From: Phragmites australis
Lineage: Eukaryota > Streptophyta > Magnoliopsida > Poales > Poaceae
Length of the DNA: 64,000 nucleotides
Direction: 5' to 3'
Assembly (NCBI RefSeq): GCF_958298935.1
Contig: NC_084940.1
Span: forward strand, 4,804,001-4,868,000
The notes under the pieces are model-generated. The model made no database searches and was not told the origin of the DNA. It saw nothing but the letters and a program-made list of their open reading frames with translations. Below are positions 1 to 64,000 of this stretch, in pieces (positions within the stretch are counted from its first letter, which is position 1; every line of letters begins with the position of its first letter). The position numbers and the translations under genes are program-made.

Positions 1-80
1 CAAGCTAAAAATTTCCTTCTTGAGTTTTAGTATCGTCGTCGCCATGGACTGACGAGAAATGCTGGCATTTGAAGTCGAAA
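1..80 (-). pseudogene. Possible terminal-exon remnant of an F-box family gene
   Basis: On the minus strand, an acceptor-like CGCAG is followed by an open stretch whose first codons (GGT ATT TCG ACT TCA AAT GCC) resemble the last exon of the intact F-box gene (GGT GGT TCA AGT TCA AAT GCT, 10,007-10,045). The sequence upstream of both acceptors is also similar. This suggests the tail of a further cluster member whose body was displaced by the repeats to its right. The match is short and the window edge cuts it, so the call is weak. Confidence 0.35.
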
Positions 81-474
81 TACCCTGCGGAAATGTGAGA
101 GTAAGCATCACATACAGGAAGAGTATGCAAATTTCATATACGCGATGCACTTGCAAGCCAAAAATGATGTGATAGCCTTCCCTCCGATGAAACAATGCAG
201 TTTGGTTGTCCATGACATTGCATAAGATATATCACTAGCATAAAAGATACTCTTTCCAATTCAAAATGTTTACAAGGTGCAGTACCGAGATAGGCGATTA
301 GAGGTGATGAATAGACGTCTTAACAAATTTCTTTCGAAATTTATTATTTTTTACTATTCTTGAGCCAAACGTACCTCAAAAATACATGCGAAAGCAATAA
401 AGACAAGAACAAAAAGTAATACTTCTAAAACTAACGCTCCTATTAGATGAAAGTGAACACTAGGTTACAGTTAA

Positions 475-645
475 GGAAGCAAATTATATAAGACCTGGGT
501 GAGAAAGACCCCTGCGAGACCTGCATCCATGCCGTTCATCCTTGATCCAACGGTCTCTGCGTGCGCATTTCCCCGTGATGGAGGACACGTGTTGATGTCT
601 GGCGAGGGTCTACATGTGAGACCGGGTCTTATATAATTTGCTTCC
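475..645. mobile_element. Mutator-like MITE with 9-bp target duplication
   Basis: The 171-bp element begins GGAAGCAAATTATATAAGAC and ends with the reverse complement of that string. The terminal inverted repeats are about 24 bp with one mismatch (position 22). It is flanked on both sides by the identical 9-mer TACAGTTAA (466-474 and 646-654). A 9-bp duplication with long inverted ends is the hallmark of Mutator-like elements. It contains no ORF, so it is a non-autonomous miniature element. It sits inside older LTR-like sequence and so inserted later than that sequence. Confidence 0.87.
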
Positions 646-1764
646 TACAGTTAAGACCATATTAAGAGTCATAGCGCAAGGAATCAAGCAATTTGAAGAA
701 AAACTTCTAAACATAAGAGAACTAGCCACCGGAAGAAGAGATTCTTCAAGTTGATTGATCAGAGTGTTGGGATGGTACAAGACCAACTCATATAAGATGA
801 TTAATCCTCTAATAATAAGAAAAACACATCTTACATGACTAAAAATAAGTAGCTCCCAAGAAAACGAAAATCAACAAGGAAACACCAAAAACATGCACAA
901 AAACGAGAGATCCAAAAGCAGGAGACTAGAACAAGATGAACTCAAGTATATGCAAAAACACTCTCTTTCAGCAGATTACAAAGTGTTTTTCTCGTAAAGC
1001 TCCCACCTAAACATAGTCTAAGCACTTCTCTTTCCCTTTCATCACAACACAAGTGGAATGCTCTCAACACTCTCAAAGGCTCAAGTGTTTCCACTAGCTA
1101 TAACCCTCTATTTATAGATCTAAGAGGCTTACTTAACCCTTAAGTAATCATGTCCCTAAACTACCCTCACTTACAATGCACTCCCACTATCATGTGGGTA
1201 GTTCTGTTCGAATTTTTCTCCATCCATCGGATGCCCGTGGCGCCTTTTATGACCTATTCTCGCCTTGACGCAAGCTTCGCGATAATACCACGTGCACTCC
1301 ATCCTGTCGCGATTTTTGCAGCTAAATCGGGAAAACGTCTTGCACGCTTCTCAAAGCGTGACTCACAATCACTTGCATACACCTTATACAAGCATCTCGA
1401 TGACAACACGTGTACTCCGTCTTGCGATCTTAACCATCGGCAAGTCTCTCCCACTCCTGATCCCTCGGACCGCCCTATCACTTGCACCGACATCCCTTTT
1501 GCTTGACTTTGTCAACATATCATCTTCATCCTCCATCTTATGCTTTGCTTGACCTCCACATGTATAGCTAAGATCACCCTTGACTCTGCCCTAGGCACCA
1601 AGCTCTCCTCTTAGCCCCGATCTTCCCACCGTTAGTCACCAAGTTGCATCCATCACCTACACACTATAAGACAAGCAAACATGTACTTCCAATACCATTT
1701 TAGTCCATCACAAGTTAGTTGAAATCAAAATCTCTGCAGAAATGACCCATCTCTGAAAATTCGT

Positions 1765-2160
1765 GAATGCCGGATGATCCGATGTTCACTCCTGAGCGTT
1801 GAACCATCCGACGTGTTCAACTCAGCAGACAAGCCGTCTGAGATCCTCTCTGCAAGAAATAGTCCGGCATGTATCCATGCCCATCGCCGGACCATCCGAC
1901 ATATCTATTCTTTCCGGAGCCTATTTTGCACCTTCTCTGGACAAATTACTCCGGTGTATACAAGTCCGCTAGAGCCAGTTTGCAATCTCTCTACAATAAA
2001 AGCTCCGGCGTTCATTGATTCATAACACCGGATCATCCGACGTGTACTTCAATTTTTTGTTTCTTCGTTGAAATGCTTTGGCGTGTACTGCATGTGAATG
2101 CCGAATCATCCAGCGAGTTCATTTTCTTCAGTGCTGGATCATCCGTGTGTACAATTTTTC
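1765..2160. repeat. Degenerate repeated module, consensus CCGGAYCATCCGACGTGTWC
   Basis: At least six degenerate copies of a module of about 20 bp recur every 30-140 bases (near 1,768, 1,801, 1,885, 2,028, 2,101 and 2,133). Each is built around GGA-YCATCC. Such arrays are common inside grass LTRs. No protein is encoded. Confidence 0.55.
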
Positions 2161-2500
2161 TGGACTCAAAGACAAACATGTCAACTCTATTTTCTCTGTA
2201 ACTTTGATTAGTTATGATTATAATTGCAGTACATAACTATGCTCATACAATCTCAAAAACCTCAAACCAAAACAATATCATTGTCAATCACTCATCACAT
2301 ATGAATCAAGGTATATTTCAACTTGGTTTCTCAATTTCTCCCTTGATGAGTGCATTGACAACTTCACAAGACAAAGAAATGGTTTGAGAAAAACTCAAGA
2401 AGCTCATCCAAATGAACAAGAACTCAAGAAGGAGCAAAAGAGGATGCCACTTGGCATAAGAAGAACGCAAAAACCTAAAGATCACAATGAAAACTCAAAT

Positions 2501-4200
2501 GCTCCCCCTTGATGAATGCATAGGTTCATTGTAGCATATTTTCTCCCTTTTTCATTTATTCAAGATTCTTTATGTATAGCATATTTTCTCCTTCTTTGGC
2601 AATGCAAACATCAAGAACAAAAGCCACATGCAATGCATGACCATGCAATTCTAATAAGCTTTCACAAGTATACCATAAAGCATTTGCAAGAGCTAGACAC
2701 TTCAGAGGGCTATATAAAGAATGGAATGTGGAGCTCCCAATTGCACAAATGCTCGAAAAAGATACATTTACACAAGAATATGAAGCTACACAAGCTAAAC
2801 TGGAGAATTATTGGCTTATTTAGGTTCACATAGCCCAATCATATTAAATGAGATCACCACTTCAATCTTAAACTAATCAAACAAGTATTCAGGATAGAAG
2901 GCTTCGCAAACTCTCTCATATGAAATCAAGACTTAGTTAGATCAAGTGATTAAAATAGATTTGATCATTTTGGCACATATTTCATTATTATTCTTTTTTA
3001 TTCTCAAGTTATCTCTTATCCACGCGACTGGGTACGGCAAACTACATCTAAGCCCCTTATGTGAGTTTTGGATAATTGATGACAAGCGATTATTGGAGTA
3101 ACAAAGTTTAATGAGTTTATGAATAGATATTAGTCCTAAAAAAAGTTAAAAAATGCTAGAGACCCTCAAAAAGGAAAAGAGAAACTGCATATGGATACTC
3201 AATAGATTTAAATTCTTTTAATTTGAATTTGAATAGGTATGTCATACTATCAAGAGAGATACGTATAGATTGTCTTGAGGATGTCTCGGTGCTCAAAGTA
3301 CCGATTTAAACTAAAGATGAGAGACACAAATCACCCCACGAACACCGAGAATCTCTAAGTTGTTTTCTGTATTCGGATATTTCGGGTGCAATCCAAAACT
3401 TCCGGGTTGCCAACCTTCGGATGGGGCTCCGGGAAGGTGCGTTCGGTCTGGTTTTTCAAACCAACCTGGAGGTTTCGGGTTATACTCGGAAGTTCCGAGT
3501 AGCTGGAACCTCCGCATTAATTCCGGACTGGGGTTCTTGGGTGCTTTTCTAGTCTGGACCCTGAAGTTCCGAATGGGTTCTGAACTTCCAGATTCTAGTG
3601 ATCTTAATCTGGAACTTCCAGATGGAATTCCGGGTTAGGATCCTCTGTGCTGAGTTCTCGTGTCAACCCGAAAGTTCTAGGTTATACCTAGAAAGCTGTG
3701 TAACGGCTAGTTTTTTAAGGTTGAGTTTAAATACCCCTCACCCCCTTCATTCATTTGTTGCTGACCTACTACGAGATAAGAACACTAAGCTATTTGATAG
3801 CTCTCCCCACTCCCTTAGACTTCAATTCTTATAAGGATTTGAGAGTTGAGTTGAGAGATTAAGATTGAGTGCTAGTGAGCTTTACTTCCACCTTTAAGTA
3901 CTTGAGTTCTTCATTAAGCTAATCATTCCCGCATTTGTTACTTTTAGAGCTCCTAGACAGCTAGACATCGCTTGTGAGCAACTAAGTTTATGATGTACCG
4001 CAAGATTATTTGTGAACCCACTATTTTCCCTTTCCCTCTCTTTCACTTTCTTCTCCATCCTCTTTGTCCTGGAGCTCGTGTAGAGTTGGCCCCTTACATG
4101 AGAGCTCGTTCTTCATTCTCCTCTTTTGTCTTCTCCTTATGTGAAAAAAATATATGACAATGGCTAAGGCTATTGTTATATGCCCTAAAGAGCTAACAAT
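2501..4200. mobile_element. Decayed LTR-retrotransposon sequence, non-coding
   Basis: 2,501-3,055 is AT-rich sequence next to the polypurine tract and has no recognisable domain. From about 3,058 a segment beginning TGTGAGTTTTGGATAATTGA looks like the start of a plus-oriented copia-type LTR and runs to about 4,150. None of the short open frames here resembles a known protein. Boundaries and family are tentative. Confidence 0.35.
3365..3690. repeat. GGAACTTCC-type palindromic module array
   Basis: About ten variants of the near-palindrome (C)GGAAcTTCC(GG) occur in roughly 320 bp. The same module recurs at 51,655-51,835 inside the long gypsy LTR. It is a degenerate LTR-type subrepeat and creates spurious ORFs on both strands. 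Confidence 0.5.
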
Positions 4201-4254
4201 TTCTGTTCATTAGAGATACTGCTGCTGCTCTTGGTTGGCATGTTTTTTAAGCGT

Positions 4255-4385
4255 TAGCTTCGAAGTATTGGATTGCCCTGCTCGTTTTGCAAGTTCAAGG
4301 ACTGTGTATATTGAATGTTTTATTTTAACTGCAAAGAACTTTACAATTTGTGCAAACTTAATTGCAGAGAACTTTACAATTGGAT
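4255..4385 (+). repeat. Segment duplicated from the region upstream of the intact F-box gene
   Basis: This stretch matches 13,840-13,930 over several blocks (for example GATTGCCCTGCT and GCA-AGAACTT-ACA). The latter lies just upstream of the intact F-box gene. It fits a tandemly duplicated cluster in which this copy was the upstream flank of a lost F-box gene to its left. The sequence is non-coding. Confidence 0.5.
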
Positions 4386-4540
4386 CCTTACAAATATAGG
4401 ATTCGATATCTTTAGCTCCAAGATACAGCTAGAAACATTCAAAAGTAGCAGAAGAATGAACAGCAGGGCATTTAGGGCGAAGTTTGGGTTGGTTCGGACA
4501 AATATGCAATTTTATCCTTGTGAAAGAAAAATTCATTCAG

Positions 4541-4582
4541 TAGCTAGATGTTACCAATAGTGTAGCTAGATGTTACCAATAG
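4541..4582 (+). repeat. Two tandem copies of a 20-22 bp unit
   Basis: TAGCTAGATGTTACCAATAG is repeated twice back to back. It ends 20 bases before the left edge of the large palindrome, so it may mark the rearrangement boundary. Confidence 0.8.
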
Positions 4583-4601
4583 TCCTAGACCACACCTAGA
4601 A

Positions 4602-6128
4602 CATGGGCTTGTTTGCTTATACACACCCACACCAACGATCAAGATTGCCAACCCTGCAACTGGTGAATGTCTGCATCTTCAGAAACCTATAAAGAGTTTG
4701 AAGGATGACCGCTTCTCTTTCTACATATTTGAATTTCACCCAGCCACAAAAGAATACAAGGTTATGCACTTTTTTCATGACCACGACACCTATAACGAAG
4801 GCAGATTCAATGTCATTCAAGTATACACACTTGGTAATGAGAAATGAAAAGATGTTGTTACTTCAAAAGCTCTAAGCTTGAACTGTGTGAAAAACTCCGG
4901 AGTAGTCATTGTTGATGAAACAATGTATTGGCTAAACGAAGACATGGGGACTACTTGGCAGCATGTTGTTATGTCCTTTGATCTTGGTGTAGAAAGTTTT
5001 GCACAGATACAGCTTCCAGAAGTTGACCTTGAAGATTGCGCGTTTGGTGGTCCTCGTCATTATTGGATCACTGAGATAGATGGGAAGGTATGTGTATCAA
5101 CTGCTCAAAGCATCAGTCATTTGGACAGAGTGTTTCTTGGTAAGCTGCAGATCTGGACACTAAATAAAAAGGTAGACCAAAGGTGGAGCCAGAAGTACAG
5201 TATTCAGCTCTCATCACTTTTCATTCGAGGACTGCATTTTGTTCATGGGGATAAGATTATGATTCAAGGTCGTGATAGTAACTTGTATTCTTATAAGTTG
5301 CTTCGAAAGAACTTTGAGATTGAATTGAGTAAGATGGTGAAGCTGTTGGATTTGAGTCCCCGCGGAGAGGGTGACATGCAATTCCATATTTGTGTTAAGT
5401 CACCTGTGCCTTTAGATGTATATGCAAAGGCTGCTATATTGCATAGGCCAAAGCGACAGGAGGGATGGAAATTGAAGAAGTGGAAGGCGTGGGAGCATGA
5501 GTTTACCAGGATAGAGAAATTGTGGAGCAGCATCCATCAATTGGAGCATAAAATGCTGGTATATTTGCTAAAGTGTCATTGCCCTTAACAAATATCTGTT
5601 ATTCTTGAAGACTTTACAAATTGCTAAGTTGCCATTTTATAGGCACATCAGCAATCAAGATTGTTAACCTTGCAACTGGTGAATTTCTACATCTTGATAA
5701 ACCTGTAAAGAATTTGAGGGGTGATCACTTCTCTTTCTACAGCTTTGGATTTTACCCTGTCAGAAAAGAATACAAGGTTACACACTTTTTTGGTGGGCTC
5801 GAACCTATACTCAAGGCACCGTTAGTGTCATTCAAGTTTACACACTTGGTAGTGAAAAATGGAGAGATGTGAGAACTCTGGAAGATCTAAGCTTGAGTTG
5901 TGTGAAAAATTCTGGAGTAGTTATTATTGATGGAACAATGTATTGGCTAACTGAAGACACTGGAGCTAGCTGGAAGCATGCAGTTATCTCCTTTGATCTA
6001 AGCGAAGAAACTTTTGTACGGATACAATTGCCAGCAACTTCACTTGGGAGTTCTGATCGTCGTCGTTACTGGATCACAGAGACAGACGGGAAGGTCTGTA
6101 TAGCGACGGACAAACGAATAGACTCGAG
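4602..6128 (+). pseudogene. F-box pseudogene fragments (left palindrome arm)
   Basis: This is an inverted copy of the pseudogene on the right. 4,602-5,558 encodes the F-box-associated (FBA) part of one gene, without its F-box. The intact paralogue's LCSCNGLLCLY region is cut at the left edge, and a TGA at 4,845-4,847 replaces a conserved Trp codon. A donor (CTG|GTATAT, 5,558/5,559) and acceptor (TATAG|GCACATC, 5,642/5,643) follow. Then a second, out-of-frame F-box fragment (5,643-6,128) starts mid-gene at the IKIVNLATGEFLHL region, carries an internal frameshift, and ends at a donor-like GAG|GTATAG. It resembles 6,275-7,801 in mirror image. It has no start region and is not expected to give a functional protein. 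Confidence 0.85.
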
Positions 6129-7801
6129 GTATAGTGTGCTGTCATTTAATATCCAGTATTATATATGTGTCACTGTAGTATGTCAAATTGACAATTTAAC
6201 ATAATACTTTGTCAATTTAACATACTACATTGACACATATATAATACTGGATATTAAATGACAGCACACTATACCTCGAGTCTATTCGTTTGTCCGTCGC
6301 TATACAGACCTTCCCGTCTGTCTCTGTGATCCAGTAATGACGACGATCAGAACTCCCAAGTGAAGTTGCTGGCAATTATATCCGTGCAAAAGTTTATTCG
6401 CTTAGATCAAAGGAGATAACTGCATGCTTCCAGCTAGCTCCGGTGTCTTCAGTTAGCCAATACATTGTTCCATCAATAATAACTACTCCAGAATTTTTCA
6501 CACAACTCAAGCTTAGATCTTCCGGAGTTCTCACATCTCTTCATTTTTCACTACCAAGTGTGTAAACTTGAATGACACTAACGGTGCCTTGAGTATTAGG
6601 TTCGAGCCCACAAAAAAGTGTGTAACCTTGTATTCTTTCGTGACAGAGTAAAATGCAAAGCTGTAGAAAGAGAAGTGACCACCCCTCAAATTCTTTACAG
6701 GTTTATCAAGATGTAGAAATTCACCAGTTGCAAGGTTAACAATCTTGATTGCTGATGTGCCTATAAAATGGCAACTTAGCAATTTGTAAAGTCTTCAAGA
6801 ATAACAGATATTTGTTAAGGGCAATGACACTTTAGCAAATATACCAGCATTTTATGCTCCAATTGATGGATGCTGCTCCACAATTTCTCTATTCTGGTAA
6901 ACTCATGCTCCCACGCCTTCCACTTCTTCAATTTCCATCCCTCCTGTCGCTTTGGCCTATGCACTATAGCAGCCTTTGCATATACATCTAAAGGCACAGG
7001 TGACTTAACACAAACATGGAATTGCATGTCACCCTCTCCGCGGGGACTCAAATCCAACAGCTTCACCATCTTACTCAATTCAATCTCAAAGTTCTTTCGA
7101 AGCAACTTATAAGAATACAAGTTACTATCACGACCTTGAATCATAATCTTATCCCCATGAACAAAATGCAGTCCTCGAATGAAAAGTGATGAGAGCTGAA
7201 TACTGTACTTCTGGCTCCACCTTTGGTCTACCTTTTTATTTAGTGTCCAGATCTGCAGCTTACCAAGAAACACTCTGTCCAAATGACTGATGCTTTGAGC
7301 AGTTGATACACATACCTTCCCATCTATCTCAGTGATCCAATAATGACGAGGACCACCAAACGCGCAATCTTCAAGGTCAACTTCTGGAAGCTGTATCTGT
7401 GCAAAACTTTCTACACCAAGATCAAAGGACATAACAACATGCTGCCAAGTAGTCCCCATGTCTCCGTTTAGCCAATACATTGTTTCATCAATAATGACTA
7501 CTCCGGAGTTTTTCATACAGTTCAAGCTTAGAGCTTTTGAAGTAACAACATCTTTTCATTTCTCATTACCAAGTGTGTATACTTGAATGACATTGAATCT
7601 GCCTTCGTTATAGGTGTCGCGGTCATGAAAAAAATACATAACCTTGTATTCTTTTGTGGCTGGGTGAAATCCAAATATGTAGAAAGAGAAGCGGTCATCC
7701 TTCAAACTCTTTATAGGTTTCTGAAGATGCAGACATTCACCAGTTGCAGGGTTGGCAATCTTGATCGTTGGTGTGGGTGTGTATAAGCAAACAAGCCCAT
7801 G
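4602..7801. repeat. Large near-perfect palindrome: 1,591-bp inverted arms, 18-bp loop
   Basis: The left arm 4,602-6,192 and right arm 6,211-7,801 are reverse complements. All paired positions sum to 12,403: the 236-codon frame 4,878-5,588 (+) pairs with 6,815-7,525 (-), and the arm ends 4,602 and 7,801 pair. Arm lengths are equal, although one pair of compensating 1-bp indels is visible near 5,790/6,610. In the outermost 280 bases I count 4 mismatches (about 1.4%), and the inner F-box fragment is a little more diverged. The loop is 6,193-6,210. Both arms carry the same F-box-derived sequence, including the same nonsense codon. A transcript crossing the centre in either direction would fold into one long duplex. 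Confidence 0.97.
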
Positions 7802-8127
7802 TGCTCATCAGGCCCAATCACAGGCACTGCCCATGTTGATGGTGACCAGGCTTCATCAAAGAGAATAGCATCACTGGGGTACAGTTTGCCTGAAATCGAC
7901 CCTTGTGGGGAGAAAAGGAGGGTACAGGAGGGTGCATGCTGGAGGTGTGCCGCAGCAAACTGGGATTCTCAGATGATGTTGTGCCACATCTTCCAGACAC
8001 CAATGCACCGCAACAAACAGCTTGCAGGAAGCCTAAAAAATACCTGCTCAATGAGTTCTCTTGGGAGACAGTTCATGATGCATTCCTCGGTTTTTGCCCG
8101 CCTTCTACTGGTTTTCTTAGGAGCCAT
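6275..8127 (-). pseudogene. F-box protein pseudogene, chimeric
   Basis: It reads from ATG at 8,127 with an F-box-like start (EECIMNCLPRELIEQVFFRL...) parallel to the intact neighbour. It is disabled by a TGA at 7,981-7,979 where the neighbour has an Arg in IRDPQF. A deletion removes the equivalent of FLCGSC near 7,801, and a TGA at 7,558-7,556 replaces a Trp. The FBA-domain exon ends at donor 6,845/6,844 in the same place as the intact gene's first coding exon. The next segment (6,760-6,275) is not exon 2 but the middle of another F-box gene, out of frame and frameshifted. It then stops at a donor followed by sequence like the intact gene's third coding-region intron. The 6,211-7,801 part is mirrored by the left arm. 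Only the 5' part (7,802-8,127) is unique. Confidence 0.88.
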
Positions 8128-8800
8128 ACTAAGCACAATCTATGCTGTCAAGGAAAATATCCTTCTGCAAACAGATCTCACCAAACGAGTACTGCTTAGA
8201 AGATTGACTTAAACAAATAGTACTGCATACAGAGTAACAGACTGAGACTAAAAAAAATCTGCAGGCAAGTAACATGGAATCGATGAAAGGTTAACTCACT
8301 TGTAAGCTTCAGCATTTTGGCTAACTGAAAAAAACACAACAGGTCATCTCGCGCGGTCTAAATTACTCCTTCTCAACTGTTATCTCGCGCAGTCTAAATT
8401 GCGACTACAGATTTCCTAAAAAAAATTATATGACTACAGAAACTTTCAATCACTCTCAATGACAAAAAAAAAAAAAAAAAAACATCACGCAGACAAAACT
8501 TCTGTTCTAGCATCAGCTTCTCTACTTCCCCTCTCTCATGTGCCAAAAAAGTACCGTATAATTCATGCACAACAGGTACGCATCGCACGATCGCCTCAAC
8601 CGTCGAATTCCTACATCTAGGAAATAACTGCAAGTCCGCCAAACCCTAGCCGCCATTACGTGAGGAAGGCAAGAAGCGAGCAAAAGGAAGCGCAGATTCC
8701 GGACGGGGAGAAGAGGAGATCGAGGAGGGACTCACGGGCGTGATCAGACCAACTCCGCCGTCGCCATGCTCTCGCTGTCCCCCGGCGTGGCGATCGCAGT
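8128..8800 (-). other. 5' leader of the F-box pseudogene, with short upstream ORF
   Basis: On the minus strand a 5' UTR exon ends at donor 8,736/8,735 (GTGAGT) and an acceptor (TTTGCAG|AAGGATA, 8,168-8,165/8,164) rejoins 37 bases before the ATG. The UTR exon contains an 8-codon uORF, MATAELV-stop, at 8,767-8,744. The intact paralogue has the same arrangement with MAAVAEFI-stop. This shows the pseudogene arose from a normally organised gene, not from a processed copy. A short direct repeat, ATCTCGCGC-GTCTAAATT, lies at about 8,346-8,400 inside the intron. Confidence 0.6.
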
Positions 8801-8879
8801 TCGGCTCGGGATTTTTTTTCCTTCTTTTTTGGGAGATGAGCTCGGGAGGCTTTTAGCGAGGAAGACACAAAAGCCAACC

Positions 8880-10006
8880 TAGCCCAACAGCATGGTCACG
8901 AGCCCGAGGCCCAATAACGAAGTAGAGCGGCTCTGTGTTTTTGAATACTTATTTTCCTATTATAGAGATATTATAAGATAAAATCTAAAAACTGCATATG
9001 CATTTTAAGTCTTATGGTATTCACATATATTTTATTTTTAAAAGTATATAAAATTATTTACAAGTTTGAACCAATTTGTTTTTCTAAATTTTGCTTGCAG
9101 CAAAATTATTCATAAATTGTTCTAATTTTTTATTGAAAATATGTAGCAGCAAGATCTGATATTTTCTTTGAATGGTTCTAATTTATTCACAAAATTTGTT
9201 GAACACCCAATCTGAGTTATCTTAACTTGTTTCTTAAATTACTCACGGATCTATTCTAATCTACTTACAATTGTTTACATAACTACATTTATGCAAACGA
9301 ACAAATGGATTATTTATTAAAAATTTCCTTTGTTTCTGCCACACATTAAAGTTGTCACAGATAAGTGTTGCAAATCTAGATGTAAAAAAATCTAAAAATA
9401 GAATAAATGCTTATATTTAAATATATTTTTTTACAAAAAATATGTATACATGCCATAAATCTAAAATTATTTTTAGATGTGTCTAATTCATTACTAAATC
9501 GTGCAACTCTGGTTGAGTATAAAATTATTTTTTTTTTTAAAAAAGACTTTGGTAGATCTTCACCATAACAATTAGGAAGTGCATCAAATACTGCAGCGAG
9601 TAACTAAAACAACGGCAGTCTGGAATAAGTAGGAAATACAGATTCACATAAAGCTACTCGCTGGAAATCTGAAGCACCTCGAAAATGATATCGGCACCTC
9701 TGCTTGTGATTTAGGCTTTGTTTCAGGCATTGCCATCTTTTGAACATACAAAAGACATTCTGAATTCCTGATAGCCGACTCTAGCACAGAATATTCGAAG
9801 CACAGGCAGAATAGTGCAGGACATATTCGAAAGAAGTTAAAACATTTCAGTTTCAGGTACATGGTGCATTGGTTCAGATCAAACGGTTGACCAAACTCCT
9901 CCCTGCAGCTATGCAAAATTCTTTAAGAATCCACGCGACTCCCGAACAGGCCTAGCAGACAAGAATAACATGACTAAGTAGCTCTCCAGTCATCTTATCA
10001 CCATTA
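8880..10006. other. AT-rich intergenic DNA and probable 3' UTR
   Basis: 8,900-9,600 is AT-rich with no recognisable gene. About 9,640-10,006 lies directly downstream of the intact F-box gene's stop codon on the minus strand and is its likely 3' UTR. The open frame there has no family resemblance. Confidence 0.5.
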
Positions 10007-12654
10007 TCATTGTGGACTATTTTCAGCATTTGAACTTGAACCACCCTGCGAAATGTGAATAAGGATTAAACATAAGTCTTTACTACTTTCATCACAAGAA
10101 AGGGAACATTTAGAAGCTCCATTAGAAAATGAAAAGGAAGTCCCAACATTGTAACTGTTACTGATCTATGGTGATGTTGATTTTAAGTTCAAAACCCAAC
10201 CCAGAGAAATATAAATGAAAAGAAAAGTCTGCAATCGATGGTGAACCTTACTAATAAATCCACTTTAGCTACTCATACTTTTTTAAAAGAACTCCATGTA
10301 CATCACATCTATACAAAGGTGTATGGATAGACAAATATCTCGTTCCCTACTGACATACTATATTAATAAAAGAATAGTTTCTTCTGCGCAGACTGAAAAT
10401 ACTAGTTACAATTAAAAGTGACATAAGATTTTTAAGTGCAGCTATTAAACTCAATGAACAATTAAAATCAAATGAATTCAGTAACTATACAGCATTGCTA
10501 AAACAAAACTGTACAGTTAGCGCCAAAAAAATGGGGAAGAAAAAACAAAGTACAGGCATTTGTATAAACTAACAAATGACATGGAAAATAATCACAATTT
10601 AATGGGGAGTGTCATTCATTTGTGTCAATCGATATAACACAGCTAATTTTCTTATTTGTCTACTCTAGACAAGTTAATTTGCTCATTTATTACGGAAATG
10701 TGATCACAACGGAAACGAGTAACAAGAACTAGCAAGCCATAGCAGAAAACATGTCTAACTTAACATAGGCATAAGGTTTTACCTGGTCTGGTATATAACT
10801 ATCTAGTACACTAAAGATCTTTTCCTTTGCCTGAGTTGTGGCCTGCAGGCAGGTAAACATTTCAATTAAATGGCAGCATAAATAACACTTGGTAGTAAAT
10901 GTCAGCACACTGTACCTCAATTTTATATCTCAGATTATCGACACGGATCCGCAACTTCTCCATGACCTGCTTGTGCTCCACCCAATTAAGCCGCCGAGAG
11001 GACGTTGGCTGGACATTTGTTACAACACTAATTACAGAGTAATCAAAACAATAATATGCCTTTGTACTTCGAATAGACGAATAAATACCAAACTTTTGAA
11101 CAAATGTCAAAACTGTGGTTGCTTCCATTTGATCATTTCAATTTTCAATAGATAAGTACCTGATCTGGACCATCTGGTGCACACTGCAACATTTGGATGA
11201 TTTTCATACCCACATGCCGCGTCTCATCTGGTAGCCAATGCAGCACCTGATTGATTTTCGTGGCCATCAAATGTGCAAGTTCCTAAAAGTTAAACATAGG
11301 AATTTGTCAATTCTTAAACAATAATCAATATTCATTTAAGCTAATGATTGTTTAGGCCACATACAGACATGTCCTGCTCCAATTGATGGATGGTGCTACA
11401 CAAATCCTCTAAATTGCGAAGCTCACGCTCCCACACCTCCCACTTCTTCAATTCCCAGCCTTCCCACCGTTTTGGTCTCCGCACAAGACCAACCTTCTTG
11501 TATGCATCTAATCGTACAAGTGACTTCACACATATGTAGGATTGCATGTTCTGCGGTTTGTGGGGGCTGAAATCCAACAGCTTCGCCCTACTACTCAATT
11601 TAATCTCATAGTTCTTGCCAAACAACTCATATGAATATAGATTACAATCACGACTATGCATCATGATCTTATCCCTGTGAACGAAATGTGGTCCTGGAAT
11701 GTAATTTGGTGCATGCTGAATAATGCACTTCTGGCTCCACCTTTGCTCTACTTTGTTGTCAAGTGTCCAGATCCGCAGCTCACCAGCAAGCATTCTGGGG
11801 AGATGACGGTAGACTTGAGCAGTCGCAACACATACCTTCCTGTCTATCTCTGTGATCCAATACCGACGACAACCAGAACCCCCAAGTGCAACTGCTGGAA
11901 GTTGTATCCGTGTAAAAGTTTCTTTGCTGAGATCAAAGGAGATAACTGAATGCTTCCAGCTAGCTCCAATGTCTTCGGTTAGCCAACACATTGCTCCATC
12001 AACATTGACTACTCCAGAATTTCTCATAGAGAACAAGTTTAAAGCTTCTGGAGTAGCTACATCTTTCCAATTCTCACTACCAAGTGTGTAAACTTGAATG
12101 GCATTGAACGTACCTCGAGAATAGTTTTGGTCCTCACCAATAAAGTGTGTAACCTTGTATTCTTTTGTTACTGGGTGAAATCCGAAGCTGTAGAAAGAGA
12201 AGTGATCGCCCTTCAAATTCTTTATAGGTTTATCAAGATGCAGGCATTCACCAGTTGCAAAGTTAGCAATCTTGATTGTTGATGTCTTTGTGTATAAGCA
12301 AAGAAGCCCATTGCATGAACCGCAAAGGAAATCATCAGGCCCAATCACTGGCACAGCCCTTGTCGACTGTGACCAAGCTTCATCAAAGATGATAGCATCA
12401 CTAGGGTAGAGCTTCCTCTCAACAGATTCTTGAGGGAAGAATAGGAGTGCACAACGAGGTGCATGCTGGAGTTGTGCTGTGACGAACTGGGGGTCACGGA
12501 TGAAGTTGTACCATATCTTGCAGACACCGATGCACCTCAACAAAGTGCTCACTGGAAGCCCCAAAAATATTTGCTCAATGAGGTCACTTGGGAGGGAGTT
12601 TATGATGCATTCCTCCGTCCTTTGCTTTTTTGATTTAGGGTTTTCAGAGAACAT
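10007..12654 (-). CDS. F-box protein with FBA domain and helical C-terminal tail (5 coding exons)
   Basis: This is a likely substrate-recognition subunit of an SCF ubiquitin ligase. Coding exons on the minus strand are 12,654-11,365, 11,282-11,160, 11,008-10,916, 10,842-10,783 and 10,045-10,007. All junctions are GT/AG and phase 0, giving 534 residues. The F-box is at residues 19-60 (LPSDLIEQIF...), which should bind SKP1. The FBA region spans about 108-330 (CGSCNGLLCLY, KIANFATGECLHL, FSFYSFGFHPVTKEYKV). The reading frame runs on past the exon 1 donor (ATGTCT|GTATGT) to a stop at 11,341, so a single-exon reading would give 437 residues. The downstream exons are supported by exact phase, consensus sites and coding character, and add a charged helical tail ending GGSSSNAENSPQ. 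The ATG is the one in the same position as the pseudogene's. Target unknown. Confidence 0.85.
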
Positions 12655-13500
12655 AGTGAGCAGTATCTACCAAATCCTTCTGAAAACAAACATTTAACAA
12701 ATGATAACGAACAATGAATAAAGACTGACTTATACCATACTGCATACAAATTAAAAAACATACTAGCGTAGAACATGAAATCCATGTAATTTACATCCAC
12801 CTCCAAAGTTTATTACCGTATCGAGTAAGTGAAGGATGACATCTCTGGCCTCTTAACGTTTCTACCCACGTCCAAAATTTAGAGTGTAACTTTTTTAGCG
12901 CAAGCTACAGTCTTACGTCTTTACTACAAAATTCTAACTCGCTCTTAACTATCAGAACTTCTGCATACAGTAAAAAATAAATAAGAGCCTTTTCTAATAT
13001 TAACTCCATCTCCTCCAAATGCTTTCTTTCATTTACGAAAAATGAACATGACAAGTCAAGAAACTAGAGAAAAGATGCGCTCCTTTGAGAAATAAATTCA
13101 GGTAGAAAGGCTCCCTCACTACAGGTTCTCCACAATTACAGACTGCCCGGTCACCTGAACTGCTGAATCAAACACAACGAACAAGCGTGCCCTCCCTGCC
13201 GCCCGCGCGTGCCTCAAGCCCTACACTAACACCGAAAAGGAACCCTAGCCGCCGTTACGGGTGGAGGTGACGGAAACGAGACGACCATCGCGAGGGAGCA
13301 GGGATTCCACAAGCAGAAGAGGAAATCGAAGGGCGAGGGGGTGGGGGAGGTGAGGGGGCTCACCAGCACGATCAGATGAACTCCGCAACCGCCGCCATGT
13401 GAGAGCTCCTCTTCTCTCCCCGTCGTGATGGAACAGGAAGGATCTGGGGGATCCGATACAGAGGCCCAGTATGGCCCAGGTAGCATAACCGCGCAGTTCC
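12655..13500 (-). promoter_or_regulatory. 5' leader of the F-box gene: UTR intron and short uORF
   Basis: A 5' UTR intron runs from donor 13,364/13,363 (CTG|GTGAGC) to acceptor 12,680/12,679 (TTTTCAG|AAGG), 684 bp, rejoining 25 bases before the ATG. The first exon carries a 9-codon uORF, MAAVAEFI-stop, at 13,398-13,372. Its counterpart in the pseudogene is MATAELV-stop. Conserved position and similar peptide suggest a translational control element or an ancestral start. The transcription start was not defined. Confidence 0.55.
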
Positions 13501-13745
13501 ATTTTTCTCGTTTCGCTCGTTGAACAGACGACATATCTCTGACCCTTCTAACAAAGGGCGATAAAGTTATAAATTTATACTTTTGAAATCAGACGTATAT
13601 ATTTATAATTTTTAGATTTAGGAAATATGAAAATTAAAAAAAAAACTCGGGGCTATCTCCTGTGTAGAAGAGCACGGTATCCGTTACAGAGGCCCAGTAT
13701 GGCCCAGCTAGCCCTTCTATTTTTCCATTTCGCTTCGCCAATTGA
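13451..13745 (+). repeat. Direct repeat of about 70 bp upstream of the F-box gene
   Basis: The sequence around GAGGCCCAGTATGGCCCAG occurs at 13,451-13,520 and again at 13,675-13,745, with the same downstream CATTTTTC-TTTCGCT text. The duplication brackets the likely promoter region of the minus-strand gene. Confidence 0.75.
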
Positions 13746-13978
13746 GGACTTCTGCGTTTTCTGTTTCTGTTTGTTAGAGATAACGCTCTCCTCTTGGTTC
13801 GCGTACATTTCAAGACTCAACTCCGCTGCACGTTCGGAGGCATTAGATTGCCCTGCTTGATTTGCATGTTTACGGACAATGTATTCTGAAATGTTTGCTT
13901 CCTATGTGCAGAGAACTTCACATTCCGTGCAGTGCATGCTTTCGATCGGAAATAAATGTGAAACTTTGGTTGAACTTA

Positions 13979-14221
13979 GGGGCACGTTTGTTTCACGTCT
14001 AAAGTTAACCAAGTATAATTTGCTATAAAATATAACTAAAAGATTCTTAGCCACAAGTGTAGTAAAATTAATCAAAAAAAATTAAGCATATGACGTGTAG
14101 ACCAATAGGCAAACAAAACAAGACTTGTCACGGTTGTGACAATCAACCAAATGGCTATATAAAAATTTATAGCGTGACTAACCTTAGACGTGGCAAATTT
14201 AAGCACAAAACAAACACGCCC
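13979..14221. mobile_element. Tourist-like (PIF/Harbinger) MITE with TTA target duplication
   Basis: The 243-bp element starts GGGGCACGTTTGTTT and ends AAACAAACACGCCC, giving imperfect terminal inverted repeats. It is flanked by TTA on both sides (13,976-13,978 and 14,222-14,224), the preferred target of PIF/Harbinger elements. It has no ORF. It lies between the two intact F-box genes. Confidence 0.78.
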
Positions 14222-14392
14222 TTAATATACAAACGTTGAATAAAGAAACAAAAGCAACAGGAGCATTGAAAACAGCTGAACCTTTGACAGATCTTAACAA
14301 TAGCCGACTGCTTAAAAGTCTACTCTAAAAATTACACCAGGATTTATGTATGAGGCACATATGCTGCCAGACCTTGTACAATCAAACTAATG

Positions 14393-15646
14393 TCAAGCAA
14401 CTGGAGGAGCAAGAGGCCGAGGCGGTGCACAAACAATGGCTGCCCCTGCATATACACTCAAAGGAATAAGTGTCTCCTTGTAGAAGTAGGACTGCGTCTC
14501 ATAGAATCTGTAGGCTCCTATGTCTAAAAGCTTCACCTCCTCTCTGTGCTCAATCTGCACGTTCTTGCCAGCCAAATCATGGTACCACGCATTACCGTCC
14601 CGATCCTGTAGTATGATCCTCTCCCTGTGGATGAAGCATGGCTGAGGTACATACCGGTGTACAGATGGTGATTGGATGCTATATTTCAGGAACCACTTGT
14701 GCTCAGTCTGACTTTCAAGAGCCCAAATATCCATCCTACCAGAAAGCTCTGTGTTGTAGCGGCGCCACCTTGGTATATGGCTTTGGTATGGTATAGTCAC
14801 GATACATACCTTCCCGTCTATCTCAGTTATATAGCAAGCGATTTTGGGGGTGGCACAAGAGGCTATCTCTTTTACCTCAAATGGTGGAAGTTGAATCGAT
14901 GCAAATGTTTCTTCCCTGAGATCAAATGATGCGACTGACATGCCACAGCCTGTTTCTTCATCTTCTGTTAGCCAATACATTGACCCATCCACGGTAACAA
15001 CTCCAAGATTCACCATGCAGCATGGTCTCGGCACTCTTATATCTCTCCATTTGTCTTCGCCAAGGGTGTACACTTGAATGGTGTTGAAATGGAAAGGTTG
15101 TCCTGATTTATAGCGCTGGGGCTCACGGAGAAAGTGCACAAGCTTGTATTCTCTACTCGTCGGGTGAAATCCAAAGCTGTATAGATAGTGGAAGTCGTGC
15201 AACATTATCCCGTCAGGTTTCAAGAGATGCAAGCATTGACCTGTTGCAGGATTGGCTATCTTCAGTGTGTATGTCTTGTAGAAGCAAAGCAGACCATTGC
15301 ATGATGCAAAGAGGTGATCGTCAGGGTCCATATGCAATGCTGCCCATGTCCATGGAGACCATTTCTCATCAATGATCGTTGCACGGCATTTGAGAGTCTT
15401 GGAACAGAGGGATGCCGGTAAATCCACTTTAGGCAAGTAAAGGAGGAGGTGTTTAGGTGCACGATAGGCATGTTCCATGATGAAGTGGGGGTCGCTGATC
15501 ATGTTGCGCCATTGCTTGCAGACTCTGCGCAGTTTAAGAAGAGAGCTTATGGGAAGCCTGAGAAGTATCTCCTCAATGAAATCTGGTGGGATCCTTGTGT
15601 CAGGCTTCTCCACATAATGCACCACTGTGTGTTCTTCGCTTGCCAT
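14393..15646 (-). CDS. F-box protein with FBA domain, single coding exon
   Basis: This is a 417-residue F-box protein, probably an SCF E3 adaptor, diverged from the neighbour at 10,007-12,654 but collinear with it. The F-box is near residues 18-60 (RIPPDFIEEILLRLPISSLL...VCKQWRNMISDPHF). The FBA region starts near 100 (FASCNGLLCFYKTY, KIANPATGQCLHL) and continues through YSFGFHPTSREYKLVHF, TVDGSMYWLTED and TEIDGKVCIV. The frame is open upstream to 15,724, but a strong acceptor (TTTCTGCAG|G at 15,685/15,684) lies inside that extension, so ATG 15,646 (MASEEH) is chosen. No C-terminal splice donor like the neighbour's was seen, and the protein ends IVCAPPRPLAPPVA. Target unknown. Confidence 0.85.
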   Translation of the reverse strand: MASEEHTVVHYVEKPDTRIPPDFIEEILLRLPISSLLKLRRVCKQWRNMISDPHFIMEHAYRAPKHLLLYLPKVDLPASLCSKTLKCRATIIDEKWSPWTWAALHMDPDDHLFASCNGLLCFYKTYTLKIANPATGQCLHLLKPDGIMLHDFHYLYSFGFHPTSREYKLVHFLREPQRYKSGQPFHFNTIQVYTLGEDKWRDIRVPRPCCMVNLGVVTVDGSMYWLTEDEETGCGMSVASFDLREETFASIQLPPFEVKEIASCATPKIACYITEIDGKVCIVTIPYQSHIPRWRRYNTELSGRMDIWALESQTEHKWFLKYSIQSPSVHRYVPQPCFIHRERIILQDRDGNAWYHDLAGKNVQIEHREEVKLLDIGAYRFYETQSYFYKETLIPLSVYAGAAIVCAPPRPLAPPVA

Positions 15647-17460
15647 TACAAACACATTTCCACCAAAAACAAGCCTGCAAATCCCTGCAGAAAGATAAGG
15701 ATTGCAATGCGAAAGCGATACCATAAAAATAGATGTTCAGGGAGATATGAGCACCAACTATCAATGGAGTCATTCTACAGAACCATGGAATCACTTTGGA
15801 CTCTTAACAAAAGGAAGAAGGAAATCATTTCTCTATGAGTGTGTTTATCTCGCTGAACAAGTGAATATAGATTGACAGATGGTTACTAGTAGTTAACCCC
15901 CCACCTCCAGCAACTAAAAAGAAGACAACCATATTACATTATCGAACATTGGCCATTCCGCTGAATAAGTGTTTGGAGTTTTCATGGTACTGCTGTTCAC
16001 AGTAAATGTACTTCAGCCTTCAAAATTCCTTTCAAGGGAACTACTACCTCAATTCTCTTTCACATGTCTTTTTGGGCACGACACAGTCTCCAACACATGC
16101 CTTTGCCTATTACTTTTTCATCTACTGGTAAATGGTAGTAAAAGTTGTAACACCGTAGCGATATGGATGGACTTTTGATGATAAATCAATTAGCATAATT
16201 TTTGTGAATAAAAAAATCTGTATATTTAGTCAACGTTCTGAAATTCTGAGTACACACATTTCTGAATGACATATAAAGGAGAATGGAAGGAATAATTTTG
16301 GTGACTGCAAATATATGCCTGGTGTCTAGCAAATAGCCCAGAGTTTCTAACAATTTACAATTTTAGTGAGTTAGTAGTTAGTATAACTGTGCAAGTTTTG
16401 CAGGTAAAACCATTAGGAATTCATAGTATTCCACAGAGCACAGCCTGTAGGTGCAATGAATGTGTGGCAAAATTGCTTTCTCTAGTAGATACAGCAGCAA
16501 CTGAAACAAACCACATAAAACTGTAATAGTATGACTAAGAAGCGGATGAGATGTACTGGCATCATCTAACTTCTTTTATACTGCATTTGGATCATGTTCT
16601 GGCTGTGGCTTTCTCATCATATGCAAACTTTCAATATCAACTGTTCTAAATAAGTCTGTCAAATGAAAACATTTTGTCGAATCTATTTAAGGACTTGAGC
16701 CTTCAATTATGCCATAGATGACCTCAAGACGAATGTGCACATGTTCAATTAAGAATTCATAAGTTCTAGACATAACCCTCGAGCCTGAAATTTCTGCAGC
16801 ACATCTAACAAATCACAAGAACCCAAATCATTTCTTTCTCCCATAAAACTTATGTTCCTCTCCAGTTTTGCACAGACTACCAGATTGCACATCTTAGTGC
16901 TTCCATTCCATTTTCCCTTTTTTTTGTGACTACGGCATTTCAACACCGAGCTTGGAATTAAGCACACAGATAACATCTCACCTCCCGGATTTCTCTGAAG
17001 CTAAACATGAAGCCATAAAGCGACAGCCCTAAATGCCTGAGCGAAAATAACTAGAAACCCACACAGATCAGCTTTTCCCATGTTGCCAAATACTACGAAT
17101 CATCAACACATCACTAATCCGATGCTAAGTTAGTAACAGCAATCCGCAGTCCCTCCAGTTCTCACAATAGCAATTAGCAAATCCTAATCTGGCTTACGAC
17201 ACCCAACACGGCGTCGAAAGCAGGATTTCACGACGGAGCAGACCGCGCGTGCAAATCAATCGATTCACAGACGCGGAACGGAGAGGCAAGGGTCGCCGAA
17301 ACCAGGAGAAAACTTACAGGGAGAGAAATCGTCTTGGGCGGGAGAAGCCGCCGGCGGCGGCTCCCTTCCGCCGTGCGTGCAGGATGCGGCGGGTGGCGTT
17401 ATCCTCTTACTGACCAACGACCGATCACTTCCCCACCCCCTACCGCCAACAAGCTCAGAA
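15647..17460 (-). promoter_or_regulatory. 5' UTR intron and promoter-proximal exon of the second F-box gene
   Basis: A consensus donor (CCCT|GTAAGTT at 17,318/17,317) in a GC-rich segment pairs with the acceptor at 15,685/15,684, giving a 5' UTR intron of about 1.63 kb with no other gene in it. The first exon starts somewhere near 17,460. Nothing else was recognised in 15,850-17,300. Confidence 0.5.
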
Positions 17461-17469
17461 ATTACAGGG

Positions 17470-18164
17470 CCAGCGAGATCGCAAGTCGGGATGAAAACGG
17501 ACGGGATAAATTCCGTTCGTTTCGATCCGTTTTTTATATGTTCTTCTATTTCGATTCTGTTTTCGAAGAAAATGTAAAAATAAAAACGGTTATAGTATTT
17601 TTCTGACCGTTTTTGGATTTTTTATTTTTAATATAAAATTTTTCGTTTTTCTAATTAAGATTAAACTTCACAAATCATAATTTAGCCCACCTGCCAAACC
17701 CGATCAGCTAGGACAAACATAACCCCTATTCCAAAGTTCAACCAGATCCCAGTGGTTCAGTCTCAGTCGGCTGCTGACCTACCGATATTAATCAAGCTCT
17801 TGCACACCTTTCAATCCTAGTCTTTGAGTGATTGTATGTTATGTCGAGTACTCGAGTTACGATATGGTAGTTATTTTTCAGTTGATATTTATGTCATTAC
17901 GTGGTTCATCTGTGTATGATATAAATTATTTTTATTGGTATGAATTAATTATGGGTCGCGTCGATACTTAAAATCATTGTTCTACGGATCGGTATTCTTA
18001 TTTTAAATTATCGGTTTCTGATTGATACTCGCATATTTATATTTGAATTGGTTCGTTTTTATATCATGACATTCTTGTGTTCGTATCTGTTTCCAATTTT
18101 CTCGTTTTCAAGAGATAATATAAAAATAAAAACAGAAGTTTTCATCCCTAATCGCAACCTCCAA
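17470..18164. other. AT-rich intergenic stretch, no gene seen
   Basis: This is non-coding sequence with short inverted snippets such as GATAAATTCCGTTCGTTTCG near 17,505. No domain, RNA gene or clear transposon end was recognised. Confidence 0.4.
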
Positions 18165-18665
18165 GCATCCACCCCCGAAACAAGACGACAGCGTCGTCCC
18201 ACCTGCCGTGCTTCTTAGCCCGGCCCGGTCCCGAGCGCAAGGCGACGCGGGTCGACATCTTGGACGGACTCCGGTCCGCCCGGCGGCGGTGGGCCTCCAC
18301 CACGTTTGGCGCGATCGGCGGGCGCGTGGTGCGTGCAGCCCAGGTTCAGCGATCCGGGACGCGGGCGCAGACGTCCACGTCCACGTCCCTCTGTCGCCTC
18401 CCGTTCGGAAGGGCGAGCCACGTGGTGGCCACGCGACGGGCACGCGGATCGGAGGGCCTGCCGCGCTGGGTGCACCGCACCGCTCGGGCGGCGCCGGAAA
18501 GCAACGCCGCCGCGCGCACGTCAGCGCCTTCCGCGGCCGCTTCCTGCGTTCCTGGGCCGGTACTTCTCGCGGCGGGCCCCGGGCTCATTCGTCACGTGCT
18601 TCGCTTTTCACACGCTAGTCAGCAACTCAGCATATGCACCACACATTCACCCTCGCACGTATGAG
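18165..18665. other. GC- and CpG-rich island, no supported gene
   Basis: About 500 bp of very GC-rich DNA is open in several frames on both strands, as GC-rich DNA often is. None of the translations resembles a protein family. It contains G-box cores (CACGTG near 18,420 and 18,594). It could be a gene-fragment capture or an orphan promoter/first exon. It is bordered on the right by a foldback element. Confidence 0.4.
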
Positions 18666-18743
18666 TGCATTGTGTTACATGATGAAGTATAGACACGTGG
18701 TCTACCGTTGAAAAAAGTAGCTATGTGCTTCTACATTCATTTT

Positions 18744-19718
18744 TCCTGTTTGTTTTTACTAGAAGTTGTAAAATCTGAATTATATGAAGAACTTTATTGC
18801 TATCAGATTATAGAATGTGAGATTTTATAATATAACTTGATTGATTTGTAGATTGTGAGAATTAATTTTTAAATTTTATTTGTTTTTTTTTTAATTGCAC
18901 AAAATTATAAGTATTATATTATTTATAATACAAAACTATAAGTATTATACTTAGTAACGTAAAACTACAAATATTATGTTCTAATTTCATACAAAACCTG
19001 ATTTTAATTAGATTTACTCAAAAATAATCTTATATTTCTCTAAAAATCCTAAAAAAAATTTATGTGTTTCATAATTCATGTGCAACCTATTTTTTACTAG
19101 ATTCACAAAAAAAAACTGTGTAAAATTTAAACTAAAATTCTTCAAAAAGACTATTTTTATAACTCCTAGCAATTGTTAGTGCCTCAAATAAAATTCCAAA
19201 AATATGGAAAAATTCACCAATATTCTTCTTATATGATGGAATAATTTCTAAAATTATTTCCGGACCTAGCTTATATGGTGAAAAAGTGAGTTCCTTTGTG
19301 ATGCTTATTTATATGTTCTATTTATATATTTATTAAGGAACTCACTTTTTCATCATATAATCTAGAGTATCATATAAGAGTAATATTAATAATATTTTTT
19401 AGATTTTTGAGATTTTATTCGAGACCCTAACAATTATTATAAATTATAAAAGTAACATTTTTTTGGAGAATTTTTGTTTAAATTTTACATAGTGTTTTTG
19501 GGTAAATCCAATTAAAATGAGTTGGAAATGAATTATGAAATACTTACAAAAAAAAGTTCTAGAATTTTAGGAAAAATATAAGACCACGTTTCAGTGAATT
19601 TAATGAAAATAGGGTTTATGTGAAATTAATGCATAATACTTATAGTTTTATACAATTTACTATTATTATTTTTACCGTTAGGGTTAGAATCCATAATCAA
19701 AATAGAAAACAAACAGGA
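18744..19718. mobile_element. Foldback / long-TIR element of about 975 bp
   Basis: The ends are TCCTGTTTGTTTT and AAAACAAACAGGA. The two halves are diverged reverse complements for most of their length: blocks such as TGTGTAAAATTTAAAC near 19,115 match the complement near 19,490, and CAATTGTTAG near 19,175 matches CTAACAATTATT near 19,428. The innermost stem is tight, GTGAAAAAGTGAGTTCC at 19,278-19,294 against GGAACTCACTTTTTCATC at 19,337-19,354. There is no ORF and no convincing target duplication. It is probably a hAT- or Mutator-derived foldback MITE. Confidence 0.68.
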
Positions 19719-19719
19719 T

Positions 19720-21175
19720 CTAAGCTATTTGTGGATTAGCTTAAAAATTATAAATGCAGTAATAAAGGCTCAAATAATATCGAAGCAGTAGAGTAGATTA
19801 CTGCTCAGTCACTACTCACTAACAAGAGGTAGGATAAAGAGACGAGTACAACGACCCAACAAGGTGGGCAGAAAGAGGAATCTGACGCATCGTCATCGGA
19901 TTCCAGGTGTGCGTGGAGCAGCACCGCCCACGTTGACATCGCCGCGTGCGCCGGTCGTCCACACGGCCAAAATCTATCGCTTAACCAACGTCGTTAATCC
20001 CCAGAAGCATCCATCCCTAATCCAATCTAATCTAATCCACCTCACTAAACTAATTCAACCCCCTGCCAGCTGCCGCCTCCTCTAGTTCACACCACGCGAG
20101 TTGTTAAAGATTTATTTGACGAAGCTTCATCTTTAACAAAATTTGTAGCAAAGTATCTATACGTTTAAAAATTTGTGAGTTAGAGATGAGTGTACATTTG
20201 GTTATTTGGACGACTCATCATGTTTACATCTAAATTTATATCCAACTGCAAACATCAGATTTGATGTGAATTTGAAAGTCACAGCTCAGCCAAATAGAAT
20301 CTTAGCGTGGCGCAAATCACTCGATCCCGCTTACAGGTGGCACGTAGACGGCGATTAGCGAGGCAAGAATCTTGATTAATCAGTCGGGGGCTCGGGGCCA
20401 GTACTATTCTCGCTCGCTGTCGGGGGCGCGAAGAACTGCTGGCCCCTCGTCGACGGGCAGACCTCGCCAAGAATAGCGGCGACGCACATGCGAGATCGTG
20501 GACGGATCGCAATCTTCGGTCCAAAATACGCACCACATGCGAGTACGAACAGGAGCAGTTTCCGCCTGCGCTTTGCTTCGTGAAAACCTATACTATATGA
20601 ACCGACGAATCAGTGAGGATTTGAAAATTTGCAGCAAACGACTGCCTGAGGTGGCTCGCCAAGGCCTCCAAGTCAGGCCGGCGGTGATCAATTTCACACG
20701 CAACGCAACACCTGATCATAATTTTCTCGTTGGCGATCTTGACAGCTCCCGTTCTTTCTCCCGACGCTTATATGATTGTTACTGCCACGTGAGATGTGAT
20801 GAACCCCGACGGTTTTACACGCTTTGGCTGCTCGGCCACCGCGGTGGCGCGGCGTGGACGTTCACGACAGGTGACGCTTCCAAGTTGGTGCCGCCCGATG
20901 GGGACCCTCCCGTTGGCTGCAGCGGTCTCACTCAGCTGGTCCTTGGACGGTGAGACTCGCTTTGGCCTCAGACGGAGGGAGAATGAAAGGGAAAGTGTTT
21001 CTGAAAAAAAAAACAAGCGGTATATGTTTTCCTACATGATTCTCGTGAAAAATGTTTATGCCTCGATTGCCAGAGCGAGAACACAAGTTGTGATAACGAG
21101 ATTCCATTCATTCACGCGAATATGCGACCGACCTTTAGATAGATGGTATATGTGTTCAGTGACGGATGCAGAATA
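19720..21175. other. Intergenic DNA, no gene supported
   Basis: Several short open frames exist (for example 20,498-20,953), but their translations show no domain or codon signature. No repeat ends were recognised. Confidence 0.4.
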
Positions 21176-21177
21176 GT

Positions 21178-21405
21178 TAGGTAGGAGACTCATTTAACTT
21201 CATCTTCCTCTTTTTCTTTCTCGTTTTTCTTTTCTCTCTCTCTTTTCTTCTTTCTCCTTTATCCATGATAAAAAAATGTTAGGTGCTAGGAGGCTCATTA
21301 ACCTTTATCTCCCTTTTCTTTTTTTTTCTTTTTTCTCTTTTTATCTATTTTTTCTTTTTTCTCTCTCATCCATGATAAATAATTGTTAAGTGTTAAAGTG
21401 ACTTC
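21178..21405 (+). repeat. Imperfect tandem duplication with pyrimidine tracts
   Basis: A unit of about 105-115 bp is present twice (about 21,180-21,290 and 21,283-21,400). Each copy runs GTTAG-TAGGAG-CTCATT-AAC, then a long CT/T-rich tract, then ATCCATGATAAA. A similar CT tract ending CCATGACAAAAAAAC lies at 24,298-24,375. Confidence 0.65.
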
Positions 21406-21948
21406 ATTGGCTAAGAAGCGGAACTGCGGTAGGGCCCCAACCCTCCAGATCCGCTCATGTATGTGTTGATGATCCCTCGCTATGCTCCTTTGTTAGTATC
21501 ACACATATATAAAAGCAAATTTTATAGAACACTATTTAGAAAAATTTCTGTAAGACTATATCCCGTAATATAATGATAAGACTGAAGAGAAAAAAAATAA
21601 ACACATATCATCATTAAAAAAAGATTATTTTATAAAACAAAATACTAGTATATAATTTACTTCCCACGCATACTAGAATAGTTTGGATCGATAGGGCCAA
21701 ATAATTGGCGTTCCTTGTCTCCGTGCCTCGCAAACCATGCACACATTATTGGGCGCCACGCCCCAAAGCTGCAGAAATCATTGGGCGCCAAGAACCAAAG
21801 CATGTGGGATGTCTCATGGCGATCGGACGTCCGGATGCGCGCGGTCTCGCTGATCCGACGGCGGCTGCAGCGCCTAACTGAAAAGGGCAGCGTAGTAACG
21901 CCGGCGACTACCCGAACAAGCTAGAGGTGCCAACACAAGCAAGTCGGC

Positions 21949-21955
21949 TATAAAT
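21949..21955 (+). promoter_or_regulatory. TATA box of the RING-H2 gene
   Basis: TATAAAT lies in the context CGGCTATAAATACACTGCC, 126 bases upstream of the start codon. A transcription start near 21,980 and a 5' UTR of about 100 bases would follow. Confidence 0.75.
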
Positions 21956-22080
21956 ACACTGCCCCCTTCCGCTCGTCTCGCTGCATCCATTTCCCTCCAC
22001 TCCTCGCGTCGACCGCCTCGGAAAAAACGGAAATTACAAACGAGTCCACGGATCGAAATCCCCGAATCCACACCACCGCG

Positions 22081-22551
22081 ATGGGGATCTCGAGCATGCC
22101 GGCGCCGAGGGACAGCCTGATGGCGTACCTGCTCTACAACACGGTGGTCTCCATCGCCGCGCTCGCGGGCCTGGTGCGGGCCGCGCTGGTTTTCCTCGAC
22201 CTCCAGGCCGCAGCGCCGCCGTCGCTGCGGTCGGGGGAGGGCGCGGACGGCGGGGACCGGCTTGCGGCGCCGGGGCCGGGGCCGGGGCTGGCGGAGAGGT
22301 TCAGGAGCGGCTTCACCCCGGCGCGGTTCGTGCAGACGACGCGCGACGCGGCGGCGGACTGCCGCGTGTGCCTGGCGCGGTTCGAGCCGGAGGCCGTGGT
22401 GAACCGGCTCCCCTGCGGCCACCTCTTCCACCGCGGCTGCCTCGAGACCTGGCTCCTCTACGACCGCGCCACCTGCCCGCTCTGCCGCGCCCGCCTCCTC
22501 CCTGCCGCCGATGAGCCCCCGCCGGCGCTCCGCCTCGTGGAATTCGAGTGA
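22081..22551 (+). CDS. XERICO-like RING-H2 finger protein (E3 ubiquitin ligase)
   Basis: This is a 156-residue single-exon protein. The N-terminus, MGISSMPAPRDSLMAYLLYN, matches the XERICO-type family (MG-S--PAP), and a hydrophobic segment at residues 12-39 should anchor it in a membrane. A Gly/Pro/Ala-rich linker follows at 45-72. The RING-H2 finger has Cys94, Cys97, Cys112, His114, His117, Cys120, Cys132 and Cys135 (C-X2-C-X14-C-X-H-X2-H-X2-C-X11-C-X2-C), with the usual Trp and Pro at 124 and 133. All zinc ligands are present, so it should be an active E3. XERICO relatives promote abscisic-acid accumulation and drought responses; that role here is by family only. Length matches the family (about 150-165 residues). 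The gene is GC-rich, as grass single-exon genes often are, and has a TATA box at 21,949. Confidence 0.92.
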   Translation: MGISSMPAPRDSLMAYLLYNTVVSIAALAGLVRAALVFLDLQAAAPPSLRSGEGADGGDRLAAPGPGPGLAERFRSGFTPARFVQTTRDAAADCRVCLARFEPEAVVNRLPCGHLFHRGCLETWLLYDRATCPLCRARLLPAADEPPPALRLVEFE

Positions 22552-23200
22552 TTCGATTCGGTCCGCCCGTCGCGCCCCCGGCTGTGTGCTGCCAGCTCCG
22601 TGTGGCCTTCCGTGTGAGCGTAGCAATTAGATGCTAGCTAGAGTCTCTCTCTCTGTCCCCACTTTTCGTTCGCTTCGTGCCGTCGGCCGTCGCTGTGCCG
22701 TGTACATTGTCGCAGTACCAGAGTGCTCCTATGGGTGTAGCACTCGACGAGCTCGTGTACATGTTTTCCGAACAAAGAAAATATCAACAAAAAAATATCG
22801 GAACCATGAATTGTCCTTGAGGCTCGGGTCCATTTGTGCCAAATCCTGTTTGGAGCGATTCTATCTGCAAATTTTGTTCAATCACTTTGTGGAAATTCAG
22901 ATGCAACCCCCCATATTGGAGATTGGGAGTACCATTTCTCTTCCAGCATCTGGACATGGCTTTCGCGTCCCAAAACAATCATTCGAAGAAGCTATTCCTG
23001 CAAGGTCCAAACAGAAGGCAGAAGAATCTTGCTTCTGTAGTGGAGGTCCTCCTCCAAACAGAAGGCAGAAGATTCTTTCTTTTTACGCATTTGCGGAGCG
23101 TTTACGCATTTGATCGAGGAGACAAGGCGCGCTGAAAGGCACTCCAAGGGGAGCGTTGTTTATCCGGGTCGGTCAGGTGGAGGATGGAGTACGTGGTCAT
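22552..23200 (+). other. 3' flank of the RING-H2 gene with a short direct repeat
   Basis: This stretch holds the likely 3' UTR, with no further gene. TCCAAACAGAAGGCAGAAGA occurs twice about 50 bases apart (near 23,007 and 23,056), and TTTACGCATTTG also occurs twice (near 23,081 and 23,100). Confidence 0.5.
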
Positions 23201-23219
23201 GGACGTGCCCTCCACTTAA

Positions 23220-24200
23220 GGTTCACAAACGAACTTTTGGACATTGAAAACCGTTACTCCGGTTACTGTGAAAACCAGTCAAAATTCGGTGAGAATTTGA
23301 TCAAATTTGCAATTCAGGGTAAATTTAGACCGAATCGATCGAACGGTAACCGATCGAATTCCATCGGTAACCAACCAAATTGATCAATTTATCAATCGGT
23401 TTTTCTATATTTCACGCATTGACCACATTCACCAGTAAATGGTCAAATTTCCCGATTTACTGAGCGCATTTCTCGATAACAAGTGAAGTTCAACAAAAAA
23501 AAAATAGTTCAACCTTGTAAAATCAATAACTAATTCATCTAAGCTTTAAATTAAGTAAAATTTTATTGGTTTCCTTGTAACATGATGTATATGATAAAGT
23601 ATTTATACTCATAAAAAATAGAATATTTTATATGAGAAAATGTATTTTCTAAACCTAATTAAATGCATAGTTAAGTCTTTGCTAATCCAAAAATCATGGA
23701 ACCAATTTTGTTAGTCTTCTTACATGGTCCTATATCTTTTAAAAATACACAAACTCATGAAATATGTTCAATTTCCATTCCATAAATCCGGAGTGTAGGA
23801 CGTATCTTAAGAGGATCTTTAAAATTGTATTCACTTTATTTAGAGTTTAATTAATTTCTCCATTATTTTTACAAAGTTCACAAGCAGAAAGTGAACATAT
23901 TAAGAAACAACACTGTAATTAAGTTTTTTCATGTCTACCATTATTTTTCACATTTCATAATGCACGCTTCAACTTTTTCTCTTTTTTTTCAAACTTCCTC
24001 CCTATAGAATATAATGCAAACGATATTATTTTTGAATTTTTTTTCCAAGAAGGTCTTAGAATTATCTCTAGTTGTTTAGTATTTTTTGTGATTTTTATTT
24101 TATTTTTTTGAATTTTTGAATTCAAATTTGAAAACCGATCGTATTATGAAATCGATGCAGACTGATAAGCTTGGTAATCGCGGTTATCGATCAGTAACCG
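23220..24200. repeat. Dispersed grass-type repeat with GGTTACCGAT motifs at both ends
   Basis: Both ends carry related text (CGGTAACCGATCGAATTC near 23,342 and CGGTTATCGATCAGTAACCG near 24,180). The interior is AT-rich and non-coding. The style resembles a high-copy transposon-derived repeat of grasses. The class was not determined and no target duplication was identified. Confidence 0.4.
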
Positions 24201-25679
24201 AAGAATTTTCAAACCCTGCCCCCACCTTGCTTGGTGTGCCCGTATCATCGATGCCACATGCGATCCTCGCATGTGGCGGATCTAGAACAAAAACTAGTGG
24301 CTCTCCTTTTTCTTCTTCATTCTCCTCTTTTTTCTTCTTCTTTATTCTCTTATTCCTCTTCCATGACAAAAAAACTGACGGGGGTGGATCCGTCGCTGGT
24401 CCTTGTCAACAAAAGCAACTTCTCCTTGCAATTGCAAATGTACATGCACCGAGCCTCTCCCGGATGTCAGTCGAAATTGCGCTCACTCGTAGCTCGCCGA
24501 TCTCCGTCGTTTAACTGACGAAAAATAGAAGAGTTTCAAATAGTGAACAATAACTGAAGCCCTTTAGTGTTTCAGAGATGGGGTGTTTTGTGATGCGAAA
24601 GCACAACATTTTCTGGTTTTTTTCTTCCTATTTATTGAGAATCGACATAACCATATACTCCTATATCTAAGGCACGAACCATGAGTGGAAAATCGTGATC
24701 CATCCACTATCTCCGTGCTTGGCAACATGACTAAAATCTTACCAAAATAAAAGGACCACTTGAAGGTGTATCTAACCCGTAAGTGTAGTTTTCATAATTA
24801 ATAATAATATCTATGGACTAACAATTGTGTTGAGAATTATTAGTAGATTGTTCCATAGATGATGCATGGAGGATTGATCATGAATTATTGAGAAATATCA
24901 TATGACCAAGAGAAATCCTGATTGAGGAATTAACTTTGAGAGAAACTGGAACTCATGAATGAGAAATTCACTTTGAAAGAAACCAAAAATCCTGATCGAG
25001 GAAATTCACTTTGAGAGAAACCGAAAAACCTACCCTCTGAGAGTTATGAGTGTTTGGCGGCCTAGCTTCCAGGGGTTGAAATATGACCGCCGTCTGCACA
25101 AGGGTAAGGTTCCAAGTTATGTGGAGGTTAAGTCATTTTTGGGGATCAAGTGATTAAATATATAAGATTGTCAATTGAGTTTTTACATACTAACTCATGT
25201 GATATGTGCTTGGGTGAGTTGGGGTTAGGTTCCATATAAAAACAAGTATTGAATTAAGATATTTAATATGTCGTATTGGAAGAGTAAGATCAAAACAAGG
25301 TTAATGGACAACTTATATGCTTGATGCTTGTGGTTCATGTTTTGGTGGTGAACTGGATGAAGATGATATGAAAAGAGAAGTTTTTTACGCTTGGTGTATG
25401 GGAAGCAATCAAGTGAATTTCATTAAGCTTTTGGAAGATCGAGAGAGGATCGAGATGTGAAGCGAGGATGAACATTGTCATCAAGCTCAAGTGAAGATTT
25501 GATGTCAACACTAGAAGAAGCATGGGATCTCGGATAATGTGTTTGTCAAGTCCAACGGGATAGCTAGCTTAAGGCAAATGTATAAAATGTAGGGTATTTT
25601 CTTTTGCCGATTAATGGTGATTGGAGAAAAAATGACCGGATTGATAGGATAAATACCGTACTATCAAGTCAATCATACC

Positions 25680-28235
25680 TTCTTTTAATAGAGATTATGA
25701 TCATCATGCATATATTGAAGGGAGCTAGCGGTTCATAGAGAATTTGAGAAATATGACCTGTGTGAAAAGCAAAAGGTTATGGTTGCCTCTAGTGTCTTTA
25801 CTAAATATGCTTTAAATGAGTGAAAATATGCTTGTAGACAAGATAAGGTACCTCAATCTTGAAAAACCATGAAAAGATATTTGAGAGATATTTATGTTCC
25901 TACGTATTATCCTAATATCTTTTTCAAGAAACTACAATATTTAAAACAAGGTAGTAAAACTACTAGAGCATACTATAAAGACTTGCATAATTATTTGTTG
26001 TGCTGTGGGGGAGATGAATGTGAAGAGACTATAAAGATCTGATTTTTAAGATGGCTTAATCAAGAAATTCAGCACATGCTTCTTCATGAAACATATAGTT
26101 CTTTATCTCATTTGCTACAGCTTGCTTGTGAAGCTGAATGTCAAATTGGAATAGACATGAGAAAACAAGAATCTGTGAAACATATGTTTGTGTCTCCTGC
26201 TATCACTAACAGCTTGTAGGAAGTGAAGAATAATCCAAAGAGGGAGAATAAGCTAACAAGCCCATCTCTTCATGAAGAGAATCTTGCTGCACCTACACCA
26301 TCTGAGGAGAGCATAAAAGGTAATAAAATTGGTGCTACCATCGTTAAAGGTGACTTTGTTTGTAATGAACTATCAATATTCACTACTCATGTTATTTTAG
26401 AGCAATCATTAATGGACATATCTACTAAATTTTCTTTATCACAAGTTTATCTGGTTGATATTCCTTGTGATAAAGAAAAGTTGTGTGATGTTTCACTTAT
26501 ATCTATGCCACAACTAGTGAATGAACATGTTATTCCTATTTTTGAACCATTTGTTGTTGTTGAAGATAAACATGTTGTTCACATTATTGATAAGAAAGAA
26601 GAGTTAGAATTACTGTCTTCTTTAAATACTTGACGCTATATTGAATTTGATAATGTTTGTGAGCTCAATGTCTTATTTGCTATGTTCTACTGATATGATT
26701 TTCTATATCATTTGGTCTTATTTGCCATGTCCTACTAATACGATTTTCTATATTATTGACAATTATAAGTATAAAGGAATGTATCTTATGCATAGAGTGT
26801 ACATTTATTTAAATTTGAAGACACCTCTTTTTCACAATGAGACGTGTTGTGTAGATGATCATAGTAGCGCTAATATTTCTTTCTCTAGTTCCTTTATTAG
26901 TGCAAATGAGCTACAAGTTTTTTCTCTAGAAGGGGAGTGTTGTGGGCAACCAAATACCACAATATGTTCTCCTTGTGCAAAACTTTTAGAATTCTTTCAC
27001 GTCGAAATTTGCCTCACCCTCTCTTGTGCATGCTAACGCTCGAGAGAGTTGGTTTCCTCCTGTTGTCAATTTTTCAAAAGAACAAATAATGCTTCACAAT
27101 GATATTTCTTTTCTTGTGAGCTACAATAAGCTTAAAGACAAATCGAAACCGAGGATGGTTTCCCATCAAGAAGGGGAGAATGCTGAAGACATAACTGGCT
27201 CACGTATGACCATGCCTATGTTATACAACAATAAAACTAAGGTGCATGCATTCTATGTTAGTTTTACCTATTATATATTTGAGCAAAGGGTGATGCACCA
27301 TGAGTTCTGTATGTTTTCATTTTCAGAACTATTGGCATGGATTAATGTAAAGGAAGGAGGAAGTGCATGGAGGATAAATAAAATTGATTGGGGACCAACT
27401 CGGAACCTTCTTCAATTATTCTTCAAAGCCACCACGTCGTTTATGGGCCAAGGAAAGCAAGAGTTTGAGTTAAACACGTTCTGGATTTGGATTCATACTG
27501 CAAAAATAGTGCTGGATTCAATTGATAGTAATTTATTCACATGGAGTCTGTTTCGAACGTTCTTAGACTTCTTGTAAAGCTTATTAAGTCTACTTTTCAA
27601 CGGATCCAACCTCACTTCCAAATTCTGTTCATGGCAGTCGCAACCGCCAAAATAGTATGTGTCTGTTTTTAGAAACGGTGTTGCGATGGGCTTTGAGCCT
27701 TGTAACTTCATTTGGGACCTCGGCCCAAGTGGGGCCCAAGGTGTATGTGCCCCAACCTGGTGGAGGATGACCTAGGGTTTTTCCCTTGGCCGTCATCCCA
27801 CCCTCATAAATAGCTAGGTATCCCTTTAGGTTTTTCGGGTTTTGTTAGATTAAAGTTTAGCCATTGCTACGTTACTGTGTAGACTTGCGTGTCGGCTAGA
27901 CCGCATGTTCTACTGTCTTTGAAACCCCATCTTATTGAGTTTATCAATTTGAATCTTCAATTCATACCCTAAATTTCAAATTGCTCTTTTTCTTGTTCTT
28001 GCATTGTTCTTCATCGCATTGCAGGAATTAACCTTCGTGATTAGATTAATCGTGTTGTGGCAAGGTTGATAACACTTGAGGTGTGGTGTAGCGATTGCTA
28101 AGGCGCAACGTCATGTACGTTTGTAGTCCGATCGTCAACGTCGCTCCTCACCGACTTCGTTTATCAAACTCACCTAAAGATCAGGTTAACACTCAAACCA
28201 CAATCGTGGTGTTTATCATTAGGCACTCCCTCCTG
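25680..28235 (+). mobile_element. Decayed Ty3/gypsy-type gag and 3' LTR-like region (nested)
   Basis: From about 25,750 the plus strand reads a retrotransposon gag core in frame with stops: EKQKVMVASSVFTKYALNE, TMKRYLRDIYVPTYYPNIF, ARAYY-like (TRAYYKDLHNYLL), then FLRWLNQEIQHML and LLQLACEAECQIG. TGA replaces conserved Trp codons (for example near 25,823 and 25,858), and another stop is at 26,041. The frame 26,223-26,633 continues with a low-complexity acidic region and no domain I recognise. No reverse transcriptase follows. About 27,600-28,235 resembles an LTR (TATA-like CATAAATAG near 27,806). A matching left LTR was not found. It may be a non-autonomous element. Confidence 0.5.
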
Positions 28236-28264
28236 CCCCTTTAGTGTCACTTCAGGTGTTCCTT

Positions 28265-29225
28265 GATCACCTCCACCTTGCGTTCTTGCACCAACAATGG
28301 TGTTGTCACCACTGCACAAGCATGCACAATGAGCAATGTCGACTGGTCGTCTTCGACCTCGACCATCAAAGTCTTGTCATTGCGCTTTGGTTGTCAGCAG
28401 TCTCTAGCCCAGTTCTCGGGTTTGCCGCAATTATGACATTTGTCTTGAGACCGATCCTTCCCACCGTGGCCACCAGTGTCGCCGCATGCGCTATCGTCAG
28501 AACGCCTGCTGTGTCCATGATGTCGTCCCGATGCCCCTTCTTGACTGCATGGAAGGATCTCCCACCTGCTGACGATCTTTGAGTCAGACCATCCATTCTT
28601 CCTTAGTGAGAAATAGCTTGCCCTCGGTGTTGGAGTTGGCGTAACCGCCATCACCGTATCTCTCCTGGGCTGCCTTTAGATGTTCAACCACCCCCTCCAG
28701 CGACAACGCATCCAGATCAAGCAAGGTCTCAACGAACAATGCGATCTACTAGAGCTGTGGAGGGACAACATGAAGCATCTTCTGTACCACACGTTCATCC
28801 TCGATGTCCACACGAAGGACCTTCAAAGATCTCACCAGGCCAGAAAGGCGTATTGCAAAGTCGTCAACAATCTCACCATCGTGGAATGCGATGTCTTCAA
28901 GTTCTCAGAGCAACTACTGTGCCTTGGCCTTCCGGACTTGATCGACATCAACATGCATAGTCTTTATGGAGTACCAATCCTCCTTGGAGCTGGGTTTGTT
29001 GGCGATGGCCGAGATCATTTTGAGAGGCATCGCGTGCAAGATGGCTTCGAGTGCCATCATGTCTTCTTGGACCCCTACACCACCATGATCAACCGCCTCC
29101 CATAGCCCTCTCGCTTGAAGCATAACCTTCATCATCATCGACCAATTGCCACAGTTGGTTCGTGTTAACATTAGATACACCGTAGAGCAACCAATCTCCC
29201 TCACGATGCGCTGCACTGCAATCTC
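28265..29225 (-). pseudogene. Copia gag remnant
   Basis: Minus-strand frames give a copia gag in pieces: an N-terminal part (29,216-28,914) with NCGNWSMMMKVMLQARGLWE and EDWYSIKTMHV, and a middle part antisense to 28,680-28,910. The zinc knuckle at about 28,400 reads CHNCGKPENWARDC, in which the knuckle His is replaced by Asn. Frameshifts separate the pieces, so it is not functional. It belongs to the copia element bounded by 24,465 and 31,201. Confidence 0.72.
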
Positions 29226-29306
29226 ACTTTCGTCGTCACCACAGTGTCATGGCCAACGCAGTGGAGGGGAATGAGACTAGGGATGACTGCGTTGCGGAGT
29301 AGTCCG

Positions 29307-30839
29307 TGTCGGAGGATGAACTCCTGTCGCAGGGATCCCGAGAGACCCCTTTTTAAAGATTCGGCTGGGGGGATGATCCTGAACGAGTTCGTTGGGGAAA
29401 TAAATGGAAACGGAAATAAATGCAACGGCCGGTGGTGGGGGATGATCGACCTAGTGCAAAAAAGAGATAAATGCACCGGGGTTTAGACAGGTTCGAGCCG
29501 CACGGGGGCGTAATACCCTACTCCTGTGTGGATGCAATATCCTTCCTTGAAGGGAATTCTTCAAGGATGTGTCTGGGTACAAGGGTGTATCGTCTAACAG
29601 GGAGCTTGAGGCTCTCTTGCTCTAGCTCTACTCGAGCTTGCTTGTGGTGTTCTTCGAGATTTCTTGTGCGGATTCTGAGTCTTTCGGGCGTGTCTTCGAG
29701 AGTGTCGGGGTGGTGTTCAGGTCTTCAAGCCTGTGTTACTTGATCTTGGATCAAACTAGGTCTAGCTGGGTCTGCTTTCCTGTGTTATCCATCCCTTCCT
29801 TTTATACACACGCCGACCTCGACTTACCCCGAATGGGAAAGAGGGGGTGCGAGTGCCAAGACCCCACGGAGAAAGGCGTCATCATTCCGTCCGGGCGAAG
29901 TGACAGGGGCGGTGGAAAAATGCGGCGCGCATCCGACCACCCCCCACTGTGGACGTCCCGGCGCCGTTGAGAGGGCCCACCGGGCGGCCACAGAGGCACC
30001 CGGCGCGCCCACCCTGTCTTGTTCTTCTGTCAGGGCAGGGTGGCAAGCGGAACGCTTTGATCCTGGCAACGTTATACCGAGGTACCCCGGATGATACGGG
30101 ACGGGACCCGTGCAATTAATGGACCCACGCCCCTCTGCCAAAGCATGACAGGGACTGACACTACGGCGTGGGCAGTTGGAAATGTCAGGATGTCAGGCCG
30201 CGCGTGCCCATTAAATGAGGTATTTGACCTTTGACTGGCTGACACCTCGCCGATGGGTCCCTTCGGGTCGTCGGGGCGTCGGGTGATCTTGCGCGAACCT
30301 TCAGGGAACCGAGTCCTCGGGGGCTGCCACGTGCAGCCCCGAGCACTCTCTTCCGAGCACTCCTGTAGGACCTTCGGGGAACCGAGTCCTCGGGGGCTGC
30401 CACGTGCAGCCCCGAGCACTCTCTCCCGAGCACTCCTGTAGGACCTTCGGGGAACCGAGTCCTCAGGGGCTACGACGTGCAGCCCCGAGCACTCTCTCCC
30501 GAGCACTCCTGTAGAACCTTCGGGGAACCGAGTCCTCGGGGGCTGCCACGTGCAGCCCCGAGCACTCTCTCCCGAGCACTTGGCTGTTCGGCCCATCGGG
30601 GGACTATGGTACTCGGGGGCGAGCGGGCACCCTTCCGAGCACTTTCTTCCCGGTACTTGGACTCTGTAGGTCATCGGGGAACTGGAGTGCTCGGGAACCA
30701 GAGGCTGTGGCCCCGAGCACCTTCTCCCGGAACTTAGATTCTCCTCATCCTGCAGGGGGACCTCGCGGGATGGTGACACGTGGCGGCCGGCCGGCCTGGT
30801 CTCGGGACTCAGGCACCCCTGGTTCCTGATACACCGACA
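29307..30839 (-). mobile_element. Solo LTR (gypsy-type) of 1,533 bp inserted in the copia leader
   Basis: The ends are inverted TGTCGG (29,307) and CCGACA (30,839). Flanking 5-mers are GTCCG (29,302-29,306) and GTTCG (30,840-30,844), a target duplication with one transition. It separates the copia primer-binding site from its gag, as a nested insertion would. A minus-strand TATA (TGTATAAAAGG, about 29,817-29,806) and a tandem array at 30,300-30,580 fit promoter and U3 regions. No internal domain exists, so recombination has left a solo LTR. Long ORFs here (for example the 277-codon minus frame ending at 30,072) are by-products of GC-rich tandem repeats. Confidence 0.75.
30300..30580 (+). repeat. 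73-bp tandem repeat, about 3.9 copies
   Basis: Units start at 30,300, 30,373, 30,446 and 30,519 with near identity. Each contains a near-palindrome, GGGGCTGCCACGTGCAGCCC, centred on a CACGTG box. It lies in the U3 part of the solo LTR and may have acted as an enhancer array. Confidence 0.93.
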
Positions 30840-31257
30840 GTTCGCATATCCACTGGTGATATGGACATACTCTGAACTCAGATCTCGACCCAGCTCTGAT
30901 GCCAATTGTCAGTCAAAATCGTGCTCACTCACAGCTCACCGATCGCTCCACCGTTTAACTGACAAAAACAGGCGAGTTTCGGATAGTGACAGTAACCGAT
31001 GAACATCAGTGTTTCAGAGGCAGGGTGTTTTGTGCTGCGAAAGCACAGTGTTTTTTTGGTTTTTTCATTGCTATTTATTGAGAATCAACACAACCATATA
31101 CTCCTACATCTAAGGCACGAACCGTGAGTGGGAAATCATGATCGATCCACCATCTCCACACGCGGCAACATGATTGAAACCTGACTGAAATAAAAGGACC
31201 ACTAACCTGCACTAACCTGAAGAAGTGCTTCAATGTGGACCAAAAGCACATTTTAGT

Positions 31258-31575
31258 AAGACTAAATTTCAAAAACCTATAACTATTTTAACATATATTG
31301 CAAAAAACTATAACTTTTGGTGCCATTTTAAAAACCTATAATTATTTTAACACATGTTAAAAAACTATAACTTTTTCACCGTAGACCCACCTTTCATCCT
31401 CTATAATATGTAATAAGAGGATTAACTGTGAGTACAACTGTTACCAGAGGATGACATGTAGGCTCACGGTGAAAAAATTATGTCAAAATAATTATAGGTT
31501 TTTAAAATAAGCACTAGAAGTTATAGTTTTTTTAATATATATCAAAATAGTTATATATTTTTTAAAATTTACTCT
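31258..31575. mobile_element. Foldback MITE of about 318 bp
   Basis: The halves are reverse complements centred near 31,416. AAAACCTATAACTATTTTAACAT-type text on the left matches its complement on the right, and CTTTTTCACCGTAGACCCAC at about 31,370 matches GTAGGCTCACGGTGAAAAAA at about 31,451. Within each arm the AACCTATAA-TATTTTAACA unit occurs twice, so the element is a palindrome of tandem repeats. There is no ORF. Possible ends are AGNNTAAATTT/AAATTTACTCT; the target duplication is unclear. Confidence 0.72.
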
Positions 31576-32760
31576 TTCAGAGCTGACACAAACTATCACG
31601 GGAATTATTTCCGATTCCTGCAGAAATTAAATTGTTTCTTTTTTTTTTTGAAATTATCGCTTCAGGCTGACCTGTGTGACTGATGTCCACTGCCGTTGCT
31701 GCTCAGTACGCCGAGCGAGCAGAGCACGTCCTTGTCACTCGAGCCAAGCACGCGGCAAGTTTGTTGTGACGTCGAGTTCCGCCATTCAGGTAGGCATCAT
31801 CCGTGACATCTCCAGCGTCATCTGGTCAGGCCGGACGCCGCCGGAAGCGACAAGCTTGGCCCTCCGACGAAGCAAACGCGCGTTTAACGCCACGGTGCAG
31901 CATCGAGAGTATATACTACTGTCGCTGTAAACCTCGCAGAATTTGCAAGGGAGACGGTGGAACACGAACCGGTGACTGCACCGTGTGGATCCATGTGCTG
32001 TCATCTTGTTCACATGCCGGCTGTGTCTCAGTGTCTGCCTCCGTCGGTAATGGGAACACGCAGCCACGCAGCCGCAGGGGTGTTTTGCTGCCCTTGTCGA
32101 CCAGGGGGGGAAGGAGAATCGACGAGGAAACGCCGCGGCTGTGGACAGGATGGATTCAGATTTGGGACCCTTCGTCTGCCGAGGGAGGTAAGCGGAACGA
32201 AGAGAAAAAAAGGTTGCGGGGTTCCCATGCGTGCTGGTGGAGTGGTGGGAAAAGGTCCTCTAACGCTTCTGACACATGGATCAATTTGAAGTGAGCTCCA
32301 CGTGTTTACGGCGACATCAGCCTGTGCAATTATACCAGAAGAACCACGTCCATACTGGTGTCAGCTGTCTTGTCTGTGCTGGATATACTATCCTCTAACC
32401 TGAACAATTGCAAACCGTGTCTTCCGTCATATATGCTCAGTGATTCACAAGTACTCTCTGGCATCATAAATATTTATCGTTTTTAATTATTCTTGGTTTC
32501 TGATATGTAACTCTAACCATTGTTTTATATTAGAATATTATTATAATGTCTAATAAAAATATACTATTATAAAAATATTTTTAAGATAAATCTACAAGTG
32601 CTATTTTTATGTTTCTAAATTAAATATTTTGAGAGTTATTAGCGGTTAAAATTTTAAAAATTTAATCGGATCTTAATCAAAGCGATAAATATTTAAGTTC
32701 AAAGGAAGTACTATTTGTTTCGGCTTCCCAGATCAGGCACAGTGTGATCAGTTTAGGACT
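31576..32760. other. Unassigned stretch, no gene supported
   Basis: 31,680-32,290 is moderately GC-rich with overlapping open frames on both strands but no recognisable domain. 32,450-32,720 is AT-rich. Nothing further was identified. Confidence 0.35.
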
Positions 32761-33850
32761 CATGTTATTTTAGCATGCCACAAGAGCTACACATATACAT
32801 GTATATGCCACACATATACATGCAAATATTGAAATAGAGACAGAAGAGGAAGAAAATTGAGAAATAAAAAAGAGGGGAAAATAAAAGAGGGGCGGACTGG
32901 CCCGATGCCGGCCCTTCTACCTTTCCTCTCCCTCTCCAGGTTCTGGTCCAGCCCACGCGACCATTGCAGGCCTTCTCCTTTCATTTCAGCCCAGGACTCT
33001 CTTTCTTCTCCTTTGGGCCGCAGTAGCCAGGCCGGCCCGGGGCCACTGTTCTTTCTTCTCTGGGCCGAGTTTGCCCAGGCCGGCCCACACCTCCGCAAGC
33101 ACAGGGAGGTCACCCTAATCCTCTAGCTCCAGCCAACTATGGGCTTCCAAGAACCTGAGCGCCTCCTCTCGATCCCCATCTCCACAAGTCAACACCGAAT
33201 CATCCTCATCCCATCTCCAAAGTCCGAATCAAATATTCATTTATCCCCAATCAAATCAGAGTCAATCTCTAACCGATTTAGAAAGAACTCCGGCCGGCTG
33301 CAGTCTCCGCGAAATCCCAACTGATTTGGGTCGTTTTCTTGGCCACCAAGCTCTATCCATCGCCTATATAAGTGGAGGATCGATCAATCTGATGAGGGGG
33401 AGGAGAAGAGGGGCGGAGCCCCTGCCGCGCTGAGGAGCTGCTGCCCCCTAGTCTTGCCGCCGTCGCCCAGAGGAAGACTGGCCGAAGCAGCTCAGTCGCC
33501 ACTCGCGGTCTTGTGCCGCACCGCCCTGCTCGCCGGCGGCTTTGCGCCGGGCCATCACCTTGCGGCTGTCGCCCTTTTGCTGTGTGCTACCCGACCGGCT
33601 GCCACTCACGTTGAAACCCCTGAGCCGCGCTGCCCTAGGCCGTCGCCCCCTATCCTGCTGGCCGAGGCCCTGCCTGTCGCCATCCGCGCACCAGGAGGAC
33701 TAGCCGGAGGCCTACCGGCGTGGAGGTCCTGCCGTACAGGGCCGCAGCCCCTATCACCGCTATCAGTGAGATATGTCATCACGCTTAGCTCTGGCCGTAC
33801 CTTCGTGTATAGTCGTAGCTAGTGCTCCGGCTACGCTGCTTGCTTTTTCC
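32761..33850 (+). mobile_element. LTR-like segment with TATA and GC-rich downstream region
   Basis: CGCCTATATAAGTGG at about 33,361-33,375 is followed by a purine-rich and then very GC-rich stretch, the usual layout of grass LTR promoters. Pyrimidine-rich, GGCCCA-rich text lies upstream. The open frame 33,454-33,822 has no family resemblance. No partner LTR was found, so a plant promoter of another kind is possible. Confidence 0.3.
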
Positions 33851-34149
33851 CTTTCTCTATACGATGCAGACGTACGGAAATAAGCAAAGGCATCTCGCTC
33901 CCTTCGTTTTTCAATATTTATCACTTTTGATCAAATACACATACCAAAACATATCAAAGATAGTACAGATTTTAATATGAAATGATAAAAACACTCTAAA
34001 AACTAGCTAAAATATTCTAGAATCTATCGTAAATAAATGTATAAGAGATATTTATAGGAATAAAATTAGAAGCTACATTTTAAAAAACGTGAAATGACAA
34101 ATATTTAAAAATAAATAAAATGGTAAAAAATGATAAATATTAAAAAAAG

Positions 34150-34178
34150 GAGAAAGTACCTCTCAGTAGAGAGGCCGC

Positions 34179-34211
<33 letters not shown>

Positions 34212-36110
34212 ATATATATATTGATTAAAGAACAATACGTACAAAAGTCTATCTCTAAGAGTCCGATTTAAACAATCTCCAATATTTATACATTACCTAA
34301 TATAGAGTTGAGTGCCGGTCAACTCAGAGATAGAATAGATTCTAGCTATATGAGATGGAAGAGAGAGATTACATTCTATATTTTAACACTCTTTCTCAAT
34401 CATAACTCTTTAATGTTGAGATTGTACCGAAATTTCCGAATCTACTTTACGGATAATGGCTTGGTAAAATCATATGCTAGTTGATCTCCGGAGGCAATGA
34501 ACCGTATCTCCAATAGCTTATCTACAACACGCTATCGGAAAAAAATGATTGTCTATTTAATATGTTTAGTACTGTAGTACTGACTCCTTAAGAGCTGATT
34601 GAACCTAGATTATTTTAGCAGTTGCATTAGCCAGAGCTTTATACCCAGCCACAGATACTCAGCCGTAGTACTAGATCTAGAAATTGTAGGTTGTTTTCTA
34701 GCACTCCATAAGATTAGATTACTTTCCAAAAATACTAAAGTCCTCCTGTTGACCTTCTATCATTTGGACACCTAGCACAGTCTGCATCTGAAAAACCACT
34801 CACCACTACAGAGTTGGATCTATTAATTTTTAAACCGAATTTCAAAGTATCCCTGAGGTATCTTAAAATTCTTTTAACTGCAGACCAATGCACGGTAATA
34901 AGTGCATATAAAAACTAGCATACCTTATTTATAGCAAAGTCAATATCTGGTCCGGTAAGAGTAAGATATTGTAAAGCTTCTGTACCTTATAGAATCTTCA
35001 AAACCCAACGGTACATGTTCATACAATGAAAGCTTTTCGGTAGTTGACAGAGGTGTAGCTACTGGTTTACATTCTTTCATACCCAACCGAGTTAGTATAT
35101 CCATGCCATATTTTTCTTCTTAACTTCTATGCCTAAGAAGTAATGAAGCTCACCCAGATCCTTCAACGCAAAATCATTCCTAAGATCATGAAGGAGAGCC
35201 TCAACTACATTATCACATGAGCTTGCTACAATAATGTCATCCACATAAATAAGAAGAGATATTGTTACTTCACCTCTCCTATAAAAGAAAAGTAATGTAT
35301 CTGTCTTTGATGCTACAAAACCAATCTGTCTTTGATGCTACAAAACCAATCCGTCGTAACTTGATACCGGGTCTTAAAAATCAGGCTCGAGGTGCTTGCT
35401 TTAATTCATACAAAGCTTTATCAAGTTTACACACGTAATTTAGATGAGAAGAATTTTCATACCCAGATGGTTGTCTCATATAAACTTCTTCCTCCAGAAT
35501 ACCATAAAGAAACACGTTCTGTATATCTAGCTATCTAAGGCTTCAATTTCTAGACACTACCATAGATAGTATAATACGAATGATGACAGCTTTAACAACA
35601 GGGTTAAAAGTGTCTTAGTAATCTATACCATAACATTGTTTAAATTCTTTTTCAACCGGTCTCGCTTTGTACCTGCCAATTGTACCATCAGTTCTTTTTT
35701 AATTTTATAAACCCACTTACAGTCAATAAAATTGCTTGCTTTTGCTTCAGCAACTAATGCTAAGTCTTGTTCTTCATTAGCCAAAGTACTCATCATCCAT
35801 GACCTTTCTCCATCTATCATCCACAAAATCTTTGTTCACTGTTTCTGGTTCTCCTGTAGAACACACAAAACCATGTCGAATGGTGCCATCTGAAAAAGTT
35901 TTGGGTTTCCTGATGTTACTCTGTAAACATGTATGTGGCCGATAAAAAACAACTGCTGGTTTTGTTGGTTCATCATCTGGTGCAGGTGGTCCAGAGGATG
36001 TGAGCTCAACAGGTGGCGTAGGCGAGTTTTTGCGATGGCACAGAAGACTGAGCCAAGGAGGATCCGGACGATCCGAACGATCCTATCTCGAGCATGACAA
36101 ACAATGATGA
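34150..36110 (-). mobile_element. Ty1/copia fragment: reverse transcriptase, RNase H and 3' LTR
   Basis: Minus-strand translation in broken frames shows the copia RT start (NFIDCKWVYKIKKE, about 35,740-35,690), the catalytic [13 protein letters not shown] motif (about 35,260-35,220) followed by [14 protein letters not shown], then RNase H text (GYKALANATAKIIWVQS, about 34,650-34,600). A polypurine-like GAGAAAGAG (about 34,389-34,400) precedes an LTR starting TGTTAAAATATAGAATG at 34,388 and running left to about 34,150. Frames are interrupted throughout, and the 5' half with integrase and gag is absent. The right limit near 36,100 is approximate. Confidence 0.72.
34175..34222. repeat. TA dinucleotide microsatellite
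   Basis: An almost pure (TA)n tract of nearly 50 bp lies within the copia LTR. Confidence 0.95.
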
Positions 36111-39100
36111 TTTAGTGCCAGCATGCATCCCAGGCAATAACGATGGAACCTACGACGACATTGGATCTGATAGATACTGTAGGAAATTTCCTTCGGGATC
36201 CATGCCAGGATCTTCGGTGCTCCCTTGTGGCTGCTGCATGAGATCATCTGAGTTTTTTTGTTGATGCCACCGTTCCTGTATCCTGAGAAATAATTTCTTC
36301 AACAACACTATTAGGGGTATTAACCATAGGATCATTGGCTACTGTTATTGTCAGGACTCTAACCTCGGGTTCCCCTATGCCTCTTGTATCAGTTCTTGGA
36401 TCAAGTAACTGATACATACAGAATTCAATAGAATAAATCAAATACATACTTTAAATGAAATAAAGTAAAAAAAATACCTGAATGGCGCAAAAGATAGTCT
36501 GGTGGACAAGGATCCATAGCAGACCAGCCAAGCAGAAAAGCCTACAGCACAACGGAGCGAAACGACCTTAGACTTCTTCTCTTTGACTTCAACTGGGTTG
36601 AGGTTGATCTCCATCTTAATAATCTGAAAGCAGCAAAACTGAGTACGAAAGGTACTCAACAAGTCATATACTACTTTAAGGGGTTGATAGATTCATAATA
36701 GGTATTTCAAGTATAAGGCTTTATGGTATAGTTTTAAGCGTAAAGTAGGTTTTATGTAGGTATCCAGTTATATTCTCTATTGTTATCACATTTGGTGCAC
36801 CTCTATTACCAACTAGCTTCTAACGGATCGAGCCAGGAACTTCATCATGCAGACATCTATTCCACACACTCACTCATCGAGACACACATACCCTGAATCT
36901 AATCAAGCGTGATCATGCCTTCGCATGTCCATGAAAGTAGACATGGCTATTCGAATAATTTTGCACTCTGTAGAGGTTGTACACTGTATCCATACGATAT
37001 GCTTTGCCTCCATCCGTTGCAGGCAGAGGAGTGAATCATATACCGAGACACAATCACTTTTCTTGCCAGATTTTTCTACGTGATCCATCAAATGCTTCAG
37101 GTATCGTATAGAGGGCATACCTCCAATTCGACTGGGGCGGAAACTCCTTCACGCAGAATCTGAAGACACTTGGCTCAATGTTGCCTCCCAGGCCTCCTAG
37201 TATGATACCCAACTCGGTCCGGTGAAAGAAAAGTCAATTCCCGCCAATTCAGGATGTATGATTGCACATGGTGGCTAAGCATGACAGCGCAAGATTCAAT
37301 ACTTATATAGCCGGAGCAAGCATCTTTCATTGGCACTACGTATCACCTCAAGCCCCCAACGTATGAGAGAGCCTCCAACTTTCAAAGGAGTAACCCGCTT
37401 GCCCCTGTCAAAATTGTTTTCACCCATTTTACGTATCTTCCACCATACCCCACACGACATCAAGGATTTCACAATCATCACAAAATTTACAACCATCAAG
37501 GATTCATGGTATATGAGTTAACATTGACAACAGTAAATTATTATCTCCGAAGAGATATATTTTAAAAGCGAGTGTTCGAGAAGACGTATTCAATCCTAAG
37601 CATGCTAGATGTCAAGGCATCGTCCGTCGTTAATATAGATAACAATAGGTAAATTCTAGGGCGATATGTATTCTGGATAATGACATTTAAAGAATGGTAA
37701 ATGTTGATAGGATTAACTACTATAAGCAGTTTAAAGAAAACACGAAATATCGCTTATGTGATAATAAGTCCAGTTTTAGTTGATCATGTAGATTATTTGA
37801 AAATATAGGTTCAATATGATCAAGAAAATAGGACTTGCCTTCACGAAGGTCAATTTACAATTGGTTTTGTCGTTCGAGTCTTCCAGGTTTTTCATCATCG
37901 AGCCTCGCCTTCAGTTCCTTCCTCGCGTTCTTGCTTAGAACCTTGAGTTCGAGCCTATGCAGATTAACGACAAAAAACACATATATAACGATTAAGCAAA
38001 TGAACACCAGAAAAAACCAAAGTGAAAGAAAGAGTGACTGGGAAAATGACAAAAACTAACCTAGCGAGAAGACGATCGGCAACTCTAAGCTAAGCGAAAC
38101 TGATATACAAAATCTAGCGGGGTTATCTAGTGAAGCTAGATTGAGTTATAAGCCTAGTTATTTTATTAACTTAAGAAAAAACCTAAGACATGATCAACTA
38201 GCTGAGCATTTATTAGCTTAACTATCGTAAGACAATAATTAGAGTTTCTACGTGTAGGTGAGTGCACGTGTATTGATATATACGTATGTGTGATACTTAC
38301 GTCTAGCCGATTATACGTGCTTTAAGTGTTGGGTTAAATATTCTAACCTTGCACTAACCAAAGTTATCTAGTAATTAATCTTAATTACCTAATGCTGCTT
38401 AATTGCTATTCTAATTAAGCTATAAACTATTGCTGTTGCTAAAGCATGCATGTAATTAATTAACTAGGTTAATCTATTGTATTAATCTAATTAATTAATT
38501 ATTAAAAAGGTATTCAGTTAATTAATTACCAACGTTAAATTATTCTATCATATTCTAATGACTGTTATTTATTTGGCAGCTACACTGATTAATCTTATTG
38601 CATCAATAGAACTAAGATTAAACCTTATGGATTAAGTATGAAATAACAATCTATTTCTAATCATCATGTTAAAAGATTAATTCTTTAGTTTATTCTAAAA
38701 ACATTCTTTAAATAACATGATGATTAAACATATACTTATACTAGATTAACATAAGCAACTAATCTACAATTATAATCTAAATATGATTATTGAATTATCT
38801 TACTCAACTTTATATACTAAAAGATGAAAATTAAATCTAGGTTAAACGTCGTGATACGAATTATGTACCGAATGAGAAATAAATGAACTACAAAAATTAC
38901 AAGAATTGTTATGGAGATAGATTATGATTTTAAAGGAATATCAATGAAAGAATCGCTAAAGTCAAAGTTGAAATGGAGGAGATATGACGCTCGGAAGATC
39001 TGTCGAAAATGAAATCCTGGAAAAAAAAATGTGGCACTATTTTGGTGGACTTGGTGCATGAATTTGTAAACTGGATGGGACCATGAGGAGGGTGCATGGT

Positions 39101-41020
39101 ACACCGGATGCGTGGGCCGGAGGAACACCGTGCGGAGGACCTGGCTCATGGGTTGGTAGATCCAATGGGGCTAAGGGGGTGGTCTATGGACCGAAAGGTG
39201 GTGGGACCCACATGTTAGGGAGGGAGGGAGTGGGGTCGGTGGCTTTACAGTGGCTCACTGAGATAAGGGAGAGGTGATGGGGGGAAACTATCTTTCATCA
39301 GATTTTTTTCTTGATCAATTGTTACTTTAACTTTTGCAAAAACTTCGTGATACTTGTTATCGTAACGGTTGTCCTTTTTAGCTGGACGAGCTGCCATATC
39401 CAAAATACTATTATGTCATTCTATATCTTTAGTTACTTACGGCTTGAGAGAAGTTCCATAAAAAATAATCTGTCTTATTCATATAGTTCTCGTACTTATT
39501 TTAACTTGGACAGTGTTCCATATTTCAACTTGGATATTGTTCCATATTTCATAAGTTTTTCTTTTTTGATTGTGATATTCTTGTTGATTTTTATTTTTGT
39601 CTTTGAGCTGCGATTTTTTAACCTTAGAAAGTTATTTTTTTTGTTGTTAGAGGCATAAACGTTCATATACTTATGTATTTAAGAGGGTCTTGAATTCCCT
39701 TATATCTAGACTATTAACTTGGAGAGTTGCTTCGTTCGGTGACTGTCTTTTCGTTTTATTCTTGGTTCAAATTTTCAAGTTTTTATGTTTAAAGGTAAAT
39801 GAAATAGTCTTAATAGAGTATATGATTTATATTCTATTCGTAAATTTATGTTATCTTAGAACTTCTTTTTATTTTATCTCTTTAAAATTTGTACTTTCGT
39901 TTATATGTTTTTAGAGCGTAAAAAATTCACTCCCCAACCATTGTTCTCGGTACTGCATTATTTATATTGGGAGTTATATGCCCATTCGACAGGGGTTTCA
40001 ATCCGGAGACGGGTCATCGATGTGATGTGGCCATACGTCATAGGATAAGCTAGGTGACGAGGATGGCTCAGAGGTCTCCCTGTACGATCCGGCGAGTCCG
40101 GTTCAGGAGGCGCACTGGGATCGGACGATCCACTCGTCGAGTCGAAAAGGGCTGGGATGTTGCTCTGTACGTACGTCACAGAGTTCGCGAGGGAGGGAGA
40201 CAGCGAAACACGAACCGACAGACGAATCGCCGATTCGGTTCTCTCGCGACGATCTTCATCATGCTGGTTTTCGGTCTGTATATTAGAGAGATATATGTTT
40301 AAGATAGATTGTTACAGTATGATAAGAATAATCAATCTATTTTTATTTATACTATATTTAAAAGTTAAATTAAATATCAAAGTACGCATTTTTCCAACGC
40401 CATTATCCGTCGTCTCGTCTGCTCACATTGCGGCGGGTGGATGTGTGTCCCCATTCGTAATGGTGCACCCAGCACAGGGGTACCAGGAAAAGAAGAAAGA
40501 GATGTCGCGGCTGCATACACTGTTTGTGTGCAGCAGTTCAACAGGCACGGAGTAGAGTCAGGCATGGGATGCAGATGCTGAGTCCAGCAGGGAAAAGAGA
40601 GAAAAAAACAGTGGTTTGGGGTTTGCCGTGTAGGTCGTATAGTTGCTTCTGAGCTTCAACGCGTTAGCTTGTTCGTCTGGTCTGAATGCCCTCTACCACA
40701 TCAAGAAGTCACCGTGTCAGGTAACAAACGCGGACTGTGATCCACGTATCACACGATCAGGATTCTCTGACTTCACCGTTGATCACTGACACGTCGAGCT
40801 GAGCCTACGCATCAGTGATTTCATCACTATGACTTCAACGTCAGGGGATCTTGGTCACATATCACAGATGGATAGGATAGGACAGGTGACGAAAAAGATA
40901 CCTCAGACGTCAGACCTACCTTGCCGACGAATCTGATTCAGGAGGTACACTGGGGGACGAACCACTGCTACCATAACCAATATGATTGCTATATTAGACT
41001 ATTTTCAATCATATTCCTTT
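36111..41020. other. Long non-genic interval, unassigned
   Basis: No protein domain or RNA gene was recognised on either strand. 37,800-38,900 and 39,290-39,960 are AT-rich. 36,660-37,500 and 39,060-39,280 have the texture of LTR sequence but lack identifiable ends. Open frames of 60-130 codons are scattered and unconvincing. Confidence 0.35.
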
Positions 41021-41029
41021 GATTTCTTC

Positions 41030-41240
41030 CCTTTCTCATTCCTCTCCTAGGTCTCATTCTTTTTATTTTTTCTTATTTTCAATAGCTTCCTTTCAAAAGG
41101 ATTCATTAAGAGAATGTAGATAGAATCTCATCTTGGAGAGAATGTGAGAGAGAATCTCTTCGTGAAGGGAAGTGTGAAACAAAACCGTTACAACGATGAA
41201 GGGAACGAAAATCCCTTCGTGAAGGGAACGGGGCTTGCGA
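41030..41240 (+). repeat. Dispersed repeat related to 54,780-54,990
   Basis: This stretch shares CTCATTCTTTTTATTTT-CT-ATCTTCAATAGCTTC and repeated GTGAAGGGAA-type text with 54,780-54,990. It is non-coding and abuts the gypsy LTR at 41,248. The class is unknown. Confidence 0.5.
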
Positions 41241-41247
41241 AGGCATT

Positions 41248-43533
41248 TATCGGAGTATTGAATAAGGAGGCGTCCTAGCTAATGAGCCTCATGAGGGGTA
41301 TGACGACGGACAGAGGATATTTTCTGAACCCTAGCCCATCGTGCGATCAGATCCAAGCTTGCACGACCAGCATAAGACTTGTGCGACCAGCCTCCTTACG
41401 ATATTATAAGATCCCAGAACTAGCTCTTACTAGTTGTAGGGTCGGTCCTTACCTAACCCATATAATCACATTTATTGCTATCTACTCAAGTCTTTTTCTT
41501 CCCCAGGCACTCCATCCAGTGAACAAAGTCATGGCCGATGTGGTTAGACACTGTTCCGTCTTATAGCATTAAATGCTATGGAACAGAGCCTTACATGCCG
41601 GTGCAGTACCACATGGTTGACGAGATAGAGTCTGCAGAATGATCAGGCAAGTGGACGGTTTTGTAGGTAGACTTGCGGGGCGCAGGGACATGATGGCTTG
41701 ACAGACGATCTTACGACGCATGATGATGGGACGGGTCGGCGGACAGGGAAGGTAGGTGCGGAGGCATTCCACGGTTAAGATAGACACTCAAAGCTCTCAG
41801 GGCAAGTTGGGCTCACCCGATTCTCTAGGATATGATCTAAGAGTTGAATATCTAGCTATGTATGAGTCTGCTAATCGAGGCCCACTTATAAGTTCTCTCT
41901 CTCTGGTATATAAAGAGAGGAGGACTCAGTTTGTAACGGAGAAAGGGTAACTAATTCACAAGTACTCATAATAAAATACACAAAACGTAGGGCTGTTATT
42001 CTTTGGGAGGGCTGAACCTGGATAATCCTAATGTTTTTGAGTTCAACACATACACCGACAAACGCACACCTTCAGCGTTGTTCACGTGCCCTTCGATGGG
42101 TACACATCAGAATCATTGTCAGGGATTAGCCCTCGACAGTTGGCGCGCTATGTAGGGAGCGTGTTTTTGCATTTCGGTAGGTGTTAGAGATCATATTGGG
42201 CTACCCATGGCTGGATCCACGGTAACCACTGAGTCCCGTTCTGAGGACCCCAGTCACCGCGAGGTATTCTTCATGGGGTACGACCTTGATGAGCCCAGTG
42301 TGCTCTAGGAATGGGACACCGAACCAGAGTCTGAATGCTCTGAGGCTCAACAAGAGGTTTGCATGATAGTACATGCAACCGGGGGGGGGCAGTGGAGGCT
42401 CCCGTGTTTTGGGTGTTGGTGATGATCCCTAGGCCATGCGCCCAGAGGGGAACCAGACTGGAGCCGAACACGGGAACGCTTCGACACAGTCCTAACCACG
42501 GGAGCTGCTGCAGAGGATACGGTCTTTGGCGGCCTCATCACCAAGGCCGTCATGCCACACAAATGCCGGGGGCTCCCCCTTCGTGATGTGTTGCCACTCC
42601 ATGCCCGACAGCTCGATTATGAGGCCATGACGCCTGTACAAAATTCGCAGATCATGCGAATGCTTCTTAGCCACCCGCTAGTATCAGTACCAGAGGATTC
42701 GCCAGTGGCGCCATGGTTGCGTGACCTCGCCCTCCTGATTGAGACCGCCTGACGCCAAACTGCGGCGGTAAACACCACGTCCGTCGCTAGGATTAGTGAG
42801 GGTCATGATCGCTAAGAATTATGGTAGGCACCACAATAGGAAATATCTCGTCCTTCCTCAGTAACAGGGAGCGCTCAGAGTCCGCCGTCGCGTCGAGATA
42901 GCCAACCCTCTAACTTGTGCGACTCCCTATGCCAACGCGACCTTTGCAGCGTTATTCAGAGCCAGGTGGGCATCTGAGCGTAGGAGGACCATGCCTAATA
43001 AGAGCATGAAAAGGGCAAACAACCCTACCACTCACCTCCCCCACGTAGGTAGACATTAGATTCCTTCATTCTGTCCCCTGGACTGCGTGACCGTTGCCTC
43101 TCTCCATGAGCACTTATCATCACCTATCAGTGGGTATCTCCCCGTTACGGGACGGTGTGCAACGCCCTATCAGCCCAGCTACAAGAGGTGCGCTTACCGG
43201 ACAAGTTCCGACCGGTCCTAGCAGAAAAATATAATGGCTTGATCAACCTCGAAGAGTTTCTACAAATCTACACCACCATGATACAGGCCACGGGGGGCTA
43301 TGGGAAAGTCATGGCCAAATACTTCTCGACCGCCTTGATCGGTTCAGCTCGGCCCTGGCTTATGAACCTTCCCTACGAGTTAGTTCACTCATAGGAGGAT
43401 TTGTACGACCAATTTATCGCTAAGTTCCAGGGGACCTATGCCAGACCCGGGGTTGAGGACGACCTGTACCAGATCAGGAAGCGACAAGGTGAGTCATTGC
43501 AAGACTTCATCCGACGCTTCACTAAGCAATAAA
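41248..43533 (+). mobile_element. Ty3/gypsy fragment: 5' LTR, leader and gag, plus strand
   Basis: The LTR is 41,248-42,138 (TATCGG...CTCGACA, 891 bp). It is followed at once by GTTGGCGCGCTATGTAGGGA, the leader/primer-site text usual for this gypsy group. Gag begins about 42,208 and is broken. Its conserved core is at 43,155-43,533 (FRPVLAEKYNGLINLEEFL, YFSTALIGSARPWLMNLP, a stop, then LYDQFIAKFQGTYARPG and GESLQDFIRRFTKQ). The element is cut off at 43,533 by an inverted related LTR. No pol is present. Confidence 0.75.
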
Positions 43534-44367
43534 ACAACGTTTGCGGTGTTCGTGTGTTTGTGATGAACTCAAGAACACAGGATTTATCCAGGTTCAGGTC
43601 TCCCGAAGGATAACGGCCCTATGTCCTGTGTATTTTATTCTCAGTATTTGTGAACTGGTTATAGATGAGTTTTCTCGAGTCCTCCTCCCCCCTTACAAAC
43701 CGGGTCCTCCTCTCTTTATATACTTACAAGTGGGCCCCGTTTAGCAGACCCATACCTAGCTAGATATTCTACTCTTGGATCATTATTATAGAGAACCGGG
43801 TGAACCCAACTTGCTCTGAGAACTCTGCATACCCATCCCATCCATGGAACACCACCGCACCTGCCTCCCTCGGTCGCCTAACCTGTCCCATCATCGTGCA
43901 CCGCAAGCTTGTCTGCCAAGCCGTCATGTCCCTATGCTCCGTGAGTCTACCTGCAAAATCATCCACTTGCCTGGTTGTTCTGCAGATCTTGTCCCATCTG
44001 TCGCGTGGCGCAAGTTGGTCTGCAACACCCCACCTCGTAGAAATTAATGCTACGGGACGGGGCACTGCCCATCTGCGCCGACCACGATTTTGTTCGCTGG
44101 AGAAGGTGCTTCGAGAAGGAAACCACTTGAGTAGACATCAATTAATACAATTAGACAGGTTAGGTATGGTTGTCTTGTGACCAGCAAGGGCTGGTCGCGG
44201 GATCATATTTATACCGTAAGGAGGCTAGTTGCGCAAGCCTCGCGCTGGTCATGCGAGTCAAGGGATGGTCGTGTGACGGGCCAGGGTTCAGGAAATATCC
44301 CCCGCCTGTTATTGTATCCCTCATAGGGTCTGTTAGCCAGGATGCCTCCTTACTCAATACTCCGACA
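43534..44367 (-). mobile_element. Related gypsy LTR in inverted orientation
   Basis: The reverse complement of this block is collinear with the LTR at 41,248-42,138, starting TGTCGGAGTATTGA at 44,367 and following it for all but its last roughly 80 bases. It is opposite in orientation, so it is not the 3' LTR of the plus-strand fragment. Its right end lies inside the integrase region of the next gypsy element. Its left end joins the plus-strand gag abruptly. It is either a solo LTR or the product of a rearrangement. Confidence 0.75.
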
Positions 44368-44384
44368 AGGGATACAAAGGTGGA

Positions 44385-47300
44385 ACCACAGTCGAAAACT
44401 ATCTTCACAAGAATACCATAAAGACAAATAATTCGGGAGATGTATAGCTCTGCATATTGCTTGGTAGAGTACATGGTTTTGACGAGAAAGAAATGAGCTG
44501 ATTTGGTCAACCAGTCCACGATGACCCAAATCAAATCATCCCCTCAAGAGATGTTAGGTAGTCCAGTAATGAAATTCATACCAATTTCTTCCCACTTCCA
44601 AGAGGAAATTGGTAAGGGTTGGAGCGTACTAGCCGGTTTGAGATGTTCAGCCTTCACTCTTCGGCAAACATCACACTCGATGACATATCTAGTGATCTCT
44701 CGCTTTATGCGAGTCCACCAAAATCTTTGCTTGAGATCTTGATACATTTTGGTGCTCTCAGGATGAATTGACAACAAGGAGTCATGAGCTTCATCCAAAA
44801 ATTTCTTTCTTAGCTCACGAACCTTAGGAACCACTAGACATCTTACGAACCACAAGGTACCTTGATCATCCATGGAAAAATATCTAGCCCCACCCCCCTT
44901 TCTCAATCCTGTCATGGATTTTCTTCACGCCGGCGTATTCTTTTTGTGCTTCCTTAATTTGGTCGAGAAGGGTGGATTTGATCTCCAGATTTGCAAGAGA
45001 TCCCACCGAGACCATCTCGAGTCCAAGTTTTCAAAAGCCAAAAGCACAGAGTCTTTGGGATCAAGGCATCGACAACGACGTTCGCTTTGCCAAGGTGATA
45101 ATGAACCTCCAATTCATAGTCATAATCAATTCCAGCCATCTCCTTTGCCTCATATTGAGGTCGGCTTGAGTGAAGATATATTTCAGGCTCTTGTGATCGG
45201 TATAGATATTGCAAAGTTTCTAAGGAGGTAGTGACGCCAGATTTTTACAGCATGCATAACAGCTGCAAGCTCTAAATTGCGAGTAGGATAATTTTCTTCA
45301 TGGTGCTTCAATTGGCAAGAAGCATAGGCAACAACTCGGCCTTCTTTTATGAGGACACATCCAAGGTCGACGCGGGAAGCATCATAATAGACGTTAAGAC
45401 CCTTGTCCATTTCAGGTTGAGCTAGAACAGAAGCGATCGTGAGTAGATTTTTCAAGGTTTTGAAAAGCGGACTCACATTCATTGGACCACTCAAATGCAT
45501 TTCCTTTCTTCAGCAACTCAGTCATGGGTTTGGAAATCTTGGAGAAATTCACGATGAACTGGCGGTAGTAACCTGCAAGTCCATGAAAACTTCGAATGTC
45601 AGTGACACTCTTGGGTTGAACCCAATTGAGCACATATTGAACCTTGCTAGGGTCAATCATGACAGCATTTTCATAAAGAACATGGCTGAAGAAGACAACT
45701 TCTTTGAGCCTGAACTCGCACTTGCTAAACTTGGCATAGCGACGGTGATCTCAAAGGTGTTCAAGAACAACCCGGAGATGGTCTGTATGTTCTTCTTTAG
45801 TCTTGGAATAGATGAGAATATCATCGATGAAGATCACAATAAACTTGTGGAGTTCTTCCATGAAGACTATATTCATCAAGTACATGAAATATGCCAGTGC
45901 ATTAGTCAAGCCAAAGGACATAACAGTATACTCGTAGAGCCCATATTGAGTAGAGAAAGCTGTCTTTGGAATGTCCTCCGTTCATATTTTTATTTGATGA
46001 TAACCCAACCATAGATCAACCTTGGAAAAGAAATGAGCACTGGTCAATTGATCAAATAAGATGTCAAAGCACGGAAGAGGATATTTATTTTTGATGATGA
46101 CTGCGTTGAGAGGACAATAATCAACACACATCCTCAAAGTGTTATCTTTCTTCTTGACAAGGCATCCCCAAGGTGAGGATCTCGGATGAATGAAACCCTT
46201 GTCAAGCAATTCCTTTAATTGTTTCTTCAACTCCATTAATTCTTTGGGAGGCATCCGATAAGACCTTCTTGAAATCGGGGTCGTTTCAGGTAAAAGCTTA
46301 ATGAAGAATTCTACTTCTCGGTCGGGTGGCATTAGCAATAATTTCTCTGGAAAGACATCGGGGAACTCACAAACCACAGTAATATCCAAGAGATCTGTGG
46401 TTTTGACCATTGTCACAGAGTATAGGTGGGGACCACACTCTCTAATGTGTAGGGGGATCCACACACCACTAGAATTTTTGAGAGAAACTACCCTTTTTGA
46501 GAAATCAATAAGGGCACTATAGTTGGTCAGCCAATTCATTCCCAAGATGACGTCTACTCCTCTAGTATCAATCACGATCAAATTCGTGGAGAACGGAACC
46601 TCTTCAATGAGGATCGTGACCAGAGGGACGACTCGATTGGCTTTTAACTGGGTACCGGGTGCATCGATATGATAGGAAGAGGGTAGGGTCTTGGTGACCA
46701 TAGTGTGACACAAGACGTAACTCTCTTTAATGAAAGAATGAGATGCTCCTGAATCGAAAAGTACAACTACATGGTGAGAATTCACGAGTAGTGTACCAAT
46801 GAGCACGCTATCATCATCTCAAGCTTCTTCGGCAGTGATGTGGTTCACTCGGTCACACTTGGGAACATGCGTAGCCTAGGAAGCTTGCTGGAGGGGTTGC
46901 CCGGGTAGTGGCAGCCTTGGAGCAGTCACCACCGCTCCTAGCTTCGAGAAACGACAATCCTGCGCGAAATGACTGACTCGCCCACAGTTGTAACATGGGT
47001 CTCTGGGGCCACCTGTCACACTCCCTTGAGATCCAGCGGGTCTTGGAGTCTGTCCTTGCAACGAGGAGGACGGACACCGCACCACCCACATTGATCGAGG
47101 AGCAACTGAAGCCGAAATGTGGGATGGTGGAGGGTGATTCTTCGTCCGGGGACGTTAGGAGATCCCACCCACAGAAGGTAGCAGACCCCTCTTGTGCTTC
47201 TTCTCCTCCTGGTGGTTCTTCATCTTGAATTCAACTGTGAGAGAGGTGCTCACTAACTTATTAAAATCGGTAAACTCGTGAGCCGATATACGGTCTTGCA

Positions 47301-47850
47301 TCTTGGAGGTGAGATCATTCACAAACCGATCTTGCTTCCCTGCGTCGATGTTGATCTCTTAGGGCGCATATTGTCCCAGATGATTGAATACTTGGACATA
47401 CTCCATGGCAGATTTGCCTCATTGCTTGTGGTCCAGAAATTTCTGCCTCTTGATGTCCATTATCCCCTTGGGGATATGATAGGCGTGGAAGGCATTGTGA
47501 AACTCTGCCCAAGAGACGCGATGATCGGTGGCGTGCATGGCCAAATAGTTGGACCACCATGCGCCGGTCGTGCCTTGGAGTTAATGATATGCGTCGAGAG
47601 GATCCTTGGCATGTGTGAAGGTGGGAGGACTAGTGCGGAGGAAATCCGAGTAGTCATTATGGTGTGTGGCCCCACCTCCTCTGTGAGGGGCCATGTTGCG
47701 CATGAGAGCTTCAAGAAGGGTGGTTTGAGCCTCACGGTTCTGCTCAATCTGCATTAGCACATCTACCATGCTCAACAGTGGAGGTGACACTAGATTGTTC
47801 TCCTGGGAATCCTCAAGGAGATCAATTCCGAGGTTTTGACAGGTCCTCAT
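44385..47850 (-). pseudogene. Gypsy gag-pol polyprotein, frameshifted
   Basis: In order on the minus strand the pieces are: gag (47,850-47,250) and the CCHC knuckle CYNCGRVSHFAQDC (about 46,980). The protease has [10 protein letters not shown] (about 46,755). The RT has [18 protein letters not shown] and [10 protein letters not shown] (about 46,190-46,100), then [10 protein letters not shown] (about 45,830). RNase H follows in broken frames (45,500-44,960). The integrase zinc domain ends CDVC (about 44,660), and the integrase core holds the first Asp (MIWVIVDWLTKS) and second Asp (FDCGSTF). The third catalytic residue is lost at the truncation. At least five frame breaks are present. Confidence 0.82.
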
Positions 47851-48159
47851 CCTGCCATCAATCCCAAGGTTGGTGAAGACAAGATCACGACAAGAGAGAC
47901 AACAATTAAGAATTTAGGACGACGAGAAATGGATAAATCAACATAAATGCAGTTGGGCTCCTTAAGCCCACGATAAGTAATGCATGCATCATAATAGATA
48001 TGAATGAAAGTATGCACGATCCCTATCTACACGTATCTTCCTCGACTTCATCACTCCCCACAAGCATCAAGCTCACAATCATCACATGCATTCGTAAATA
48101 TTGACCACCAAACATCACCCTTCACGCGAGAAGAAAAAGTATTCACGTGAACAATGCTT

Positions 48160-48440
48160 GTGCAACTCACCGTACAAGCGACGTTTCATACGTTGTTGCC
48201 AACATATTCACTTCATGTACTATTATCTTACATGGCACCCCATGTAATCGCCACATAGATAGACGATCATAACCAATATCGTATGGTAGATGACCATGAC
48301 CACCATTGCATGGTAGATGTTCATATGTTATTGCTAACATATTCACTTCTCGTACCATCGTTATACGGAACACACCAGGCCCATATCCTGCACTGGTTGA
48401 ACTCATGATATTTACCACTATCGGGATGGGTCCCTTACCT
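48160..48440. repeat. Short internal repeats in the gypsy leader
   Basis: Text such as ACATATTCACTTC-TGTACCAT and CATGGTAGATG/ATGGTAGATGACCATG recurs in direct order within about 200 bp. It lies in the untranslated leader of the minus-strand gypsy element. Confidence 0.5.
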
Positions 48441-51400
48441 TCTTACCTTTTTCATCGATTGCGTCGATGCAACATAAATCACAATGGCATCATAATAAGA
48501 ATAGCACAATAAAGCAGTCATGACTCATACAAACAAAAATGTACATCAAACAAGTCTCATACATAGGGCATAGTATAGCTAAAATTAATTGTCCAAAAGT
48601 TCTCAAAAGGAAACTACGCCCTATTACATATTCTTATCTCCACCGACTTAAAACCACTCACTATACGGATCCCGAACAAAGTCCTCCAGAAATTCATCCA
48701 AAAGATGACATTGAGGAGAGCCCGTATCATCAATGGAATTGGGGTGCATGAGATGATGCGATTTTCCTAACAGCAATTCCCTTGTGACCTTCGAATGATG
48801 GAACAAAGGCACTTGCAACCCATTGGATGCCCTCGCGCCTCGGCCACGGGGATGAGTTTCCCATGTGCCTAGCACCACCGAAAAATGGTGAGTCTAAGGT
48901 GTCATGCCATATGGAGTCATATGACCCTCTCCATACAACACCTAGCGGTTCACTAGTCTGTGGCACACTTGTAACTCCATCTCACATTGCGGCTAGTTGT
49001 AATGCCTTCGCGTCTCCCACAACTCAGCCACCACGCGAAGGTAGGATTGGTCCAAGGAGCGAACTAACTCTACCATGTGGTGCTCATTCAGTGGGTCCGC
49101 ATCCAGAACATATTCAAAGTTGTTGACGTTGTTGCCTTAGATGGGAAAGTAGATGAAAGGCCATCCACATAGAACCGACAACTTGCCATGAAGGGCAGCC
49201 ATGGCCGTGTATGCCACCGCTTGAACTGTCATCTCTTCTGAAGTTCCAATTGCCTCAAAGTAGTGGGGGTTGGCTCTGCCTTCGATGATTTACCCACGAA
49301 TGTCCACGGTCACCAAGTAGTTCTCCAAGTCAGGCCCAACTCCTCGAGCATAAACCACATACTCTGGCGCAAAGGTAAAATTTGCACACCACAACATCTT
49401 GCGAAGGAGTGCAGGAAAACCTTCCAAACCCTCGGCACGAGTAGCCATCACCATAGCGAACACGACCATCCTTAACCCATTAAGAAGGAGACAAGTCAGA
49501 GGTCAAGATTAAACATATTATCAACGAAAGGCTCTAAGACAAGGTGAGGAATAAAAATAAAACAATACTTAGAATATGGAATTTAAACTTTAATGAGTTG
49601 TATAATGAGGTGGACAAGTTTTATTAACCCATAACCAAAAGCTCTTTAGGCTACTTCATTAAACCAAGCTCTAATGCCACTCTATGAGGAACTGTCTAAA
49701 TTATATTTTAATTAATTATTAGGTCAATTATTTTCACAATCACGACCACAATAATTAACCAGAATCCAATTCTGGTAGTCCCGGCAAGTGTTTTATACCC
49801 AAGATAAGAACATGATCGCTTACAACATATTTCATCAACTCAAGGCATAATAAAGAGTAAGTAATGAAATTATATTACAAGTCTTTAAGTTATTACAATT
49901 TTTTATCCATTAACAGAAACGAACGCTAAGAGGACCAAAGGACAATTCACCTCCTAGCCGATTAGAGATACTAGGTAGCGAAAAATAAAATAAATCTATT
50001 ACAACAAAAGATGGGTAGAGCCTTTTGCCTAGAGAAACCACCCAAAAACAACAACACCGAGTAGATGGCACTAATCTCACATGTCGCCAATATTGGCGGG
50101 CGTGAAGTAGTCGAACACTAATTCTTCCTCACCTGAGTACGAAGGTACTCGTAAGACTTAATCCATAATGGGTACATATAATAACCTAACTCTAAGGATA
50201 ATGCATTTGGATGAATTAGTAAGGAACCGGCTATAAAGTTGAGTGACTTTGTATGTAAAAGCACAATTCAACTGAAGTGTGAGCAACTACGCCTAACCAC
50301 TTATACTCTTCTACCCTGAGATCAACAATATAGACATATATGAACTTGAAATATATCAAGTCATCATCAACCACCATCAACTACTCCCAACATACTATAA
50401 CATCATTCCACATCGGACTCTACGATTGATGCAAATGGACAGAAGCTTGCTCATGAACAAGAGTGTGGTAATTTGAATTGTTTTTACACCCTACAGCGGG
50501 TACATATTTACCCACATAATACGAGGACCATTCGGCTTGTGCAACCCACTAAAGTCCACACAAGAGGATACTCGTGACAACCTTTCCCAATAAGCCCTGA
50601 CCGTTTGAACATGCGTCTATATGTGTGGAGGTCATATAAAACTACTCTCCGAGCAAACTAGATACCTCTACAAGCTTATTATGCTCACAACACCATAGAC
50701 TTGCAAGCCAAATGGTCACAATTATAAAGGTATTCAGCTCATCCATCCCATAGCTGGATGCATGGTTAGTTAAAAAAAATGCGAAAGCAAACTGCAACAA
50801 TAGACGGTGCTTAAACGACACAAGCAATCTATAACATCCGGGGTCCTTTTCCTGACCCACCCCTAGCACCGCTCACATCTCACATCATCCTCACAACTCA
50901 TACAAACCAACATCATTGTTATCTTTGTGAACATTAATAAGCCCTAAGCCCGCGAACGATGGTCGAATCACCTCTCGACTTCTACCGGGGACATATATAA
51001 GTATATTGGATAACTTTTTAAGTTAGACAATAACATGGTTATACCCAGACTACAAGGATAGGAACATCAATCGTTTAAGGTAGGAGATGCATCAACATAA
51101 ATTCTACCCATAAAACCCGACAAGACTCACTAAACATACATAAGCGATAACTTATCAAATTAGACTTCACATGATCCAAATTATGCGGTAAAATATGCTT
51201 ACATGCTTATCTTGATGCTCAGTTATTTCACACACAATATCAAAATCATGTTCAACCTCAAGAATACCCCCGTCACTCTCCAGTTCGTTGACCGCTAAAA
51301 GAAAGAATGCAACACAATAAGCATATAATGCATGATCATGAACAAAATGCAATGCGACATACCATGACAACATTTTTCCTAGTCAGCACTGATCATAACA

Positions 51401-51654
51401 TGAATTGACCAAGTGGTTTCATAACTTTAGGTCATATTATTTATTAACTATGAGTTAAGCTAAAACGCATTTAATTGCTTAATTAATTTTCTGAAAGTAT
51501 CTCTTGAGTTCCAATATTTTTAACATGTAGTTCATACTTATATGAAGCTAAAGCAATTGGTTTCATGATTTTTGGAGTTCGTATGAATTAATTAGAAAAT
51601 ATACAAGCTATCACCAAAGTGCACAATAAAAAGAAAAATATCTGATAAATAGTA

Positions 51655-51835
51655 AATCCGGAAGTTTCAGATTGAGTTTGAAACTTCCAGGTGGTATTCC
51701 GAACAAGTTTCTCGATTAAATTTACTCGGATTAACCCGGAATTTCCAGACTATACCCGGAACTTCCGGCCTATACTTGGAACATCTGGGTAGGGTTCTTG
51801 GATTGTTCTAACAAGGATTTTCCGAAACTTCTGGT
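51655..51835. repeat. GGAACTTCC-type module array in the gypsy LTR
   Basis: Several variants of GGAA(C/G)TTCC-G recur (for example CCCGGAACTTCCGGCC near 51,758). The same family of module occurs at 3,365-3,690. Confidence 0.5.
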
Positions 51836-52858
51836 TTCCTACAGAGGAGAACTTTGCGATGATTTCTATACCAATTCGACTTGCATGTTAAAATCTAAAC
51901 CACATAAGCATGTATAGGCTCTAGACCTAATTTACCCACTCCCCAAACACGAAACACTAACTCTAACTCATCTAAACATTCCTACTAGTCCCATTGCCTC
52001 AAGAATACAATGGTGCTTCGCCATTCCTCAATCGCAGTCCAAAAACTTGAAATCAACCATCCCAAAACATGCATTACCCCCATGGGAACCCTAGAGACTT
52101 ACCCAAGGCGTTCTTTGCCAAGGTTGGTGACCGTCGGCGAAGGAGAAATTGGCGGGAAAATGCTTGAGGAAGAGAGGCCAAGGTGTTGCTAAAATTTTTA
52201 GAGAAGAGAGGTGACAAATTTGGATTGAACAACACTTAAATCTCCATGTATGCAAGAAATTTTTGGATGAATGGGAAGCTAGAGAGGTGGGGAATGCAAT
52301 GACAACACATGCATACCTTGCTTTTGCTTCTAGAAGGCAGATTTTGGGTGGAGAGGGAGAGAGCTTGTCGGATGGGGAGAGAGTTGTTCTTGCCCCTTGT
52401 GCTGTCCGGTTGGAGAGGGAGAGCACGTGAGAGAGTGAGGGAGTGAGGGGAGGGTGCTTCTAGGGTGGCGCCGAGTGGGAGAAGGAGGGGGTGAGGTGGT
52501 GGGCTAGCTAGGTGGGGCCCACTTGCTAGTCTAATATCTATTTCAGCTGAAATTCTAATTCCTTCTCTCTTCATTTTATTAATCCAAAACAAGGTGCTCT
52601 AATACTCCAAAAAAATTATAGGAATTTTTGTGCCGTGATTTCCATACAAGATGAACCTATTTTAAATTGATTCACCCACAACGCCTATATGGAACTAAAC
52701 TAAAAAAAAACTCAACGGTCGGGTATATTTAAAACTCAAAGCAAAAATTTAAGCCACCAAGTAACTAACAAGCGCTCAACAAATGCTCATAATTAAACAT
52801 GATGCTCATGATGTATGATTATGCTTAATGACATATTTACGAGATTTGGGATGTGACA

Positions 52859-53476
52859 CGCTCTAGGGTAACCCATATCTCCCGTGCAGTGGGAAGGAAG
52901 AGGACTTGCCCAAGCACTTCAGTGGAGAGGGAGGATAGTAGTGCCTGTTGTAGCCATTGCAGGTACGCTGGATTAGGCACCTGAGACGCTCCTTCTTCGG
53001 TGGTCGAACTTAGCATCTCGCTGGGTCACACTACCATGCCATCAACTAGACCGAGAAGTTGTTGGCTCCTTAGGAACAGAAGGAACTGCGCTTTCCAGCA
53101 CAAATAATTGTCATAAGTCAACTTGATGCTAAGAAAATGTGTGAGACTTGGAGTCAGGATGGAACTCATGGTGGATGAGATGGAGTTGGACACCGTTGAT
53201 CCCATGGTGCAGGTGGTGAAGCTAGCAGAAGACATTGTAGATCGGTTTAGGCTCTAGTACCATGTGAAGAACACAAGATCACGATGTTGTTTGCGAACTC
53301 GCGCAACCAAAACGTTGCCGCATCCTTTGCCTTTTATAGCCGTACCTAATGGTGAACAATACCGTCCAAGAAAATCTCAACAACACAACAGCCAGATTAC
53401 AATACGGTTAGGATATACATCCGAGGGAGAGATAGAGAGATAGATACAATCAGAGATCTTATCTACTCGTGTAACA
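52859..53476 (-). mobile_element. Small copia element: 5' LTR, primer site and start of gag
   Basis: The LTR is 53,263-53,476, only 214 bp. On the minus strand it runs TGTTACACGAGTAG...CTTCACA and includes a TATA (CTATAAAAGG, about 53,340-53,331). The primer-binding site, TGGTACTAGAGCC (53,262-53,250), directly abuts it. Gag starts at ATG 53,235 with the copia signature KLTYDNYLCWKAQFLLFLRS and continues after a frame change (VPNPAYLQWLQQALLSS, REIWVTLERV) to 52,859, where the large gypsy LTR cuts it. The rest of the copia element was not found beyond the gypsy. Confidence 0.8.
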
Positions 53477-53699
53477 CCAAGTGCTTTCTTATTTTCATCA
53501 TCCTCTTTTCTCTTTCTTCCTTTTTCTAGAATAGAGCAAACACAAGTCATTGAGAAAATCTTTAGATAATGAAAAAAATCATTATAGCCTCTGAGTTATG
53601 AGATTCACACAACCTCACTCCTTGTTATTTTGTCATTGCATTAAGTTGGCAAAGCGAAACTAACAAACCACATGATGTTTGAAGTAATTTTCAAGCAGC

Positions 53700-54420
53700 G
53701 TATAGCCTATTACTAAATCCACACCCATACTTAGGGAAAAATCCATGGCGATAACCTCCAAACAGGGACATGCATCAGTGTATCCTCTGGTTTTCCCTCC
53801 TTTTTAGCAAGGCCCAATGCTGCAATCAATAGGCACCTTGAAAATCACAAGCATAAAAAGAAATATGTATATATTTATCAAAGACAATATCATTGTGACA
53901 AAAAACTAAATGGCCCAAGATAAGTGGCAATCCCGACTAAGATTTTTTTTCTTTGTTTTGATCCTACTCCCAAACCCAGAGCTACCTAGACTAATGGCCA
54001 AACTAATACAGTAATTTGACGATCAAATAAGAGATGTTGAATAGGTTGATGGTTGTGAAAAAAAAAACACTTATGACTTTTATTCCGGTTTCTTTTTGCA
54101 AGGTTGTCCTTGGACAAGATTACTCCTCCACATTTAAGTACCAAAGGAAGATTTATATCTTTAAAGATAGTCAGAGCTCCACGGTAGCTCACTTGTCTTG
54201 GAAAGGATGCATTCTGATTAACAAGTTTTTTATACATAGAGTGGACAAAGAATTGGCCAGAATCCAAAAAAAATAAAAAATCTTGTGATAGATTGACTCT
54301 GGATATTTTAGTTACCAGATCTTCCCAATCAATAAGTTTTTGACAAGTCCTGGAGAACTACGCACCATAGCCATTGTTGACCATTCATGTCACAGCCGGA
54401 ACACACAGAGCTACTTCCTT
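53700..54420 (-). pseudogene. LINE remnant (RVT zinc-binding region)
   Basis: The minus-strand frame 54,267-53,986 reads DSGQFFVHSMYKKLVNQ, CGGVILSKDNLAKRN and CFFFHNHQPIQHLLFDRQI. This is recognisable as the zinc-binding segment that follows the reverse transcriptase in plant LINEs and gene-embedded RT relics. Its key cysteines are partly lost (CC/C pattern degraded to CFFF). Flanking frames to 54,420 and 53,700 continue the similarity weakly. No catalytic RT domain is in the window. Confidence 0.6.
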
Positions 54421-54429
54421 CCTTTTCTA

Positions 54430-54770
54430 CAATAGAGAGAACGTACAAGTTGGTTGACATATATTACATCTATTTTTTTTACTTCTCGTTTAAGAAATCA
54501 GTAAGGTCTCCGATAAACACATTCAACTATTATTTTTATAACTACCTCTGGATAAAGTCCATACAAATTTGATGGCGTGAATGTATTTTCAAGATAAATT
54601 TATTGGTATCCTTTTCGTGTGATAAATTATAATAATTTCATATATATTAATGATTAAAGTTTTTATAATTTAAATACACGTATTCTATAACATCAATATA
54701 AGAATAGAGGCAGCACATACAGCAGTCGTTGACCATGCCACAACCAATGAAGCACCTTACTGGTTGTGGC
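54430..54770. other. AT-rich stretch, nothing recognised
   Basis: This is non-coding, low-complexity AT-rich DNA between the LINE remnant and the dispersed repeat. Confidence 0.4.
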
Positions 54771-54779
54771 AATATAATT

Positions 54780-54990
54780 CTCTTCATTTTGTTCCCTTCC
54801 TGATTCACTTTTCTGTTCTCATTCTTTTTATTTTCTCTCATCTTCAATAGCTTCTATTCGAGAGGAATCGTGAAAGGAAAGAAGAGATAATTCCGTCCTG
54901 AAGGGAATAACCTGAAATCCTGTCGTGAAGAGAAATTATTGAAACACTGAAGGGAATAAAAATCTTTTCACGATGGAAATATCACATCTG
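54780..54990 (+). repeat. Dispersed repeat related to 41,030-41,240
   Basis: It shares TCTCATTCTTTTTATTTTCT and TTCAATAGCTTC-ATTC plus repeated CTGAAGGGAATAA text with the other copy. CAATAGCTT near 54,846 and AAGCTATTG near 54,985 form short inverted ends, so it may be a miniature element. Confidence 0.5.
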
Positions 54991-56050
54991 AAAGAAAGCT
55001 ATTGGAGCTAATCTGACCACACGCAGAGCTACGCTTGATGCCGCAGCTCGGTGTTTAACAGGTCCGGATGGAACCAACCCGGAAGGCTCCTACTGCTTGC
55101 TTTAGGGACAAGGAATGCACGTCTGCACGACTGCACCGTTGTTCAACACGAAGAACCTTCCCTTTTTTTTTAAGCAAACACGAAGAACCTCATATTGCGT
55201 ACTTGCGTGGTACTGTGGCAGACTGGCAGCTGCTCGTGGTTTTGTTGTCCGGCACCGTACCGACGACGACTAGCCAAGGTCCATCTCCGCGTCGTGACCG
55301 GTGCCGTCCGCGCTATACGGGAAATACAACCCGCATTGCTCAAGTTAATCAATCGCTATCGTGTACTTGCGATTACGTGCAGCTTATTTATTTGTTCGTC
55401 TTTACTGCTTAATTTCCACGCCCAACGGATCGTTCCCCGCTGTTTCCCAAATACAAGAAGCGAGAGGCTACCGACGACGGTCGTGTTCTCTGGGGTCGCT
55501 GTAAAGAGCACTTAACGACCACCAAAGGATGTTGATTGGTCGCTAATTTTTGGCAATCTTTGATCGTTACTAGCGGATTGACGCGTCTACACTGTATCCA
55601 TTTTTTCACAGAATATAACAAAAGAATATAAAAAAATTAGGTTCACCAATTAGACATCTCACTATTTATTTATGAATTTATTAATATTTAACATATTCAT
55701 TTAATTATGGAGAAATAGTATTATTTTTATATATGCACATAATTTTAATATATAGACTACATCTAACAAATTTTGTTTATTTTTTTGTTGAGTTTTAGAT
55801 ATTTTTCTGTGCATTTAGATTATTTCAGCCAATTTATCAATATAACTATTATATCTTTCGTTTTTTTTCTAAAATTTCCAAAAATTATATTATATATGTA
55901 AATATACAGATACGTGTATGCATATATAAATGTATATATACATATCTGTATCCGTATCTATATATATACATTTATACTGGAATCGCTCCGAGCTTTAATA
56001 TAAAGTTTTGATTCCAGTAGTGAAAAAAAGGCCTGACGAGTTCTGCTGTC
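54991..56050. other. Intergenic sequence upstream of the glycine-rich gene
   Basis: No gene was recognised. 55,630-56,000 is AT-rich and contains a diverged ATAT/TACATA microsatellite (about 55,870-55,975). Confidence 0.4.
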
Positions 56051-56070
56051 TCTCAAGCGCGCGCTCTCTC

Positions 56071-56078
56071 TATATATA
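56071..56078 (+). promoter_or_regulatory. TATA box of the glycine-rich protein gene
   Basis: TATATATA lies in the context CTCTCTCTATATATAGTCTGG, about 81 bases upstream of the start codon, preceded by a short CT tract often seen in plant core promoters. Confidence 0.7.
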
Positions 56079-56158
56079 GTCTGGCTCTGCGCGCCCCGTA
56101 CGTCCAGCCATCCTGCTGCCTTCTCTAGCTAGTCTACATACTTGCGTGTTGGTTCACA

Positions 56159-56485
56159 ATGCCAAGAGCTCTCGCCTCCGGTGGTGCGGCAGCCGGCTTC
56201 GGCCCGCCGTGGCTCGTGGTGCTCGGCGTGGCCGTAGTCTCCGTATGGGTAGTCTCTCTCGCCGTCCTCCTCTGCGGCGATAGCTCGGAGAAGAAAGCCG
56301 GCGTGAAGCGGAGACCGACATACAGCGGCGGTGGCGCTGCAGCAGCAGCTGCTGCAGCTAGCATCGGAGGTGGGAGCGCGGGCTGTGGTGGAGGAGGTGG
56401 TGGTGGCGGCGGAGGGGGCTGTGGTGGAGGTGGCGGTGGTGGCGGCGGAGGGGGCTGTGGTGGAGGTGGCGGTGGCGGTTGCTAG
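56159..56485 (+). CDS. Small glycine-rich, membrane-anchored protein
   Basis: This is a 108-residue protein. Residues 17-39 form one hydrophobic segment (PPWLVVLGVAVVSVWVVSL...), likely a transmembrane anchor or uncleaved signal. It is followed by a basic patch (KKAGVKRRP, 45-53), a run of alanines (60-68), and a C-terminal tail of long glycine runs regularly interrupted by single cysteines, ending in Cys. A TATA box and CT tract lie upstream at the right distance. Such short Gly/Cys-tail proteins occur in plants, but I cannot assign a function; cell-surface or wall association is a guess. The opposite strand is also open because of the GGY codon repeats. Its GC-richness differs sharply from the AT-rich flanks, as expected for a grass gene. 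Confidence 0.68.
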   Translation: MPRALASGGAAAGFGPPWLVVLGVAVVSVWVVSLAVLLCGDSSEKKAGVKRRPTYSGGGAAAAAAAASIGGGSAGCGGGGGGGGGGGCGGGGGGGGGGGCGGGGGGGC

Positions 56486-56714
56486 AGGTGGTCGCATCGG
56501 ATGCGTCAGCTGCATCCAGTTGCACTAGTGCAGGAAGCCAGATCAGATATATGAATACTGCGCGGTTAATCGCAGGAAGCGGTTCTCTATATTATTGGTG
56601 TGATTATTAATTAGTTGTTGCTTGTTGTCAAGGTATGATCGATCTGGTGCTATATATTAGCTTGATGTAATAATGGAATAACACTATGAATCCGTATTCC
56701 TAGATATGCAAGCT

Positions 56715-56790
56715 CTGTCAACCGATGGCTCCCAGGAGCTAACTAGCTCGTTAGATAGGTTGCACGATGGCTCCCAGGAGCTAGCCGATG
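56715..56790 (+). repeat. Short direct repeat
   Basis: CGATGGCTCCCAGGAGCTA occurs twice (near 56,722 and 56,766). The unit itself contains the small palindrome GCTCCCAGGAGC. It lies in the 3' flank of the glycine-rich gene. Confidence 0.85.
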
Positions 56791-56829
56791 GCACCTTAGC
56801 CGGTAACGAGCGAGAGGTTAAAGGATGAT

Positions 56830-58540
56830 GATAAATGATAAAAATTAATAAATTATTTAAATTTAAGGGTTTTATTAAATAGGAGGAGAGTAGTTAAAGA
56901 AATAACACACAACTGACTCGTGTTTAATATAATAGAAATATCATAATGAATAACAATATAAAAAAAGGAAATAATATAGGCCTATTTCCTGACCGGCCTA
57001 TCTTTTTTTCCTTCTCTCCTTTCATTTGGCCGTATCCGCTTGAATCAGACCATAGCCTCTCACTTCTCCCCATGGGTCATATCCGCCCGAGCTGGCTCAG
57101 GTTGAGGCCTTCGGCTCCTTTCTTCTCACTGGGCCATGTCGGTATAAGCCGGTGTGAGCGTCAGCTCCCTCTCTCTCCGAGATCGACGCCCAACTGCGTC
57201 GCCTCTGTATCCTCGAACCATAACCGTGGCAATCTCTAACCGAATCCCCTATTACTATATCTCTGTTCTGTACTACTTAAAAAACACGTAGAACGTCATA
57301 GTTCTACTCCCATTCCCGTTTCGCTTCCCGATTCTTGTTCCGCTCCCACCCATCCCCACCATGCAATTCTCATTCCTAGCCACGACGCCGCATCGTCGCT
57401 CCCCCACCCCCTCCTCCATCACCCCAATCCCTCGCGCAACCGCCTCCTTCATCTGTCTCCGCTCCTCGCTCCCCTTCCCTCGCCCGTTCCCCTCTTAGAT
57501 TCAGCCTAACCACGACGTCCACCGCACCCCCTCTCCTTCCCTCCGTCACCAGGCAACCCCGTCAGATCCACGCCGTAGGAGCAGCGACCACCGCTGGGAT
57601 CAGCTGAAGGGCCGCGCAGGAGCTCGCCTACCCCCTCCTCACCTAGAGCCCGACTGGAGCCCGCTGACGCGCCTTCTTCTTCCTCACGGTTGACCGCCTC
57701 CGCCCGAGCTCAACCCCCTCCGTCAACCCACCTCTCCGGCCACCCTTCGACAGAGTCGACCCCACCATGATGAGGTGAAGCTCCCCAGCCTCTTCCCCCT
57801 TCCTCTCTCCCTTCGAATCGTGTCACTGCCGTCCTGCCCGACCCGTCGCTACCATGGGCTTGCCGTCGACCTAACTCCGACCAGTGCATGCCGCTGTCGA
57901 CCCCCCAAAATGGGTTCTCTGTCCCACATTGGACCTCTTGGTACCACCCGTCGGTCGGACCTCACCAGCGAGCAGTCAATGGTCAGTCAAAGCCGACCCC
58001 CCCTTCGGTCGATTTCGACCGAGGTCCTGATTTTAACCCGATCAAATGGGCCAAGGCCCCACTATCATGAACTTAGTAACAAAAGCATTTAGGGTATTTT
58101 AGTTCTTGGAAAATTTCAGAAAAAGGCCAAAATCAATTTTTGTTCCATTGTTAAATCGGCTGAAAATTGGTCAAATGCACAGAAAATTAACTAGATCTCA
58201 GAAAAATATGAACCCAATTTTGTTGTGTTTGTATGAATGTATTCTGCATGTTAAAAATGCATGCACTCATAAAAGGTTTACTAAAATACTTTGATCTAAA
58301 CTATTTGCAATTGATGTTAAATTCGGCTGAAAACTTATAAAACCAATTTTGTTGAGTTAGTATCATTGTTGTTCATATCATAATTTTCCTCTTTGTTTCA
58401 TGCTGTCGCTGTCCAATGAAAATAGAGTATGTACATGTGGTCATATTTTCCTTCTTGCTTCATATTATTGAAATAGTATCAAACGTGTTGTAACAAACAT
58501 ACCATAGCGTAATATTTGGACAAATATCTTGAAACCGTTG
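56830..58540. other. LTR-like, pyrimidine-rich non-coding region
   Basis: 57,000-58,080 is C-rich with TCGGTC-CCGAGG text (for example near 57,940-58,030) of the kind found in grass LTRs and their leaders. 58,090-58,540 is AT-rich. No LTR ends, primer site or protein domain were identified. Open frames such as 57,775-58,092 are not convincing. Confidence 0.35.
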
Positions 58541-58549
58541 CAAATCACG

Positions 58550-60309
58550 GGAACAATATCTGGGGCCAAGTACTCATGGGTGCCAACAAAGGACATAGAG
58601 CGAGCATCAGTTGGCTCAGCAATGAGCTCCGGGAATAGGTTTTGTTGGGTTGGAACATCGGGCTTTGACTTCTTCTTGGACTTGGATTTCGACCTGGAGA
58701 AGAAACGGGGCCCAAAACATGTGGTTGGAGCAACACACGAGGGCTGAATGCACGATGGTTCAATGCAAGCAGGCTGAACACAGTATGCTGCATTATTCCT
58801 CTGCAGTGCATCTAGGCCAGGATTTGCAGACTTGATCACAGTTAGGCTAATTGAACACTGCAGAGAGAGGTCAAAGTCTGACAGCATGATGTGGCCATCT
58901 TCCCGAACGAGGACATTTCTGGTTTGAGATCACGGTATATAATCCCAAGCATATGCAAGTACTCCAGTGCAAGGAGCACCTCTGCTACATAGAACCTGAA
59001 ACATCAAGATATCCAATGCTAAATTGAGTTAACCAAATCATTTTAGTGAAGATTGATATAGCACAGTTTCATAGACAGGTCAGAATTTCCATATTAGCAC
59101 CTACACATTTGAAGATTCTTGCAATCCAATAAATGATCATGAGTGCTCCTAACTAAAAGGAGGGCATAATTGAAAAATTCAGGAATGCAACACGAAATGT
59201 TTGGAGGGGCATACAAATGCTTATTGTCTCAATCGAGACCACAATAATCAGGTTATGCATTAGCATGTAAAAATACATAAAAGCAGATCATATGCACCTG
59301 GCTATGTCAGTAGAAGCAAGTTTATTCCACAAATGATGCAAACAAAATAAATTGTAAATGGCAAGCAAGTTGAAATGTAGATAAGAAGCATCATGCAACT
59401 CCTAGTAAACAAAACTAACCAACAAAGTACTCATGATGTTAAACTTATAACTAGCAGAAATACATACTTTGCTGCTTGCTCTGAGAAATATTTTCCAGAC
59501 TGCCTTTGCCGAAGAGTGTGCAGGTCCCCTCCAGGGTAGAACTCCATAACCAAACATGAAAATTTATCTGTCTCAAAGTGAATATACAGGGTTGGTAGAA
59601 ATGGATGATCCAGGGACTATAGTATCTCCCGCTCGGTCTGTGCTCGAAGCAGCTTCTTCCGACTCGCCAAAGATGTCTTATCCATGACCTTCATTGCAAA
59701 GTAACTCCTCGTACCACTTAATTCAGAGAGATACACACTGCTGATATCCCCAGATCATAATTTCTTAAGCAGTCTAAAATGATTCAAACCAAGAACATTA
59801 TCCCTGGATTTCACCACATGGGTCACCTCCCACCTTGAATCATTCCCCTTGTGCGGCTTTGTGGTGGTGCTGCTCATGCTGCTGCACGAGCTCTCATCAC
59901 TTATGTCATTGCCTATGCTCGCACGGCACATGCTACTCTTCCCACTCTCAGTAAAATCAGACTGGGTGCTTATCGTTGCACTACCATTGGTCTTCCTCAA
60001 ACTACTTGTCCCATCACTAACTTTAGCAGAAGCAAAGCCATCACTCACACTACTCTTTTGAGATGTTTTCTTTTCCTTACCATCCAAGGTTTCGACCACT
60101 TTTAACTCCCCAGAATCCCTTTCTAGGACTGGTGGCGCATCTTGGACGCCAGGAACTGAAGAGATGTCCTAACAATCTTTGTCCATCATAGAAGCTGAAG
60201 ACTCTTGCTGCTTGTCAGATGGCATTAGCTCCTCTCTAATCTCCGCAGCACCGAGTTCTTGCCTGTCACCTTTCCCCGTTTCCTTTGGCTTTACCGCTTG
60301 ACCAGGCAT
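58550..60309 (-). pseudogene. AGC VIII (D6PK-like) protein kinase pseudogene
   Basis: Minus-strand exons are about 60,309-59,468 and 58,995-58,550, with a 472-bp intron (AA|GTATGT ... TTCAG|G) at the place where plant D6PK-type kinases have one, so it is not a retrocopy. Recognisable parts are the Ser-rich N-terminus ([20 protein letters not shown]), the kinase N-lobe ([17 protein letters not shown]), the catalytic loop [10 protein letters not shown], the D-F-D form of the DFG motif ([10 protein letters not shown]), and the long Cys/Pro insertion with FGPRFFS and [12 protein letters not shown]. Defects: TAG at 60,171-60,169, TGA at 59,757-59,755, TAG at 59,619-59,617, a 1-base loss at RDLKPE-N (about 58,916), and loss of everything after GTHEYLAP (58,550). 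These kinases act in auxin transport, but this copy cannot make an active enzyme. Confidence 0.88.
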
Positions 60310-61545
60310 ACTTTGGGGGACAGATTTGGAAGATATGAACTGAGCAATTGATCAGAAACACAAAAGTGCAGAATCTAACAGGCAGGTCAACACCACAAGC
60401 TCTCCATCTTCTCCAAACATTCAGAAATGTGGTAGTGCAATCCCCAACTTCTGATCTGAAAATCAATTCGCCCCATTAGCAACAGTGTCAGATGAATAAA
60501 AAGCTCTCCAAGAAATCCATATCATAGAGCGAGAAATCCAACAAAAACAAAACAAATCAACACTGATACAACAATCCGCAATGAGCAAAACAATCAGAAA
60601 ACACGCATAGCAAACAAGCAGACCCGATTCCTATGAGAAAAGAGAAATCTTTTCAGGATCCATGACGAAGAAGTCAACTTGCAGGCTCCTCCACAAGCTA
60701 GAACCACGCACTGGACAACACATCCAACGCCCCATAACGACGCATCAACACTCCCCAAAAGGCCAAGCACTAGCAAAAGGGCTTAAAAATCACAAGCCCA
60801 CACCCCCGCATTTCCCACAAAAATAGGGGGAAAGTGGGCCAGAGCTAGAGAGAGATTAACAACAAAAGGTTTTTTTAAGATATCCCCAAAGAAAAGAAGA
60901 GAAAGGCTAAACTAAAGAACCAGCAGTACATGCATTGCAACTTGGACCAGCTGCAAGCTCACAAGGCGCACACTCCTTGCCCCCCCCCCCCCCTCCCTTT
61001 TTCCCCAAAAGAAGAGGCGGATATGATGGAGCACACCGGAATCATATGAGGTAGCAGCATAGCACATGTGGGTGTGCTACGCCCGCATCCGCATCACGAC
61101 ATGGGAGCATTAACTGCGATGGCCAGTGAATGCGTCAACGGGAGATTTATAAAGACGCGGGGAGGGGAGGAGGAGGAAGGAGGTGGGTTAGATCTGGAAA
61201 ATGATGGGTGGCATTAAAGCAATAGATTGAGAATGGACATCCCCGCCTGGGGAAAATGACACCTAAATCAATCAGTTAGTCAGTCAGTCAGCCGAGAAGA
61301 CAAACATGGCGGTACCTTTGTTAGGACCAAGAAGTGGCCATGGCGCTACCGACACTGACTGCAGGTTGTGAGAGGGGAGACACGGCAGCACCTATGGGAG
61401 ATTCACATAACCGAGCCATGGCAACGGCGACAGGCAAAGCTCAAATAGCTCTTTTTATAGAGGGAGTGATTCTCTCATAAAATAATATGAAGAGTAAATT
61501 AGTGAAAACTATTTTTTTTAACTCCAAATGAGTATTAAAGGTTTG
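60310..61545 (-). other. Upstream flank of the kinase pseudogene
   Basis: No other gene was recognised. The sequence could include the old 5' UTR and promoter of the kinase. It contains a run of 14 C (60,980-60,993) and a short TCAG tandem (near 61,278). Confidence 0.4.
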
Positions 61546-61549
61546 TTTG

Positions 61550-61830
61550 TTTTGATTTTGGAGTGTGGTTTTCAGTTTTTACAATTTGAAGCTAAAATAA
61601 ATATACAGTTGTTTGTTATAGTTTTTTATAATCCGTTTGTTGGATTGTGAGAATTCAATAAAGTGATTTCTCTTGACTTTTTACATATCGTGAAAGTATA
61701 TTTTATTAAATTGTTTATCAAAAAAATTTAAAATACATAATTTAAAAAAATTTCACAATCTAATTTTTTACACTGCACAATGTACAAGTTTTTCAAAATT
61801 CTCATCAGAAACAAACAGTTCTAATTGGTA
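61550..61830. mobile_element. MITE-like element resembling the ends of the 18,744 foldback
   Basis: GGTTTGTTTGTTTTG near 61,550 and AGAAACAAACAGTTC near 61,807 form imperfect inverted ends. The interior shares TGTGAGAATT-A text with 18,855. It is AT-rich and non-coding. The target duplication is not clear. Confidence 0.45.
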
Positions 61831-63190
61831 TATGGCTTTAGGATTCAGGAGGATGCGTAGTGCAAGAGACAAGAGTGAGTGAGGAAGGGACGGGTCAAAG
61901 GTAAAGGTGGTGGTAAAAAGATAGGCTTTTGGGGTGGGTCAACAAAGCGGTTACTTACTAATCTGATTTTGATGTGCTTGGGGAACCGCCGGGAGCAGCG
62001 TGCCGCGCGTGGGTCTCGCGTTGCCCGAGAGACTCGCGGACGAACAAGGCAACAACCGGAGTGCCTGCAAAAAAAATCTGACAGGTGGGGTTAGAATCCT
62101 AGCGGTACAAATTTAAGTTATGTTTAAAACATGAGAATTTTTACTTGTTTCAACGAGGAATGAATTATGGGCAGCTGGATTATTTTCTGCAAAATTTCTG
62201 TAGAAATTTTAGGAAAATCATACATTCTAAACAGAGCCTTAAAGAATCTGAAATACTTTGCGAGTTTTAAAACGAAGGCCTATCTCATAACAAAGCACTG
62301 ATCTAAATCATCTGGCAAATTCTATTTTCTGAGAACAACTCTGATAAAAGATTGAACATGTTAACCTTTATCAGAAAAACAGAGAACTCCGATCATTATT
62401 GGCCTACTGTTGGTACTAGTTCACATTGAAATTCTTGTGTTCTTTCGCATGGTGCCGAGTAGCAATACCCTCCAGAGTAGTCTGCAGTCTATGGCCGGCA
62501 GTTTTGGTAACGGAGGATAAACAATAGCGCTCGCTAATCTCGAATGCCCAAAATCAGCCTTGGCATTACAGCTCGAAATGTCGTGTGGAGTGTCAGGAGT
62601 GATTAACTGATCACCCTTATTTGGCGGTTTGGTTTATCTTGGTTCGGCTGCGCCGGTCTTGAGGTGGGCTAGCAATAAAGCTACAACCAAGAGACTGAAA
62701 TCATAGCCGCTGTGATCGAGGCCTTCCTTCTGAAGTTCTGAGCCTCACAAGAACAGAACAACATCCATGTACAAACTGAAGATACACATACAGAAAAAAA
62801 AGGGGATGATTGGATAAATAAGCTGTTAAGGTCTGAATAATGCTAGGTGTTTATGGCTAGGTGTTTAAGGAAAAGAAAATGTTAAACACCTACATAAAAA
62901 TGTAATTTTCAATATAAACAAAGGCTATAGGTAATTAAATATGATTAACTATTTTTAGCATTAATATAAGTAGTGTTACTTAAATAAGCATTTTGTTCTC
63001 GATCTAAGTACATGTGCTACTGTAGTTGAGAAAAAACCTAATTTTTTCTATAAATAAAAACTAGAAATGCTTAGGCTTTAGGAAACATTTACGGGTTCAT
63101 TGAAAACAGAAAACAGATATAAAAGAATTTGAATACTGCATTTATATGGACATGCAGATTATACCATTCCTCCAAATTCATTCCCTTGTA
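61831..63190. other. Intergenic, no gene supported
   Basis: No domain or RNA gene was seen. A small inverted pair, AGGTGTTTA (near 62,846 and 62,862) and TAAACACCT (near 62,883), is present. Confidence 0.4.
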
Positions 63191-63197
63191 GGGGTTA

Positions 63198-63660
63198 TCA
63201 ATGAGCCGAGCTCGAACGAGCTTACCATGTTAGGCTCAAACTCAATAAAAGATCGAGCCGAGTTCAAACGAGTTTACGATAGCGGTCGAGCTTGAGGACG
63301 GGCTCGAGCTTGGTTCGAGTTCAACTCGTCTAAGCTCGGTAACGAAAGAAACCTCGAATAGATCTTATCGTCTCGGTTGTTTATTATGATGTGATCATCT
63401 AGATAAGCTTGAGGATGATTATTCCATTCCGGTTCTTGCAACGTCTTCTTGAGCTATGGAGATACATAAGAAAAATTAAGGACATATAAACTTGAATTGG
63501 TGATAAACTTAGCTAAAAATCGCAATATTCATTAACTCGATCCTTTATTGAGCATTCAAGTTCGAGCTCCTGAGGCTCGTGAGCTTTGACCTAGAGATCA
63601 AGCTGAGTTTGAATTAAACCGATAACAAATGGAACTCGAGTAGCTTGCGAGCTTCAATTT
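63198..63660. repeat. GAGCTCG/CGAGCT-rich dispersed repeat
   Basis: Many copies of GAGCTCG, CGAGCTT and GAGTT(C/T)AA-type heptamers occur in both orientations, concentrated at the two ends (63,205-63,345 and 63,545-63,655). Subterminal arrays of this kind suggest a non-autonomous DNA transposon. The exact ends were not fixed. Confidence 0.5.
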
Positions 63661-64000
63661 TTTTTTTTACAACCTATGACCCTCGGTTGTAAGGTCATCT
63701 CCAAAGGAGCCGGTTTTCATCTGTAAATTACTGTGCCGACAGCTTTTATGTCCTTTTACCGATCCCAGCACACTGCAAAGCACTCCAACAGCTCCCGTAT
63801 CAACCTCTACAAGGATACGGGTTGGGGTTGGAAGCCGGTAAATTTGAGGAGGAAAAAAGGATTTGGTATTATTGTAGCTAGAGTATGCCTGTGGGTCCGA
63901 ATGGAGAAGGAGAGTAATAGAATGTAGGAAATAGGATGACAGTTGAAGATAAAAAAAAATAGAAAATACTGTAATAGTATTAGAGAATGTTGTAATAGTA

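Follow-up and report, generated by a model that had tools for sequence, protein, structure and literature searches.

Does a palindrome of F-box sequence that lies beside intact F-box genes serve as a source of regulatory RNA, or is it only the folded remains of a dead gene? The question is raised by a 3.2-kb palindrome in the genome of Phragmites australis, which we analysed within a stretch of 64,000 nucleotides (NC_084940.1, positions 4,804,001 to 4,868,000; hereafter the window, in whose coordinates all positions are given unless contig C12 is named). A sequence-only reading of the window had proposed that the palindrome could be a natural hairpin-siRNA locus, with nearby F-box genes as its targets. 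Our analysis leads to a narrower proposal, to which we give about an even chance of being right: that the locus is a natural hairpin-RNA (hpRNA) source, fed by minus-strand read-through from the upstream region of the very pseudogene from which it arose, and that its main effect falls on the locus itself, with a weaker one on a single neighbouring gene, here called G.

Anatomy and reality of the palindrome

Two arms of 1597 nt, at 4598-6194 on the plus strand and 6209-7805 on the minus strand as delimited by the repeat tool, are 98% identical and have 14 nt between them (6195-6208), so that the locus offers the long, near-perfect inverted repeat with a short spacer that is expected of hpRNA sources. 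Aligned with gaps, the arms agree at 1571 positions and differ by 25 mismatches and 2 one-base gaps; folding the centre in silico leaves 6 nt unpaired as the loop. The sequence-only reading had described 1,591-bp arms pairing base for base around an 18-bp loop. Mirror pairing of 4602-6192 with 6211-7801, whose coordinates sum to 12403, does hold at 1557 of 1591 positions; given the mismatches and gaps, 'base for base' somewhat overstates the pairing, and the arms extend slightly further in both directions, which shortens the loop to 14 nt. The outermost 280 bp contain 4 mismatches (4732, 4767, 4769 and 4783), as that reading had counted. Beyond the left edge (3000-4599), pairing about the same axis amounts to just 20-35 per 100 positions.

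Several trivial origins could be rejected. Chance similarity does not produce a 1.6-kb arm at 98% identity. A foldback transposon or MITE is ruled out because the arm DNA is not dispersed: a genome search that skipped very common words found it only here and in G, apart from weak similarity to a second F-box gene. A known RNA family is likewise ruled out within the 64-kb window, where no Rfam family matched at its gathering score. Fold-back read artefacts have near-identical arms with a tiny loop, and a chimeric long read of this kind, assembled as a palindrome, would give much the same picture. However, the arms carry 27 differences (25 substitutions and 2 gaps), of which 21 can be polarized by G and fall on both arms, the left and right flanks differ in sequence, and a 17-bp deletion marks the right junction. 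Because the arms carry such polarizable differences, we consider an assembly error very improbable; the palindrome is real and represents a young duplication of F-box sequence in inverted orientation.

The donor of the duplication

The anatomy of the palindrome, which had escaped the sequence-only reading although the palindrome itself had not, becomes legible by comparison with G (11341..12654, minus strand), an intact F-box/FBA_3 gene of 437 amino acids and the closest relative found in the genome. The first 110 residues of G match 8127-7798, whereas residues 114-437 match 7804-6824 in a different frame. Therefore, the right edge of the palindrome lies inside a gene, pseudogene A (6815..8127, minus strand; an F-box plus FBA_3-type reading frame with its start codon at 8127), and the right arm consists of the 3' part of A and the sequence downstream of it. 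The right arm runs without a break into the remainder of A (7806-8127); the start codon, the broken F-box and the upstream region (8127 upwards) lie outside the palindrome. Past the end of A, homology to G stops at about 6773 and fragment B follows, a partial, F-box-associated second copy (6296..6758, minus strand) that is 83% identical to G. In the left arm the same arrangement recurs in reverse, with the 3' part of A (about 4603-5630) followed by the mirror of B (about 5645-6107, 84% identical to G) and on towards the loop. A short further match to sequence downstream of the G reading frame adjoins the palindrome centre.

The reading frame of pseudogene A is broken in three places: by an in-frame TGA close to the F-box end, which lies outside the palindrome, by a second TGA within the FBA part, and by a frameshift at 7804/7805. 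As the TGA in the FBA part is common to both arms, A was probably dead before it was folded back; gene conversion between the arms could instead have spread the stop to both and made the arms look younger than they are. At 7801..7809 (minus strand), only 0-3 bp from the outer right end of the palindrome, A differs from G by a 17-bp deletion and one extra base. Gaps are opened only three times in the 1336 columns of the A-G alignment, twice at this scar by our own reading; with so few openings, we estimate by hand a chance of about 1% that an independent indel would fall so close (3 bp or less) to the edge of the palindrome. The right edge is therefore most simply read as the site of a healed break.

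From these features we infer the following course. A tandem F-box pseudogene, A, with fragment B behind it, would have been folded back in place about 1 My ago: a fragment ending at the right edge would have turned back on itself at a short inverted repeat close to 6200, been filled in to a palindrome of double length and been rejoined at both ends in what was presumably a single event, leaving a tail-to-tail inverted duplication with a 14-nt loop.

Surroundings of the locus

A homoeologous empty site was sought on C12 and with the neighbouring RING gene, whose other copies are at best 79% and 76% identical, and was not found, so the state before duplication could not be read. To the left of the palindrome, the stretch 4200-4354 matches 13764-13931, upstream of G, on the same strand at 69%, a slight resemblance that may mark the flank of an old gene unit. 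A dispersed repeat of about 980 bp (3039-4016) also lies on this side; its copies, complete or partial, number in the dozens and are 71-81% identical (40 of 3175 candidates scored).

Elsewhere in the window, an open RING-H2 finger gene, similar to the XERICO type, occupies 21925-22551. The segments 41250-42141 and 43535-44365 match the same C12 sequence in opposite orientations and form a more diverged inverted repeat, possibly a transposon, and a frame with a retroviral-type aspartyl protease (RVP_2) at 45982-46818 is a retroelement fragment.

Age and divergence of the arms

Grasses have a substitution rate of 6.5e-9 per site per year, at which the arm divergence of 1.6% would correspond to a fold-back roughly 1.2 My old. 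With G as outgroup, 21 of the 25 substitutions could be polarized, 15 being derived in the right arm and 6 in the left, with 4 unpolarized. The ungapped list of differences is longer (35, comprising 22 right-derived, 8 left-derived and 5 unpolarized), as ten of its columns, at 5793-5806, represent two one-base indels; omitting these gives the values of 15, 6 and 4. The imbalance of 6 against 15 has a p value of 0.08, and counting the two indels, which are right-derived as judged by eye, makes it 6 against 17 (p=0.035). Within the arms, the B part also holds more differences per length than the A part (24 versus 11 ungapped, over 555 versus 1042 bp), or about 16 versus 11 once the indel pair is counted as two. 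Selection, gene conversion or chance may lie behind both the right-arm excess and the denser B part.

The same substitutions bear on the possibility that the locus is a silenced, methylated repeat, which would yield 24-nt siRNAs only, through the RNA-directed DNA methylation pathway, and have no effect on the mRNA of G. It is common for 24-nt siRNAs to be directed at inverted repeats and at sequence near transposons, and dispersed repeats lie on both sides of this locus. Counted by hand, C-to-T and G-to-A changes make up 7 of the 15 substitutions derived in the right arm and 3 of the 6 derived in the left; this is no clear excess of the methylation type and speaks mildly against the possibility, which we regard as unlikely.

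A possible route for a hairpin transcript

The 800 bp upstream of A (proximal region 8131..8930, minus strand) are colinear with the sequence upstream of G, with an alignment score of 145.4, compared with 84.2 for the best of 92 control alignments (46 windows on both strands; the longer windows that were tried include part of a high-copy repeat). Pseudogene A has thus kept its own upstream region, a candidate promoter and 5' leader, and a minus-strand transcript from this putative promoter region could run into the hairpin. It would pass through A, B, the loop and the left arm, the last of which would supply the antisense strand. The sequence-only reading had held that any read-through RNA would fold into a 1.59-kb duplex, and the prediction agrees: when a minus-strand transcript from 8300 to 4301 is folded in silico, mirror positions of the two arms are paired at 1563 of 1591 sites (no shuffled control was folded). 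We propose that such a duplex would be cut by Dicer-like enzymes to siRNAs, which would act mainly on the locus itself and more weakly on the intact neighbour, G.

The palindrome may instead be inert, that is, a real fold-back of a dead gene that has no RNA role, either because no transcript crosses the loop or because transcripts end early. The motif AATAAA is a poly(A) signal, and between the stop of A and the loop there are one AATAAA (6398) and one AATGAA variant (6545). The former (6393..6398, minus strand), in the right-arm copy of B, was created by a right-arm change at 6396 and is a possible premature poly(A) signal; together with the variant it could end a transcript before the loop. 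Further upstream, a high-copy repeat of about 490 bp (8975..9465; 40 of 265 candidates scored) lies about 850 bp upstream of A and could weaken or silence its putative promoter, and the sole TATA-like match within 1 kb upstream of A lies inside this repeat. The right-arm copy of B has three stops where the left arm keeps a sense codon, as neutral decay predicts, and the donor was probably a pseudogene before duplication. The retained upstream region of A stands against inertness, as do comparable loci in rice and soybean for which small RNAs or dsRNA have been reported (see below). We hold inertness to be a serious possibility, albeit a less probable one than an hpRNA source that is read from the upstream region of A.

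Targets within reach

If the locus does make an hpRNA, G is its likeliest target. That intact relatives lie 3-8 kb away, as the sequence-only reading had noted, is correct: G and a second F-box gene (14393..15724, minus strand; intact, 443 amino acids, 45% identical to G) are about 3.5-7.9 kb from the right edge of the palindrome. The match at 38 of 39 positions between the arm (5,961-5,999) and G (11,930-11,968) was also reproduced, and the longest exact match between the G region and the arm is 27 nt. Over their length, the arms are 75-84% identical to G, and the divergence of G and A is old (dS 0.38, dN 0.26, over 323 codons).

We scored overlapping 21-mers of each arm by a targeting rule that measures complementarity and not cleavage. 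On the reading frame of G, 392 of 1571 left-arm 21-mers scored at most 4, including 15 exact matches, as did 359 of 1571 right-arm 21-mers, including 12 exact. The second gene was reached at this score by 57 of 1571 left-arm and 48 right-arm 21-mers, none exact, and is at best a weak possible target. One shuffle of each arm gave 0 target-grade 21-mers on either gene, and over the longer stretch 10007-12654 one right-arm shuffle gave 2 chance target matches. In terms of complementarity alone, G is thus a trans target with adequate matches, albeit, at such divergence, a possible but distant one.

Few other sequences come into question. In the whole genome, a DNA search with the arm returned this locus, G (76%), a 300-bp weak match to the second gene and nothing else, so no large F-box target family is seen at the DNA level. 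When the G region served as query (40 of 147 candidates scored), the palindrome came up as well, together with the stretch 4200-4354 and a dispersed repeat at about 13980-14228. A protein search (31 matches) gave the second gene, followed by a broken C12 copy of that gene, and all remaining relatives were far more distant. Relatives in viral contigs were sought and none was found, a result that is uninformative. The C12 copy (C12:4722403-4724785) is 93% identical to the second gene and about 1.1 kb of its upstream sequence (14378-16815); across the 60 kb of C12 that were compared its flanks show no colinear match, and it is perhaps a dispersed duplication. Target-grade matches to it were found for 15 of 1571 left-arm 21-mers. 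Regulation of 'F-box genes' therefore appears to narrow to one gene, perhaps two.

A stronger form of the proposal would be a working hairpin-siRNA locus that tunes G, its last close intact relative, and whose left arm is kept complementary to G by selection. The smaller number of derived changes in the left arm (6, against 15 in the right) and its slightly larger number of target-grade 21-mers (392 against 359) point this way, and the right-arm excess is the sole hint, a faint one, that the arm that would make the antisense strand is being kept. We think this improbable; if true, it would be a natural case between the death of a gene and the birth of a regulatory RNA that uses the dead gene's own promoter.

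The hpRNA proposal as a whole thus stands in part. A young inverted F-box duplication, its duplex fold, the adjoining relative with target-grade matches and the retained donor upstream region argue for it; the distance of the arms from their target, the lack of a family in reach, the probable death of the donor and the derived AATAAA argue against it. Judged from the DNA, the palindrome appears well placed to make a hairpin RNA of a kind already known in plants. If it is transcribed, it would be a young natural example of a dead tandem duplicate becoming a regulatory hairpin, and would allow a clean test of whether the fold-back of a pseudogene alone starts RNA silencing and how much target mismatch is tolerated, because donor, likely target and upstream region all lie within about 8 kb and one close target was found in the genome. 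Without transcription, what remains is a fold-back duplication in good preservation, complete with its breakpoint scar.

Comparison with known systems

No report of a similar F-box palindrome was found in the titles and abstract openings searched, several of which were the top of a longer list, and one may exist in print. Related systems have been described. The birth of MIRNA and hpRNA genes by inverted duplication of a protein-coding gene (the Allen model) was proposed for loci such as MIR163, for which computational evidence suggests that the promoter of the origin gene was duplicated as well (PMC1790633), and this route to MIRNA genes is also described in PMC3237417. The locus studied here shares the inverted duplication of a protein-coding gene; unlike the MIR163 type, it has a near-perfect stem of 1.6 kb, which would place it at an early stage, if at all, and arms that are distant from the intact gene. 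In maize, Mu killer is likewise a long inverted duplication of gene sequence, with a proposed hairpin RNA of about 4 kb, but its target is a transposon and silencing has been reported; the same source, PMC3440606, disputes a simple read-through hairpin model for it. As Mu killer need not act in this way, caution is due about a read-through hairpin here.

Closer parallels come from rice and soybean. In rice, the presence or absence of long inverted repeats tracks small-RNA levels (PMC7649420), and for two pairs of inverted pseudogenes both hairpins (predicted) and small RNAs have been described (PMC2708354); both resemble our palindrome, with the difference that the rice loci come with small-RNA data. 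At the soybean I locus, GmIRCHS joins a promoter-bearing 5' gene part to a tail-to-tail inverted repeat of a chalcone synthase (CHS) pseudogene (PMC13051633). The resemblance extends to the tail-to-tail pseudogene repeat (1,087 bp there, 1,597 bp here), the very short spacer (78 bp and 14 bp, respectively), the 5' part of a gene that stands ahead of the repeat together with its upstream region, and the presence of a gene of the same family near by. The two loci differ in that the 5' part comes from a DnaJ gene in GmIRCHS, whereas in P. australis it is pseudogene A's own. Moreover, for GmIRCHS dsRNA was detected and deletions restore seed-coat pigment, whereas the P. australis locus is known from sequence alone and matches its likeliest target at 75-84%.
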